DNA from: Pseudoscleropodium purum
Taxonomy: Eukaryota > Streptophyta > Bryopsida > Hypnales > Brachytheciaceae
Length of the DNA: 64,000 nucleotides
Assembly: GCA_963969395.1 (NCBI GenBank)
Contig: OZ017799.1
Coordinates: 12,960,501-13,024,500 of the forward strand
Direction: 5' to 3'
Every line of letters starts with the position of its first letter. Position 1 is the stretch's first letter. Shown piece by piece: positions 1 to 64,000 of this stretch. The translations under genes and the position numbers were made by a program. Under the pieces are notes generated by a model, which made no database searches, was not told the DNA's origin, and saw only the letters and a program-made list of their open reading frames with translations.

Positions 1-45
1 ACTCACAAATGGAGATGTAATGAGAAATTGATTGATCAAACGTAC

Positions 46-2036
46 CTTGGGCACTGGTGGATGTAACCTCAGAGTCTCAGAAAGTGCAGCATGCAGGTAA
101 TGCATGCGGCCCAAGTTGTCATGCGTCAAATGTTCCGCCATGGACTCGAAGTCTGTGTGTTTACCGACCAAAGCGACCCCTTCCTTGTAGATTCTCTCTC
201 CAAGCTCCGGGTGATTGCACACTTCATACATAAACCATGCGAGAGTGGTGGCAGTGGTATCCCTCCCGGCCAGCAAGAAATCCACCGTCGCGTCTCGCAA
301 TTCCTTGTCGCTGTAGTTGTCCTCGGCACTCCGCGCTGTAGCCATGAACTTGGAAAGTAGATCTTCCCGGTCCTAAGGATCCAATGCAGACATGCACCGA
401 AACATAGAGTTACATCAATCCGCACATTGGACACAATGTCTATTTCATAAAATTTGTACGTGCAGCAAATTGTGATTTAAACTGCAATGAATTCCAGGGT
501 GATAGATTCAGCATGTGGAGTGCAATAGAATGTAAACCCTAAATCCTAAACTTACCAACTCGTGACCCGCGTTGTGTGCTTGTGCAATCTCCTCACGCCG
601 GTGGGCTATGACGTTGTACGCAAACTGGTTCACCTCGTCAACAGCTTTGCGGTATCGGCGCTCGGCACCGACATTCAGCAGTCTTTGAATTTGATATAGT
701 GGATCCACTAGTCGCTCAGCAAGACGGCTTTGCGCTGCATCGAAAGCTGTGGCGAACGGAACGTCAGGCAGACCAGCTGAGATTCCGCCCAGGTCCACAC
801 CGAACGCCACTTTGCAGATGCTGTCTAAAGTCATGCGCTGCGCCAAGTTCTGTACAGACGAAAACATGTGTACCAGATTTGTGAGACGTGTCGTACGTGG
901 AGTCTGAAACAAGCTTCACTACTACTGCGGAAGGCTGAAGGAACGATTTCATGGTCCGTAAGTTAAGAGCTAGCTAGCTACTGCAAATTTTGTTCCCTGC
1001 CACCGTTTTTGGCTGCAGAGATCGTCCTCTCTCTTAGTTATTTAAAATGATCTAACATGCATTCCGAAGCCTGGAGACTCATATTGGAATCCAGGTATTG
1101 CGTACCTGAAAGTCGACGGACCTCTGGTCAGCCATGGCTTGTTTCAAGGCGTTGGCGAGCTTGATTGCATCTTCTCGGAACACGGTGTTGCTGTGCTCTC
1201 GGAGCTTACGGGTTGAGAATTCTGAACTGGCAATTTTGCGGTGGCGTCGCCACGCATCTCCATCCGACATAAAAATGCCTGACCCCAAGAAATCCTCCAA
1301 TCTGAACTTGTTTGCGTCACCCTGCAGGTTCACATCGACCTAATCGTCAATTCACCGTACATTAAGGGAGATATTCCATTCACCACAACCGCAGGTGTAC
1401 CTTGAACCTTTCCCTACAAAAATCTAGAAACTTGCACCATCTACAATTTTGCACATTTATTTTTGTGGTAAGCAAATAATCACTTTCTCAAAACTAGATT
1501 AAGTCTATTCACACTTAGCACAAATCATAGCTCACCTGTATGGTGAATGGAGCCTCTAATGTACCGTTTGCTTTAAAATGGAGTCTCTACCTTAATCATG
1601 ACCTATTTCGTTTCAAAAATACAAATTTTAAGCTCCTCACCGGCTTGCAATTCTGTAAGGTTGCTGAGATCCTCACCTTACCATACTTCTGAATGTTGGT
1701 GAGGATGTATTCCACATTCGCGGGATCAACCGTGGCAATCATGTTCTGGCTGAGCGGGTACGGAGTCCTCAATCTCCACGTCTGGACATCCTCACTGAAG
1801 TAGCCCAGAAACCAGTCGTTCATTCTGTGGTAGTTCCGCCGCATCTCCACGATTGTTCCGAACACAGGCCACATCACAGGCCCTCGGCCGGACTTCTGCG
1901 CCTCTCCAAAAACCCATTGCGACACGGAAAAAACAATCACAGCTCCAACCAAAGCCGTGATCCAAAGCTTCTCATCAGCAACGTAATCCTTCACCGTAGA
2001 AGCTGCAGTCCCGTTACTCAACCCAATTGTCTCCAT
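46..2036 (-). CDS. Cytochrome P450, CYP704-like, 5' part of gene (four exons, 3' end beyond window)
   Basis: Exons on the minus strand are 2036-1677, 1339-1106, 849-556 and 372-46. All junctions are GT-AG and all introns are phase 0, giving the first 405 residues. The ATG at 2036 is the first Met in the frame. Residues 24-43 form a hydrophobic membrane anchor followed by a proline hinge near 52-60. Helix C shows WRRHR (150-154), helix I AGRDTT (331-336) and helix K E395-x-x-R398 in SETLRLHPPVP. The heme-Cys region lies past the left edge, after a donor at 45-44. The segment RMTLDSICKVAFGVDLGG resembles CYP704 more than CYP86. CYP704 enzymes are ER fatty-acid omega-hydroxylases, and some supply sporopollenin or cutin monomers. 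Substrate is inferred from family only. No disabling change is seen. Confidence 0.93.
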
Positions 2037-2267
2037 GTCCACGTACGTTCTCAATCTAGCTAGGGTACGTACTGCTGTATGTCTTCAGCTATCGAATTGG
2101 GTACGTGCAATTCCAGTCGGGAATCAAATTCTCAGAATTCTGTTGTCTAGAAACGTACACAAGGATGCGGATAGAAGCAAGCCGCAATTGCGTAAATTAC
2201 TCTACTGTAGAACGAACACTCATCAGAAATGGAATGTGCATGGAAGAGCATGAATTCTGGAGCTCTG

Positions 2268-2274
2268 TTTTATA
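2268..2274 (-). promoter_or_regulatory. TATA box of the P450 gene
   Basis: The minus strand reads CTATAAAACAGAG, a good plant TATA box, 232 bases upstream of the P450 ATG. This would give a 5' leader of roughly 200 bases. A richer-GC stretch lies just upstream at 2290-2480, as in a proximal promoter. Confidence 0.5.
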
Positions 2275-2280
2275 GGCGCA

Positions 2281-3484
2281 TGAGGAGAGACGCTAATTTT
2301 GAACAGGACGCTTTATGCCAGGCTTGGAAAGCGGGGCGGTGGCTGCCGCGAAAGCGGCTAGAAGGAACCGCGACGAATGCCCGCGACCTTCAGTCCTTTG
2401 GGATTTTTCCCTTCGAGAAGGACTACACGCGGCAGACTGAAGCGGCTCCGTCCGGTTTTTCACATGGAATGCGGCTGGGGACATTCATTAGTATTTTCGA
2501 ACCTTCTTTATGTTGAGAATAGGAAACGAAACAAAACTACAGAAGGTTGTAAAAAAAAAGGAAAAAAAAAGTAGGAAAAAAAAAAAGAGAATATATTATC
2601 GAAGGAGGTATCAATATATACCAAGTAGAGAAGATGAAATCCTTCTCTTTTACGGGTTCAAGGAATTTTAATATAATCCTTAATTATCTTTAGAACTACA
2701 ATGAACTAAAGTAGAGAGTGTATTAATAGAAGATATTTCTTTTTAACACTTTCATTACTTTATTGGGTCATGTGGCCTTTGGGAAGGGCCGAAGTGCCAA
2801 TAACCAACATTATAACCTTCACTCATTAACTTACTCCAAGGAATGAAAGTGCCCAATGAATGAATTCCAAGGAAACTATAGAAACAAAAATTGTAATTGT
2901 TTTTCATCTTGGAATCTAAATGAATTTCAAAAATGAAATTAAAAAAATTAGACAAATATCCTTTTGTGTCTATAGTAATTGGAGAACTTTTCTTCTCAAT
3001 GTGTCCAAATCTCATTCTTAATGTATTTTAGTATATCCCATTCTATCATCACTTGACATTGACCTAATAATTCTTCAAAAAATTTGGATAATATTTTGAA
3101 TTTCTCTTGAGTGAATAGGTTCATGAGTTAGGCAAAGATGCAAAGGTGATGAAGCATGCCCCAGCATTTCATAGACAAAGGAATCTTAGTTAAATCAGTT
3201 CTTTCTTACTAAAGCTTTCTTGTTGATGTGAACCTATAAGGTGATGCAAACAAATTCAAGATAGAAGATTTTGTTGAAAATAATCTCCTAAAACATTTAG
3301 AATCTTTTTTTAATTTTTTTTAAATATTTAACCTTCAATTTTTATTTTTATTTTTGAAAAATATAGCCTTTGAGTACTAGAGTTAGATTAACAAAACCCA
3401 ACATCCAAGGCAACCTAGTGGAGCAATGTCAATATGGGGAGTTGAACCAAGAACATTAAGGATTCCAATAGAAGCCCTTACCAC
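2281..3484. other. Intergenic DNA, P450 upstream region
   Basis: Promoter-proximal DNA of moderate GC to about 2480, then an A-rich tract (2550-2592) and AT-rich sequence. No supported gene, RNA or terminal repeat was seen. A short open frame at 2755-3015 has no recognisable motif. Confidence 0.6.
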
Positions 3485-3771
3485 CACCCATTTTTTTCAT
3501 TTTTTATAAAGTACCAAAGTGGTGATATAAAATGTTATAGTGGTGCCCCAAATTTCAACATTCATCTATATATTGGATAGAAAATATTACAATAACACAT
3601 ATCACATATCCCTAATTCTATTTTCATCCACAATTTGGCAATTTCATCCACAATTTTTTTTTAATTAATTTGAAGTTTTTAGGCAAACAACTTTATGGTT
3701 TTTCACCATTTTTTAGCCAAATAATTTTTTTTGAGTGCAATCTGGCTACATTTCGCCCCAAAAAAGCCGTA
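3485..3771 (+). mobile_element. Family A hAT-type MITE, copy 1
   Basis: A 287 bp AT-rich, non-coding element. The 8 bp flanks CTTACCAC (3477-3484) and CTTACCAT (3772-3779) form a 7/8 target-site duplication. It aligns throughout with the copies at 6491-6760 and 13774-14062, including the internal words CAAATTTCAACATTCATC and CCATTTTTTAGCCAAAT. The 5' terminus is degenerate; the 3' end keeps an AAAAAAGCC-type terminus. Confidence 0.75.
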
Positions 3772-3779
3772 CTTACCAT

Positions 3780-6482
3780 TTGTCCATCACCCAAGGTAGT
3801 TTAAGGTCATTTCGAACCAATTTAGAATTATTTTTCATTGACTTCTCTTGTAGAAACTCCAGCCTCTTGTTCAAAATTAGCGAGCGTCTCTCCCAAATTC
3901 AATTGTACTTTCATTGAAACTCACTGTTCCGTTCCATTTGCAAGCCCCTCATTCCCTCTTCCTCTTCACTAGGGCCAGGGAAGATTGACCCCTCTATTGC
4001 CCCATCAAAGGATAAATGTCAAAAATTAACCCCTATTTTGTGCCACTTAAATTATGTATTTCATCATGTTCCCAAAACTAATTTGGGGTCTCAAATTGCA
4101 AATATGAATTCAGAACTTGCAAATTTTATCATGTGTGGCAATAAACACATTTCAGGGTTTTTCGAAAAGGGTAAAACATGGGATAATAGAGAGGTCAATC
4201 TCCCTGGCCCTTCACTGAGCCCCTGTCCAATTCCTCTCGTGCCTTGTGCGATTTCCAGCACGCACTCCAGCTTCTTTCCAACGTGCGCGCAGCCGTCTCG
4301 ATAAGCTCTGGCCGTCCTCTTCCGGCGCCGGTTCCTTTCGTGGAAATCAATTCCGTGTCGCTGCCTCAAAGATCGAGAAATTCGGTGAAGAGTCCTTCGT
4401 TGGTGCCGTCTCGCTCGCTGGTGATATCTGCTGGCCGTGGTTTCTAGCTAGAGCTCGGTGCTGATCGATCTTCTCGCCGCTGATCTTAATTTCGTCGGGA
4501 ATCTCAAGCTCCCGAGCCTGTCGGTTGATTTTGGTTGGGTTCTTTGTCTTGATGGCCATGGGAATTTTACTCGCCTTCCGATTCGGCTTCCCTGCTTTCG
4601 TTGAACAATTAATGGCGTGCAGTGACGTCCAGCTTTTCGGAAGCTCTGCACAGTATTGATTCAATTGGTTGCACCAGGCAGCTAGCCAGCCAAAGCTAGT
4701 CGATGTGCTAGACAACCTCTGAGACCGACCGACGCTATCTGTGAATGAAGTCACAATTTGACCTAGGCCTACTACAGCAAGCAGGATAAATTCGATCTCA
4801 CATCAAGAACATCAATGAAAGCTTGAAAGACCACGATTTAAGCCAGAAAATCTTCCTTGCAGACCATTTCATTCAAAGTAATCGCGGAAAATAAGTTCCG
4901 CACAAATCTCCTTGAGCTACATCACGCCCTGTACAAAAGAGCTCCTCATTGACGGAAAACCTTCTATGCGAAGTTTCATTGAAAAGCGAAGAAAAAGTTG
5001 CTTCAAACCCCCGAATTGAGAAAAACGAACAGCGAAATTACACATTTTTTTCGAAAGAAACATCAACAAGAACTGAAATCGCAGTAAGCAATCTTATACG
5101 ACTGAATGGAAGAACGCCATAGCCATTGCCGTTGCCCCGTTTTGATCACCACCGCGTCGTGGGCTGTATTAGGGTTTCGTGATCTGCTTTGTTGTTTTTT
5201 CTTCGCTCAGCCCCCAAACCCTAAAATTTCTTGCATAATTCCCACAGCAGCCTAATCTGACCTAAAATTCCACCATTTCTTCACCAATTTTTCCCCTAAA
5301 AAAAAAGTGAACCCACACGACAAATTGTTCCTACTCCAAGTTCTATCAATTCCCTCACCAAATCTCAACCTTACCGATGCAACAACCTACTAAAGTAACC
5401 TGCAAACATCATGCATATACAAAAAGACACAAGAAAGAGAGCAAGAGAGCTCCAAACCCTAATTCATTTCTATGATTTTCTTTTTAGCACTTTATAGTTC
5501 ATATTTCACCACAATTCTTTTGCAAGCTCTCCAAAACACACATGCTTACAAAATCTTAGAAAGAAAGGGCTTGAAACTCTAATTTTGTATATGTCAACCT
5601 CCCTAATAAATTGATTCCGATGATTAATTTCATTCTACCTTAATTTACTCTTAATCCTTTAGTTTAATGTGATATGTGCTAAATTGATGCAAACCGCACT
5701 AATCTGGTGTTAAAATTCCTAAATTACTATCAAATTCCTACTTCAGTGTTTCTATTACTATTTCAATGTTCCTATTTGACTATTCTAGTATTCTAGTAGT
5801 AGTTTTAATTGCACTAATTTGTTTTATGTTTTATATATAAATTTTATGAATTTCAATTTACTTCCAAGTTCATTTCTTAATTCTAGTCTTTTGTGCTTAA
5901 TTCAATTTTTTTTTTGGCATTTTTTTTTCAATTTACTTCTACTTTCATTTTGTACTTCTCATTTTTTTTATTTACTTTTTTTTTTTTTTCTCTATTTCAG
6001 ATTCCTCATATTTGCAATTTGATTCTAATGCAATATGCCCTACCCATAGTATTTTATTTCATTTTGGTTTTGTATTTTTGTGTTTGTTATATTTTTTATT
6101 TCTTATTTAATTCTAATTCCATTTTCCTACTTAATAGTATATTGGTTTTCATTTTATCATCATTTTATAGTTTACCTAGTTTGGTTACTTTACGAAATCT
6201 TGCTTAAAGTCTTTTCAGTTTAAAACTCCTATTTTTCTCCTAAAATTTCTCCTTTGTTTTCTCCTAATAGCAATTTCTAGATTTTCACCCTAATCTCGTG
6301 AAGTTTTTATCACTATCTAATGAAAGACTCCCTCGTTGATAGTTGTGGTTTCATCTGGAGTACTAATCTTCCGAACTTGTAAATTCATTCACATTGTTTA
6401 TATTTTTGATTTTATAAAACTTTAGTAAATACTAGAGCAAAAAAATGAAAAAGAATGACAAAATCTTTCTTTTTATGAAATA
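3780..6482. other. Intergenic DNA with a GC-richer island and telo-box motifs
   Basis: Positions 4190-4760 are markedly richer in GC and CT than their surroundings. Around 5165-5225 and 5455 there are TTAGGGTTT and AAACCCTA motifs like the telo-boxes of plant housekeeping promoters. No open frame with an ATG, splice sites and a recognisable product could be built on either strand, so this may be a relic promoter/leader or an RNA gene not recognised. From 5480 to 6480 the DNA is very T-rich with no gene seen. Confidence 0.4.
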
Positions 6483-6490
6483 GTCCCCTT

Positions 6491-6760
6491 CAAGATTGTT
6501 TTTTTAATTTTTTATGAGGTGCCAAATTGGCAATATAAAATTGTACAGTGGTGCTCCAAATTTCAACATTCATTCACATATTGAATAGAAAACATCACAT
6601 TAGTATATATCACATGTCTATAATTCTATTTGGTGATTTCATATAAGATTTTTTGTAATTTAAAGTATTCTAGCAAAAAAGTTCATGTTTTGTTGCCATT
6701 TTTTAGCCAAATTAATTTTTTTGGTGCAATCTAGCATTGGAAAGCCAAAAAAAAGCCCTA
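6491..6760 (+). mobile_element. Family A hAT-type MITE, copy 2
   Basis: A 270 bp element with a perfect 8 bp target-site duplication GTCCCCTT at 6483-6490 and 6761-6768. The right end AAAAAAAAGCCCTA matches the family terminus; the left end (CAAGATTGTTTT) is degraded. The interior aligns with the copies at 3485 and 13774. It has no coding capacity. Confidence 0.82.
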
Positions 6761-6768
6761 GTCCCCTT

Positions 6769-8320
6769 CACTATCTTATTGTAGACTCACTATTGTAAGT
6801 GAAAGATAAGGAAACAATACAACAATCTCACTCTAATTTTCTAGCATAAGAAAATAGAAAAATATATATATCTAAACATTTATAACCAATTATCTAGCAA
6901 CTTATTGCAAAAACAAAAATATATTAAAGGTACTCTAATTACACATCTACTAAAACTTAAATATGGCCAATATATAGGCCAAGCAAGTAAACACTTACTT
7001 TAGCCAACAAAATATTTAATCACCATTTGATGCCCTTCTTGTCACCTAAACCAATCAAACACATGAATACATAACCAAATTCAAAAAAAACATGCATACA
7101 AAGATATAATGAAGTTTTAAATATGTTAATTATTTATTTCACATATAAAATTTGTCGTAGTGAACACTAGGATATTTGAAAATAAATCTCTAGTTCACAA
7201 TCCCTCCTTAACTTCATCTATGTCTATGCTGTTGCTCTAACAAAAACACTTGCAAAAATTTGCCTATAGTTAAAATGTGTGAAAACGCTTTCCTATACAA
7301 GCCCACCTCAATAAGTCTTTGTAAAAAATTTATAACATACCATTTGTAGAATTCACATTTAATAATGAAAGGCCTTCACTTAAATTTGTCAATTTGAAAC
7401 ATGATAAATAACAATGAAGAATCATTACAAATTTTGGATGAAAAAAAGAAACACTAATATATCTAACACATATTTAATATATGCACAAACTAAAAGCACT
7501 ACAAACAAACTTTCTATACAAGTACTATATGAAAAATTCAAATTTCCAAACTCATCCATTAAAATACATTTAACAATACCAACAACATTGCAAATGGATA
7601 CTCAACCTACTTAAAAGAAATTTAGAAAATAATTAACCTTCATTTACATACCATCACAACCCCATCATAATATATATTCTATAACCATTCACAATGCATA
7701 TGAAAGAACAAATATGACTCTACTAACCATTCTTCATCAACCATAGTTTTAAAATACATAGTCTAAATATCTTCTCTTAATATTCACCCCCTTCAAATTC
7801 ATATCAATGAAAACAAGTCCAACTAGTAATGTCACAAACATTCAATTTGTCTTGCCATTAGGTAATGCAGAGCCTCCTTTCTAACGAAGGTAATTAGTCT
7901 TAAAGTCAATTTTTGTAATTAGTTTTGAGGGGCTTTTTTAACCACAAACTTCTCATTCATCTAAACCAACGCTTGACTTTGAAAAACCACACTTTTTGAA
8001 TGATGAATTTGATGAAATTGAGGTAAATAATAAATATTTAGAAAAATATAAACAAAAATATGTTAAAAATGAATTAAGATTCTAAAGGATTAAAAATAGG
8101 TTGGAGTTCTTTCTTCTTCTTGTTTTTTGACTACTAGGGTGACACATCATTACAAAATATTTAATATTTTGTATGATATTAAAATTTGATAGATGTTTAA
8201 AATAAATATGACTTTATAATGTTATTGCAAAATTTGCTAGAATTCGTAACCTCAACCATGCCAAATTCTTGGAGCCAAAAACGAAAAAGAGAAAATGCCA
8301 CTAAAGCATTGGCTTGTGGG
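6769..8320. other. AT-rich intergenic DNA
   Basis: No gene, tRNA-like structure or terminal repeat was recognised. Open frames here are short and of A/T-driven composition. Confidence 0.55.
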
Positions 8321-8328
8321 GTTGTAAT

Positions 8329-8337
8329 TATATAAAA
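8329..8337 (+). promoter_or_regulatory. Possible TATA box of the trigger-factor-like gene
   Basis: TATATAAAA lies 128 bases before the ATG at 8465. It directly precedes an AATAAAAAT-type simple repeat (8335-8365), so the match could be composition alone. Confidence 0.3.
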
Positions 8338-8464
8338 TAAAATAATAAAAATAAAAATAAAAATGCCACTAAAACTAGCAACTGGAACTGGATAGGTTTT
8401 CGGTTTGCTTTGTCAGTTCATGTGCGAGGGAGGCACACTCTCAATTCTCCGAAGAGCTTCAACG

Positions 8465-11219
8465 ATGGCGATGGCGATGACAACAAGCGCGGCTCTTCAA
8501 CAAGCTCCTTCATCCGCAGTAAGTTTCCAATTCACCCAATTTCTGCAACTCCAGAACCCACATTCTGGGTCGTAGAATGCTCGCGATTACTCTGCACCTT
8601 ATCTTCTTTCCTAGGCCTCAATTCCACCTGCCAATCTTCGCCTTCAAGAGACTTCTTCTGGTTCAAGAATGGCGTCAAATTGGGGCTCGGCACTTGATTT
8701 TATGCTGAGCCTGTCCCGAATTTGGTGAAATACTTGAAAGGACGATGTCATTGTGCAAAGCCCACCTTTTCGATTTGTTTGTTTGAAGCCCAAAATCACG
8801 TGGATTGTCTGATTCTAATCTTTAGGTCTTGATTACTTAAAACCATTGAAGGCAACGTGGTGTTCTCCGAATTGTATAGGATTTTGTGCAGCGGTGAAGA
8901 CCTTTGGCACCGTCGTTTCTGTGGCGTGAATGTTCTGAATTGGTTATTGATGGTTGTAAGTAGAGCCTCTGTTATTGAAGTTATCTGGGTAATTACAGTA
9001 TATGATGGTACCTTGTAATGCAATTGAATTGATTGAAAGCCAAATTGCCTGCGCCTGTCTTAGCAGCTCTGGATTTCTGGAGAAGCTGGTGGATTACGCA
9101 GTAGTGCCTTTGCTTCTCCTCAATGCAGATGCGGAAGAGCTTCATCAGCGCTCTTCGGAACTCCGATCTTGAGGTAATAACAATCTTCTGGTTCAAGTGA
9201 TTGAGGGCAACCGCATCCTTCATCCAAGGTTGTGAAACGCGGTTGATCATGTCTTCCGGTTTGGGATTACCTTGGAATGTGAAATTACCTTACTTGAATT
9301 GAGCTACTCTACTTCGATTAAGATCCCATTTAGCAAGGAAGTAACCAATGCGCTTATGAACTAGTGATTGATTGGTGCACCATTTTTCTCTGGAAGTCAC
9401 TCAGTAAATATGTCTGGGTTGCATACATCACCTTACAAGATGATTTGCATCGTTATTAGTCTGATTTGTCATCTTGGTAACAGGGTCCAACGTCAAAGCC
9501 GTGTACTACCCCAACGAGGACCAGTCCAACCTCGTGCTGTTAAGTACGAATATAAATCTTCTCAAAACCCTTCTGATATCAGCCAAGGTATGTCTGTTAT
9601 TATGGGAATCCAAAGCCTTCACTTGTTTAATCTCGAACCTTGGTGTTCATTCATACTGAACAGATTCTTTTTTAGTATCGGTTGACATTTTTAGGAAATG
9701 GTGATGGGGAGTTTAATCCGTAGTGCTTTTAAGTGATTTGTTGCTATTGTTGGTGCAAACCCTCTATGTCATTACAGGGTGTCATACTTGCATTTGGAAC
9801 GTACTATGAGGTTTCTGTTCTAGTTTCTGCTCGCTCATTGTTTAGGTCATCGCGCCGTCTTCTCTAATCAAGTTTATGGCCTCAATCAAATACACTATAG
9901 ACCGAGTGTATTAGTCTTGCCTATACCAGATGAGCATGTCCTAAAAACATGTGTTGTGATGGGACAGCTCCGCTAACTACCGGCAGCAAGAGCTCATTAT
10001 CGTTAATCAAAGATGCCCGCATCGAAGCTCAACCTCCTCAAGATCAGAAGCTTCGAGTAAGAATCAGTGCCAATCGCCTTTCATTCGTTCTCTTGATTTG
10101 AATGTTCAGAGCCAGAGATTCTGAAGCACGTTACAACTGGATGATGTATTGTGTTGGTGTATTCCACGATTAAGCTTCATAGTTTCAGTGTGGATGCAAG
10201 TTTTATTTAGTACATAGGTTGGTTTGTGTTGTGGATGCAGGTGAGGGTGGATTTGTCAGGAAAAGATACGCAGAGGGCCTTTGACACCGTGGTGAGAAGT
10301 CTTGCTAAGAATGCTCCACCAGTGCCTGGGTTTCGCAAAGCAAAAGGAGGTAATATTTTCGTAGCTAAGCTCTCCAATCTTTGTGAATTACTGTGATTCC
10401 GAATGATCAATCTGACCGCAGTTCGTAGTCCTCGAATGCTTTCTACAACCTGTCCTCACCTGTTAAGAATAAATAGTGACCTGTTGGTTGGCCCCAGGGC
10501 TTCCACTAGATTGGAGGACGTAGTATGCATTTTAGAGAAACTAGTGTGCATGATACTCTCACATACCTAGGCCAAGGAGACTGAACTTGTGTGGTTTTGT
10601 CTGCGTCTCTTCCAATCTGACTACCAGGGAAAACCTCTATTGTAAGTTCTCTTCACTACGCATAGAATTCTTGAATTCTTAGAAGGCTTACCTTTCGTAA
10701 ATTCAAACTGTGCTCGTATCTAGAAGCTTGCTTCTTTTCACCGTATGGCCCATATTAAACTATGATTCCGTGTCCAATTTGACTGAGTCTGGCTCGTGAA
10801 CAGGTCCCCACAAGCGTGTTGTTGAACATGATGGGAGTGGCAAGGGTGCGAAAGTTTGTGATTGAGGAAATAGTGCGGACGGTTTTGGTTGAGTATGTTG
10901 AGAAGGTAAAATATGACTTGAATCAGGCAATTCTTTTGGGTTGCATTTCAGAAAGGGTATTTGTGTTTGCGTTACTCAGTTGATAGATTTCCCTATTGCT
11001 GATGTCCTTTTTTTCAGTTAATCAGCTGTGGCTGTTGTGGAACAGGAAGGGATTAATGCCAAGAAGAGTCTGGCAACTGACAAAACTGCCGACGAATTGA
11101 ACACTATATTTGAGCCTGGGCAAGACTTTGGTTTCGATGCTACTCTTGATCTGGAAGAAGATTCAGGTGATGCAGAGGCCAAGGCTGAACCAGCTGAATC
11201 TGAGGTCGTCAGTGCGTAA
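8465..11219 (+). CDS. Plastid trigger-factor-like protein (ribosome-binding domain only)
   Basis: Seven exons fit one frame with GT-AG introns: 8465-8518, 9484-9538, 9968-10056, 10241-10349, 10628-10641, 10804-10905 and 11046-11219. They encode 198 residues, close to the roughly 200-residue plant proteins annotated as bacterial-trigger-factor-like. Residues 1-50 are rich in Ser, Thr, Ala and Pro, as in a chloroplast transit peptide. The trigger-factor signature PVPGFRKAKGG (93-103) is the loop that docks on the large ribosomal subunit in bacteria. The C terminus is acidic. The peptidyl-prolyl isomerase and chaperone-arm domains of bacterial Tig are absent, as usual in this plant subfamily. 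A plastid ribosome-associated role in nascent-chain folding is inferred. Exons 4-7 are secure. Exons 1-3 rest on splice sites and phase agreement. Exon 5 is only 14 nt. Confidence 0.87.
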
Positions 11220-11460
11220 GCTCTCCAAGAGCTTTCTCTGATGACCATCACCTTAGAAGCTTGGCGCCCATTACTTCTCTTTCAACTCCATTGTTTGGAG
11301 AGCGGCAGAGTTTCTGTTACTCTAGCACGTCCATGGATGGTGAAGTGACTTTGGGGTTCACTTTTGGTCAAGTAGAAAGTTTAGACTCTTACGAAAACTG
11401 TGGTTTCTGCTCCAGGAAACTCAGTTCAGAAGTTGGTATGAAAAAATTCTAGCGAGCTCA
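11220..11460 (+). other. Probable 3' untranslated region of the trigger-factor-like gene
   Basis: The DNA keeps genic base composition for about 240 bases past the stop codon and then becomes AT-rich. The exact polyadenylation site cannot be placed. Confidence 0.4.
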
Positions 11461-11585
11461 TTCATAAGGAAGCTTGGTTTATTATGTCAATGCACTTTAG
11501 ACAGACACTTTATCCTTAAATTCCCCTTGATTGTTCCTACTGGGGACAAAATGAATTTTGGGTAGGCTCATGTAACCTCAATTTT

Positions 11586-11631
11586 TGATGTGATTTTCAA
11601 AAACTATTTTTTAAGATAGAAAATCACATCA
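11586..11631. repeat. Perfect 13 bp inverted repeat (hairpin)
   Basis: TGATGTGATTTTC at 11586-11598 is exactly complementary to GAAAATCACATCA at 11619-11631, with a 20-base loop. It lies just beyond the probable 3' end of the trigger-factor-like gene. It could be a 3'-end RNA structure or the remnant of a small fold-back element. Confidence 0.5.
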
Positions 11632-11784
11632 GCTTTATGGGAATAAAAATTTTATTTCAATCAAGACCCAGGAACAAAGTTATACTACAATAAGCTCTAA
11701 ACAAGGGAGACTAGGCAACCAAAAAATTCCCAAAAACTTGAAATAAAATTCTTTTTTCTTTTTCTTTTCTCATAGATTATTTTT

Positions 11785-13060
11785 ATCTACATGAAAAGCT
11801 TTGATTCATTCCATTTGGATTAGTGATGTGAAAGTTATGCAATTTCTTGTTTTACAAGCAATAATAGAAACTTTCTTGTTTCCCAAAAACTTCTTGAAAA
11901 AACACATCTAGATTCATTTTTAAACTCAATTCTTATAATTTAAAAAAAAAAAGTTTAACATGGTTAAATATGCTTGTCAAAACAATCTCACCATTAGGAT
12001 TAATGTATTTCAATTCCATCTTTACTTTTTCCTTCAATTTTGTACCAATGTCTAATCAGCAATTTTTTAAAGAATGAAAATCATCCTTTTTTTTAATTTC
12101 TTCTAAAACTTTTACTCAAATATTCAACATGAAATTAATTTTTATTCAAAATTTTTAGTGCAAAAAATTTAAATTAACCCCTCAAGGCCTAACAACTTCT
12201 TAATAATGGAGTTTTTCAATGAATTGTCCCACTTTGAAAAAAAAATTATACATAGAGGTGCTTCAATTTATTAATTTTAACCATAAAAAAATAAAGACTA
12301 TTTTATTTAGTATGTATGGAATTAATTGTGGAAAATCTTGACTATTAGATTTCTAAATTATATTAATTTTAGATGATCAACTTCTAAGCAAAAAATGCAA
12401 CTTTTGGAAAAGAAAATTTATTAGAAGATAGATAATGTTTTCAAATTATAAGAAGATGAATGAAGCCAAAACTAATCAAATCAGATCCTCCAAAGTTTTA
12501 AAAGATTTATATATGCATCTATTTTTGAAATTTAACAATTGTATTATTAGCATATTGTTTGGAACATCTTCAAAAAATATAGAATCATTCTAATTATTTT
12601 ATGTTTTTGATCACACTAGATTGAATCTTGTATTTTTAAAACTACTAAAAATACAACTTTGAAATAATTCCTTCTAGATTTAGAAATGTTAAAGAAAATG
12701 TTTTTTCCATCCCCACTATTCCTTCCATTATAAGAAAATTATAATTTCTCCCTTTATCTACAAGACTACGTATTTTGAATTAATTTTTTTTTAATTTCTC
12801 ATATTGAAATTTTGAAAATCAAAAAATGCAACAAGTATGTCAACTAATCACTCTACAAGACCCTACTGTACAAGATATTGAGATTTGTTTCACTCTACCA
12901 AGAATTTGCCATTGAAAATTTGAAAAGAACACATTGTGTTTTCTTAGTCCTTGACGGATTAAGAAGATTCAAAGTCAAGTAATCTAATCAAGAAATGTGC
13001 TCAAAAATCTACTTTATTCACTTTAAATTCAAATATCTTACAATCTACGAGGTGAAAGTT
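11785..13060 (+). repeat. Degenerate copy of dispersed repeat family R
   Basis: The start (GAAAAGCTTTGATTCATTCC) and end (CAAATATCTTACAATCTACG at 13028-13047) match, in order, words of the family R copies at 18.2-20.0 and 60.8-62.6 kb. The middle is more diverged. No coding sequence was found. Confidence 0.45.
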
Positions 13061-13189
13061 TCTAAAATTTCTTCCCAATACCCTTATATTAGTCTAGTGC
13101 AAGATTTTATAAATAGATATATAAAAGAAGCTAGTGCTAGAGTGTGCTAGGCTTCTTGCAAATTAGGTGATTATTAGTATTTAACCTAA

Positions 13190-13520
13190 AATATATCCTT
13201 TATCTATCAAATGTTTTACCTTTAAATAACATTTACATGCCTAGAGGGCACTCCAATATGGAATCAAAAATCTCCTTGAAGCAAGTGTGGGATTTTATTG
13301 TTTGTCCAAAGTTTGTGCAATCAAGGCATAGCAAAAGTAAAAAGTGAGGTCTAGTACTTTGACTTTTGTAGCCTTAATGCAATGCTTAGTAAACCATTTT
13401 TACTATCGAGGTCGATCCAATAGGTTAAATATTCCAAAAAAAAATACAAAAAACATTTTTCATCAATGATTCTCTCAAAACTAATTATGAGGGGCTTAGC
13501 AAGTTGTTTAAGGGTTAGAT
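13190..13520 (+). repeat. Dispersed repeat, also at 22.70-23.29 kb
   Basis: Contains ATCTCCTTGAAGCAAG, CAAAGTTTGTGC and TCAATGATTCTCT in the same order as in the 22.7-23.3 kb copy. There the sequence is interrupted by about 250 unrelated bases near 22.89-23.14 kb. The nature of the repeat is unknown. Confidence 0.5.
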
Positions 13521-13773
13521 ATTAGCCTACATCCTCTTTTTGCCAATATATATCCATTGTCTAAGATTTTAGGATGGTGTATTTGGGTCACTCATGATTA
13601 ATCCTAAAATGTCATGCTAGTCACCACAAAAATCATCCTTTGGGATATTGAGTGAATCTTTTGCTTAACAAAAAAAAACAAGAGCAGTCATTGTAGGTTA
13701 AACATGTGCAAGACCTCCCTTCCTAGTACAAAACTCCAAAGATGAACATTTGCACTTCTCTCTTATATAGAAG

Positions 13774-14062
13774 TAGGGCTTTCTTTCCTTTTTTACGAGG
13801 TGCCAAAGTGGCAATATAAAATATTATAATGGTGCTTCAAATTTCAACATTCATCCACATATTGAATAGAAAAGATCACATTAGCACATATTGCATGTCC
13901 ATAAATCTATTTTCATCCACAATTTGGCGATTACATCCAAGATTTATTTATTTATTTAATTTGAATTCTTTTGACAAAAAACTTCATTGTTTTGTTAGCC
14001 ATTTTTTAGCCAAATTAATTTTTTTGGGCGCAATTTGGCACTATGAAGAAAAGAAAGCCCTG
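13774..14062 (+). mobile_element. Family A hAT-type MITE, copy 3 (best ends)
   Basis: A 289 bp element with terminal inverted repeats TAGGGCTTTCTTT (left) and, complemented, CAGGGCTTTCTTT (right). These fit the hAT terminal rule YARNG. Flanks TATAGAAG (13766-13773) and CATAGAAG (14063-14070) give a 7/8 match for an 8 bp target-site duplication. No coding capacity. Confidence 0.82.
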
Positions 14063-14070
14063 CATAGAAG

Positions 14071-15560
14071 TATTCTCTGTAACGGTGCGGCGTCCACTTC
14101 TCGGACTAAATGTGTCCCCGTCTTGTTTTTGGAAGAAGCTGCAGGAGCTGTGTCTCTTAGAAAGCAATCAGTGGGTGCTACGTACGTAGTAGTAGCGTGG
14201 TGGTGTTGTGCATGATCACTGTTGTGCATTGTGCTTATCAGTATGCCGTTTCCTTCAGTCTAGCTAGCTAAGTTGGAGTGTCGCGTCGGCAATCACTGAT
14301 CATATATCTTCTTCGATCGATCTTCATTCTTCTGCAGAGGTCCTTAATTGGTCGCAACGAATTCCTGCAACAGCCAAAATTAATGACGAGCTTGGTACGT
14401 GCACTGCCAGAATTGAAGCGGCAGATGGAATTCTCCATCCACAGTGCTTGCGGGACATTCATTCATTTGTCAAGCACGATCCGAACGCCGTTGTATCTAA
14501 CGTAAAAGCTTAATTAAGTACCGGCCTCGGACGACTCCGTCCACAGTGGAAACTCCGTCTTTCTTCGTGATCTCCTACTGCTGGGAACTAACTTCACTTA
14601 TGTGCTGAAGGCGCTCTTGAATTGGTTGCAACGAATTCCTGCAACAGCCAGAATGCGCGCATGACGAGCTTGCATGGTGCCCAGAATTGAAGCGGCAGAT
14701 GGATTTCTCCATCCACAGTGCTTGCGGGACATTCATTCATTTGTCAAGCACGATCTGAACGCCGTTGTAACATAAAGGCTTAATTAAGTACCGGCCTCAG
14801 ACGACTCCGTCCACAGTGGAAACTCCGTCTTTCTTCGTGATCTCCTACTGCTGGGAACTAACTTCACTTATGTGCTGAAGGCGCTCTTGAGTTAGTTGCA
14901 ACGAATTCCTGCAACAGCCAGAATGCGCGCATGACGAGCTTGGTGCCCAGAATCGAAGCGGCAGATGGATTTCTCCATCCACAGTGCTTCTCGGGTTAAT
15001 TAAATGTGTCCCTGTCTTAATTGTTTTTGGAAGATTGAAGCTAGCTCCAGGAGCTGTACGTGTCACTCTTTGATAGTGATCAGTTAAGCGATCAGTGGGT
15101 GCTATGTACGTAGTAGTGTGGGTGTTGTGATCACCAAGCTTACCATTGTGCATTGTGCTTCTGCCCATTTCCTTCAGTCTAGCTAACTTGAGTGTCGGCA
15201 ATCCCTGCTCTTCTTCTTCTTCTTCGTTCTTCTCCAGGCACCCTTGGTTGCAACGAATTCCTGCGACAGATGAGTGCCGCAGATTTCTACACAGTGCGTA
15301 CGGGACAGAGATTCGTTGTCAAGCATACCGTACGTGAAGGTCTGATTCGTGAAGGTGCGAAGGGGTTTCAGACAGTTAAAACTATTGGTGGTGGTGTATT
15401 ATTTGTTGGTAATATTTCACTTGTAATTTTTTTTAACATTGAAACATCCCAAAATACTTAATTTATGTCTGAATCTGACCTTCACGTAGGGTAATCCAAA
15501 TGGTTGTAAGAAGCTTATTACCTCAGCCTCCTTCGCACAGTGGAAACTCCGGCTCGTCTT
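14071..15560 (+). repeat. GC-richer tandem/segmental duplication array
   Basis: The word ACGAATTCCTGC recurs at 14357, 14631, 14901 and 15253. The first three define a ~270 bp tandem unit (spacings 274 and 270) that includes ATTCTCCATCCACAGTGCTT and CACAGTGGAAACTCCGTC. A larger block (14120-14520) is duplicated at 15020-15330, and a last module partly recurs at 15535-15580. Composition is much less AT-rich than the flanks. The source gene or element is not recognised. Confidence 0.7.
15270..15461 (+). CDS. Small hypothetical ORF, 63 residues, in the last array unit
   Basis: Opens with an ATG inside the final copy of the array and runs 63 codons. The first ~45 codons look protein-like (TVRTGQRFVVKHTVREGL) and the tail turns AT-rich and hydrophobic. 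A possible donor, GTAATA, near 15407 suggests the real reading could splice there. No family is recognised. The homologous stretch in the earlier units does not keep this frame, so it may be a chance ORF or the last live fragment of a duplicated gene. Confidence 0.25.
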   Translation: MSAADFYTVRTGQRFVVKHTVREGLIREGAKGFQTVKTIGGGVLFVGNISLVIFFNIETSQNT

Positions 15561-15579
15561 TCTTCGTATTCTCCTATTG

Positions 15580-18170
15580 GGCCGGGGTGAATTGACCCCC
15601 TCACTTGTCCATTGTTGAGTTTTGTTTTTTTATAAATTTTGCCATATAAAGACAAATGTAAGAAATGGGGAGAGCAATTGAAATTTTATTTTTTGGGCAA
15701 AGGATGACTTTGTTATTAATTTTTGAAGTGTGTTGTCCAATTGGTCTCCAAAGAGTCTATAGATTACTCCAAAACCAACAAAAGTGTATCTATGATGGTC
15801 ATCTTACTCACCTACAACAATCACAATGATTTTTTTCCTAACCAAAACATAAAGGCCTAAAAAGAGTCTTTTCTTGGGATGAATTTATATCAGAAAGGTG
15901 GAGGTTGCCATTGCGGTCACCATCACCACAAGTCATTGATTGTGGCCACTACCTCAACTTAATGTAACCCAAATCTCATTTATTGAAAAAAGTCTATCAT
16001 GGGTTGATATAAGACTATAATGGATCATTTCCTAAGTGTCTATCATAGGCTAGTTTACCTTATAGGGTCTCCATTTTGCAATGCTCTCTATAGTTTCAAA
16101 TCATTGATCTTTGTGAAGGAGTGGTGCATTGTACATGGTAAGGTATGCACACTTATAATCATCACTAATTATATATAATTGGACACAAATAATCACTATT
16201 ATTAAACACAAATTCTTTTATTAGATCTTAAAGTCATCTTAAAGAAACTTACAATGTACTTAAGCGTGCATTATTTGGACATCATATAAATGAGATACAA
16301 ATTTTCAATGTATACTCTAGATAAGTATACAAAAAAAACCCATTGAGTTCTTGAAGACTTTCATCTTTTGATTATGTACTTCTTGTGTAATCAATATTTA
16401 GGAAAAAGTCACACTTTTTGTTCCAAATGTAGATGTTGCATTTTGGGTATTGTTGATTATGGATGTTCATACTTTGCTCAAATTTTCATTTTAAAGATTT
16501 GATAATTTGAATACAAAACCCTCAAATTTCATATTAGATTCAAATCCTTTACTTACCTAACCTAAATTGAATATTGTATAGCATTCTTGCTTAATTCCTA
16601 AAGTTTGATGATAGTGTTTTACCCAAAAAGAAAACCTCCAAAACCAACATTTCAATTGCAAAGAGCAAGAATCTCTATTTAAATTAAAAAATTGCCTATT
16701 TTATTGCAAGATCTTGAACTACATTGCTAATTATGAGAAAGTGAAATAAATTTTAGAAAGTAAATTTGGTCATGTAAAAATTGCAAGATGTTTGCCTTTG
16801 ACTTAGTTTTAAAAAAACAAGGTATTTTTCTCCTTTCTATATTAGATTATGAGATTTTGAATTTTTGTAGCTTGAAAATATGCAATACAAAGTTTTGAGG
16901 TAAAAAATCTATATAGTGGAGGATTGAAATGAAAGTCTAGGAGGAATTTAAAAAAAATACTTCTTTTCTATTCTTTAAAAAATTGTTAAACAAAAGTAGT
17001 TACAATATGGAAAAAAAACTAAAACTTTTATAAGACTAAGATGGAATTGGAACACATCCATATCGACAATGAGATTATTCTAGCAAGAAATTTTAATCTT
17101 TAGGACCTTTAAAATATGTAAAAGTGTGAAATTGAGTTAAAACATAAATCATGTAGTACATTGATTTTCTCAATAGGATGCTCAAAAAACAATATGTTTT
17201 CATAACTTACACATCATTAATCCAAGTTCCAAATAGAACAAATCAAAGCATTCCATGTAGATGAAAGTATATTCAATTTAGAAATTGGTTAAGATTTTTC
17301 AATTTTTTGTGATTTCTTTTGTTGCCTTAACTTGGCAATTTTTACTTTAGATGGCATAATTTTTACTCCCCTACATCTATTGAAATGAATATTATATCTC
17401 CTTCAAGCAAACCTATCTTCATGTCTTAAAATAAAATTTTCTAAAAGCATGTCAAGAGTTGAGATCATAGATACCTACCCAAACATTCATATATACTCTA
17501 CGAGATTAATGGTCCTTCAGAGGTTAAAATAATAGAGTGGCAAACATCAATGGAATCATCAATGGAAATACATGGTAGCTTAAACTAGGGGAATGACACC
17601 AAAAATGTCTCATATGACCAACTAGACCACTTATAGATATTCTTGTAGTCGTTTTTCTAGTCTATGTAAACTATTATTACACTAATGAAATATGCTTATA
17701 CTTAGACCTAGGTTTGTAATTTTATCTCTACTTTACAATATACTATGGTTTACACACATTATTTATTTGTTTATTTAAAAGTAAGTTCAAAATTTCATTT
17801 TGTTGGCTAAAATAGGCATGAAAAAAATTTATAATAATTATATATTGGTAATTAGAAATCTACTTTTAAAGGAGGTATTCATGATAGCATTTTCTATCTA
17901 GTATTATAAAGTTTAGCTACTAACATTAAATATTGTATATCATAGACTACAACAATCACAAAAAGTCTACAATACTAAAATAATTGTATCACTTTTATTT
18001 GCCTTAAAAAATATAAAGAAGCTTATGATTTCCTTAAACATAATACAAGATGTAACCTTCAATGAACTATAGAAATTGTAACTTTAACATATTTGAGAAT
18101 TCAAAATAAACTAAAATATATTATTTGAGCTATATTTTTTTAATTGCATTTGAATTAGAAATTTAAAAAA
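15580..18170. other. AT-rich intergenic DNA
   Basis: No gene found. A reversed, weak match to family R (AATCAAAGCATTCCATGTAG, near 17228) suggests an old inverted copy around 16.7-17.3 kb. Confidence 0.45.
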
Positions 18171-18175
18171 TAACC

Positions 18176-19195
18176 CCTAAAGGACTGGCATGTGTTTTTT
18201 GGATGTATAGAAATTTTAGGCAGGTACTTGTGACCAGAAATTTCTATATTTTAGGCTGGAATTATAACCCCTTAAGGACCAAGGTGCATTTTTTTGGCAA
18301 CATAATTATTTTAGGTAGGTGCATGTAAGCGGAAATTTCCATATTTTTGGCCCAAATTTTAGTACAAGGTGTGGACGAGGAATATCTTTCATATGCCCTA
18401 AATTTCAGGACATTTGAAAATATGAATCAAAAGTTATGGCCTAATATGTAGTTTGTTTCTCAACTTAGGTAGTTCAGGTGGATCTGAAAAATTCACTATT
18501 TTCAAAAGCAAAAATTTGAAATTAATTTTCTAGATTTATATATACATAGAAAGCTTTGAATCATTCCATTTTGATTAGTGAGTCGAGAGTTATGAGGTTT
18601 TTTAGTTTGTGGGTGGTCATAGATTCTCTACTCCAAAAAAGCTTTGAAGTTCTTTATTAAACTCAATTTTCAATATTTTTGAAAAAAACTAAAAAACTTA
18701 AATAAAGATTGTTTATCACAACATTACAAGCATTGGGATTGTCATTTTTCAATTCCATAACTAAATTATTAGCAATTTAGTATTTTGATGCATTCATTAC
18801 TTCTTTTTACTTACTATTTTTTTCCTATATGTTGTACAATTACAAATGATGTGAAATTTTTTAAGCAAGTAGACAACTTGCCTTGAACAATGAATCCAAA
18901 GAGTTGCAACCATTTTGGACATTTTTTCATACAAATGTGACCTTGTGAAGTACAGCTGCCCGGTTTTTTGTAGGGCCAAAAAAAAGCTTTTTGCCAATTC
19001 AAATGCTAATATCTTGCAATCTACACGGTGGAAATTTCTGGAAATTTTTCCACATCTTTTAAAACTATCATACTACAAGATCCTATGGTTGAATGTGTCC
19101 AAAAATGCTTTTAAATTTTTTTTATACTTGTTCTAAAAATGACAATTTTAGAGCATTATTGGTGAAAACATAGTCAAGGAATTTTAGAGGTTATT
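18176..19195 (+). repeat. Dispersed repeat family R, copy 1
   Basis: About 1 kb, non-coding. Its start is itself duplicated (18176-18264 resembles 18265-18345). Hallmark words in order: TCAAAAGTTATGGCCTAAT, GCTTTGAATCATTCCATTTT, TGTTGTACAATT, CTTGCAATCTACACGGTGG, ACTACAAGATCCTATGGTT and GTGAAAACATAGTC. It is followed directly by a second, shorter copy. No terminal repeats or coding frame seen. Confidence 0.65.
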
Positions 19196-20025
19196 AGAAG
19201 GTGTGGAAAAGGAATATTTTTTATATGCAACAAATTTCATGACATTTGGAAATAGGAGTCAAAAGTTATAGTCTAATATGTTATTTTTTTTTGTAACTAG
19301 GTAGTTTGGGTAGATTAGAAATAATTAATTTTTTTTAGAAACCAAAATTTGAAATTGGTTTCTAGACTTATATATACAAGAAAAGCTTTGAATCATTCTA
19401 TTTTGATCAACAAATCAAAAGTTATGAGGATTTTTTGTTTGTGGGCAGTTATGGATTCCCTATTCTAAAATAAACCTTTAAATCCTTTAACTTATCCAAT
19501 TTTCAATATTTTTGAAAAAAAATAAAATCCTATGATGTAAATTGTTTATTACAACATTTAATTCATTGAGATTGTCATTTTTCAATTCCATATTTTAATT
19601 CTTAATAATTTAATATTTTGAATCATTGTCTACTACTACCTACTTACTATTCTTTTTCTAAATGTTGTACAATTCCAAATGATCTGAAATTTTTCAAGCA
19701 TGTGGAAAACTTGTCTAGAAAAAAGAATCCATAGAGGCACCATCATTTTGGTCATAGAAAAGTGAGATGTGAAGTGCAGTTGCTCGACTTTTGTAGGGCA
19801 AAAAAAATGATTTTAGTAAATTTGAATGCTTATATCTTGCAATCCACGCGGTGGAAATGTATGAAATTTAACTGCATGTTTTTGATACTACATCATAGTA
19901 TTATATCCTATGGTTATTTATGTCAAAAAAGTTTTTACTCAAAAATTTGCAACTTTTTTTTTAAAATGACAGTTTTTGAGTTTTTTCAGTGAAAACATAG
20001 TTGTGGAACTTTAGGGGTTAAGTGA
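19196..20025 (+). repeat. Dispersed repeat family R, copy 2 (tandem, lacks 5' part)
   Basis: Repeats copy 1 in order from the AAGGTGTGGA word to GTGAAAACATAG...TTTAGGGGTTAAG. The two copies are clearly diverged, so the tandem arrangement is old. Confidence 0.65.
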
Positions 20026-20639
20026 GATTTAGTATATGACTTTGAAAGTAGACCAACAAAGGTGAAAGGTCACTGAATACCAAGGCCACAATTTTGTGAT
20101 CAAGTTTTTAGATTGCAAGTCTTGATTATAGGCCCTATTTACACTAGGAGTGAGAAGTCTTGGGCTTTAAATCCAACATAGCATATGATGTGGAGTATAC
20201 TTTTGTCTATGGCAAAAAAAATGTGTATTAAATCCTTTGGAATTGTAGTCAAGCCTAACTCATGAAGAAGGCTGAAGTTGAACTAAAAGGTTCATAGCAT
20301 ATTACTTAATAATAACTTGCATTATGACCTACCTTTGTTTGGAAAATATGCTAAAACCATACATTGGACATTTTTGTGCCGTCCTCTCACTTTACACTAC
20401 TTCCAAACAATGTTTTTATTTTTGGGCAAAATTTTGCTCATGCTAATAGATTTTGACTTCTCTAACTTTGTCTTTCCAAAAGTTCCTTGTGCAACAAGGC
20501 CAATAGAGGTGATATTGTCCAAAATAAAAATACTCCTTCTAAAGATCATAGCCTCCAATGTCCAACTTCTCAAAGACAAGATATGAACTTCGAGAGGTTT
20601 TCTTTAAAGCTCTTCAATTCAAACGGCACCTATAGCTTT

Positions 20640-20895
20640 AGCCTACGTACATTGGTGAGGTGGTCATGAGTTAAAACCTTGGCAATGGTCAGAGGTACCA
20701 CCATATTCCATCCATTTATGGTAGGGGGACAAATGACTTAGGTGGATCTAATAATTCTCGAGGAAAGGAACATGTCAGTTCTTTATTATAGGGTATACCT
20801 CCTAACAAAAGTATCTAGGATGGAATTCACTATTTAAGTCCATGAGGTTTAGATAGTTGAGCCATTCTCAACAAATTCTTTATTCACATCGGTCT
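20640..20895 (-). repeat. Dispersed repeat, inverted relative of 25.45-25.69 kb
   Basis: On the minus strand it reads AATGGCTCAACTATCTAA, then AATTCCATC, then GGATGGAATATGGT, in the same order as plus-strand 25455-25690. Some stretches look protein-like but carry stops. Family unknown. Confidence 0.45.
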
Positions 20896-20899
20896 TTCC

Positions 20900-22695
20900 G
20901 ACTAAAGTTACCCTTCTTCTTCTCCTTCTCAATTTGAATGTAAATAAGGTCTAAAGTTATTACAATGAATAGAAAAGAAAATTCAATCCAATTGCAATGA
21001 CATGAATGAAAAGTCCATAATGTCAAGTCTGGCTTTCAAGGTAGATCTGCCATCATACCATTGGATAGTCAGAAAAGCATTATAAATCATAACATAGCCC
21101 CTCTTTCTACACCCTCAAATTTGTGAAAAGTATAAATATGGATGTTTGTAATGAACTTAGTTAGACTTGGCATGATATAGTCCATTTCATTTGTTCAAGA
21201 CTCAACACACCAAAATTCACATAATGAAGCGAGTGAATTCATTCCGTAGCTCCCCATCTACGTTGAAGATCACCTCAAAACAATCTCATGCACTGAGGTG
21301 GAGGCACCAACTACCAACCACGCCTAGTATCTAATACGAAAGGGGTGTTAATTCCAACCTGAGGCCGGATCTGTTAGATCTAAAGCTTGAAATTTGTTTT
21401 TTTTGTCCTTTTTAAGTTTACAACTAATAAGGGTGTGACATATTGCATGTAGTACTGAGCAAAAAAGTATTGTTTGGAATGATCGGTATTAGAAGACTCT
21501 AAACATTGTTGATGGGTCAAGAGTTCTTTTACCTCCCAAAATGCACTGTAATTTCAATTTTCTGAATAAAAATCTGAAAATTTATCAATCCTCGTATTTC
21601 CTATCTTCCTACATGGGAAAAATACCCAGCAACTCATACTACACGGAATCTGCTCCCCAAATGCTAATTTGATTGGTTACTAGTGCAGGAACTCCGTGAG
21701 TGAGTTTGTAAGCGAATTTTTCCCCATTCCCCGACTCCATAAACAACCTTTTTGTTTGCTGACAGACAGAGAACTGTTCCCTCCCTCCCTCTTGGAAGCC
21801 ACTGCAAGTTTGGCCTCAGAATGAACTTGTACCGAAAATTCCCTAAACCCTATTTGGGGACGCACCAATCATGACTTGCACTGCATCCTGGGTGTAAACA
21901 AAAGTTAACTAAACAAGGCAGATTCCCCACACCAATTGGCACACTTTTATAGCAAGATTCGCTACAGGAATTCAAACTTAAATAGCCTTTTTTTTTTTCT
22001 TTTTTTTTTTTCACAAATAAAGGTTCCCTTTTATGCATTAATTAGCCATTTAAGCACAAGTCGCCCAGTCAAGGGCTCCGTGAACTGTAGCAGTGGGCTC
22101 TTAATTAGAAGGATCTCAAGGAAGAAGGGGTCTTGGCTTCCACTTTAGGTCGGCACTATATTAAACTTAAGGGAGGAGGGTGGCAACGACTTGGGGCCAC
22201 AATTGATGGTTACCCCTCCAAGGGGAGAACAAAGGAGCCAATTGGTGGTATTTAGAGACAAGGAGAAATGGGGTGCAAAGGAAGAGGGAGTGGAATCATA
22301 TTTTTTTGAAGAGAGAGTGGGAATTAGTTATGAATTTTTAACCTAGGTAGATGGTGGGTGCTATTTTTTTTTACTTAGTTTTTTTGACCTAGGTAGATGG
22401 TGGTTTCCCATAGTTTTTTTGTCCCTAAATGATCTTTTGGATCTTTGGTTGGTGCACAATGATTATTTTTTTGGTTCTTGAAGACGAGTGAATGGAGAAT
22501 GACTTCCTTAAAATACTTAGAAATGGGTTTAATAATGTTAATTAGCAGCCTCAGTCTTGAATATTTTGTTCAACCGCAAGAACATTTTGGAATGGATGGA
22601 GTATACATTAGTATTTGGTATTTTTTTATTCAAAGAGTTAGTTTTTATCCAAGTCAAAGTCTCAAGGAAGGTGGTGATAGAAATTCTTGAATGTA
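20900..22695. other. Intergenic DNA, no gene recognised
   Basis: Mixed composition with a less AT-rich patch at 21200-22250 and homopyrimidine runs near 21990. No splice-consistent coding model and no terminal repeats were found. Confidence 0.45.
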
Positions 22696-22699
22696 TTTA

Positions 22700-23290
22700 A
22701 GGAAGTAATCCATTAAACAACATTCATTTGCCTAGAGGGTAGTCCAAAGGGGAATCAAAAAGCTCCTTGAAGCAAGCTATGGGTCTTGTTGCTTGTTCAA
22801 AGTTTGTGCGGACAAAAGCATGCATACTTAGTGAATAGTGCTTTGATTTTGCAACCTAAATGTGGAGCTTGATAAGCCATCTTCTTGTGAAAGTAGGTTG
22901 TTGTTGGTTGGTTGGTTTGGTTTGGTTTATTTGTCATGTTGAGATCTCCCGGACCATGTGTCTCCCATTCACATGTTTGGTATTGTTGGAAAGCCCTCAG
23001 CGAGGAGGGGTGCACAGGCTTGATTTTGTGGCGTTCCGACCTAGGGTGTGAAAGTTATTGAATTTCAAACTTTTTATGAATTAAAAAAACGAGAAAATTA
23101 TTTTTTCTTTTGTTTTGATCGTGGCAATGGCACGGGGCACACTCGTATTCACTATTGAAGAGGATCCAATAGGTTGAAACAATACTAAAAATATACCAAA
23201 AAACACTTTTTATCAATGATTCTCTAAAAAACCAAGTTTGAAAGACTTAGCCTATTCTTTAAAGATTAAAGTGTTGATGAAATCTTATGG
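22700..23290 (+). repeat. Dispersed repeat copy split by an insertion
   Basis: 22700-22890 and 23140-23290 together match 13190-13520 (CTCCTTGAAGCAAGC, CAAAGTTTGTGC, TCAATGATTCTCTA). The intervening ~250 bases (22890-23140) have no counterpart there and include a GT-rich run near 22900-22930. Confidence 0.5.
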
Positions 23291-23294
23291 ATAT

Positions 23295-25450
23295 GTTCTA
23301 GACAATATTAAAAAAATTAATCAATCAAAAGGTCCAATTGTTTCTTTTGTTTAAAAAAATAACAAAAATAGAAAGATTTAAAATTTTGAATTTAAATATT
23401 TAAATATTATATATTTATACTATATCATACTAAAACCTAATATATTTAGCTGGTCATACCAAAAATCAAGCATTACAAATTTAAATTGTATATTTAATGA
23501 ATTTTTAAAATTTAAATGCTTCTAAATTGATTTGAAAAAATTGATAAAAGAAATTCAAATCTTGCCATATATTTAGATCATTTATCAAAGTGATATCATA
23601 ATGGTCATGTAACTTAGCAAAAATGACTATAATGTTTTTCTAAAATGGTCACAATATCAAGGCTATAAGATGGTTCTAAGATGGTTGTGATCCAATTGTG
23701 ACCACTAAGACATATCAAAATTGTTACATGCACACTCCAATAGCATAATGACATGTCCATTTAACCCATGTGCATTACAAAGAGAACAGTATAAATAGAG
23801 CATTTTTTGTTGGATCTAGAAAACTTGGAATAATTTCAAAATTACTTAGTTACTGGAGTTCCACCGTTGAGATTTGAAGCCAACTTACTCATGAATGCAA
23901 ATCTGAAATGCAAATCTGAAATTTATAAGGGAATCCACTGTGTAGATTTTGAGATTATAATATTTGATGAACATGGTATTCCACAAATTATGATTTCTTG
24001 GCATCTGAAAATCAGTTGCTCTGACGTACATGGGTTAAAGACTTGTTGCTTCATTTATTCAAACCTGACCATTTATGCTTCTATATGGCTACAATGGAGC
24101 CATTCTTAAAGTGTCAAACAATTGAGATTGAATTTGCAAAACCAACAATTTTGTTGCATTCATTTTGTTCCATTCTATAAACATTGATCTTCTATAATCA
24201 ATTAATTATAAATTAGATAGAAATTGGCTAATCAACAATTGTTATTGATTCTTCATTTCCTTTGGACAATCCTAGAAATGCTTGGACTAAAAGCATATAG
24301 GATCATTTCATTGTGTCAAAAGATTGTTTCATTCATGAAAAGATCCGTATGTAACTAAATAGAGTGGAAAATGTCAACAAGAAGAGGACATTTTGTCAAT
24401 GGTTAGGATCACTTGATGTTGGTGTACAAATTGAACTGCTAGCATAGGCACACACAATATAAAATGTTACCTTTAATTCAATCACCAAAAAATGTTCCAA
24501 AAAGTTGTAGAGGATAACTGCATTTATTATATATAGATTTGTTGATTTAATTATGCTTCATCAAAGAATCTTTTGGCATAATATTGTATAAAATTTTGTA
24601 CTATTACGTTTCATGTTACAATTAGGTTAATGCTAGAATTAAATACTCCAATCTAAATGTCCAATATTTGTTTCATATAGTTTTGCATTTGCCTTTTAGC
24701 ATGTGGTTTTGTGTGATTTAGATTTTAACATATGGAGCTTGCAATTGTAATAAATTATTGGATATTCTCAAATCTTCAATATAAAATAAAATTTAAATTT
24801 TTTTAGACTCATTTTATTAGTTTAAATCACATACAAGAAATGCATATTTTGAAAGATACATTGAGTTTGACTAAGGCACATTAAAATTTAGATGTGTGGA
24901 CCTTTTAAGGGTTAATATAAGAACATCGTATAGCTTGAATGTTTTTAAGAAAGAGTTGCTATCTTTTATAAGTTGGGAATTTGGATCACTCTAATGGTGT
25001 AATGTAGGTCTTCTAAAAAGTTTTCACTAGGAATAAAAAACTTGTAAAGAACTTTAAAAAAGGCATTAAGATATTGGATCTTTGGAATTTTTGCACATTT
25101 TAAATTTTATTTATATACAAATATATTATTTATATATTAATCATAATAAAATTAAGGTTAATAATATATTTGAACATAAACATGAGTATTAAAGATTTGA
25201 GAGTTGTTTAGATTTATGTCAAGATGAATAAAAATATATTTGAATGAAACAATTGTCCAAAACACTCTATTCATCATCCAAAATATGGATAGTAGAGTTC
25301 TAAAGGATTAAAGTAAAGCTTATCAAACTAAATGCTAGGCAATAGTTTGGAATATTTTATTTTTTGAAATTTAGATGTTTAACCCACTTAATACAAAGGG
25401 AAGAGGAAGATAAAAAATTAATTACAATTCTATAGACTAGTGTGAATGAA
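23295..25450. other. AT-rich intergenic DNA
   Basis: No gene, RNA or defined element seen on either strand. Confidence 0.5.
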
Positions 25451-25454
25451 GTAT

Positions 25455-25690
25455 CTCTTGGAATGGCTCAACTATCTAAGTATTATGAACTTAGATGGCA
25501 AATTCCATCTTTGATGCCTTCATTAGGATGTAGACTCTATAAAGAACCAACTTGTTTTTCCAAAAAATTCTTGAGTCCCCATATAAAATGACAAGGTCAT
25601 TTGATACCACCATAGTTGGATGGACTATGGTTGTAAGCACTATGCCGATGCTCGGGTTGAATGAATTAACTCATGATTGCCTCAAACTCC
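25455..25690 (+). repeat. Dispersed repeat, inverted relative of 20.64-20.90 kb
   Basis: Begins GGAATGGCTCAACTATCTAA. The alignment with the reverse complement of 20640-20895 continues to GTTGGATGGACTATGGTTGT and on to TTAACTCATGA. The copies are diverged. It may be a decayed piece of a retroelement or gene; no protein family is recognised. Confidence 0.45.
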
Positions 25691-25699
25691 TCAAAGCTC

Positions 25700-27440
25700 A
25701 AAAAATGTCTTTATCATTTTGGGGTTAAAATGAATCATTATATAGTGAGCTTGTTGTACACTGTCCCATTTGCATACCAAGGTATGTGTGCAAACTTCAA
25801 AATTGTCCTATGGAATTCGAATTCTTTTTTCCTTTCCACATGGATTCTATAATAATTGCTAAATTTTTTAAAGAAATTACATTTTTTTAATAGTAGTACC
25901 AATGTATTGAAAATCAAAGTTCATAATTTTTGCCCCCATTTTTTTTGTTGGGCACTCATGATCAGATAAGGTAAACTATCTAATTCTAGACCAAATAGGA
26001 GCAAGACCATTGTAGTCTAAATTATGTTAATGGTATACATTTCAAAACTTGAATGTACACCATCATTTAACAAGATTTTGTCCACAATGGGCTTGCTCCC
26101 AAATGATTTGGAATGGGGTAGTTTACTTTATACCATAAAGCAATGGGAATTCTTCAATATACTATTGTGTATGGACACTGATGTAGGCTTTGGGGTCACT
26201 TGGTGGATAACTAATTTATGAGGGCACAAAATTTTATGAAGTATTTTTACAAACAATGAGTTTTCAAAACTAGTGCCAACATAGTATGGAGTATCATTTC
26301 AACTTGCACTAATGCACTAGATTGAAATAGTGTGCTTTTGGTAAATAATTGCCACAATCACTAATAGAATAAATTAATTTAGTGTTTTAGAACACAAATT
26401 TAATCATTCATTATAAGTGTCTATATCAAAGAAGACATTAGACATTAAAAAAGAAATTTTGTAAATAGAAGGATATAGAGGGTATGAAGGGTATAGAGGG
26501 TATGTTTTGTAAGACTACATCAATTTTTCCTATCCTATGAAAATGGGCACCAAATATATACCAATGGTGAATATGACACTATTTAGAGCCCAACTACCAT
26601 TTTAGTTTAAGAAATTCATAACTAATTCTTCAAAGCACTAGTAACTTGGTGCTCCAAGACACCCTTTCCACTAGTAAAGATCCAACAAATATGAAACGAA
26701 TTCCCTGCTGCCATTCAATCCTATTTAGTCTTCTTACAATGCCTCTTACCGGGTAGCAGTGAACACACCTTTCCAACCCGTGCTCGTTTTGCTTGGGGTA
26801 TTTTTTTACATCGTCCTTTACTAGATACTAGTGAACATGCTTAGAAAGTTTTCAACAAAGGATCCCTTGAAATCGGGCCCAAAAGCTCCAAAGTTGTGGG
26901 AGCTCCAACAAGTTCGAGGGATTTGGGAGGTGTTTTCGTGAGAACTGAGAAATGCTACCGTCTAGTTGGGGCAACACCCCCTACAATTGTGGGCTTTGCA
27001 TCATGGTGTGTCTCCATCTGGACCAGTAAATTTTTTATGAAATACCTATGGTCGAGTGACACCCTATCGCAGGGTTGGTGGAGTTATCTTTGTAGCTCCT
27101 TGAAGGAAATTCTTACCCTCCTTACTTGTGACTAGGAAATCATCAATATGGATGATTTGGCAATGGGATTTTTGTATATAATTTGTTTAGGATTTTACGG
27201 TTGGCGATGGTGCAGGTTCTGGGTTCATAGTTTAGGTGAGTGAATTTATTTCAGGTTTGAATATTTGGCTGTAGCAACACAAATGAATTGGATTTTTGAC
27301 ATTCTAAAAAAAAATTGCTTAGGGAGTTAAACCCTGGCCATGAAGGCCTTGCCCAAATGCAATGAGCAATCCCACCCACCTCCAATGCAATTAGTAAAGT
27401 CATGGAGGAACTTAGAACTCCAAACTTGCCGGTTTAATGG
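25700..27440. other. Intergenic DNA upstream of the hAT relic's 3' end
   Basis: Mostly AT-rich with a GC-richer patch at 26870-27140. A short GGGTAT-type simple repeat occurs near 26470-26505. No supported gene. Confidence 0.45.
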
Positions 27441-27444
27441 AAAC

Positions 27445-29645
27445 AAAGCTTACATTTCGATTCCACGTCGTAGTCTCTCCTCCCACCATGAAGCAATTGC
27501 TTGGCTTACCGGAAAGGTTTGCAAAGTGAAAAAGTCCTATGAGAACAACTTCATGCAAGTATCAGCATGCCCTCCAAGGCGATTTCGGAATTTGGATTTC
27601 ATGAAACTCAAGGTAGAAAATGTATGCTCATCCTCCATGCTGCCCAAGACTGTACAAACCGTGATTTCTGCCACCTTGATGAATTCCAAAAATCGGCTAA
27701 GCATTAAGGCATTTTGCCCAATGCGGACCTACAACTTAATAAGAGGATTCTCATCCCTCGGTTTTGCCATGGCTACTTGTGTATGCAACTTCATGGTCAA
27801 TTTGAACAACATCTACAAGGCCAAGAATCTCTTGTCCAAAATTGGATCGACTTGCTTACAATTTGATTTCCCCTCTGTCCCAAAATCCACCGTCCTTACA
27901 ACTCCGAAGTGTGCCCGCAACGTCTTCACATGCAAAGTAAACAAGTCCTCACAGTTAGGTCGGAGCCAATATTGAAGAAATACTATTCCAAGGGCATTCA
28001 TCAATTTGACCTCTAAGAAATGTACATCAAGCTCCAGGGAGATCATCTTTGCAGCATCTTTGCACTAAGACGTCATTGAGGCAATGATTGCGGCCATGTC
28101 GTCCTTCGTCACCAAAAGTTTGTTGTCCGTCATTGCACAAATAGAGTGGTAGGATAAGTGTCCCCTACAATACAGAAGGCCAAAGATTCCACACCCGTAT
28201 TCAAATCAGTGACCCACTCCTGATTGATGGAGTAGGACTGATCACTAATAATGTCATGAAACATTTCAAAATGTCGTTTTTGCTACGCCGTATCCTTGTT
28301 AGAATACATCTATAGAGCTTACTTTCACAGATCTTCACTGTCTCAATGTAGTCACTCACAAACATATGGTTAGATTGTGCAAATTTCATGAGTGCATACT
28401 CGGATTCTAGTAACAGCATCAGATAGGAGAGAGCTAGCAAGGTACTGACATCGCAGAGGAGTTCGTAGTTGTGCTGGGCAGTGTCTCTTCCTACAGCTTG
28501 CTTTGCAATTAGGTCAAACTCCTTGATAGCTGCATCTTCACGCATCTTCACCACAAGGCTCTTGTATTCTCTCATTACCCTTTTCAAGGATTCAAGCAAC
28601 GACAACCACCACGTTTTGACATTACGGAGTATGCACCGTCCTTCGATTTCTACTAAGTTGACAAGTTTTTGGAAGTCTAAGTGATGCTTAGGACTGTTGC
28701 TCAAAATATGCGTACATGGCTTGGCATAGTGCCTCAATTTTTGCTACTCTGGGCAAATTAGACAAGGGCTCTATGGCTAAATTTGTATAGTGCGCCATAT
28801 AGTGCATTTCCAATATGAGTGGGGCCATCTGCTCTCTCATTTGAGTAGAGACCCTAGTTCGACAGTCCTAAAAGACGGACACCCCAACTACCCTGAAGCA
28901 AATTAATTGACCTACAACTTAAACTAAAGTCAAATCCGAGTGATGGTAAAGCATATTCTGAATTGTCTCCCTAACTGTTGTAGACCTATTGCCCAATGTA
29001 AAACGTCTCAATGACAACAAAATCGGGATCCTTTTGAAATCGATGCACACATATATGTGAATAGACAACCATGACTATGTATCAATGGTACTGACTTCAT
29101 TGACACTCAAGGAAAAATAATTGGCTTTTGATATAACCTTCATAATATGCTCAACCAAGGCAATTGCGAGATGATTTGCCATCTCTTACCTCAACATCAT
29201 GCTCTAGTGTTTCTTTGAAAAGTCAGGAACCATCAGCACTTCGAAAATCTCCCTCATGGACTCGTATTGTGTCAACGACCATCCCTGCATAAGCAACCAC
29301 AAGATGCCACAAAACTGCACAATCTTCCGCTTCTGCTCCTTGATGGCCCTAGGTGCCACTTGTGCCACAGTTTTCCTAATCTTCCCCAATCGTGCAAAGT
29401 AAATTTTCTCATTCCTCACATGCATATTGTTGTTAAAGAAGTAAGATTTGCCTACCTTTACCTTCCCAAAGGAAGTGGTAGCCTTCTGTTGCCTGCAATG
29501 CTTCCATAGGGAATCAAGTTCAGAAACCAACAATTTCTCCCGCCCCTCAACATTAGTGCAAACTTTACAATGTACTTGCTTTAGCTTACCATCTATACCA
29601 ACAATGCTCTCAGCTCAAGGCAAATGTGCAACCTTTGAGTCATAC
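27445..29645 (-). pseudogene. hAT-superfamily transposase relic 1
   Basis: Read on the minus strand, the frames line up in order with a plant hAT transposase. The N-terminal HCKVC and DSLWKHCRQQKATTS lie at 29500-29570. A middle region with the RNVKTWWLSLLESLKRVM segment is at 28201-28737. LMNALGIVFLQYWL is near 28000. The C-terminal dimerisation domain VLGSMEDEHTFSTLSFMKS is near 27600-27660, continuing to DFFTLQTFP near 27530. The copy carries many in-frame stops, so it is dead. The hAT C-terminal dimerisation domain (Pfam Dimer_Tnp_hAT) is well recognised here. The element's termini were not found. Confidence 0.88.
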
Positions 29646-29825
29646 CACTAGTAGTTTTGTTCATAATTGAGACGTCGTACGCGGTTCAATTTGTGGGCTG
29701 GAGACACCACCTTCGGATTCAAGATCAACAACTCGAGTACAACGATGTCGTATTGAGAGAAGTTTGCTTTGGGAAATCACGAGGATTCTAGCTGTTGCTA
29801 AAAATGATTTGAGGGTAGGGATTCT

Positions 29826-29935
29826 TGCTTCATGTTCCTTCAAACTTTGAATCTTCAACATGATGTCCGCTCAAACCTTGAATCTTCAATAGGATGTCCT
29901 TTTGAACTTTGAATCTTCAACAAATTTTGAATTAG
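29826..29935 (-). repeat. Short minisatellite, ~32 bp unit, three copies
   Basis: TTTGAATCTTCAACATGATGTCC-type units recur three times with small changes. Related GAATCTTCAA words reappear at 30355-30400. It lies just upstream of the hAT relic. Confidence 0.6.
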
Positions 29936-29939
29936 CTCC

Positions 29940-30690
29940 TTGTTGGCCTATCATGTTATGGTTTTAGAGGTTCAAGGGTTAAGAGGAGGATAAGAAATCA
30001 CAAGATGCGGGACGGGTAGAACGGACGGCAGGCCACGAGCTGAACCGTTCGTGAATATGGCTCCTAAACTTTCAAATTTACGGTCTACTAGTGATCAATT
30101 CAATCTCACTGTGAGAATGACATAAAATTCAACCATCTGGGTCATTAACCCTGCTTCGTTGCCCATGGCACAAAATGAGGTAAGGCCATGTATGCAATGT
30201 CAAGCCAACCCGCAAATAGAGTTTACATTGCAAAAAATTTGACAAAGTCACATGCTCACAATATGAGATGACAACAAGCCTCCAAATTCAACTAGGAATA
30301 ACAAAGTCATAAGCCAAAACATAGGCTAGATTCGTGCAAGGTAAATCTTCACGTGAGTCTTCAAATCTTCACTTGAATCTTTGAATCTTCAAGCTTTCAA
30401 TCTTCTCTTCCACCCTCCTCTAGGTTAGTATTACTATAATGGGCACCAAAAACGTTTTAAAGCTCACTTTAAGTAAAAGATAGTTTTTTTGAAAGCTAAG
30501 ACAGTAAGCTTTGATTCATCAAAATTTTGTTTGAAGCAAAGTTACTACCTATGAGCTATGTGCTCTCAAAGATTCCCTATAAGAAATTTGAGCAGTAGTA
30601 CTCTACTTCACCTTTCTATTCATAACTTAAGTTATACAAATGATATTGACAAGTGTGATAGCTTAATAAAAAGCTAACAATAATATCTAT
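29940..30690. other. Intergenic DNA
   Basis: No gene. A small GC-rich patch (30005-30055, GACGGGTAGAACGGACGG) resembles a worn fragment of the family B elements but has no recognisable ends. Confidence 0.4.
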
Positions 30691-30693
30691 ATT

Positions 30694-31026
30694 TAAGATT
30701 GATAGGACGGTCGGACGTCCGGGACGTCTGAACGCGGACGCTCTGTCCGCAGCATCCGCTGACATTCGCGGACGCCATCCGCCCCGCCTGCCCGTCCACC
30801 CCATTCGTCCGCCCTCGTCCGCCCTCGTCCGCCCATTCGCCCCGCCCCGTCCTGTCCTGTTCGCCCTGCCCCGCCCTATCTGCCCCGCCCCCGTTCGCCT
30901 CGTTTGCCCCCATCCACCCGCGTCCATCCGCCTTCCGACGGCGGGAGGGACACTGCGTCCGCTGGCGTCCGAACGTCCGGGTTACAAACGCTTTTTTCAG
31001 GCGGACGTAGAGATTCGTCAACCCTG
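30694..31026 (-). mobile_element. Family B short element, copy 1 (degraded left terminus)
   Basis: A 333 bp GC-rich island in AT-rich DNA, full of GTCCGCC/GGCGGAC words. The right end GTCAACCCTG (31017-31026) is intact. The left end TAAGATTGAT (30694-30703) differs from CAGGGTTGAC at four positions, all C-to-T or G-to-A. Flanks TCTATATT and TTGTTGTG do not match, so no target-site duplication survives. It is in opposite orientation to the copy at 35214. Open frames inside it are composition artefacts. Confidence 0.75.
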
Positions 31027-31034
31027 TTGTTGTG

Positions 31035-34000
31035 TTTTTTCTTCCTATGTGATCTCTAACATGTCTAGATTGAATTTGTACAGTTACAATTCAAAAAAAG
31101 TTGATACAACTTATCAAAATGTTGGCTTATTGTTCAGTTTAGAGCAAATTTCTAGAGGCTCAAAACACAAGCCTTGGGCATTTAGGGGTAAAAACAGAGA
31201 GGAAAAATTCAAAGCCCGAAGGAAGGACTAAATAGTAAAATTTCAATGAGCTAGATCTCCTTGCATTCCATCTGAAATTAGAGAGGAAAAAATCCAAAGC
31301 CAAAAGGAAGGTAGGAAGGGTCGAATACCAAAATTGAATAAGCTAGACCCTTTGAATTCCAGTTTGAGTTGGACGAAGCCAGACCTTTGCATTTAGTCTA
31401 AGTTATAGAGAAAAAAATCCAGAATCCAGAAAAGGCTAAATATCAAATTTGAAATGAGCCACTATACACTGAAACTTGCCTGCCACCCCAATTTCCCATT
31501 AGTTCCCCCCCTCCTCTCTCAAAAAATTGGTGAGCCGTTGATTTTTTTGGAAAAAAATGCTTACCCTCAAAATTGACGTTGATTTCTCAAAAAATCACAA
31601 GATGTTGATCTTGTGAAATTTAATCTGAGCCGTTCAAATATAAAATACGAATACGAATACGGGTATGGATACTGCATATGAGTACTAAATACATGTACTA
31701 AATATAGATATTGAATATGGGTACTACATACGGGTACTAAATACGGATACTAAATACGGATACAACATTGGATACGGGATCAATTGTCCCATATTGTTTG
31801 TCAAGAACTTTGATTCTGAAGATTACAAGAAGGGGTGGAGGTGAGGTGAGGTGAAATAAAAAATTTTAAATCAAATTCTAAATGATATGTGGGGGTGGTA
31901 AAATAAAAAAATTTAAATAAAAATTGAGGGGGGGAGTGCATAGTGACACAAAGTGTCACTATACACCTTGAGTGCCTAATAACTACATTCACAAACTATT
32001 ATCAACCACCCTTGCATATCAAACATGAGTTCTGTGTACAAGTGAGGCATCAGGCTCAGATAGTCAGATCAGCCCCCTAAAGTCAACTGAGGTTGAGTGA
32101 GCATCCACTTACCAGTTGACTTCCCAAACTCAAGCCATTCCTCCTCTTTTAGCAACTGAAATTGAAGCAAAATACAAAGTGCACAACTTAACTCTTGAAG
32201 CTCTATGCAAATTCATCATTTAGAAAAAAGAATTGGAATCATGAAAGAAAGTGTGGATTTATTAAGGTACGGCACAAGAAAAGAACACAAAAGTCAATGG
32301 AATTTCACAATTCATGTGTCATTGACTTTGGTGACGTAGTTTAGAGTTGATAGGAAGTTGATCAATATAAAACAAACTAAAGAATCAATCGACTTGTAGT
32401 AGTTCTAGAGGTTTGCTAAATTAGAGAAGGATTAGAACAAGCTTAGCTTGACTTTGAAATGCTTTGAAAAATTAGATTAGATTAGATTCCCATAGGATTT
32501 GGCCTAGGGATCATTGGAAAAAATCAAGAGAAAATTGAAAGATAACAAAAAATCCAAATAGAAGTAGAAAAAGGTGACTTCAAGAAAAATTCAACAAGGA
32601 AGAGGAGGTGAAGTTTTCAACATTCATCAATTACCAAGAATCAAAAGTAATATGGAAGGAGCATACGAGCACGGTGACATCATGGATGTACAAAATGAAG
32701 GAGACAAGAACATCAGAATCAAGGTGAGTGCTTAAAGCTTTTCCCCTTAATTGTCATTTGAATTTCACTTAGGATTTCAAATTAATTGAGCCATAGGACT
32801 ATAAGTAATTTTAAAATTTCATCCATTAGAATCATTTGAAAATTAGGAATTGAAATTAGAATCAAATAGGAAATTTTGTTAGCTTTCTAGAATTATATCA
32901 TGCTACAAACTCTGGCAAAAACTCTAGAAGTTATGCATGGATGAAGTAGGAATATAATTGAATGAGAATTTAGAATTCACTAGAGAATCTTATAAGTTAG
33001 AATAATAATAAACTAAAGAGTGAAAGAATCTATTTAATTTATAGACGAAAGAACCCAATGGTAGATTTGGAAGCATCAAATGATGGTCCAAATCCACCTT
33101 TAAAAGTTGATTGATTCACAAAGTAGGAAAATTCCACAAAAAATTTACTTTTCAAAGAGATAAAAGTCAAAGTAGAAACCAAAATAACTTTGATAATTGA
33201 AAGGGTAAAATAGTGAAAGCTAATTCTAGGGTGACCCAATCTATGGTCCACAATTACTTTTGAAATTCTTTTCCCTAAAAATTTCGATTTTACTTTTGAA
33301 AGGAAAAAACTTGGTTATTAGAATAAAATTAATTTACACATGGGAATTTCTTGAATTTAGTTGAAAGCTAGATAAGAAAGAATTGGTAACAAATAAATAA
33401 ATAGAATAAATAAAAATGAAACCATAAATAAATTAGAGCCTAAATCCTAGAGATAGGATTGGTTTACATGTAAGCTAGTTTTAATATTAGCGGAAATTTG
33501 TTAGGAGAATTGGGAAAAATGAACAAACAATAAGAATTTAACAAAGTACCTTTTTGAAGAATGTTTTGAGGCTTGTTAGCATAATAACTCACAAAATTAT
33601 TATTAAATAGCATAGCTCTTTTACTCTAACAATTAAATCAAAGAATTGGAAAGGATTCATAATGAAATTTAAAAAAAAATTTGATCCAAATAAGATAGAA
33701 CCTTTTAAAAACACTACTCAAATCCTATAGACATTTTAAAATTTGAACCCAAAAAAAGAAATTGGAGTAGGAAAAAACTTTGAGCTTTTCAAAGGAAATA
33801 TGGATGATAAGTTAATCTAGTTTGACCAAAATACTTTGAACCAACCTTTAATAAGGAGATTAGAATAAAAGATTACTCAAAAAATCCTAACTCATTTTGA
33901 TAGCTAGGAATCGTTTGATTACAATAAATTTCTATAAGTCACCAATCATTTATCATTAGGATTAAAAGTAGGATTTAGTGAAAAAGCTCCATTGTTTGGA

Positions 34001-35205
34001 AGGCAACTTGTTTACTACAACCAATTGCCCATAAAATTTGCTTAATTAACTTAGAACTTGGTCGTGCTTGTTTGGTCTTGAGGGTGAAGATCAAAACACT
34101 TACACATGGGTTGGGTGTAAATTCATAAAATTCCACTTTTATGGAAGAAATTCATTACAAGAGTAAAGGTAGCCAAAATACATGACAAGATGATTTGTAG
34201 ATTAAACATCTTCATCTATAGAAAAGTTCATATTACTATAATGAGAGATTTTTTAATAATATCAACTACAAATGTATCCAAACACTTCAGAAAAAAGTGG
34301 ATGAAAAAATATATTTTTCCATTCTATATATGTCATTGAAGTCATTCATTAGATACAAATTGGCCACCAAATTAGGTGTTCAACGGTGAATTCGAGTGAA
34401 TGAAAATTTCATTTGTATATATTTTGGAATATAATAGCCATAAAGCTGTCTATAGTTATGAAAGGGCTATTGAACATTTGAGCACATATTTTTATCAATT
34501 TTTGAGCTAATATATAATGTGACTATTTTATATCTAATGTACCTAAAATTATATTTTTAATTACAATTTTTTTTGACTTATTACTTCTTGTCAAGTGATT
34601 TACTAGTTATTTGTATCATGAAGCTCAAAAAACGTTTGAAGAGTTTTTATGATTGACAAAAGTTGTTGAAATATTTTGAAATCTAAGTACAGAGCACAAG
34701 TTAAAACAGGGCCTACCATATTTATATTAGAGTTAGATACCAACTATTAATAATGGTTTGTATGAGATCATTTAGCAAATTTTATTATTTCATTTATTGG
34801 ATAGTCTAGAATTTATTATGTGCACGTATATAATATTGATATTTTGCACAAAACAAAATATAAAATAGGTCAAAAAATATATATTCATTTAGTATTAGGC
34901 ACCAAATATACAAGTTTGTCAATTCTACTCTAGCGTTTCCTAACTGGCAAAAAATTACTTTGGTTCTTCTTACATTTTCAATGCACTAAATTAACATTGC
35001 AAAAATCAAGTGCAAAATGGAGATTTGAGCAAGCTTTCCTACCTTGTTGATTGAAAGTTGTATAATAAACTATTCATCGTGTTTGGATTTAGCTTTCATC
35101 CACGAGCACAGGGTTTGAGGTTTAGTTAAGAACTTACCTAGACTGTTGATGTTTTGCAATGGCGGCTCCATTTGGATCGTCAATGTCGCGGTCATCCTTG
35201 TAGCA
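31035..35205. other. AT-rich intergenic DNA
   Basis: No supported gene. A palindrome ATAGTGACACAAAGTGTCAC... lies near 31940-31962, and a TACTAAATACGG-type minisatellite is listed separately. An exon-like stretch 32652-32723 ends at a good donor (AAGGTGAGTG) but no downstream exons could be matched. Confidence 0.45.
31640..31775 (+). repeat. Degenerate minisatellite, AAATACGGGTACT-like unit
   Basis: Units such as TACTAAATACGGATAC and TGGGTACTACATACGGGT recur about ten times with variation. No coding sense. Confidence 0.65.
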
Positions 35206-35213
35206 ATCTCTTC

Positions 35214-35481
35214 CAGGGTTGACGAATCTCTACGTCCGCTCGAAAAAAGCGTCCGTAACCCGGACATCCGAACGCCAGCGGACGCAGCGTCCCTCCCGCC
35301 GTCGGAAGGCGGACGGGCGGACGGGGGCGGACAGGGCAGACGGGGGCAGATGAACGGGGCAGACGGGCGGGCGGGGCGGATGGGGCGGATGGCGTTCGCG
35401 AATGTCAGTGGACGCTGCGGACAGTCGGACATAACGTCCGCGTCCGGACGTCCTGGACGTCTGATCGTCCTGTCAACCCTG
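35214..35481 (+). mobile_element. Family B short element, copy 2 (intact hAT-type ends)
   Basis: A 268 bp GC-rich element bounded by perfect 10 bp inverted repeats CAGGGTTGAC / GTCAACCCTG. A perfect 8 bp target-site duplication ATCTCTTC lies at 35206-35213 and 35482-35489. Its left ~110 bases match the complemented right end of the 11.56 kb element (GACGAATCTCTACGTCC against GACGACTCTCAACGTCC, then GTCCCTCCCGCC.TCGGAAGG). Its complemented right end matches that element's left end (CCGGACGCGGACG, CTGACATTCGC). It is therefore an internal-deletion relative, not an independent family. Antisense ORFs inside are not genes. Confidence 0.92.
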
Positions 35482-35489
35482 ATCTCTTC

Positions 35490-36362
35490 CATGCTACCTA
35501 GGATTTAGTAGTTAGACTCCTACTTGTTCCTCTGGGATTTTGCATAATTAGAATTCCCTTAATGCATCCGGGACTTGCAAGCGCATTGAATGCTCTTTGA
35601 ATTTTTTTTATCCCATATTTTCCACCATTCTCTCTTACTCGTTGACACACTACATTTTGGATTTTGGAAGCGCCATTTTCAGAATTTGGTGCCACCAATT
35701 CCTTGTTGGTGTGAATATTTGAGAGATGTTGCAACTAATTTTTTCATACATTCACTCTTCTACAAAAATGGAGGGATTGTTGTAGTTGAATTTCTGTCAA
35801 AAATTGAAGTTTGGGCGCACAAGTGGTTTGCCGGTATTGGACTCTTGGCCTAGACTCAACTTTGGATTGCATTCTAGCCTTGTGTGGATTAGAGCTGCTC
35901 ATTTGGTCAATTATTGAAGTATTCAATTGCTCATTTGTTCATTGCTTCAAAATTTCTTCTTGTTGGTTGTGAGTATTGTTGTTGTTCTTCTGCTTTGTTG
36001 TTGTATGCGCTTGAGGTGGAGAGTGGATGTAGACATGGGATGCTTCAATGGTGCTAAGACTAAAATTGCCCCAAAATTTTCAGGTGCGCACTTTTGGGGC
36101 ATCAAGATATTCTCACAAATTTAGAAAGTATCTTCTTGCAGCTATGGCGACTTTGCAGATCCCAGCGTTGGATTTCTACGTTGGAGGTAGGGACGACTTG
36201 GAGCAAATTTTCCAGACACACCTTTTTGATTCCTTGCTGTTTTAATTGCCATTCTTTCGTTCTCTCTCCAAGGTCATTGTAGTGTCAACAAAGCTTTCCG
36301 ATCTAGCACTAGAGGTTGGGAGTAGAGATAATCCCAAATAAGCTCCTACGTTGTAAAAAAGA
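35490..36362. other. Intergenic DNA between two family B insertions
   Basis: About 870 bases with several short open frames but no recognisable product. A CTTCTTGTTGGTTG-type pyrimidine/T-rich patch lies at 35950-36010. Confidence 0.4.
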
Positions 36363-36370
36363 CAAAAAAG

Positions 36371-36535
36371 CAGGGTTGACACGACCTCCGGACGCGGACG
36401 CTGTGTCCGCAGCGTTCGCTGACATTCGCAGTCCTGGCGGACGCAGCGTCCGCCGGGACCGCCCCGTTCGCCCCGCTCGTCTGCCCCGTCCGCCCAGACG
36501 GCCCTATTTCCCCCGACCGCCCTACCCAAACTACC
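36371..36535 (+). repeat. Left terminal region of the large element
   Basis: CAGGGTTGAC followed by GC-rich sequence dense in GTCCGC words. The block CCGGACGCGGACGCTGTGTC and CTGACATTCGC recurs in the complemented right ends of the short family B elements, which anchors this as a true transposon end. Confidence 0.88.
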
Positions 36536-36949
36536 CTGTGGTCACTCCCTTAATCTTTAAACAATTAAATGTTAAATGAAGTGCAATGGTTCGCGATTTG
36601 TTATTAAAACAATGTCTCTCATAAGTTGAAAGATTATAAAGTTTGACCACGAGTCCATGATAGTCTTGAAAGTATGAAAAAATTCCAATTCATTTTCAAA
36701 AGGCAAACTAAAAAAATTTGTGACTTCAAATATATATATATATACTATTTAAAAAATCAAGATCAACACAAATACAAACATAATCAATATGGGCAAAATG
36801 TATTCAATTTAATGTAGAATACCATACATTGTGCACATTTGGCTAATTGCACATATAATTTTTTTCATTCCAACTCTATATTTCTAAACTAATTTTTAAT
36901 GCCTATATAACCTATTCAAGTATTCAACTACTACTTCTGCACTACCAAT

Positions 36950-38443
36950 CTAATATAAATGGCGGAAATGTTCATCTGGCATCGGCCAACGATATGTATT
37001 AGAAAATCGCGTAATCACATGGGCCAAGCTAGTATTTTCATCATCAGTCTTCGAAAAAATGCGCTTCAAGTAAGCATAAAACACTTTTGCAAAGTCATGA
37101 AAGGCAAATTGTGTCGCACTTGGTGTTTTAAGTAGCACGTTGAAATACGCCTCTGACATGTTGTTTCCATTCATCCGCTGAGCAATTTTTCGAACGGCAT
37201 ACTCTTCCGACTTACATGAATACATCGGAATGACTTCCACATCTGCACCTGCTTTAAACAAATATGCAATACGTGGATCCACCCACCATCTCCTCTGCAA
37301 AGTTTGTTTCATCTCATCTGCTGATGTGAATGTGTACAAAGACTTTATTGGCTGAGAAGCTAAGGTGGTCATGCCCCAATTGCAAACTCCAATATACACA
37401 CGTGACTCATCCTCTGGAAAATGCAACAAGATGTTGTCCGGAGAAAGATCATTGTGCAAATGTCCAGCAAGATGCACTGCATACATTATATGCATAAACG
37501 CCCTTGTCAACTCCGTGCACTTCTTCCGATATCGCCCTAAACGGTGAGCTTTTACAACCTCCTCTTCGGTTGGATTTGTATACATCAAACGGATTTGAAT
37601 GTTGTCTGGATAGTCCTTATCCATATTCAACATTTGTCGAAGAGTTCCACCATTCCACCAATACGTATAACCTTCACACGTCGTTCCGTGCACTGCAACA
37701 AATCGTATCACACCCGCATGTGGATTTCGAACAGCCATTGATTCGTTTTGATGTTCTAACTTTGCAAGATCGGGTCGAGTTTGGTGGTGAATGGATTTCT
37801 TTGCCGCAAACTCCCAATAAGGAAGTATTCCTGGACATTCTTCAATACGAACCTTTCGAATCGTTGCATATCCACCTCTCATCGTTCTATCATCAACAGC
37901 AATCACGCGTGCTGTATCTGGAAGTGCTATGAGATGCCGTCTGGTCCTTTCCGCTTCAGCAACTCCATCATTGCTTTTCCACCAACCAATTGAACCAACT
38001 CGATTGTGCGTTTTGGCGAATGGAGCACATCGCCCCCTAAACAAGTCCGCTTTTAGAATCACTTCTTTAAACTGGGCGTCATTGAGTCGATATTCCTTGC
38101 CATATTTAACCAAAATGACTTTGGAATTCCACAAAGCGTCATGAACCTTGTTCTCCAAACATTTGGTGAAGTACGTTTTATGCATTTCGTCATGCCACTT
38201 TGCCACATTCAATGCATCCAACAACATCTGTGTCATGTCTACCTTGAATTTAGACACGCACTCCTCTTGATATCTGATGTACTTATTGTCTAAAGACAAT
38301 GTTGTTTCCGATTCATAAAATTGAACGATGCGCTCGATCATGAATTTCTTGCATTCTTCCGAAGGACTTTGGCGAGCTACTTCCAAGTTCGATGGTCCCT
38401 CTCCATGTTTAAGCTTCGCAACCTTCTTCTTCCCCTTCGGCAT
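36950..38443 (-). CDS. Protein-kinase-like protein carried by the transposon (497 residues)
   Basis: A single uninterrupted frame from ATG at 38443. Residues 1-20 are Lys-rich and 1-180 match no known domain. From about 180 a kinase fold is visible: glycine loop RGGYATIRKV (189-198), ATP-lysine candidate in AAKKS (213-217), and a catalytic loop HNDLSPDNILLHF (330-342) with D332 and N337 in place. The segment normally DFG reads VCNWG (353-357), so the Mg-binding Asp is replaced by Asn355. Substrate phosphorylation is therefore doubtful and pseudokinase status is likely. The frame is intact, unlike both neighbours in the element. GC-rich arrays lie upstream at 38636-38852. Function in transposition is unknown; it may be captured cargo. 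Confidence 0.8.
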   Translation of the reverse strand: MPKGKKKVAKLKHGEGPSNLEVARQSPSEECKKFMIERIVQFYESETTLSLDNKYIRYQEECVSKFKVDMTQMLLDALNVAKWHDEMHKTYFTKCLENKVHDALWNSKVILVKYGKEYRLNDAQFKEVILKADLFRGRCAPFAKTHNRVGSIGWWKSNDGVAEAERTRRHLIALPDTARVIAVDDRTMRGGYATIRKVRIEECPGILPYWEFAAKKSIHHQTRPDLAKLEHQNESMAVRNPHAGVIRFVAVHGTTCEGYTYWWNGGTLRQMLNMDKDYPDNIQIRLMYTNPTEEEVVKAHRLGRYRKKCTELTRAFMHIMYAVHLAGHLHNDLSPDNILLHFPEDESRVYIGVCNWGMTTLASQPIKSLYTFTSADEMKQTLQRRWWVDPRIAYLFKAGADVEVIPMYSCKSEEYAVRKIAQRMNGNNMSEAYFNVLLKTPSATQFAFHDFAKVFYAYLKRIFSKTDDENTSLAHVITRFSNTYRWPMPDEHFRHLY

Positions 38444-38635
38444 CGTGACAAATGAAATTGATATAGATCAAATTTTTTAATTTGAAATTAAATTCACGCG
38501 CAAGTGTCCAAAAAATTGGCAACAAGGGGGCCCCAATAAACCACTCTTGCCTTGCCTCGGAAAGGAGCCAATGGAGGATGAACCACCAAGCTCTCCGCTC
38601 CACCTTGCATTCACAAGGGGCAAAGCAAAAGTGAC

Positions 38636-38852
38636 AATGCGGACGGCCCGTCCGCCCATCTTATTGGGACGCGAACGGCCCCAAACCGTCCGCCCGATCG
38701 GACGGGCCCGGGGTGGCGGACGCATCGGCCGTCCGCCTCCCCGAAACCCTCGAGCCCCGTCCGCCCGATCGGACAGCCACGGGCGGACAAATTTGCCGTC
38801 CGCCCAATCGGACGGGCACGGGCGGACAAATCAAGCGTCCGCCTGATCCGAT
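38636..38852 (-). repeat. GGCGGAC/GTCCGCC array upstream of the kinase-like gene
   Basis: A GC-rich island about 195 bases 5' of the kinase ATG, with many GTCCGCC and CGGACGG words and recurring GCCCGATCGGAC. It resembles the subterminal regions of the element. It could hold promoter elements or transposase-binding sites, or be a nested end fragment. Confidence 0.6.
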
Positions 38853-38859
38853 TTATTTT

Positions 38860-39440
38860 TCATATTTGAAAATAGAATCTCAAGAAGAACCACTAATTGT
38901 CTAATTTGGGCATTTCTTCATACGAATAAGAAATCATTTTAGTTTTTAGCAATCGTTGAATGAAAAATAAAAAAATTTCAAATATTCAAATAATTTAATC
39001 TTTCATAAATTAATTAGAAATACATTCATATCATTTACGAGTTTCTAAATGTAATAAACACACAACAATAATTTCAAAATACACATCATACTAGTACATA
39101 TTTAACCTCGAATGCTAAATTCAAAAATAGACATAATATGGCTCTTACAAAATTACATTTCTTCTTCATATTTTTATTATTTATCAAAGTCATTTATAGC
39201 CGTATACATCAACGCTATTATAAAATAATACAATGATGTCTTCAACAATATGCTTGCCTACATACATACTTGGTGTACACTATTACACAACACTTTTTGA
39301 AAAAGTGAACAAAATTGTTGTTCAAAATTGTTCTATTCATTTAAAATTTTGTACTACTTCTACCAATCTAGTGTTCTATACTTGTTGTGAGAGTAAAAAT
39401 GAGAAAATCGAGCAAACACATGCTCACTATATACTTGCAT
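38860..39440. other. AT-rich spacer within the large element
   Basis: About 580 bases between the kinase upstream array and the 3' end of the Gly/Ser/Tyr-rich gene. No gene or repeat was recognised. Confidence 0.5.
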
Positions 39441-39446
39441 GTTTTT

Positions 39447-40709
39447 TTATTCGGAATCTAAATCGGATTCAAATTGTTGACTGTTGCCTCTTCTTTGTAC
39501 TCCAATGAATGAACCACCTCCGTAGTTTCCGTGATATCCACTCGGTGCACCTCCTTGTCCATAATTTGAACCTCCAAAAGTAGGAGGAGGAACTGGAGTA
39601 GTAGGCTTTGATCTTCTTTCATTTGAAGCCCCATAATAAGAGGCCCCATGATGCTCGTATGAATCACTTCTAGTTGATCCCGGATAGTATTGGGCGCTTC
39701 CGTGAAGAGAGCAACTATACTGCGGGGTTACATGGCTTCCTCCACTACCTTCGGAGCCCACTTGAGTGGGCGTCGTATAATATGAACCAGATTTAGTAGA
39801 CCTACCATAGTGCGTGTTGCCATAGCTACCTGTCCCACCTAGAGAGCCAATTTCAGAGGGAGTGCCATAACGAGAACCAACTGCACTTGAACCACCATAA
39901 TGCGTGAATCCATAGCTCCCTCTTTCACCTTCATATCTATTTTGAGGATCGTAACCAGAGTATGAACCACCTCTTCCATATTCAGATTCTTGCGTTCCAT
40001 GTTCATGTCCGTAGGACCCACCATGCCTATCTTGCCGTCCATGATCTTGAAGGCTTCTGCGTGTTGCCTCTTGCATTTGTTGTTCGAATTCAATTCGTTC
40101 TCGTTCTTCTACCCGCTCGTGTCTAACTCCAAATGTGACAGGCGCTTGCATATCATCGTCATCATCGTCATCTGTCCATGCATCTTCAGCATCTCGTAGA
40201 ACAACTGAAGGTTGTTGTAGATAACCTCGATTAGACCACTCTGACATGCAATCGCTTGCGCCCCTCCACTGTGTATCTATAACAGCATCCGTGCGCGTAT
40301 AGTTCTCTACATTGCGACCTGTAGCAGTACGCCAGTCCACGTCCTTGTGGAGTACAATCTCTGCCCAAACCATTGCCATAACATTATAATTCACTATATT
40401 TGATTTGGCGCTTTTAATGCTAAGAACTCGATGCACTTGTGTGTATCGTTGTTTGAAGTGCTCACTTTGGCACGTAGACATTTATCCTTCCCAACGTGGT
40501 GCTTGGTGCTCTACACGTTCACGTGGCCAAAGTTTTTGAATGTGAGTCATTTTCACATACTTCTTGCACATTGAGCAATCCCACACTCTTGTTGGCTCTT
40601 CTTCCCATCCCGGTTCACCCACACACAATGGATCGGCCCAAGCATCTCAATCGAACAATTGGGGTTTTCCCTTTCGACTACTTTTTTTGGGTGTTCTATC
40701 TTTCGGCAT
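39447..40709 (-). pseudogene. Transposon cargo gene A: conserved N-terminal domain plus Gly/Ser/Tyr-rich tail, two in-frame stops
   Basis: From ATG at 40709 one frame runs 421 codons with TGA at 40649-40647 (codon 21), TAA at 40484-40482 (codon 76) and no frameshift. The N terminus is basic. Then come CSMCKKYVKMTHIQKLWP, a CxxC-containing segment, and NYNVMAMVWAEIVLHKDVDW. Both recur in the divergent gene at 44039, so the two are paralogues. A run of seven Asp precedes a low-complexity tail rich in Gly, Ser, Tyr and Gln (roughly codons 210-420). An ATG at 40481, just after the second stop, leaves a 344-codon open frame that could still be made. No known family was recognised. Confidence 0.7.
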
Positions 40710-40917
40710 GATGAAGCTGAAGCAAAGAGAATGAAACAATTAGAAAGCTTAAGAACCAAAATTTTGATTTAATTAATTAATTAAAATTTTACAAGCGTGA
40801 ACTTTGTGAAAATTTGTAACAATGCCACAACAATCGTTCACTCAAAGCGGAAGGGGCGCGTAGAGCTTCCAATGCATTGGTCTGCCCACTCCAAAAGAGA
40901 ACGATTGTTCGGAATGA

Positions 40918-41200
40918 GCCGTCCGTCTCCCCATATATATATGCGGACGCCCCGAGGCGGACATCCAGATCATGCGGACCACATCAATCCGCGTGTCAAT
41001 CGGACGGCCGTAACCGGGCGGACGGGTATCGCGGCGGACGGGGCGGACGAGGCGGTCGGGGCAGACGCAGGATCGGGCAAACTGGGCGGACGGGGCGGAC
41101 GGGTATCGGGGCGGACGGGGCGGTCGGGCCAGATAGGACGGACTCCGGATCGGGCGAACAGGGCGGACGGATATCGCGGCGGACAGGGTAGACGGCTCAT
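40918..41200 (-). repeat. GGCGGAC array upstream of cargo gene A
   Basis: A GC-rich island 210 bases upstream of gene A's ATG, with repeats of GGGCGGACGGGGCGGACG and GACGGGTATCG. It lies between the two divergent cargo genes, facing a similar array at 43599-43830. Confidence 0.65.
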
Positions 41201-41214
41201 CTTAAACCCTAGAC

Positions 41215-41470
41215 CTAATGAAGGAAATTGTTCTTTTTTCAAAATCTCACGGTATAGATGTTTAACCCGTAAAGTTCTTTTCACTAAAAACACTTCAAAA
41301 CTACCAATAGTAGTGCAAATATCAAGTCTTAGAAGAAAAATACTTTGGGGCATATGTAACCGTAGGATCTTGTAGTAAATTAGTTGGAAAAAATGTGGAA
41401 AAAATTTTAGACAAATCCACCATTTGGATTGTAAGATATTAGATATTGAATGTTTCATTTAAGGGGGCTA
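41215..41470 (-). repeat. Nested fragment of dispersed repeat family R
   Basis: On the minus strand it reads ATCTTACAATCCAAATGGTGG, then CTACAAGATCCTACGGTTAC, then GTGAAAAG...TTTACGGGTTAA. This is the same order as the 3' part of the R copies at 19.0-19.2 and 62.4-62.6 kb. It sits inside the transposon between the divergent genes. Confidence 0.65.
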
Positions 41471-43598
41471 CTCAATTATGTCTATTAATGAACAATTGGT
41501 AGGCTAACAAACCTAACTTAGCATGTATTTTAATATTTGTTACAATTGTTTTAGGAATATTATAACATAATACTATTATAATATTCTTATAAATGATATA
41601 GTACTAAATCATTTCAAAATCAACAACATTCGAACACAATCTGTCAATCTTGTCTTTCATACTCCTTTAATGATATATATATATACATACATAAAATATA
41701 TTAGATAAATCAACTTGAACAAATCAATGATTATATATTTCATAGATCTATTCTTCATCAATCAACTAAGAGTGCATGTGCAAATATAGACAAAGATGGT
41801 TTCACCATTTGTTGCCAAAAAATAGATAAACAAATAGAGAAAGATATGAAGTGAATGTTACTTAGAGAATTGAAAAGAAAGAAATTGAAGTACTCAATTG
41901 CATTTTATTAAATTGGAAAATTGCATGTGGATGACATGAATTAATCTTCATAGATGCTAAACCTATACGAGTTGCATTTCAACATTTATGATTTATGCAA
42001 TTGATTGAATTAAAAGCTCTTGTAATTACATTTTCAAATTTTCGATTCAATCATTCAAATTTGCAAGAGTGATTTATGATAGATTTATAACTTTAAATGT
42101 GAAAGCATTCAATGCCTTTATGCGTTTGTTCATCAATATATTAATTTTAGATAAATAATATATATTTTTTATAACATATGCATAAACCATTACATTAAAA
42201 AAAACAAAAAACTAAGAACCAAACCATATAGGCTGGTCAAATGAAGAGAACAAGATAATAAGAGCCCTATGAGACAAAAAACAAAGGAAAAAAAAGAAAA
42301 TATCAAAAGGATTCAAAGGAAGAAACAAGATGCATTCTTGCAAGACCGTAGAATACATAATGATTTCAAAATCCAAACACAAATATATTTTCTATTTCAA
42401 TGAGAGCCAAAAATGAACTATCTTGCTCTCAAAGATTGTACAATGTACACGTTATACAAAATGAATATATAACAGAAAGAGTAGAAGACATCATTTATCA
42501 TGATTGAAAACTGAAATGATTTTTTTTTTCTATGTAGAATATTTTATGAAATGTAACAATGTATTTAATTATCATAGTAATTGGTAGAAATCTTTGTGCA
42601 ATACATAGAAACATTTCATTCATGTGGAGTTTTTTCATTTATTTAGGATTAAAATTGAAATATTATACTCTACAAAGTACAAACCAAAAACAATACCATA
42701 TACCCAAGTTCAAAAGTTTGCAATTGTTTCGTGAATTCATTTTGAAAACTCAAACAAAGAAATATTTTATAATCAATATCTTGTTCATTTGAATCATTTC
42801 AAAAATCGAATTCCGAATTCAATTCCTATTTATAATAGAAATTATATTTGTCAATTTTTTAAATCTTTAAACAATGAACCCTCTTTTTTAAAATTAATAT
42901 TTAAAAACATCTGAAATAAGAATATTGGAATTATCCTTCAAAATAAATATAACACATGTATAATGTATTCTACTCCACCAACTCAAATAACGAATTTTTC
43001 TATGTTTTTAAGAAAAATATAACCATACATGATTTGAAAGTTAAAACATTGATTCTTTTTCTTTGTTTTCAAATCTAATCAAAATTTCATTAAAAAATAT
43101 GAAAGACTCGATGTTCATTTGAAGATCGTGATGCACTTTTAATGAGATATCACAACCTTTTATTAAATATCATGAGGTTGAAATCCATTTAACTGTTATT
43201 CTAATTATGTATTGGGGCCTTTTTTTTAAATTTCATTTGCTTACAATGAAAATGGAATTGATTATTTTTGCAAAACATTTGATTTCCTAATGAACTTTAA
43301 AAAAATCCCCACCATCTTTAGATCTTCTCAAAACCTATTTAGAGATATAATATCAGTAAATAATTCAAACATATTCAACTTAACCACATTCCCCTCATTC
43401 GTAAAACAATTTAGGGGAGAAAAGAAAAGGTTTAGGGTAATTAGGGTATAAGGTTTAGGGTTTACATTTTTTTTTTTTTTAAATGACAAACTAATTACAT
43501 TGATCCTCATTTAGCAGTGATTATTAGGCTGTTTTATTTTTGAAATGTTACCGCTCTTTTTGAATAATAATGGCCTTATAGGATGCACCAATTGACAA
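41471..43598. other. AT-rich, non-coding segment inside the large element
   Basis: About 2.1 kb of AT-rich DNA indistinguishable from the surrounding genome and unlike the rest of the element. No transposase-like frame is present on either strand. A TTTAGGG-like cluster lies at 43430-43462. Probably DNA inserted into the intergenic region after the element formed. Confidence 0.5.
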
Positions 43599-43830
43599 TT
43601 GGGTGGATGCCGTCGGCGGTCAGTGTTTAAGTGGGGCGGTCGGCGTGTCCAAAGCGCGGACGGCATCGGAAGGCGGATAGTGCGGACAGTCTGGGCGGAC
43701 GCGCCGGCCGGATGGGCGATCAGACGGATCGGTTGGTCAAGGCGGTCGGACGGGGCGACGAGCGGACGTGAGATTCAGGGCGCTTCGCGCGGTCCGAGGC
43801 AGGTCCGGCGGCGAACGGCTATAAGGGTGG
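43599..43830 (+). repeat. GGCGGAC array upstream of the RING/coiled-coil gene
   Basis: A GC-rich island ending about 210 bases before the ATG at 44039, with CGGACGG, GGCGGTCGG and GCGGACG words. Its distance to the gene equals that of the array of gene A, as expected for two halves of one divergent promoter. Confidence 0.6.
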
Positions 43831-44038
43831 AGTGACTTTTCATTTCTTCTCACTTCAATTCTCCTTCGGTGCCAAGTTGGATGTGCTACTATTGCTTTAT
43901 GCGCTAGTTGCTCCTACGGGGTGGAGAGTTGGGGTTCTCTATCTTGTGTTACTGTATTGCGGTTGATGCCATCACTTTTGACTATCACGTGAGATTTTTT
44001 TATTCACTTCAATTGGTTATTGAATCCAGTTGACAATC

Positions 44039-47000
44039 ATGAACGACGAAGGTGATCGAAATATTAATGGGATGACTCCAAGAAGCGAAGTGAAGAAAAA
44101 AAGCAAAGTGAAGGGGGCTACGCACGACCTTCGGCTTGACATTTTAAATGACCCTACAATTAAAGCAGAGAGAGGGTGGGAAGATGAAGATGCGGAGTAT
44201 TGGACATAAAAAATGTGCAGGACCTATGTTAAAATGTACCACATTGACAAATTGTGGCCTCAGGAGTCGCACATGAGTCATACACGGGATTTTTGTTATA
44301 AACCATGGACTTGCAACAACAAACATTTTGTCCATTGATCTGAGGAGGTGTGGCGTGTTCTATTCGGAAACAAGCGCAGAAGTAAAGGCTATATTAATTA
44401 TAGCGTGGCGTGTATGGTTTATGCGGAACTTATATTAGAGCGCAAGATCGATTGGAGCACGTTTCCGACGACAACAGTTTGCCCACTTCTACTTGAAGCC
44501 AATCAAAAGGACATTCCCGACTTGTACAATTCAGAGGGAGAAACAGAAAAAGTATTAAAAAATACTATTGAGGTGAAAATGGATGGTGTGGAGAAAGCCT
44601 CAAATGTTGAAGAATTACGGTCTGTACAATCTTCAACAAAAGCAATCAATGAAAGCTCTTCAAAAAATGTGGGGAAAGATGTGGAGAAAGATATAGAGGC
44701 GCAAGAGGGTGAAGTCTTTTCCACAGTTCCAACGCGTTTGACCTTTACACCAAATGTTGCGGTACAAACGCAAACGGAGTTTGTAAACAAAGGTAAGGTT
44801 TGCACGGAACGCGGGGAAACTTTAAAAAGTAAAGTAGACGAAGTATTGGCGGAGAAAGTGGCAAAGGCTAATGCTACAATTGATAGTCTGATAGCCAACA
44901 ATTGTTTTGATAGTTTGGTCTACAAATCTCCGCCTGTGCATCAAAGCGTTGAATCTAGTCCAGCGTTAAGTTTAGAAGACAAAGTACATACGCCTCGTGG
45001 ACAAGGCGTGACGATTGATAATATATCCTCATTATGGAGTTCCCAGCGTAAAAGGCGGGCAGAGGAGTTTCCGTTTACAGCGGCATTGCCAAGTCCTCTA
45101 CATCGAACCTTGCAAGACATGTCCAATCCAAAACAATTGGAAAATCTTTTGAAGCTCTCGGTTCAGTTTGCTAACCTTCATGAAGAAATAGGCGGATCGT
45201 TGAACCCCGATGATGGTGCTACTACTGTTCCAATGAGTCCACTTGCAGATCCAAAGGATGTTGCACATATACTTGATACAGCTTTCAAGATAACGATGTC
45301 AACTGAATTTTTAGCGCAAGCTGCTCTGACTTTTATGAATTTGGCCAAGGAGTTTTCTTTCATGGCACCAGAGATGTTGAAAGGTGCTATAGCATTTCAG
45401 AATCTCACGAAGACTTTCGGACTACTTTTCGAAGAAAGAGATGTTTACATACTACAATTGGTGGAATATGAGAAGAAAATTGCTGACCTTGAAGGAGTGG
45501 AAGCAAGGTGCAAAGTGTTGGAGTTCAAATTAAAGACTTCGAAGAGTGAGGTTGAACATTTAAATCAACAATCATCGAGGCAAATGGAGGAGTTGATGAA
45601 GATGCGTAAACGGATTGCAGAATTGCAAGGGACCTCCAAAAATCCAAGTGAGGTTGCAATCTCACCAGTGATTGTACTCGGAGATAGTCAAAAGACTCAA
45701 GAGAGTGAAGATAAGCTCTCTCTTCCTTTTGATAAGGCCGAAGCAAGCGACAATCCTGCCATTGTGAATGTACAAGAAAGTCACGACATGAGCATGTTAA
45801 AAGCGACACAACAACCATCAATGAAAAAGCTTTCATCCGTTTACGTGAATGTGGAGACGCAAACGGAGAGTTGTGACTTTGAAGAGTTGAAACATAAATT
45901 GGAGGAGGCAATTGAAGCAAAAAGAATCGTTGAATCCAAGTTGAATCGATTGCAATTGTCTTTGGATTTGAAGAAGTTTATGCCATCTAGCGGCTTGGAG
46001 TCTCGATGGTTAGCATGGGTACAAAGACTCCAAGACAGACCCTCTATAGTATCTCGAGCAATGGCAGGTCTTCAAACATTGGCAATGGAGTCGAATGAAA
46101 ATTGCGATGCCATTCAAAGCTCTTTGAATTGGTTCAAGACTATGTTTGAACAACATCTTTCAAAGGGATATACGGAGATCACATGTTGGGGAGACATGGA
46201 TGCCATGCTTGAGCGGTTAAACCACACAAAGAAGGACTAAGCTCCACCCATCAATTGGGCCTTGGAAGTAGAGGAAGGATGGGTCCCTTACAACACACTT
46301 TCAACACACATCAATGTGAAAGACAAGCGAGTGGTGCATGCTTGTGATCCAACCTCTCCAATCTTGGATGGTTGTTGTAGCCTTTGCCAAAGCCTCTTCG
46401 GACCGGAAGGTGCGGTAACCATGGGCCAATGTCGCCACACTTTCCATGTCACTTGCATTGTGAAAGCATCACTCATTCGTTCGGTGTGTTCCGAGTGTCG
46501 TAGTCCATTGAATGTTAGGTTCTACGAAATGTTTGGTATCTTGGAAGTTGTGCCTCCAGGCCACGAGTACAATCGTTGGAATCTTCCTCTTGATCAAGCG
46601 CCGTACAAATTTCAAAATTATCAACATTGGGGGAAGCCAATCTAGTGGAATGCAAATGAACAGAGGCATGATTTGTACAAGGAATCTCAGCAACCATTGG
46701 ATTTGGATGTGTAGATGACTCACAATAGAGAGGTGGAATTGCGGGCTCGAGGAATCGTAGATGACGCGGCCCGTGAAATGTTTTGTCGCAACATGGGGGG
46801 ACATTGGAGCTTGCAACACGAAAAGTTCTTTCGTTTTCTAGATAAAAAAGTGGAGAGAGGACCAGAAGACAGTTGGGTGGAGGTGAACCATGGAAAAGAG
46901 TTCGATAAGCAGTATAAGGCATACGACCACACCCTCGTAGGTAGGGCCCTTCTATTGTCGAAGTTGGAAGAGGCTGCAAAAGTTCGTGCTGTCTACGATA

Positions 47001-47437
47001 CAAATGGACTAACAAGCACAGGACATTCATCTGTAGATGTAGCAGCAGCATTTGATAGGCGCATTGGCGATATTATAGGGCATTGGAAGGCTTTCCTATT
47101 GGATGGAGACTGCCTCACAGTATGGCAAGGGAAAGGAGATGATGAAGTTGTTCAAGCGATGGTAGATCGTGTGGAGAGCAACTTGAGAACCTTGAAGGCA
47201 GACGAAGTCGATTTATCACCGAAAAGAAAACAAAAAAGGAAGCGTAAAGAGGACGATGACTTCTCTCCGGAAACCAAGAAACAATTTCATAAGGTGGACA
47301 TCGAAGTTCAATCTGGAGGGCGAATAGTCCATCCAAGTCAACAACGATCAACTCATCAATCATCTGCTAAACTCCTCGGTACAACAGATTTTCCTTTTGT
47401 TTTGGGAGAAGGTAGTGGTCCATCCGGTGGAAAGTAG
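44039..47437 (+). pseudogene. Transposon cargo gene B: coiled-coil, RING-H2 and basic tail in one frame with five internal stops
   Basis: From ATG at 44039 a single frame runs 1,133 codons without a frameshift, interrupted by TAA 44207, TGA 44336, TAA 46238, TAG 46643 and TAG 46712. The N terminus shares KMCRTYVKMYHIDKLWP and NYSVACMVYAELILERKIDW with gene A. The TGA at 44336 aligns with a CGA Arg codon in gene A. Then follow a low-complexity acidic region, coiled coil (about 45440-45620 and 45870-45965), RING-H2 (CSLC...CRHTFHVTC...CSEC, 46370-46506) and a basic KRKQKRKRK tail (47221-47250), likely nuclear. RING-H2 proteins are usually ubiquitin ligases. The parts could instead be separate short proteins: after the last internal stop, a 240-codon frame opens with ATG at 46715. 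Confidence 0.72.
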
Positions 47438-47734
47438 GATTTGAGGAGAATTTTGTTTTTTAAAAACAATGGTCCTTTCATTGTTTAAAAACAAAAAAGA
47501 ATGTGAAAGATTTAGATCTTAAAAAGATCGTATAGGATTCAATAGTGATATTGGAACTATGTTTTCATGTATTTTGTTTATACATATATATTTATATATA
47601 AAGATGTTATATTTTCATTTGCGTATAAAAATATTTTTATATGTACATCTTATTTTACGTGGATGCATTCATTTGTGATTGTATAACATTCAAATTACAT
47701 AACAATATAAAATTTTCTAATGACTAATGGCAAT

Positions 47735-47930
47735 GCGAAGTCCGCCCCATCCGCCCTGTCCGTCCGCCCTGTCTGCTCTATACGCCCGTCCGCCCAGCCC
47801 GTCCGCCTCCCGTCCACCCCGCCCTGCGCGTCCGCCTTCCGATGGCGGGAGGGACACTGCATCCACGTGCGTCCGGACGTCCGGAAAACGGACGCTATTT
47901 TGGGGCGGACGTTGAGAGTCGTCAACCCTA
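47735..47930 (-). repeat. Right terminal region of the large element
   Basis: A GC-rich end dense in GTCCGCC. Complemented it reads TAGGGTTGACGACTCTC..., then GTCCCTCCCGCCATCGG, closely matching the left end of the element at 35214 and the right end of that at 30694. The last base pair differs from the left end (A for G), the only mismatch in the 10 bp repeat. Confidence 0.88.
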
Positions 47931-47938
47931 CAAAAAAG

Positions 47939-48479
47939 GATTCAATTTTTGCCTTTTAGATGGGAGATGTTTGAACACCTTCACGCCTATGTATTGTTTA
48001 CATTGTAAACTATTGTTCAAAATGCTTGTTTTGTATCTCACAGTGCAAATGAAGTCACGGTGGTAGATAATACTTCCTGGGTTAGTGTGCGTATTTATGT
48101 TGTTGATTCGTGGGAAAGGATACCATACTTGTTGCATTTGTCTTACATATTAGATTGTGGTACTGCGACAATCTTACAAATGTCATCATGTAGGCGATGT
48201 TAGGCAAGGGGGGAGGGACTCATGCATTAATAAATAGCAAGTAAACTTGTTTTATTTGGTGCAAATGGAGTAAGTACGTTTTTTAGCCCAAGAGTTGGAG
48301 TCTCCACGCAAATTCAGGAAAAGTAGGCTCTTTTTTGTTTGAGTGCAACTTGAGTGAGCCATCAATTCAATTTGGTAGTCAAAACACTATCAAATTATCC
48401 TACAGTCTCCTACTTGAAGTCCTTGTGCTAGTCCTTGTATTTGTATTTCTGTTGCAGTTATAAGTGAGACACTAAGCTT
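47939..48479. other. Intergenic DNA between the large element and hAT relic 2
   Basis: No gene recognised. The last ~100 bases may contain further degraded transposase sequence. Confidence 0.45.
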
Positions 48480-50284
48480 CAAAAGCTCGCAAATCTCGTA
48501 GAAACTAAGGGCAACAAGATGTTGAAGAATGTGGAAATTAAGTAGATTTCTTCGAAGATGGGCCTTGACATAGTCACTACTAGAGTCATTGGATCCAAAA
48601 GCAACTCCACTAGAGCCAAGAACTTCAACTACCTTTTTGACATAGAGGTTTCGTTGTCTCTTGTCTATTTTGTTCCAATGTTGAATATTGTTCACTACCT
48701 CATTAACTTGTCTCAAGCCCGTGATGTGTTCATATGCAACTTTATGCAGTCTATTAAAGTATGCTAGGCCAATTTGCACAAAATGTTTGTGGATGAGAAC
48801 ATTGCATTTATGACAGCTGAGTTCAAGTGATACCAATAGCTAGTGTCCTTGTCTTGTTCCAAAATTCCAATGGAGTGAAGGCTAATGCCGAAGGACAATG
48901 TGTCCCACCTAGTCTTCAATTTTGGGATTATAAATGTATTTGCCTACTACCATTGCAAGTTGAGAGGCGATCACATTTTTGTAGCTGAAGAAGATTTACT
49001 ACATACTCTAAAGAACGTTTAGCGCCAATATGCAAATTTGGTCTTGCATTGTTGCCTTCTCATTTTTTTCACTTGTTTTTTAATGTTGTTATTTAGGGTG
49101 TTTTCCAACTTGTTTTCTTTTGTTTCATGAATGCTTTCTATTCTTGCTCACACGGTATGCATGTATGACAGTTTGGGCATGAGGATTGGGGCTATGTTTT
49201 ATGCTCCATTTCTTTTGGTATCTTATTTGATGCTTGACTTGCTTCATGCATTCCAACTAACGTCTTTGGCTCAACAATGCAAGCCCAAAACAATCAGTAG
49301 CTTCAAGTTTAAGGGGGTTCTTCTCTGGATTCCATTTTTTTTATGGTTCATTTTGCAAATTACACTACAGGTATGAAAAAGAACATGGGCAACAAATTTC
49401 TATCAATAGTACAAGCAAAAATGAATTGCAACAATTAGGGTTGGAGTTTAGTCGATCGTGTTGCGGTTCATTCTAGATTCCACTTTTTTTTCTTATTTGT
49501 TGCTTTACTTTGTTCATCATTGAATTCTATGGTGCATTTAAGCTTGTTAATGAACTACTTGCAGATCAAGCACCCTTATATTTGATTACATAGTATATAC
49601 TATAAATGTCTAATGTTTCATTCTACAATGATGGGAATGACTGTAATCTCAGTGTACTAGCGGCAGAGATTGCTTACTCACTATCTGATGAACTAAATCG
49701 GTATTTCCTACAATAAGAGTTGTTGGATGTTTTGGAATAATTTCTTTGCAATATAGGAAGCAATCATGAGCATAGAAAAGCTTTGGTCATCATCTATCTG
49801 TACTCAAATTTTTTTATTTTCATTTAAGGTTTTTGAATGCAAGAGTGCCATTGTAGGAAGGAAGACCTAGCTATACTGCCTTGAGATTTTATCTGCTTCT
49901 AATTTAGACAATCAACAAAGTATATTTAAGGTTACAATAAGAGCTTATTGTGAATCTACATGTGCCTCAACTTCACAAGTGAATCCTATGATTTTACTAT
50001 GGTGGGGATTTTTTCAATCTCGGCATTTGAAAAAACTAATTTCAAAATATTTTAAGCTTGGAGAAATTGGTTGTTGCTTGTTCTTGGGCTTGGTAGAGGA
50101 CGAGCGATGCTTTTCCATATTGAAGTTTCTTAAATCTTGTCACCGTAATATACTCAGCAAGCACTTGCTACTAGTGGTGAGGATGTTTAGGCAGAAATTT
50201 TATACATTGAAAATTTTTCTATATAAGACTGCCATTGAGTCTTCAAAAAATGCTGTAAATGTGGGATGCCATGGAGATGCATAA
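48480..50284 (+). pseudogene. hAT-superfamily transposase relic 2
   Basis: The plus strand gives, in order: LANLVETKGNKMLKNVEIK at 48490-48545, which matches relic 1's NLVEIEGRCILRNVK region. Next is QARDVFICNFMQSIKVC (48713-48763), then a frame with several stops to about 49025 (VDENIAFMTAEFK, KIPME, VSHLVFNFGIINVFAY). After about 1 kb of unrelated DNA, the dimerisation domain EDERCFSILKFLKS...LVVRMFRQKFYTLKIF follows at 50098-50230. The copy is dead: multiple stops and an insertion. Relics 1 and 2 are related but strongly diverged. Confidence 0.82.
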
Positions 50285-50289
50285 TCTTC

Positions 50290-50980
50290 TTTTGTTTTTA
50301 GTATCCTCCTCGTTCAAAAGTCTTCGTTTTGATGAGATTTGGTAGGCTTTCAACTTCAAATCAGTTGCTTTCTTTGACAATGAAGATTTCTACTGGGATG
50401 TGGTCAATTGATAGTGTTGGAAGACAAAGAACAAGACAACAATTGTCTTGGAGCCTTGGCAAACCAACGGATTTATGTTATGATGAAATCTAACTTTTTT
50501 CTTAACATTGTTTGTTTGTGTGGTGTGTGCAAATCACTAATATTGCAAATGGGTAGTTTTGCTTTGAAAAAGTAGGGCTTTAATCTCTAATTAGTGAGTG
50601 TAATGAATTAATGTCACTTGTTTTCAATTTGTATGAATTTTTAATTTCTTTGTCTTTCTTTCAATTTTTGTGTCATTTGTGTTGTTTTTTTGTCACTTAG
50701 TAGTTTGTGATTCATGTAAATGGCTCTTGCATATATAAGATTTGCTTGTAGATGTTGCATTTAGCAAACTTAGTTAAATTTGTATCTTTCTTCTTAAAAA
50801 AATCGCGACTTTTACACAATCTTTGCCATCACCTAGCATTCCCTGCCACTACACTTCTACAAAAATAGCTAAAGACTTCCTTACTTCACACACCAAATTA
50901 CAAAACTTGTTGCAACATATGCTCTACCATCTAGAATAAAATTATATAAAACTCTATCATTTGCCACATCAGCACCACAT
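50290..50980. other. Intergenic DNA
   Basis: AT-rich with no supported gene. It may include the unrecognised 3' end of the element that carried relic 2. Confidence 0.4.
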
Positions 50981-50984
50981 CAAA

Positions 50985-51150
50985 TTTTTATTATTATTAT
51001 TATTATTTTTTATTATTTTTTATTTTTTTTTATTTTTTTTATTTATTTTTTATTTTTTATTTTTTATTTTTTTTTATTTTTTATTTTTATTTATTTTTAT
51101 TTTATTTTTTTTTTATTTTTATTTTTTTTAATTATTATTTTTTTATTTAA
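50985..51150 (+). repeat. ATT/ATTTTT low-complexity tract
   Basis: About 165 bases composed almost only of A and T in TTATT and TATTTTT units. It is a simple-sequence region with no coding meaning. Confidence 0.9.
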
Positions 51151-51154
51151 AAAA

Positions 51155-54100
51155 AAATGTAATTGCATTGCAAAGTGCCAAAAAAGAATCCTTAATGGCC
51201 TTCTGCAGGGTTCCAAATTTTTGTAATGTAAAAGATGGTTCACAAAAATAGTCCATTGTTAGATATGGAGATAGCTTTCTAATGAATTTACAAAAAAAAA
51301 TTGAGATTGTTGTTCCAATCATGTCTTAGGAAAATGGATGTTTTCTTTTAAGGAATAAAAGCCATGCAAAAGGGAATTAGAGCCATCATTGAAGAAATAA
51401 AGATCATGTCCGTGACAACAAATGTTATGAAGTTAATGGACGTTATGAAGGTCATAATGAAGGGAATGAACTCTAATTGTTTCAACATATTTACATTTAT
51501 AGAAGTGTTAGTATCATTTTGACAATAGGATTTCCTAATCTTCCATGCTTCTAGTGCCAATTAGCCCTTTTTCTCTACATTTTTTTGCTAGAAGTTAGAT
51601 TGGCTATATTTGGCCATATTTTGTAGCCCAAATGGCAAGGTCTACTTTTTTGGCAATATATGCTATTGGAAATAGTGTGACTTCTAGACTAGGGGAGATC
51701 ACTCTTTGTAATTTAAGATATACATTTGAGTACATTAAGAGGATATTTGATGTGGGGCTATTTACCTTAATTTTTATATTTAAGATGATTGTATTTTTAT
51801 ATAAAAAGATACGAGGGTCATATTTCCAGTAACCTATGGTTTTTATAAATTCATTCATGCAAGCTTTTAAGAATGGCTATCTTACATAGAAAATTGAAGT
51901 GTCCAATTTTTTCCTACATCCACCCTTTTTTTTTTATAGATTTTCCTTTCCTCTATTATATATATATATGGAAAATCTAATAAAATATGGCATACAATCA
52001 TCTAAAAAGATTTAGTTCTCAAATCACATTCTAAGAGGAATCAAACATTCAAACTTTGTTAGCTATATTGGGGCGACTTCAAGAGAAATCATTTTCTTCT
52101 AACTTCAAGTCCTATTATCTTGCAATCTATGAAGTCAAAGTTCTTGAAATTTTTTTCACTTATTCAAAATGTTTAAAAAAAATTTTAAACCACTTGAATT
52201 TCATATAAAAAAATTACTCATTGCACAAGAAATCATCCCAAAATGACTAGTGTATTGCCAATGCATTTAACCTCCTTTCGTTGCATATTGATTTAATGTA
52301 ATCAAGACTCCATATTTGCTTTTGAATTTTTTTCATGAGTGAATCTAACAATCTATACTTATGAATAATTAAAACCATTATTTTTCTTAGAGAAAAAAAT
52401 TTACTCCAAGAGAGCTCAAACTCCACTTATCCTACTTTGTAGAAATGAAAAAAGGTTTTTTTCTCACTTCAAAAGTTATCATTTTTCAATCTACATGATC
52501 AAATGGTCTGAAATTTTTTCAACACTTAGCATTGTTTAATGAATTTTTCTACAATTGGAATTCAAAAAATAATAATTTTTATTTTGGACAATGCATCAAA
52601 AATTGGCAGTTTTGGACTTTTTTCCTTCCAAAACACCCTCTTCCCTTTAAATGTTAAAAACATGTTTACCATTGAAAACTTCAAAATTTCCTTTGAAGCT
52701 ATTTTATGAACATTCCATTCAATAGGAGTGTATTTTACACATATGGCTTCAATGATTGAAGCTAAATGAACTATAAACTCTATCTTTGTGTTGTATAATT
52801 TTTAATTTGTTGAATCCACTAAGGTAAACCTTCCAATTTGTACAATGTGACAAATCTCTTGTGGTCAATGTCTTACAATTACTCTTAATTTTTTGATATA
52901 AGGTAGAAGGCTTCAAAACAATTCATCTAAAGGAAAAAATGCATCTATAGAGAAGTTTGGTGATGAAAAAAACTTCACAAAATTCTTGTAACAAGAGAAG
53001 TGAGGAACAATCCATTTTAGATTTTCATCATAATTATCCAAGTCAAAATGAATTTAAAACAAGAATTTGAAGTGGAAGGTGCCTAGGGCACTATACATGC
53101 TCCTAGGCTACAACTGTAATGATTGAAGACTTGTAATTCAATAGAGCAAGTGAGTGCAAAAATCGAGAATTAGGATGTTGTGAACATTCATGTCAATGCT
53201 AAAATTATTCACTTTATGACAAAAATCATGGCATAGGAATGGGTCATGTGCCACTTAACTTTGTTTCATTAATTGCAATCAAATTTTAGCTTTTGTTCAT
53301 GAAGCACTCAAATATAAAGAAATACAGTACTCTAGGGAAACCCTTGCCAACTCCTCCATACTCAGAAAGCACACACTTAGAAACTTTGTATTTTAGCCTA
53401 AATAATTTGTTCCATTTATGACACCTTCTACATTGTTTCATGCATGTTGGTAGGGATGCATCTTAATGCTTGAACTATTCTTGAGCCTTCCACTATATAT
53501 ACTACTAGCACTGTGGCACAATTTTACTCAACTACCCTTCATTGCAGATTTCTTTCATTGTATCCATTTTAACATCTACATAAAATTATCTATCCACATC
53601 TATACTCATCCTTCTATGAAAAATTTGCACAATCCCTATCTATTAAGGCTAATTTATTAATAGAAATTCCTCCTATATGATTTTTTACATAGCCTAATAT
53701 ATATACACTAAAGTATGTAGCATTTCATAGACCTTATAGTAGCACTACATATTATATAAAAATTTCCCCCTTTGAATTGAATAGACCCTATCTTTTAACT
53801 CATGTAGTTTTCCAAAATTAATAGTGATCTCCTAAGGCTTCTAGAGGGTGGTGACAAAACTTGTCTAAAGGTGGTGACAAATTCTAGCACATTAGAGAAA
53901 TGTTAAAATGCTAAAGAGACAAAATTGTTTGATAAAAGTGATGTATTGTGGCAATAGAAAGATTTATTTTAAGGAAAAATAGGTGAATTCATAGGGTACT
54001 GATTCTAGTAATTTTTGCTTAGATAGGAGGGAAATTGAGGTGTCATAAGAGGTCTCAGGTCTTTGGCTTTTCATACCTATAGTTGATCAAATCCGGCCAT

Positions 54101-54835
54101 AATAAAACAAATGGACAATCCAATAAATCATATCAGGAGGGATCATAGCCGTCCATAAGAATCGTTCTAGTGCAGGCCAAGAAGGAGATGGTTGGAACAT
54201 AATTGGAGAGATAAAAGGAGAAGTTAGGGATGACCTGGGGGTCTATGTATGAGACCAAGAAAAGTGAAAAAAAGGAGGGTTTTGAATTGAATCCACAAAA
54301 CGAGTAGTGGATATTATGCACGCGACGCAGATTTGTTACTGCATTTCAGTACTATGGATGGAATTCAACACCATGTCATATTATATATAATGAAGAACTA
54401 TTAATTTACTTCCAAATTTAACTTGGTAGCACATGATGTCAAAAAATCAAAATTCATGAAAAAATACTCTTCATGAATACAAATGGCCAAGCAATAGCCC
54501 ATCTATTGAAAAAAAAAGTCTTAAATCAAGCATGGCTTTTAGACTTCACAAACATTATCATTAAACTTAAAGCTCATATCTGCAATCTACTCCTATCCAT
54601 TGAATATACACATTATCATAAGGAAAAGTTTTCAAGGTAAAAATCTTTTATGTGTACATTCCAACCACACACTTTAAATGGGTATCTAAAGAATTTTGTA
54701 ACTTGATCTTGAAGAATGCAAGAGAGAAAAAACACATCCCACCCTCAATATAACCTAAAATTTGTACAATTGCCAATTCAACCAACTTGTAATACTTAGA
54801 GAAGGCCTTCACTCTAAAAACACAACAAGAATTTA
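51155..54835. other. AT-rich intergenic DNA with weak family R matches
   Basis: No supported gene. Words such as ATCTTGCAATCTATGAAG (52119-52136) and TTTTTCAATCTACATGATC (52482-52500) are like family R, suggesting very old copies around 52.07-52.66 kb. Confidence 0.4.
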
Positions 54836-54839
54836 AATA

Positions 54840-55620
54840 ATGCTACAAATAGGTTAGGGATTCAAGTCAAAAAGAAGCTCCATATGTTTCTTAACATTGT
54901 TCACTATAGCCAATTTGAACAAACCACACTAAGTCTTTAACTTCAGTAACTCGTGCCAATCTAAAATAGAGTTGATTAAGTGCTTTACCTTATATACTTC
55001 AATCAACTTTGGCTCATAGTAAAATTACATAAGAACTAATAAGTATTTGGGAAAACACTCCTATGCTTCACTTTGCAACTAATATTAGGGGTATACTATA
55101 CCAAGGGCATCTATAACCACTTAGGAGGGAAACTTTGCTGTAAGCTCTTTCAACAATTGTGAGTCTGTCTTTGTACAAAAAAGAAATATGTGATGATGAA
55201 TGTAGTTACAAAAATACATCAATGATATAGCAAGTCAAATTAAAATATAAATTGCAAATCAATAACTAAAATATCAAGTAGCCTTGAAATAAAGTAACTA
55301 TAGTGAGTTCATTGTTGAAAACTGTCAAATACAACATGGATAAGACATACTTATATACTCAATCTTGACATCAATGACAATTGCTACAAATACATCATTC
55401 TCTATCTACAATTGAATTTGATGCATTGCCCATACTTTCTCCCTATTTGCCACAAACACAAGTTGGGTGAATTCATTATTGAGGTCAAAAACCCACTTCA
55501 AGTGGATTTGACTGTGAGAACAATCAAGGATGTTCTTAAATGCACAAAATTCATTTAGTGCAAACATAGGGCTCTCATTTGCATACAACATATACAGCTA
55601 CCATTTTGCAATCTTTAGTG
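54840..55620 (-). pseudogene. Probable transposase-like relic 3 (hAT type)
   Basis: Minus-strand translation with many stops gives IDALGIVYP near 55095-55120, comparable to MNALGIVF of relic 1. Downstream are ECFPKYLLVLM and HLINSILDWHELLKLK. Upstream is a 61-codon stop-free stretch at 55591-55406 (NILDCSHSQIHLKWVFDLNN). The order fits the C-terminal half of an hAT-like transposase, but the dimerisation core was not found and at least one frameshift is needed. Confidence 0.4.
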
Positions 55621-55629
55621 CAATAATAA

Positions 55630-57545
55630 AGTTGCAAATATAGACATACATTGCGCTTTTGAACAAAAGTCATTAGTATATTCATTTTTCCAAGAGAGGC
55701 ATGAGAGTCATTATCCTAAGAAGTGTAAAAACGATCTACCATGAGGTTCAAACATTTTTGCAAACTGCAAACTAACGAAGCCAAATGCCACATTCATTCT
55801 TAAGTAAAAAAGTACAAGAAGGTTTCCACCTAGTGACATGATCTATTCTAAACAAAGAATAAAACAAATTCAATTTTTGAAAGGCCATCACCTAGTGACA
55901 TTATTTCCTTTACACAAAGATCACAACAAATTTGATTTCTATAAGTATGGAATGAGCAAGTGCAAACATTGTAGCAAAAATTGTAAAACCGTCAAACACA
56001 ATAGTACAAAAAGCTAAACACATAAACTTTAAAATAATGCTACATATTGGCCATGGAAAAAGAGAATTCAATTAACACCAACATCATCAATTGTTAAAGC
56101 AAAATGAACCAAATAAAGCAAAATAACAAGAAGGTGAAGCAAGGTTGTTATTTTGTGAGTGTATAAGGCATGAGCTTGTGAGTCTATGAGCATAGAATTT
56201 TTTAGAGATTCCATCTAAATTTTTGGTAAATTTTAGTACTCATTACCATAGATATATTATTGTGGACCTATTATTCTTTCTGGTTATTGGGTACCTTTCG
56301 GCAATGAAAGGTACCTCCAAACAAAATGGAAATGATTCATAAATTGAAGGGAACAATCTCAATTGATTTCAAACAAATCTTAATTGATAATCAAATTTTT
56401 TTCATCTTAAAATTTAGCAAAGTTCAATAAGTAGCACATCAAGATGGCAAGTGTTCAATTCTCCTCTTGGTGCTAAGAGGTCCCAAGCAATAAGAGGGGA
56501 GTGATTAACTAAATGATCATCTAATCAAAGATGGAAGAGTTGGACCCCTGGGAGGTCCCACAAGAGGACAATGATCAACGGATCAACAATTTGGTGTAAC
56601 TTCTAACTAAGCTCATTCCTTACAAAAATAATCCCTATCAACCAAATATTTTCTTCCAAAATCTTTACAAGTTCAATTACTAGCACATCAAGATAGAAAT
56701 GTAGGTACTTTTTATTGGCCCCAAGAGGGACTACACTACTATAAGATAGTGATCAACAAAAATGAAATTCAGTGCGTTTAATCTTTTTCACATATAATAA
56801 ATTCTTATTAACAAATTTTCTTTCCTAAAATTTAAGCAAATCCACCAACCTACAAATCAAAAAAGAAATGTTGGTACTTTCTTATTGGCCTTAAGAAGAT
56901 CTTTGATGCTACAAGAGAATAATCAATTAAAATAAAATTCATTGTGACAAAGATCATTAGATGTAAAAATAATTCTTATCAACAAAATTCTTTCTCTAAA
57001 ATCTAAACAAATTCAACAAGAGTGCATCATGAAAAAATTATTGATACCCTCCCATCAATCCCAAGAGGATTCATGTTGCTATAAGACAATGATCAATCAC
57101 TATTCTATACAAACTTATTAATTTTCGCTCAATGTTCATAAGCTCATGCTCACATGCTTATAGAATAGTACTGCTCAAAGGTGAAGAAGTAGCCAAATAT
57201 TATGTCTTTCCATATTATAGTGTATACATCTCTCAAATAGACTTTCTAATATATACTCCTTGTGTTCACCACAAACAATTTACCAAGTATTTATTGATAA
57301 AAGACCATCTTTTAAAAAATAGGAGAATTTGAAATTTACGAATACAAGTTTTTAGGTTCTTACAAGTATGCTAGCCTCATTGAATTCCTAAAGTGCATTT
57401 GCCCTCTTTATTTATCCAATATAACATTATATATACCATTGATTTCAAGCTTCTATTGATCATTAAAATAATAAGTGCTACTTGAAATTCCTAAAATTTA
57501 ATACATTCATAATCAACACTACGCACACATAAAACTCACTACACA
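55630..57545. other. AT-rich intergenic DNA with an internal tandem-like repeat
   Basis: No gene. Between 56380 and 57100 similar ~170-base passages recur about four times (TTCAATAAGTAGCACATCAAG at 56422, TTCAATTACTAGCACATCAAG at 56673, CCACCAACCTACAAATCAA, TTCAACAAGAGTGCATCATG), each followed by a CCAAGAGG-type word and GATCAA. This is an old, diverged tandem array. Confidence 0.45.
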
Positions 57546-57547
57546 TA

Positions 57548-57652
57548 CATCGAGATGTTATGGCAAACATGATTGTTGACATAAAAATGTAGGTTGTTAC
57601 ATTGAATGTCACCTAAAATCTATCATCTAAAACATGAGTTTTTTTTATAGTG
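57548..57652 (+). mobile_element. Half of a fold-back MITE (partner at 58643)
   Basis: Matches the right half of the element at 58643-58837 (GAGATGTTATGG, TTGACATAAAAATGTA, TTGTTACATTGAATGTCA) and ends ATGAGTTTTTTTTATAGTG. The left arm is missing, so this is a truncated copy. Confidence 0.6.
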
Positions 57653-57762
57653 ATAAAAAATGATGGTATAAACACGTTTCTTTCAACTGCCAAGTCTGCA
57701 AGACGAGTTACAATCAATGACATCTATTTTTGTAGGATCTATACTGCCCATGTGAATTGGCG

Positions 57763-58194
57763 TCACTCACATGCTTTGGCTCCCCATGTTTGAAGTGTCA
57801 TGAATAACATCCATTCGATTGGTATAATAGGGTCCTTATTTTTCCAAATAGAATCTGGAACAAGTTGAAGAGATTGAAAAAGTTGCATGTCCAACACGTC
57901 GACCTTCACTAGGTTAGATGGAAGCAACAAATAGCCAAATCCTCCTCCCGCTCCAAGTGGATAGAGATTTGGAATTTGCGTTGACACTATAACATCACGA
58001 ATATTCTCCATTGAGCCTAAATTGAAAACAAAATCAAGATCCTTGGTATCTCTACCAAAACCAAGCAGATGATATACATAGCCTCAGACTATCTTGAAAT
58101 TAAAACCGCTCTATTGAAAGTATGGCAACAAGGCTGCATAAGCCCTTTTCAAGTCTTCAAAAGTTGGGAATTTATTCAAGTCTCGCTTGGTAAA
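57763..58194 (-). pseudogene. Unidentified decayed coding frame
   Basis: A continuous minus-strand frame of 144 codons with only two internal stops (TAG, TGA) before a 82-codon open part starting at ATG 58011. The sequence is protein-like: DLNKFPTFEDLKRAYAALLP, IPNLYPLGAGGGFGYLLLP and VPDSIWKNKDPIIPIEW. No family is recognised. There is no intron signal and the flanks are AT-rich, so this is a fragment of a gene or of a mobile-element protein. Confidence 0.5.
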
Positions 58195-58642
58195 TTAAAG
58201 TACCAAAACTATAAAAACCTTGTCAATAGATCAAAAGCAATTTATATCATTCACACCAGTCAATGAGCATTAGCATGTGATTATGTCAACAAAAAAGATA
58301 TCCTTTGGCTCATGATCAATTTAACAATTGCTTTTATTAAATTCAATAAAAGTGAACTACAAAAAATGACTGGCAACTATAGAGAAGTCAGAAAGTACTA
58401 ATGAAATTTAGCCTTAGATGAATTAAGTCTTTCACAACAATATATAGGAAAGAAAAAAAGAAAAAGTTCTTGGGTTGTATCCTCTCCAGATTGGTGTAGA
58501 TGTTATATACAAAAACAAGGTTATTGGAAATTTCAACAATAACAACTATTTCCTTGCCAAAGTAGAAGCCCATTGCAAAATGCAGTAGATTCAATACCAG
58601 AGTCCCAAGTTCTAAGAGGCTAAAGGAAAAACAAGCACCTTA

Positions 58643-58837
58643 CATTATAAGAAATTCATGTTTAAATCATAGATTTTAGGTGACATTCAATGTAACAACT
58701 TACATTTTTATGTCAATAATCATGTCTACCATAACATCAAGATGTTATGGTAAGCATGAGTGTTGACATAAAAATGTAAATTGTTACATTGAATGTCATC
58801 TAATATCTATGATTTAAAATATGAGTTTCTTATAGTG
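58643..58837. mobile_element. Fold-back MITE with ~90 bp arms
   Basis: A near-perfect palindrome. It starts CATTATAAGAAATTCATG and ends CATGAGTTTCTTATAGTG-like, with arms meeting at CATAACATCAAGATGTTATGG. The ends read CAYTATAAGAAA, CACTA-like. Adjacent trinucleotides do not match, so no target-site duplication is proven. The transcript would form a long hairpin. Confidence 0.72.
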
Positions 58838-58839
58838 AA

Positions 58840-60795
58840 TATTAAGTGGTGTAATTGAAAATCCAATGATTGGATTATTGTTGTGTGTTTGTGAATTGAC
58901 AAATTGTTTATATGTTTGCTTTGGGAAGTTTGGACCAAATTGTCTTATAGAATTGAATGTTGTTGATGTGATTTACAATTTGTAATTAAAGACCTAATTT
59001 AAGTAACCAAGAGGTTTGTTGTGAGTGCTTACATTTTAGGGTGTTCTTTTTGTTATGCTATACAAAAGAAGACAAGTTGTTTTTGTGGAATATTCATAAT
59101 TCCTAGTAATTGGGCAATGTTGATTTGTAATATGTAAACCAATTGTTTGCAAGTATGTGGCGTTGTGAATTGGTTGAGCTAAAGAGGATATATGCTAGAG
59201 ATGGAAAGAAGAATGGGAATCTTTCAAGAGATGGAGAATCATGTGATAGGACAAATTGTTTTTGGTTGTAGCTCCAAGACTATGTGATTTAGTTTAGAAA
59301 GAAATTTATAATTATTTGTTTAAATGAAATTAGTTGTGTGTTGATTAGCTTTGTTATTGATTAGCATGACAATCTTGTGTGCGGTTGATTAGACAAGTTA
59401 TTATTTGTATTTTATGGTTTTGATAAAGTGAGAAAAATTAATGAGATAAACATGGTTGTTGGTTTACAAACAAATTGTTAAGTACTCACTATCTTAGATT
59501 TTGTTAGGATATATTTAGTATTGGAATTTATGATGAGTTAATTGGAGAATGTTATGGGTCTTTGTGATTTCAAGATTATAACATTTCAAATTGCAATTAA
59601 AAAATTGTTAGGAATATCATTGTGATCATAATTAACACAAACTAATTGTTTAGTGATGTAATCTTTTTAAGTAGCAATGTTAGGTAATGGTTAAGTATGA
59701 AATGAATTTTCATGTTGTTAAATGTTGGCATGTATTTTAATTGTACATTTATTATTATGGATTTGTGGATAAAAAAAGATTAACAAATTGTTGTGTGGAT
59801 ATGTATAGTTGAACCAATCTAAAGGAGCTTGCATACACACAATCATACCCTGCATTTAGAATAAAGACAATTTGTTGGAGGTTTTCGACATACTATTTAA
59901 GCATTCCAAATAGTAACTTTGAAAATTGATAGTGTATGACAAATTGTTATGGTAATAAATATCACTAATAATTAAGGAATGAATATGGAAACTTATGTGT
60001 GTGTAAATCTCTCTCTAAGTATGTGTATATATATGAATTGTATTAGGTTCTAAAGCATGCATGTCAACAAATTGTAAATCAAGTTAGAGAAATTGTTATT
60101 AAAGATTTGAGCACCTACTAGATAAGACCAAGACTACATTTATGCATCTATAGCATTGATAAAGGATAGACCATCAAATTTGTCTTTGAATATAAGAGGG
60201 TGAATGAACAAATTTGTAAAAATTAGACAAATAGTATTAAAACCCTATTTTGATTTAATTAATATGTGACTTTAGCTACACTTACATTAAACTATTTGAC
60301 TATTCCCTAGATTTGAATCCCTATACCTAGTCCTAGGTGTTTTGTGTGGTAAGCAAAAATCTAGTCTACAATTATAAAAAAAATTTGAAGATAATGTTTG
60401 ATATTTCTTAGGTCTTCTACAACACTGAAAATTAACCTAGCTATCATTGACTTCTAATTTCATACCGCATTAGTCATTCTATTTGTCATAGATTGGTTAC
60501 TATAATAAGTGCAAATAAAAGCGATTATAGATGGAAAACCAAATCCATTTGTTGGTCTTCCATTATAGAGAAAGTGTGTGGAACTTATTGGCCACACTAG
60601 CTTAGCAATTGTAAGAAGCAAGATGCAACATTGCGGATGTAACAGTTGCATCCACCAAAAAGCTGCACCTTACTCGTATCTCATGTCATGAAGCTATGTT
60701 TCATCAATTTATCAATTTCATGTCATTGCTTGAATTTTGATGTATACAAGGTTGAATTCATTTGATCTTCTATACAATACAAGTGTGGAGCCCTA
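58840..60795. other. AT-rich intergenic DNA
   Basis: No gene or element end recognised. The word ACAAATTGTT/AATTGTTT recurs many times between 58.9 and 60.1 kb at irregular spacing, which may be a dispersed short motif or composition. Confidence 0.45.
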
Positions 60796-60799
60796 CCTT

Positions 60800-61230
60800 G
60801 CAATCTTAACCTCTGAAGGACTAGTATACGTTTTTTGGCTACATAACAATTTTGGGTAGGTACGTGTGATTGGAGATTTTGATATTTTTGGACCAAATTT
60901 GTATAGAAGGTGGGAATGAGGAAGATATTTCATATGCACTAAATTTTGTGACATTTGAAAATATGAGTCAAAAGTTATGGCCTAATATGACATTCTTTTT
61001 TTTATAAATAGGCACACTGGGCGAATTAGAAAATCATTTTCTTAAAGAACCAAAAATTTGAAATTGGTTACCTAGAGTTATATATATATAAAGTTCTTAA
61101 ACCTTCCATTTTGAGCAAATTTTTGAAAGGCTTGCATTGGAAATCTCTAAAGTCTCGAGCTAGTGGGGCTTAAGAACTCATCCAAGTACAATAAACCCTT
61201 GCTAGGGGGCTTAACCTTTGAGCACCTAAT
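60800..61230 (+). repeat. Dispersed repeat family R, copy 3 (5' part and end fragment)
   Basis: 60800-61110 matches the start of copy 1 (GTTTTTTGGCTACATAA, AGTCAAAAGTTATGGCCTAATATG). It then jumps to the family terminus GGGGCTTAAGAACTCATCC (61165-61183), so the middle is deleted. Confidence 0.6.
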
Positions 61231-61234
61231 GGTG

Positions 61235-61675
61235 GTGCCTAAAATCTAGGTGTGGAGGACCTTTTCCAATTGGAATGGCGTTGCGGGTTTAGAAATGGAG
61301 TATATAATAGCTTTAAGTCTAGAATTGTGGAAAAAATCTGGGACCATTTCATTGTGCCAATTAATCCTAAAGCTTCAATGTCCATATTTTGGACAATGAA
61401 CAGAGTGCTTCCAAGCGTTGTATTGTCTAGCAATTTTTTCATTCATCCAATCTAATACTTGAATCTTGAAGAGGAAATCTTCCTTTATGACAAATTTTTT
61501 GAAATTGCAATAAATGATATTTCTGTAAAAAGATATAAGCCAAAATGTGCAAAAAATCAAAAAAGGATTGAGGTGTTTAAGGGTTAAAAGATTATAATAG
61601 TCAAGGTGAAGTTGACATTTTGGCTAGCACATTCAGTTGGGAGGCCAAATTTGGAGTGGTAGGAAGCCTAGAGGT
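61235..61675. other. Spacer between family R copies
   Basis: About 440 bases of unclassified DNA with no supported gene. Confidence 0.4.
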
Positions 61676-61679
61676 TAAC

Positions 61680-62665
61680 CCTCAAATGCCTAAGCTATGT
61701 TTTTTTTTATCAACATGGCAATTTTGGGCAACTCACTACAAATGGAGTTTTTATTTTTTTCCTTTGAAATTTTAATAGAACATATGGCTGAGGAGTAGCT
61801 CTAAGGCCTAACAATTTTCATAACCTTTGACTAAATGGTTAAAAAGTTATTGTATGATATGTGTTTTCATTACTCAATAGGCAATCTGGGTAACAATTTT
61901 ATTTTTAAATCACTCTTTAAAAAATGAAAATTTGAAATTGGTTCTCTAGATTTAAATATATTTGGAAAGCTTTGAATCATTCTATTTTGATCAATGAATC
62001 AAAATTTATGAGGAGTTTTAGTTTGCGGGAGTTTGTGGGTTGTTATTGAATTTCTACTCTAAGACAAACTTCAAAATTATTTTATTTAACTTAATTTTCA
62101 ATATTTTTGAAAAAAAATATTAAAAAATGAGGTGTAGATTGTTTATTACAACCATTGGGATTGGCATTTTTCAATTTCATAAATAAATTGTTAACAATTT
62201 ACTATTTTGAATCATTCTCTCTTTCTTTCTACTTACTATTTTTTCCCTATATGTTGTACAATTCCAAATGATCTGAAAAAATTTCAAGCATGTAGCCAAT
62301 TTGACTTGAAGAATGAATTTAAAGAATAACCACCATTTTGAACATTTTCCCATACAAATGTGACCTTATGAAGTACAACTACTTGGATTTTTGCAAGGTC
62401 AAAAAAATGATTTTTGTCACTTCAAATGCTAATATTTTGCAAATCTACATGGTGGAACTTTTTGAAATTGTTTGCACATCTTTTCAAACTAGCATACTAC
62501 AAGATCCTATAGTTACATGTGTCCAAAAATGTTTTTTTTTCCTAAAATTTGATACTTACACTAGAAATGGCAGTTTCAGAGTGGTTTCAGTGAAAACATA
62601 GTCAAAATCATTTAGGGGTTAAGAACTTACCCAGGTGCAGTGAAACTCTTGCTGGGGCAATATTC
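61680..62665 (+). repeat. Dispersed repeat family R, copy 4
   Basis: Near full length: GAAAGCTTTGAATCATTCTA, TATGTTGTACAATTCCAAAT, TACTACAAGATCCTATAGTT and GTGAAAACATAGTC occur in order. It ends TTTAGGGGTTAAGAACTTACC then GTGAAACTCTTGCTGGGG, matching the terminus of copy 3. Confidence 0.65.
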
Positions 62666-62669
62666 AGCC

Positions 62670-63025
62670 GTGGGGATACTCCTACACACGAAGAAAAAAT
62701 TTGCAAGGAAATCTTGCTTTCCACAAAAAAACTTAAGATTTAATTATCACCGTGTTTTAATTTCAAGAGAAATCTAAGTTTGAGTTCTGGAATTCCAGAG
62801 TTGTACTTCATAAATATGACACTGTGCATATCATTGAATGAAATTCCCTATGCCACGGCAACTGAATCTGAGAGGTACAAGTAATCATATTGATCCACTC
62901 TTTTGCCTTGTGTACTTGCATTTTCAAAACCTATTTAAACTCAAGACACCGAGTCAAAAGAAAATGTTCAAAGAATGGAAAAGTCCATCTTGGCTTCATG
63001 ATTAACATACACAAACTTTTTCACA
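62670..63025. other. Intergenic DNA
   Basis: No gene or repeat recognised. Confidence 0.45.
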
Positions 63026-63028
63026 TAC

Positions 63029-63164
63029 CATTAGTAGAAACATGGGCACTGGCGACTTGGTAAACATGTCTCAAAAAACTCATACCTACAGTAGTTAAAT
63101 TTGTCTTGTGGGGTCTTTTCATGGATCTTTTTTTTAGTCTACACAACCCATGTTTCTACTAGTG
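63029..63164. mobile_element. CACTA-type MITE
   Basis: 136 bp with inverted ends CATTAGTAGAAACATGGG (left) and, complemented, CACTAGTAGAAACATGGG (right). A 3 bp target-site duplication TAC lies at 63026-63028 and 63165-63167. Three-base TSDs and CACTAGTAGAAA ends are typical of plant CACTA-derived MITEs. No coding capacity. Confidence 0.85.
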
Positions 63165-63167
63165 TAC

Positions 63168-64000
63168 AGCTTGCACAATCTAGAAGTAGCCTTGTAGCTA
63201 TTTTCACCTGTAGTGGACCTCTGTAAAACTGGTAGTTTAATATCGTCAATGGAATACAACAAATCGGCCTCATAAATATATTATGGAGTACTAACTTTTT
63301 TTTGACACATGGAAAAACTTTATTTCATTGTAAAATAGGAAAACATTTATAACTTTTGACTAATGTAGAATTTAGAACTTTATCATTTTAATTTGTATGA
63401 TTTCTTTTCTTAAAGGATGTTTTTTTGTAGTCTATACATTTTTGTATTTTGGGTGTTAGATGTCCAAATTCAAATTTTTCTATATTTATCGAATGTCATT
63501 TTTTATGTGCTTCCAATGACAATATTCTTAGGTTCTACTTCTACATTAATCAAAAGTTTAAAATGTTTTTGCTTGACATATTTGATGTAAGGAATGAAGA
63601 AGCTTTACCTATCAAAATAATTTAAGATGCCAAAGTAGGGGTGGTAGACATAGTTTGTTTGGTGTCAAAGAATGGTTAGTTGGCCCCCATTATTGCTTAG
63701 CAAATGGGCACTCTAAGCCATAATTATACTAGTTCGTGATATGCATTGTTAATTCTAAACTTGGATTGGTACTATCATCTCAAGGATGTGAGGTTAGACC
63801 ATCTCAAACCTTGACCATAACGACACCACTCAACATGACAAAAAACAATTTATTTGGATTTTAGGCTCAGTCAGATACCAAGAGTGGTAGCACAATGGTT
63901 GTAAAGGTATATTTATTTGATGAACATATTATTATTTTCCTACTAGTGAGTCTAGGGTGGGGCTTTTGGTGAAGGCAAGTCACATTTTGTAAGCACATGT
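63168..64000. other. Intergenic DNA to the window edge
   Basis: AT-rich with no supported gene, RNA or element boundary. Confidence 0.45.

Follow-up and report, generated by a model that had tools for sequence, protein, structure and literature searches.

A probable non-autonomous, gene-bearing hAT transposon in the moss Pseudoscleropodium purum, and a sister element that encodes the transposase

hAT elements are usually described as transposons with one gene, and their termini typically start with YAGGG. According to the sections of the literature drawn on here, the maize element Ac has clustered subterminal AAACGG hexamers that are bound by its transposase (PMC3260210). A hAT of Pseudocercospora fijiensis captured histone H3, which was amplified to hundreds of copies (PMC6710886), and ToxhAT of wheat-infecting fungi is presented as a transposon of 14 kb, named as a hAT, that carries a cargo gene (PMC12506042). 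Given that 14-kb example, the size alone of the element described below is not new. No description of a moss element, or of a hAT, that carries genes of this kind came up in the literature searched.

The window studied here is a stretch of 64,000 nucleotides from the moss Pseudoscleropodium purum. It holds an 11,560-bp element at 36371-47930 that has (C/T)AGGGTTGAC ends and is bordered by a target duplication of 8 bp (Table 1). With a probability of roughly 85%, this is a non-autonomous, gene-bearing hAT transposon. Its terminal inverted repeat is short and begins YAGGG. The original prediction, made from the sequence, had inverted-repeat ends at 36371 and 47930 flanked by the same 8 bases. 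The duplication is indeed exact. The repeats are identical at positions 2-10, and differ at the first base, which is C in one and T in the other. A scan of the window for 9-nt inverted repeats with an exact 8-bp duplication, at most 20 kb apart, finds five places. Two of these share the element's terminus: the element itself and a miniature relative of 268 bp. Because other copies exist, a chance origin of the ends and duplication is ruled out.

Table 1 Coordinates of the element, its parts and related sites within the window.
Feature	Position	Strand	Remarks
Paralogous empty site (second) of copy L013/L014	3491..3743	+	
Paralogous empty site of copy L013/L014	13779..14025	+	single CTATTTTC, junction unbroken
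Miniature relative, CAGGGTTGAC...GTCAACCCTG	35214..35481	+	268 bp; duplication ATCTCTTC; resembles both ends of the large element
Left target duplication CAAAAAAG	36363..36370		8 bp
Left terminal inverted repeat CAGGGTTGAC	36371..36380	+	terminus recurs in other copies
Left subterminal CGGACG/CGTCCG block	36371..36530		5 motifs
G1, protein kinase	36950..38443	-	497 aa; open in window copy; Pkinase, homologues, fold model
CGGACG/CGTCCG block upstream of G1	38634..38850		10 motifs
G2, shared N-terminal domain (~120 aa) and long Gly/Ser/Tyr/Pro-rich tail	39447..40711	-	broken in window copy
CGGACG block upstream of G2	40915..41200		10 motifs, 9 in one orientation
AT-rich non-coding spacer	41250..43550		~94-95% identical to that of the sister
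CGGACG block upstream of G3	43600..43800		4 motifs, one orientation
G3, shared N-terminal domain, coiled-coil-like part, RING-H2, C-terminal part	44041..47437	+	broken in window copy
RING-H2 finger of G3	46364..46507	+	zf-RING_11, zf-ANAPC11 above cut-off
Right subterminal CGGACG/CGTCCG block	47735..47930		9 motifs
Right terminal inverted repeat GTCAACCCTA	47921..47930	-	
Right target duplication CAAAAAAG	47931..47938		

The large element has transposed as a whole, its ends fixed and 8-bp duplications flanking it. The main matches to a 1-kb probe from the left end are 93-97% identical, and those to a 1-kb probe from the right end 94-96%, the window itself aside (40 scored of 2603 and of 2520 candidates, respectively). 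Among 21 left-end copies, the window's included, the 15 for which both the 3' part of G3 and the right end were recovered were scored as large copies; the duplication is perfect in 12 of these and has one mismatch in the other three. Eight of the 15 were chosen because both end probes matched close together. Another six came from the next ten left ends by rank, and all six have the duplication. One further candidate, L035, has the right end, without a matching duplication and without the 3' part of G3. The copies with matching ends, duplications and gene content that the original prediction proposed to look for are therefore there. It also called for empty sites, and two were found; both are paralogous, lie inside the window, and belong to a copy other than the one at 36371-47930.

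An autonomous hAT element has its own DUF659/Dimer_Tnp_hAT transposase between its ends, and the window element does not. In line with the original prediction, Pfam scans of its proteins and of their close relatives find no hAT transposase, and the best tblastn match to two such transposases has an E-value of 5.7 and lies outside the element. Two copies have inserts of 1.8 and 3.4 kb, which were considered as hiding places for a transposase. They are taken for nested repeats, since among the open frames listed one resembles, by eye, a frame adjoining another hAT locus (L071).

The same genome does contain a sister element of 9.6 kb with matching ends, kinase gene and AT-rich spacer. It lacks G2, and where the large element has G3 it has a gene for a hAT transposase of 1155 aa (DUF659 1.9e-28, Dimer_Tnp_hAT 5.6e-9). 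A clean sister copy measures 9,641 bp and has a perfect duplication, AATAAAAG. Compared with the large element, the left end is 84-88% identical and the right end 82-86%, and the motif clusters discussed below are common to both. Both ends were recovered for six of eight sister copies, four of these six with a perfect duplication; the remaining two, T1 and L085, have no duplication. The kinase frames of T1 and of another copy, T2, are broken. Six further transposase copies all have the common right end, and in five of them sequence of the kinase gene lies as far away as expected. Matches to a transposase probe are 96-97% identical, the probe's own locus aside (40 scored of 588 candidates).

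Because a sister with the same ends encodes a DUF659 and Dimer_Tnp_hAT transposase, the assignment to hAT, at first guessed from the ends, is firm, and the lack of a transposase in the large element is explained. The idea of a new transposon class did not survive: the element does not stand alone, but is the transposase-less sister of one with which it shares kinase and spacer. The sister's transposase very probably recognises the common ends, that is the terminal repeat and the CGGACG clusters, and would move the 11.6-kb element in trans, much as Ac moves Ds.

The genes are of the kind originally predicted, a kinase-like gene and two paralogues, one of them with a coiled-coil-like part and a RING-H2 finger. 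G1 of the window copy scores below the Pfam cut-off (Pkinase E 0.007). Four relatives score 2.3e-5 to 6.6e-12, and one of the four passes. There are 55 homologues found, and an AF2 model has a pLDDT of 77.6. All 50 Foldseek matches listed are kinases or kinase complexes, at low TM-scores (0.24-0.35 by query). The kinase motifs AxK, HxDxxxxN and D(F/W)G are present across 15 aligned sequences, with K215, D332 and N337 invariant and D355 nearly so. No relatives of G1 were confirmed in viral and prokaryotic contigs.

G2 and G3 share their N-terminal domain (38% identity over 111 aa; hhalign 99.65%). A total of 38 homologues of G2 and six of G3 were found. For G3, the eight RING ligands are invariant in seven aligned rows, and the best PDB profile matches are RING ligases; a fold model was useless (pLDDT 36). 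No relatives of G3 were confirmed in viral contigs. Profile comparison also gave no support for deriving G2 or G3 from the transposase.

The window copy is decayed. G2 and G3 are both interrupted by stops or frame changes, in G3 by both, and the kinase has lost a catalytic Asp: it has N355 where the homologues have the metal-binding residue, so that DWG reads NWG. The original prediction had not remarked on these breaks or on the Asn. Elsewhere G2 is open over 430 codons (L019:3509-4798:-), and two other copies have G3 open over 1042 and 1075 codons.

Could G3 itself be an unrecognised transposase? The large element would then be autonomous and the hAT sister a relative that had exchanged modules. 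G3 is about 1120 aa long, is conserved, and is placed like the transposase gene of the sister. In Pfam, however, its relatives have no matches beyond RING families and weak ones of coiled-coil type, no transposase is among the 60 PDB rows listed of 69, and comparing profiles against two hAT transposases yields a probability below 1%. Such a role is also unneeded, since a genuine hAT transposase with common ends is in the same genome. This makes it highly improbable.

A capture accident is a less remote alternative, if still an unlikely one. Host kinase and RING genes would have been caught once between hAT ends, in the manner of Pack-hATs, and would be functionless hitch-hikers. As far as the precedent of fungal histone H3 is described (PMC6710886), a hAT can capture and amplify a host gene. 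In this genome there is no coding constraint among the copies: in-frame dN/dS is 0.51 for G1, 0.56 for the 3' part of G2 and 0.60 for G3, all within the out-of-frame control range of 0.40-0.73. The copies decay by C>T, mostly at CG and CHG sites, an excess that is expected for methylated DNA. Against an accident, the kinase occurs in the type with a transposase as well as in the type without one, and the genes are full-length wherever they are open. All three also have relatives elsewhere at graded identity, from 24 to 96%, with conserved catalytic and zinc residues; those with plant names are from the moss Ceratodon. Because of this gradation a recent one-off capture, the striking event that had been suggested, is unlikely. 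Since domains and catalytic residues have been preserved in relatives so divergent, the G1-G3 proteins may well have been retained in evolution as helpful to the element.

The window element contains 38 CGGACG/CGTCCG motifs, where simulation gives a mean of 2.2 (maximum 7 in 200 runs). None is in coding sequence and all 38 fall in five blocks, which were drawn after the motif positions had been seen. The layout in the sister is similar: clusters stand at each end as well as upstream of genes. G1-G3 could be a regulatory kit that works on these clusters. G2 and G3 might bind or be recruited to them through their common domain. G3, a putative ligase, might use its RING to eliminate a protein that silences or represses, and the kit's activity might be switched by the kinase.

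One version of this, a doubtful one, is a kit like VANC, in which putative binding of G2/G3 to the clusters strips methylation from the family. The dense non-coding clusters at ends and promoters resemble the targets of VANC21, as these are outlined in the portion of PMC5735166 drawn on here. Two of the five clusters are mostly in one orientation, and an excess of C>T at CG and CHG sites is what methylated DNA would show. On the other hand, the clusters may do no more than bind the transposase, the role that the AAACGG hexamers have in Ac according to the cited section of PMC3260210. If it holds, it could provide a bryophyte counterpart of VANC-type anti-silencing.

A broader reading, possible though less likely than not, is that hAT transposons with several genes form an old lineage in mosses. 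G1, G2 and G3 would then provide element-coded control through the CGGACG clusters at ends and promoters. In this way the family would stay active in the face of host silencing, the control genes and the transposase being split between partners. The result is in any case a high-copy pair with common ends and a kinase, with a transposase in one partner and two extra genes in the other. It offers a testable case in which transposons would be controlled by signalling proteins and proteins of ubiquitin-ligase type that they encode themselves, and may account for a set of 'protein kinase' genes that are unannotated in the gene sets of mosses.

En/Spm, with TnpA and TnpD, belongs to the CACTA superfamily and makes a 3-bp duplication, unlike the present element. 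Its element-coded accessory protein acts on subterminal and promoter repeats, which is akin to what is proposed here. VANDAL21/Hiun is from the Mutator-like superfamily, and so also not a hAT. Ac, like the present element, has short terminal repeats. ToxhAT is, to our knowledge, low copy, and we know of no gene content that it has in common with this one.

ToxhAT differs in being fungal. The P. fijiensis hAT, as its source describes it in part, captured a host housekeeping gene, whereas here there is a three-gene set with relatives elsewhere. Within the portion of PMC5735166 drawn on, VANDAL21/Hiun (VANA, VANB, VANC) is similarly multi-gene with dense arrays of short motifs in non-coding DNA, but carries its own transposase, VANA; no kinase or RING is described there. 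Ac/Ds of maize shares the 8-bp duplication, the subterminal hexamer clusters and transposase-less relatives with common ends (PMC3260210, in part). Here, by contrast, the transposase-less partner is the larger of the two and has three whole genes, motif clusters also stand upstream of genes, and the kinase is common to both types.

The large element, which carries the genes G1, G2 and G3, is a mobile unit, and it has a partner with the same ends. The partner, here called the sister, has the kinase gene G1 in common with it, and also an AT-rich spacer. The miniature relative in the table can be aligned to both ends of the large element.

Members of the element family and a lone terminus; positions are those of the window
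Feature	Position	Length	Ends and 8-bp target site duplication	Remark
Large element	36371-47930	11,560 bp	left end CAGGGTTGAC, right end GTCAACCCTA, CAAAAAAG duplications on both sides	
Clean sister element (L074)		9,641 bp	duplication AATAAAAG	hAT frame length same as L070
Miniature relative	35214-35481	268 bp	same termini, own duplication ATCTCTTC	0.9 kb left of large element
Lone right terminus	31017-31026		GTCAACCCTG	perhaps end of another family member

Probing the 313 Mb host genome (window at C43:12960501-13024500) with the left end gives main matches that, besides the window itself, are 93-97% identical (40 scored of 2603 candidates). For the right end this is 94-96% (40 scored of 2520). 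The scored counts are lower bounds, and the candidate totals are loose because miniature relatives have the same ends. The copies inspected number 21, the window copy included. Ten were fetched whole or nearly whole, eight chosen for left and right probe matches 11-15 kb apart and two as the top left matches; ten more are the next left ends by rank, of which only the ends were fetched. The right end lies within the fetched DNA in 16 of the 21, the other five being L025, L027, L033, L043 and L047.

All 15 copies with the right end and the 3' part of G3 have duplications (12 perfect, 3 with one mismatch), each different in sequence, where, for each copy, the script tries up to four pairings of candidate ends and keeps the best. 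The sixteenth, L035/L036, has no matching duplication and lacks the 3' part of G3. The original prediction claimed inverted ends inside an identical 8 bp; these are present at 36371 and 47930, and the other copies it proposed to search for, with the same ends and 8-bp duplications, are found in this set of 15.

If the flanks of one copy, L013/L014, are joined with a single duplication, they align across the junction, without a break, to two places in the window, 13779-14025 and 3491-3743, which are copies of the repeat that L013/L014 inserted into. A third match, at 6499-6754, has a small deletion next to the junction, and the same test on L021/L022 gives a ragged junction at 61.9 kb of the window. 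The empty site of L013/L014 is thus demonstrated through paralogues, not alleles. A dispersed AT-rich repeat has copies at 18.5, 19.4, 61.0 and 61.7-62.1 kb, and also flanks three of eight other element copies compared. The surroundings look gene-poor: the window has six stop-to-stop frames that reach 190 aa or more, and all but one (27331-27975) lie in the large element.

A genome search for hAT dimerisation matches scored at least 150 among 664 candidates, several within long open frames. The CAGGGTTGAC-type terminus is absent from all 20 short loci (3.2 kb) found this way. Three loci with long frames were fetched, L069, L070 and L071. L070 has the left end, kinase, spacer and right end as in the large element, with a 1155-codon hAT frame in the place of G3 and without G2. 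This supports the predicted hAT-type assignment. No hAT transposase had been visible in the large element, and tblastn likewise finds no trace of one there. Kinship of G2/G3 to the sister transposase was rejected, as profile comparison shows no relation.

The fetched 8.0 and 8.5 kb of L069 and L071 hold no large-element terminus; their own ends may be outside. These two belong to a second hAT family. In L069 the frame runs to 1172 codons and has a long acidic C-terminal part; across 693 columns it shares 35% identity with the sister transposase, and the fetched stretch of L069 lacks CAGGGTTGAC.

A transposase probe scored 40 of 588 candidates, and six more loci were fetched by their ends. All six have the shared right end, and in five of them kinase-gene sequence is found at the distance expected; the remaining locus, L081, has only the region upstream of the kinase. 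Both ends are available for six sister copies, of which four have perfect duplications; T1 and L085 have none. The kinase frames are broken in T1 and in a further sister copy, T2. The right flank of T1 (L070/L073, about C42:24556535-24557300) is 95% identical to large-type G2, so one family member lies beside, or is nested in, another. The two types are separate lineages: in a comparison of 11 large with 2 sister copies, the kinase shows 6 fixed differences and the spacer 29.

G1 is a kinase. In Pfam the window copy reaches E 0.007 for Pkinase, under the cut-off; four relatives scanned give 2.3e-5 to 6.6e-12, and only P0055 passes. Across 15 sequences three residues never vary, the Lys and, in the HND....N loop, the Asp and Asn. 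The DWG Asp is nearly invariant, being Asn in the window copy. An AF2 model (pLDDT 77.6, pTM 0.55) finds kinases in 50 of 50 rows among the Foldseek matches listed, with a best E of 1.8e-6 and low TM-scores. The frame is stop-free in 6 of 11 copies.

G2 and G3 have in common a domain of some 120 aa at the N-terminus. Beyond it G2 has a long Gly/Ser/Tyr-rich tail, and G3 a coiled-coil-like part, a RING-H2 and a C-terminal part. The predicted kinase-like gene, paralogy and RING-H2 hold up; the coiled coil is based on weak SlyX-type and GCN4-fusion matches, and the G3 fold model is of useless quality. Both genes are broken in the window copy. For G2 there is one stretch of 430 open codons, in L019; for G3, two copies have frames open across 1042 and 1075 codons.

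Relatives in the protein database number 55 for G1 (24-73% identity), 38 for G2 (40-86%) and at least 6 for G3 (32-96%). Two are plant-named, both Ceratodon purpureus, and one Ceratodon kinase cluster represents 126 member sequences. Another carries a 'Bacilli' MAG name and is taken for contamination. Most listed relatives are on contigs of a few kilobases. The names of the relatives suggest that the genome holding the window is itself that of a moss.

Differences between copies are mostly C>T/G>A, at 6.1% of CG, 6.5% of CHG and 2.2% of CHH sites, versus 0.7% at A/T with every type of change counted. Private changes amount to 0.8-1.8% per copy (n=11). In-frame dN/dS is 0.51 for G1, 0.56 for G2 (3' 344 codons) and 0.60 for G3, within the out-of-frame control range (0.40-0.73), and so gives no sign of coding constraint in these stretches. 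Because of this bias, the private changes and the control-like dN/dS, the copies appear to stem from a rather recent burst and to have decayed afterwards as methylated, unselected DNA. A function of individual copies is not supported by this pattern.

The large element has 38 CGGACG/CGTCCG motifs, where 200 first-order simulations have a mean of 2.2 and a maximum of 7. None is inside the three coding stretches. Five blocks, delimited post hoc from motif positions, hold all 38: one at either end of the element and one upstream of each gene. In the clean sister, clusters stand at the left and right ends and upstream of the kinase. The cluster upstream of its transposase is weaker (3 six-base motifs, 7 in T1), and one motif is within the transposase frame. 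Proteins of the element might regulate the family through these clusters, which we infer only weakly; it is simpler to see the clusters as plain transposase-binding sites.

No description of such an element was found in the literature searched, a coverage that leaves most subscription papers outside. The whole words hAT, moss and kinase are absent from the main text of a 2026 review on gene capture in plants (PMC13317346). In fungi, large hAT elements with cargo are already known, such as the 14 kb ToxhAT (PMC12506042). What sets this hAT family apart is a multi-gene set divided between two partners.

We strongly infer that the sister's hAT transposase would move the large element in trans. 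This would parallel Ac/Ds, in which a partner with shared ends moves a transposase-less element in trans (PMC3260210). For the proposed cluster-based regulation, the nearest described logic is that of VANDAL21: in the non-coding DNA of that element, its VANC21 protein binds short motifs that are dense and lie in the same orientation, and it causes methylation to be lost (PMC5735166).
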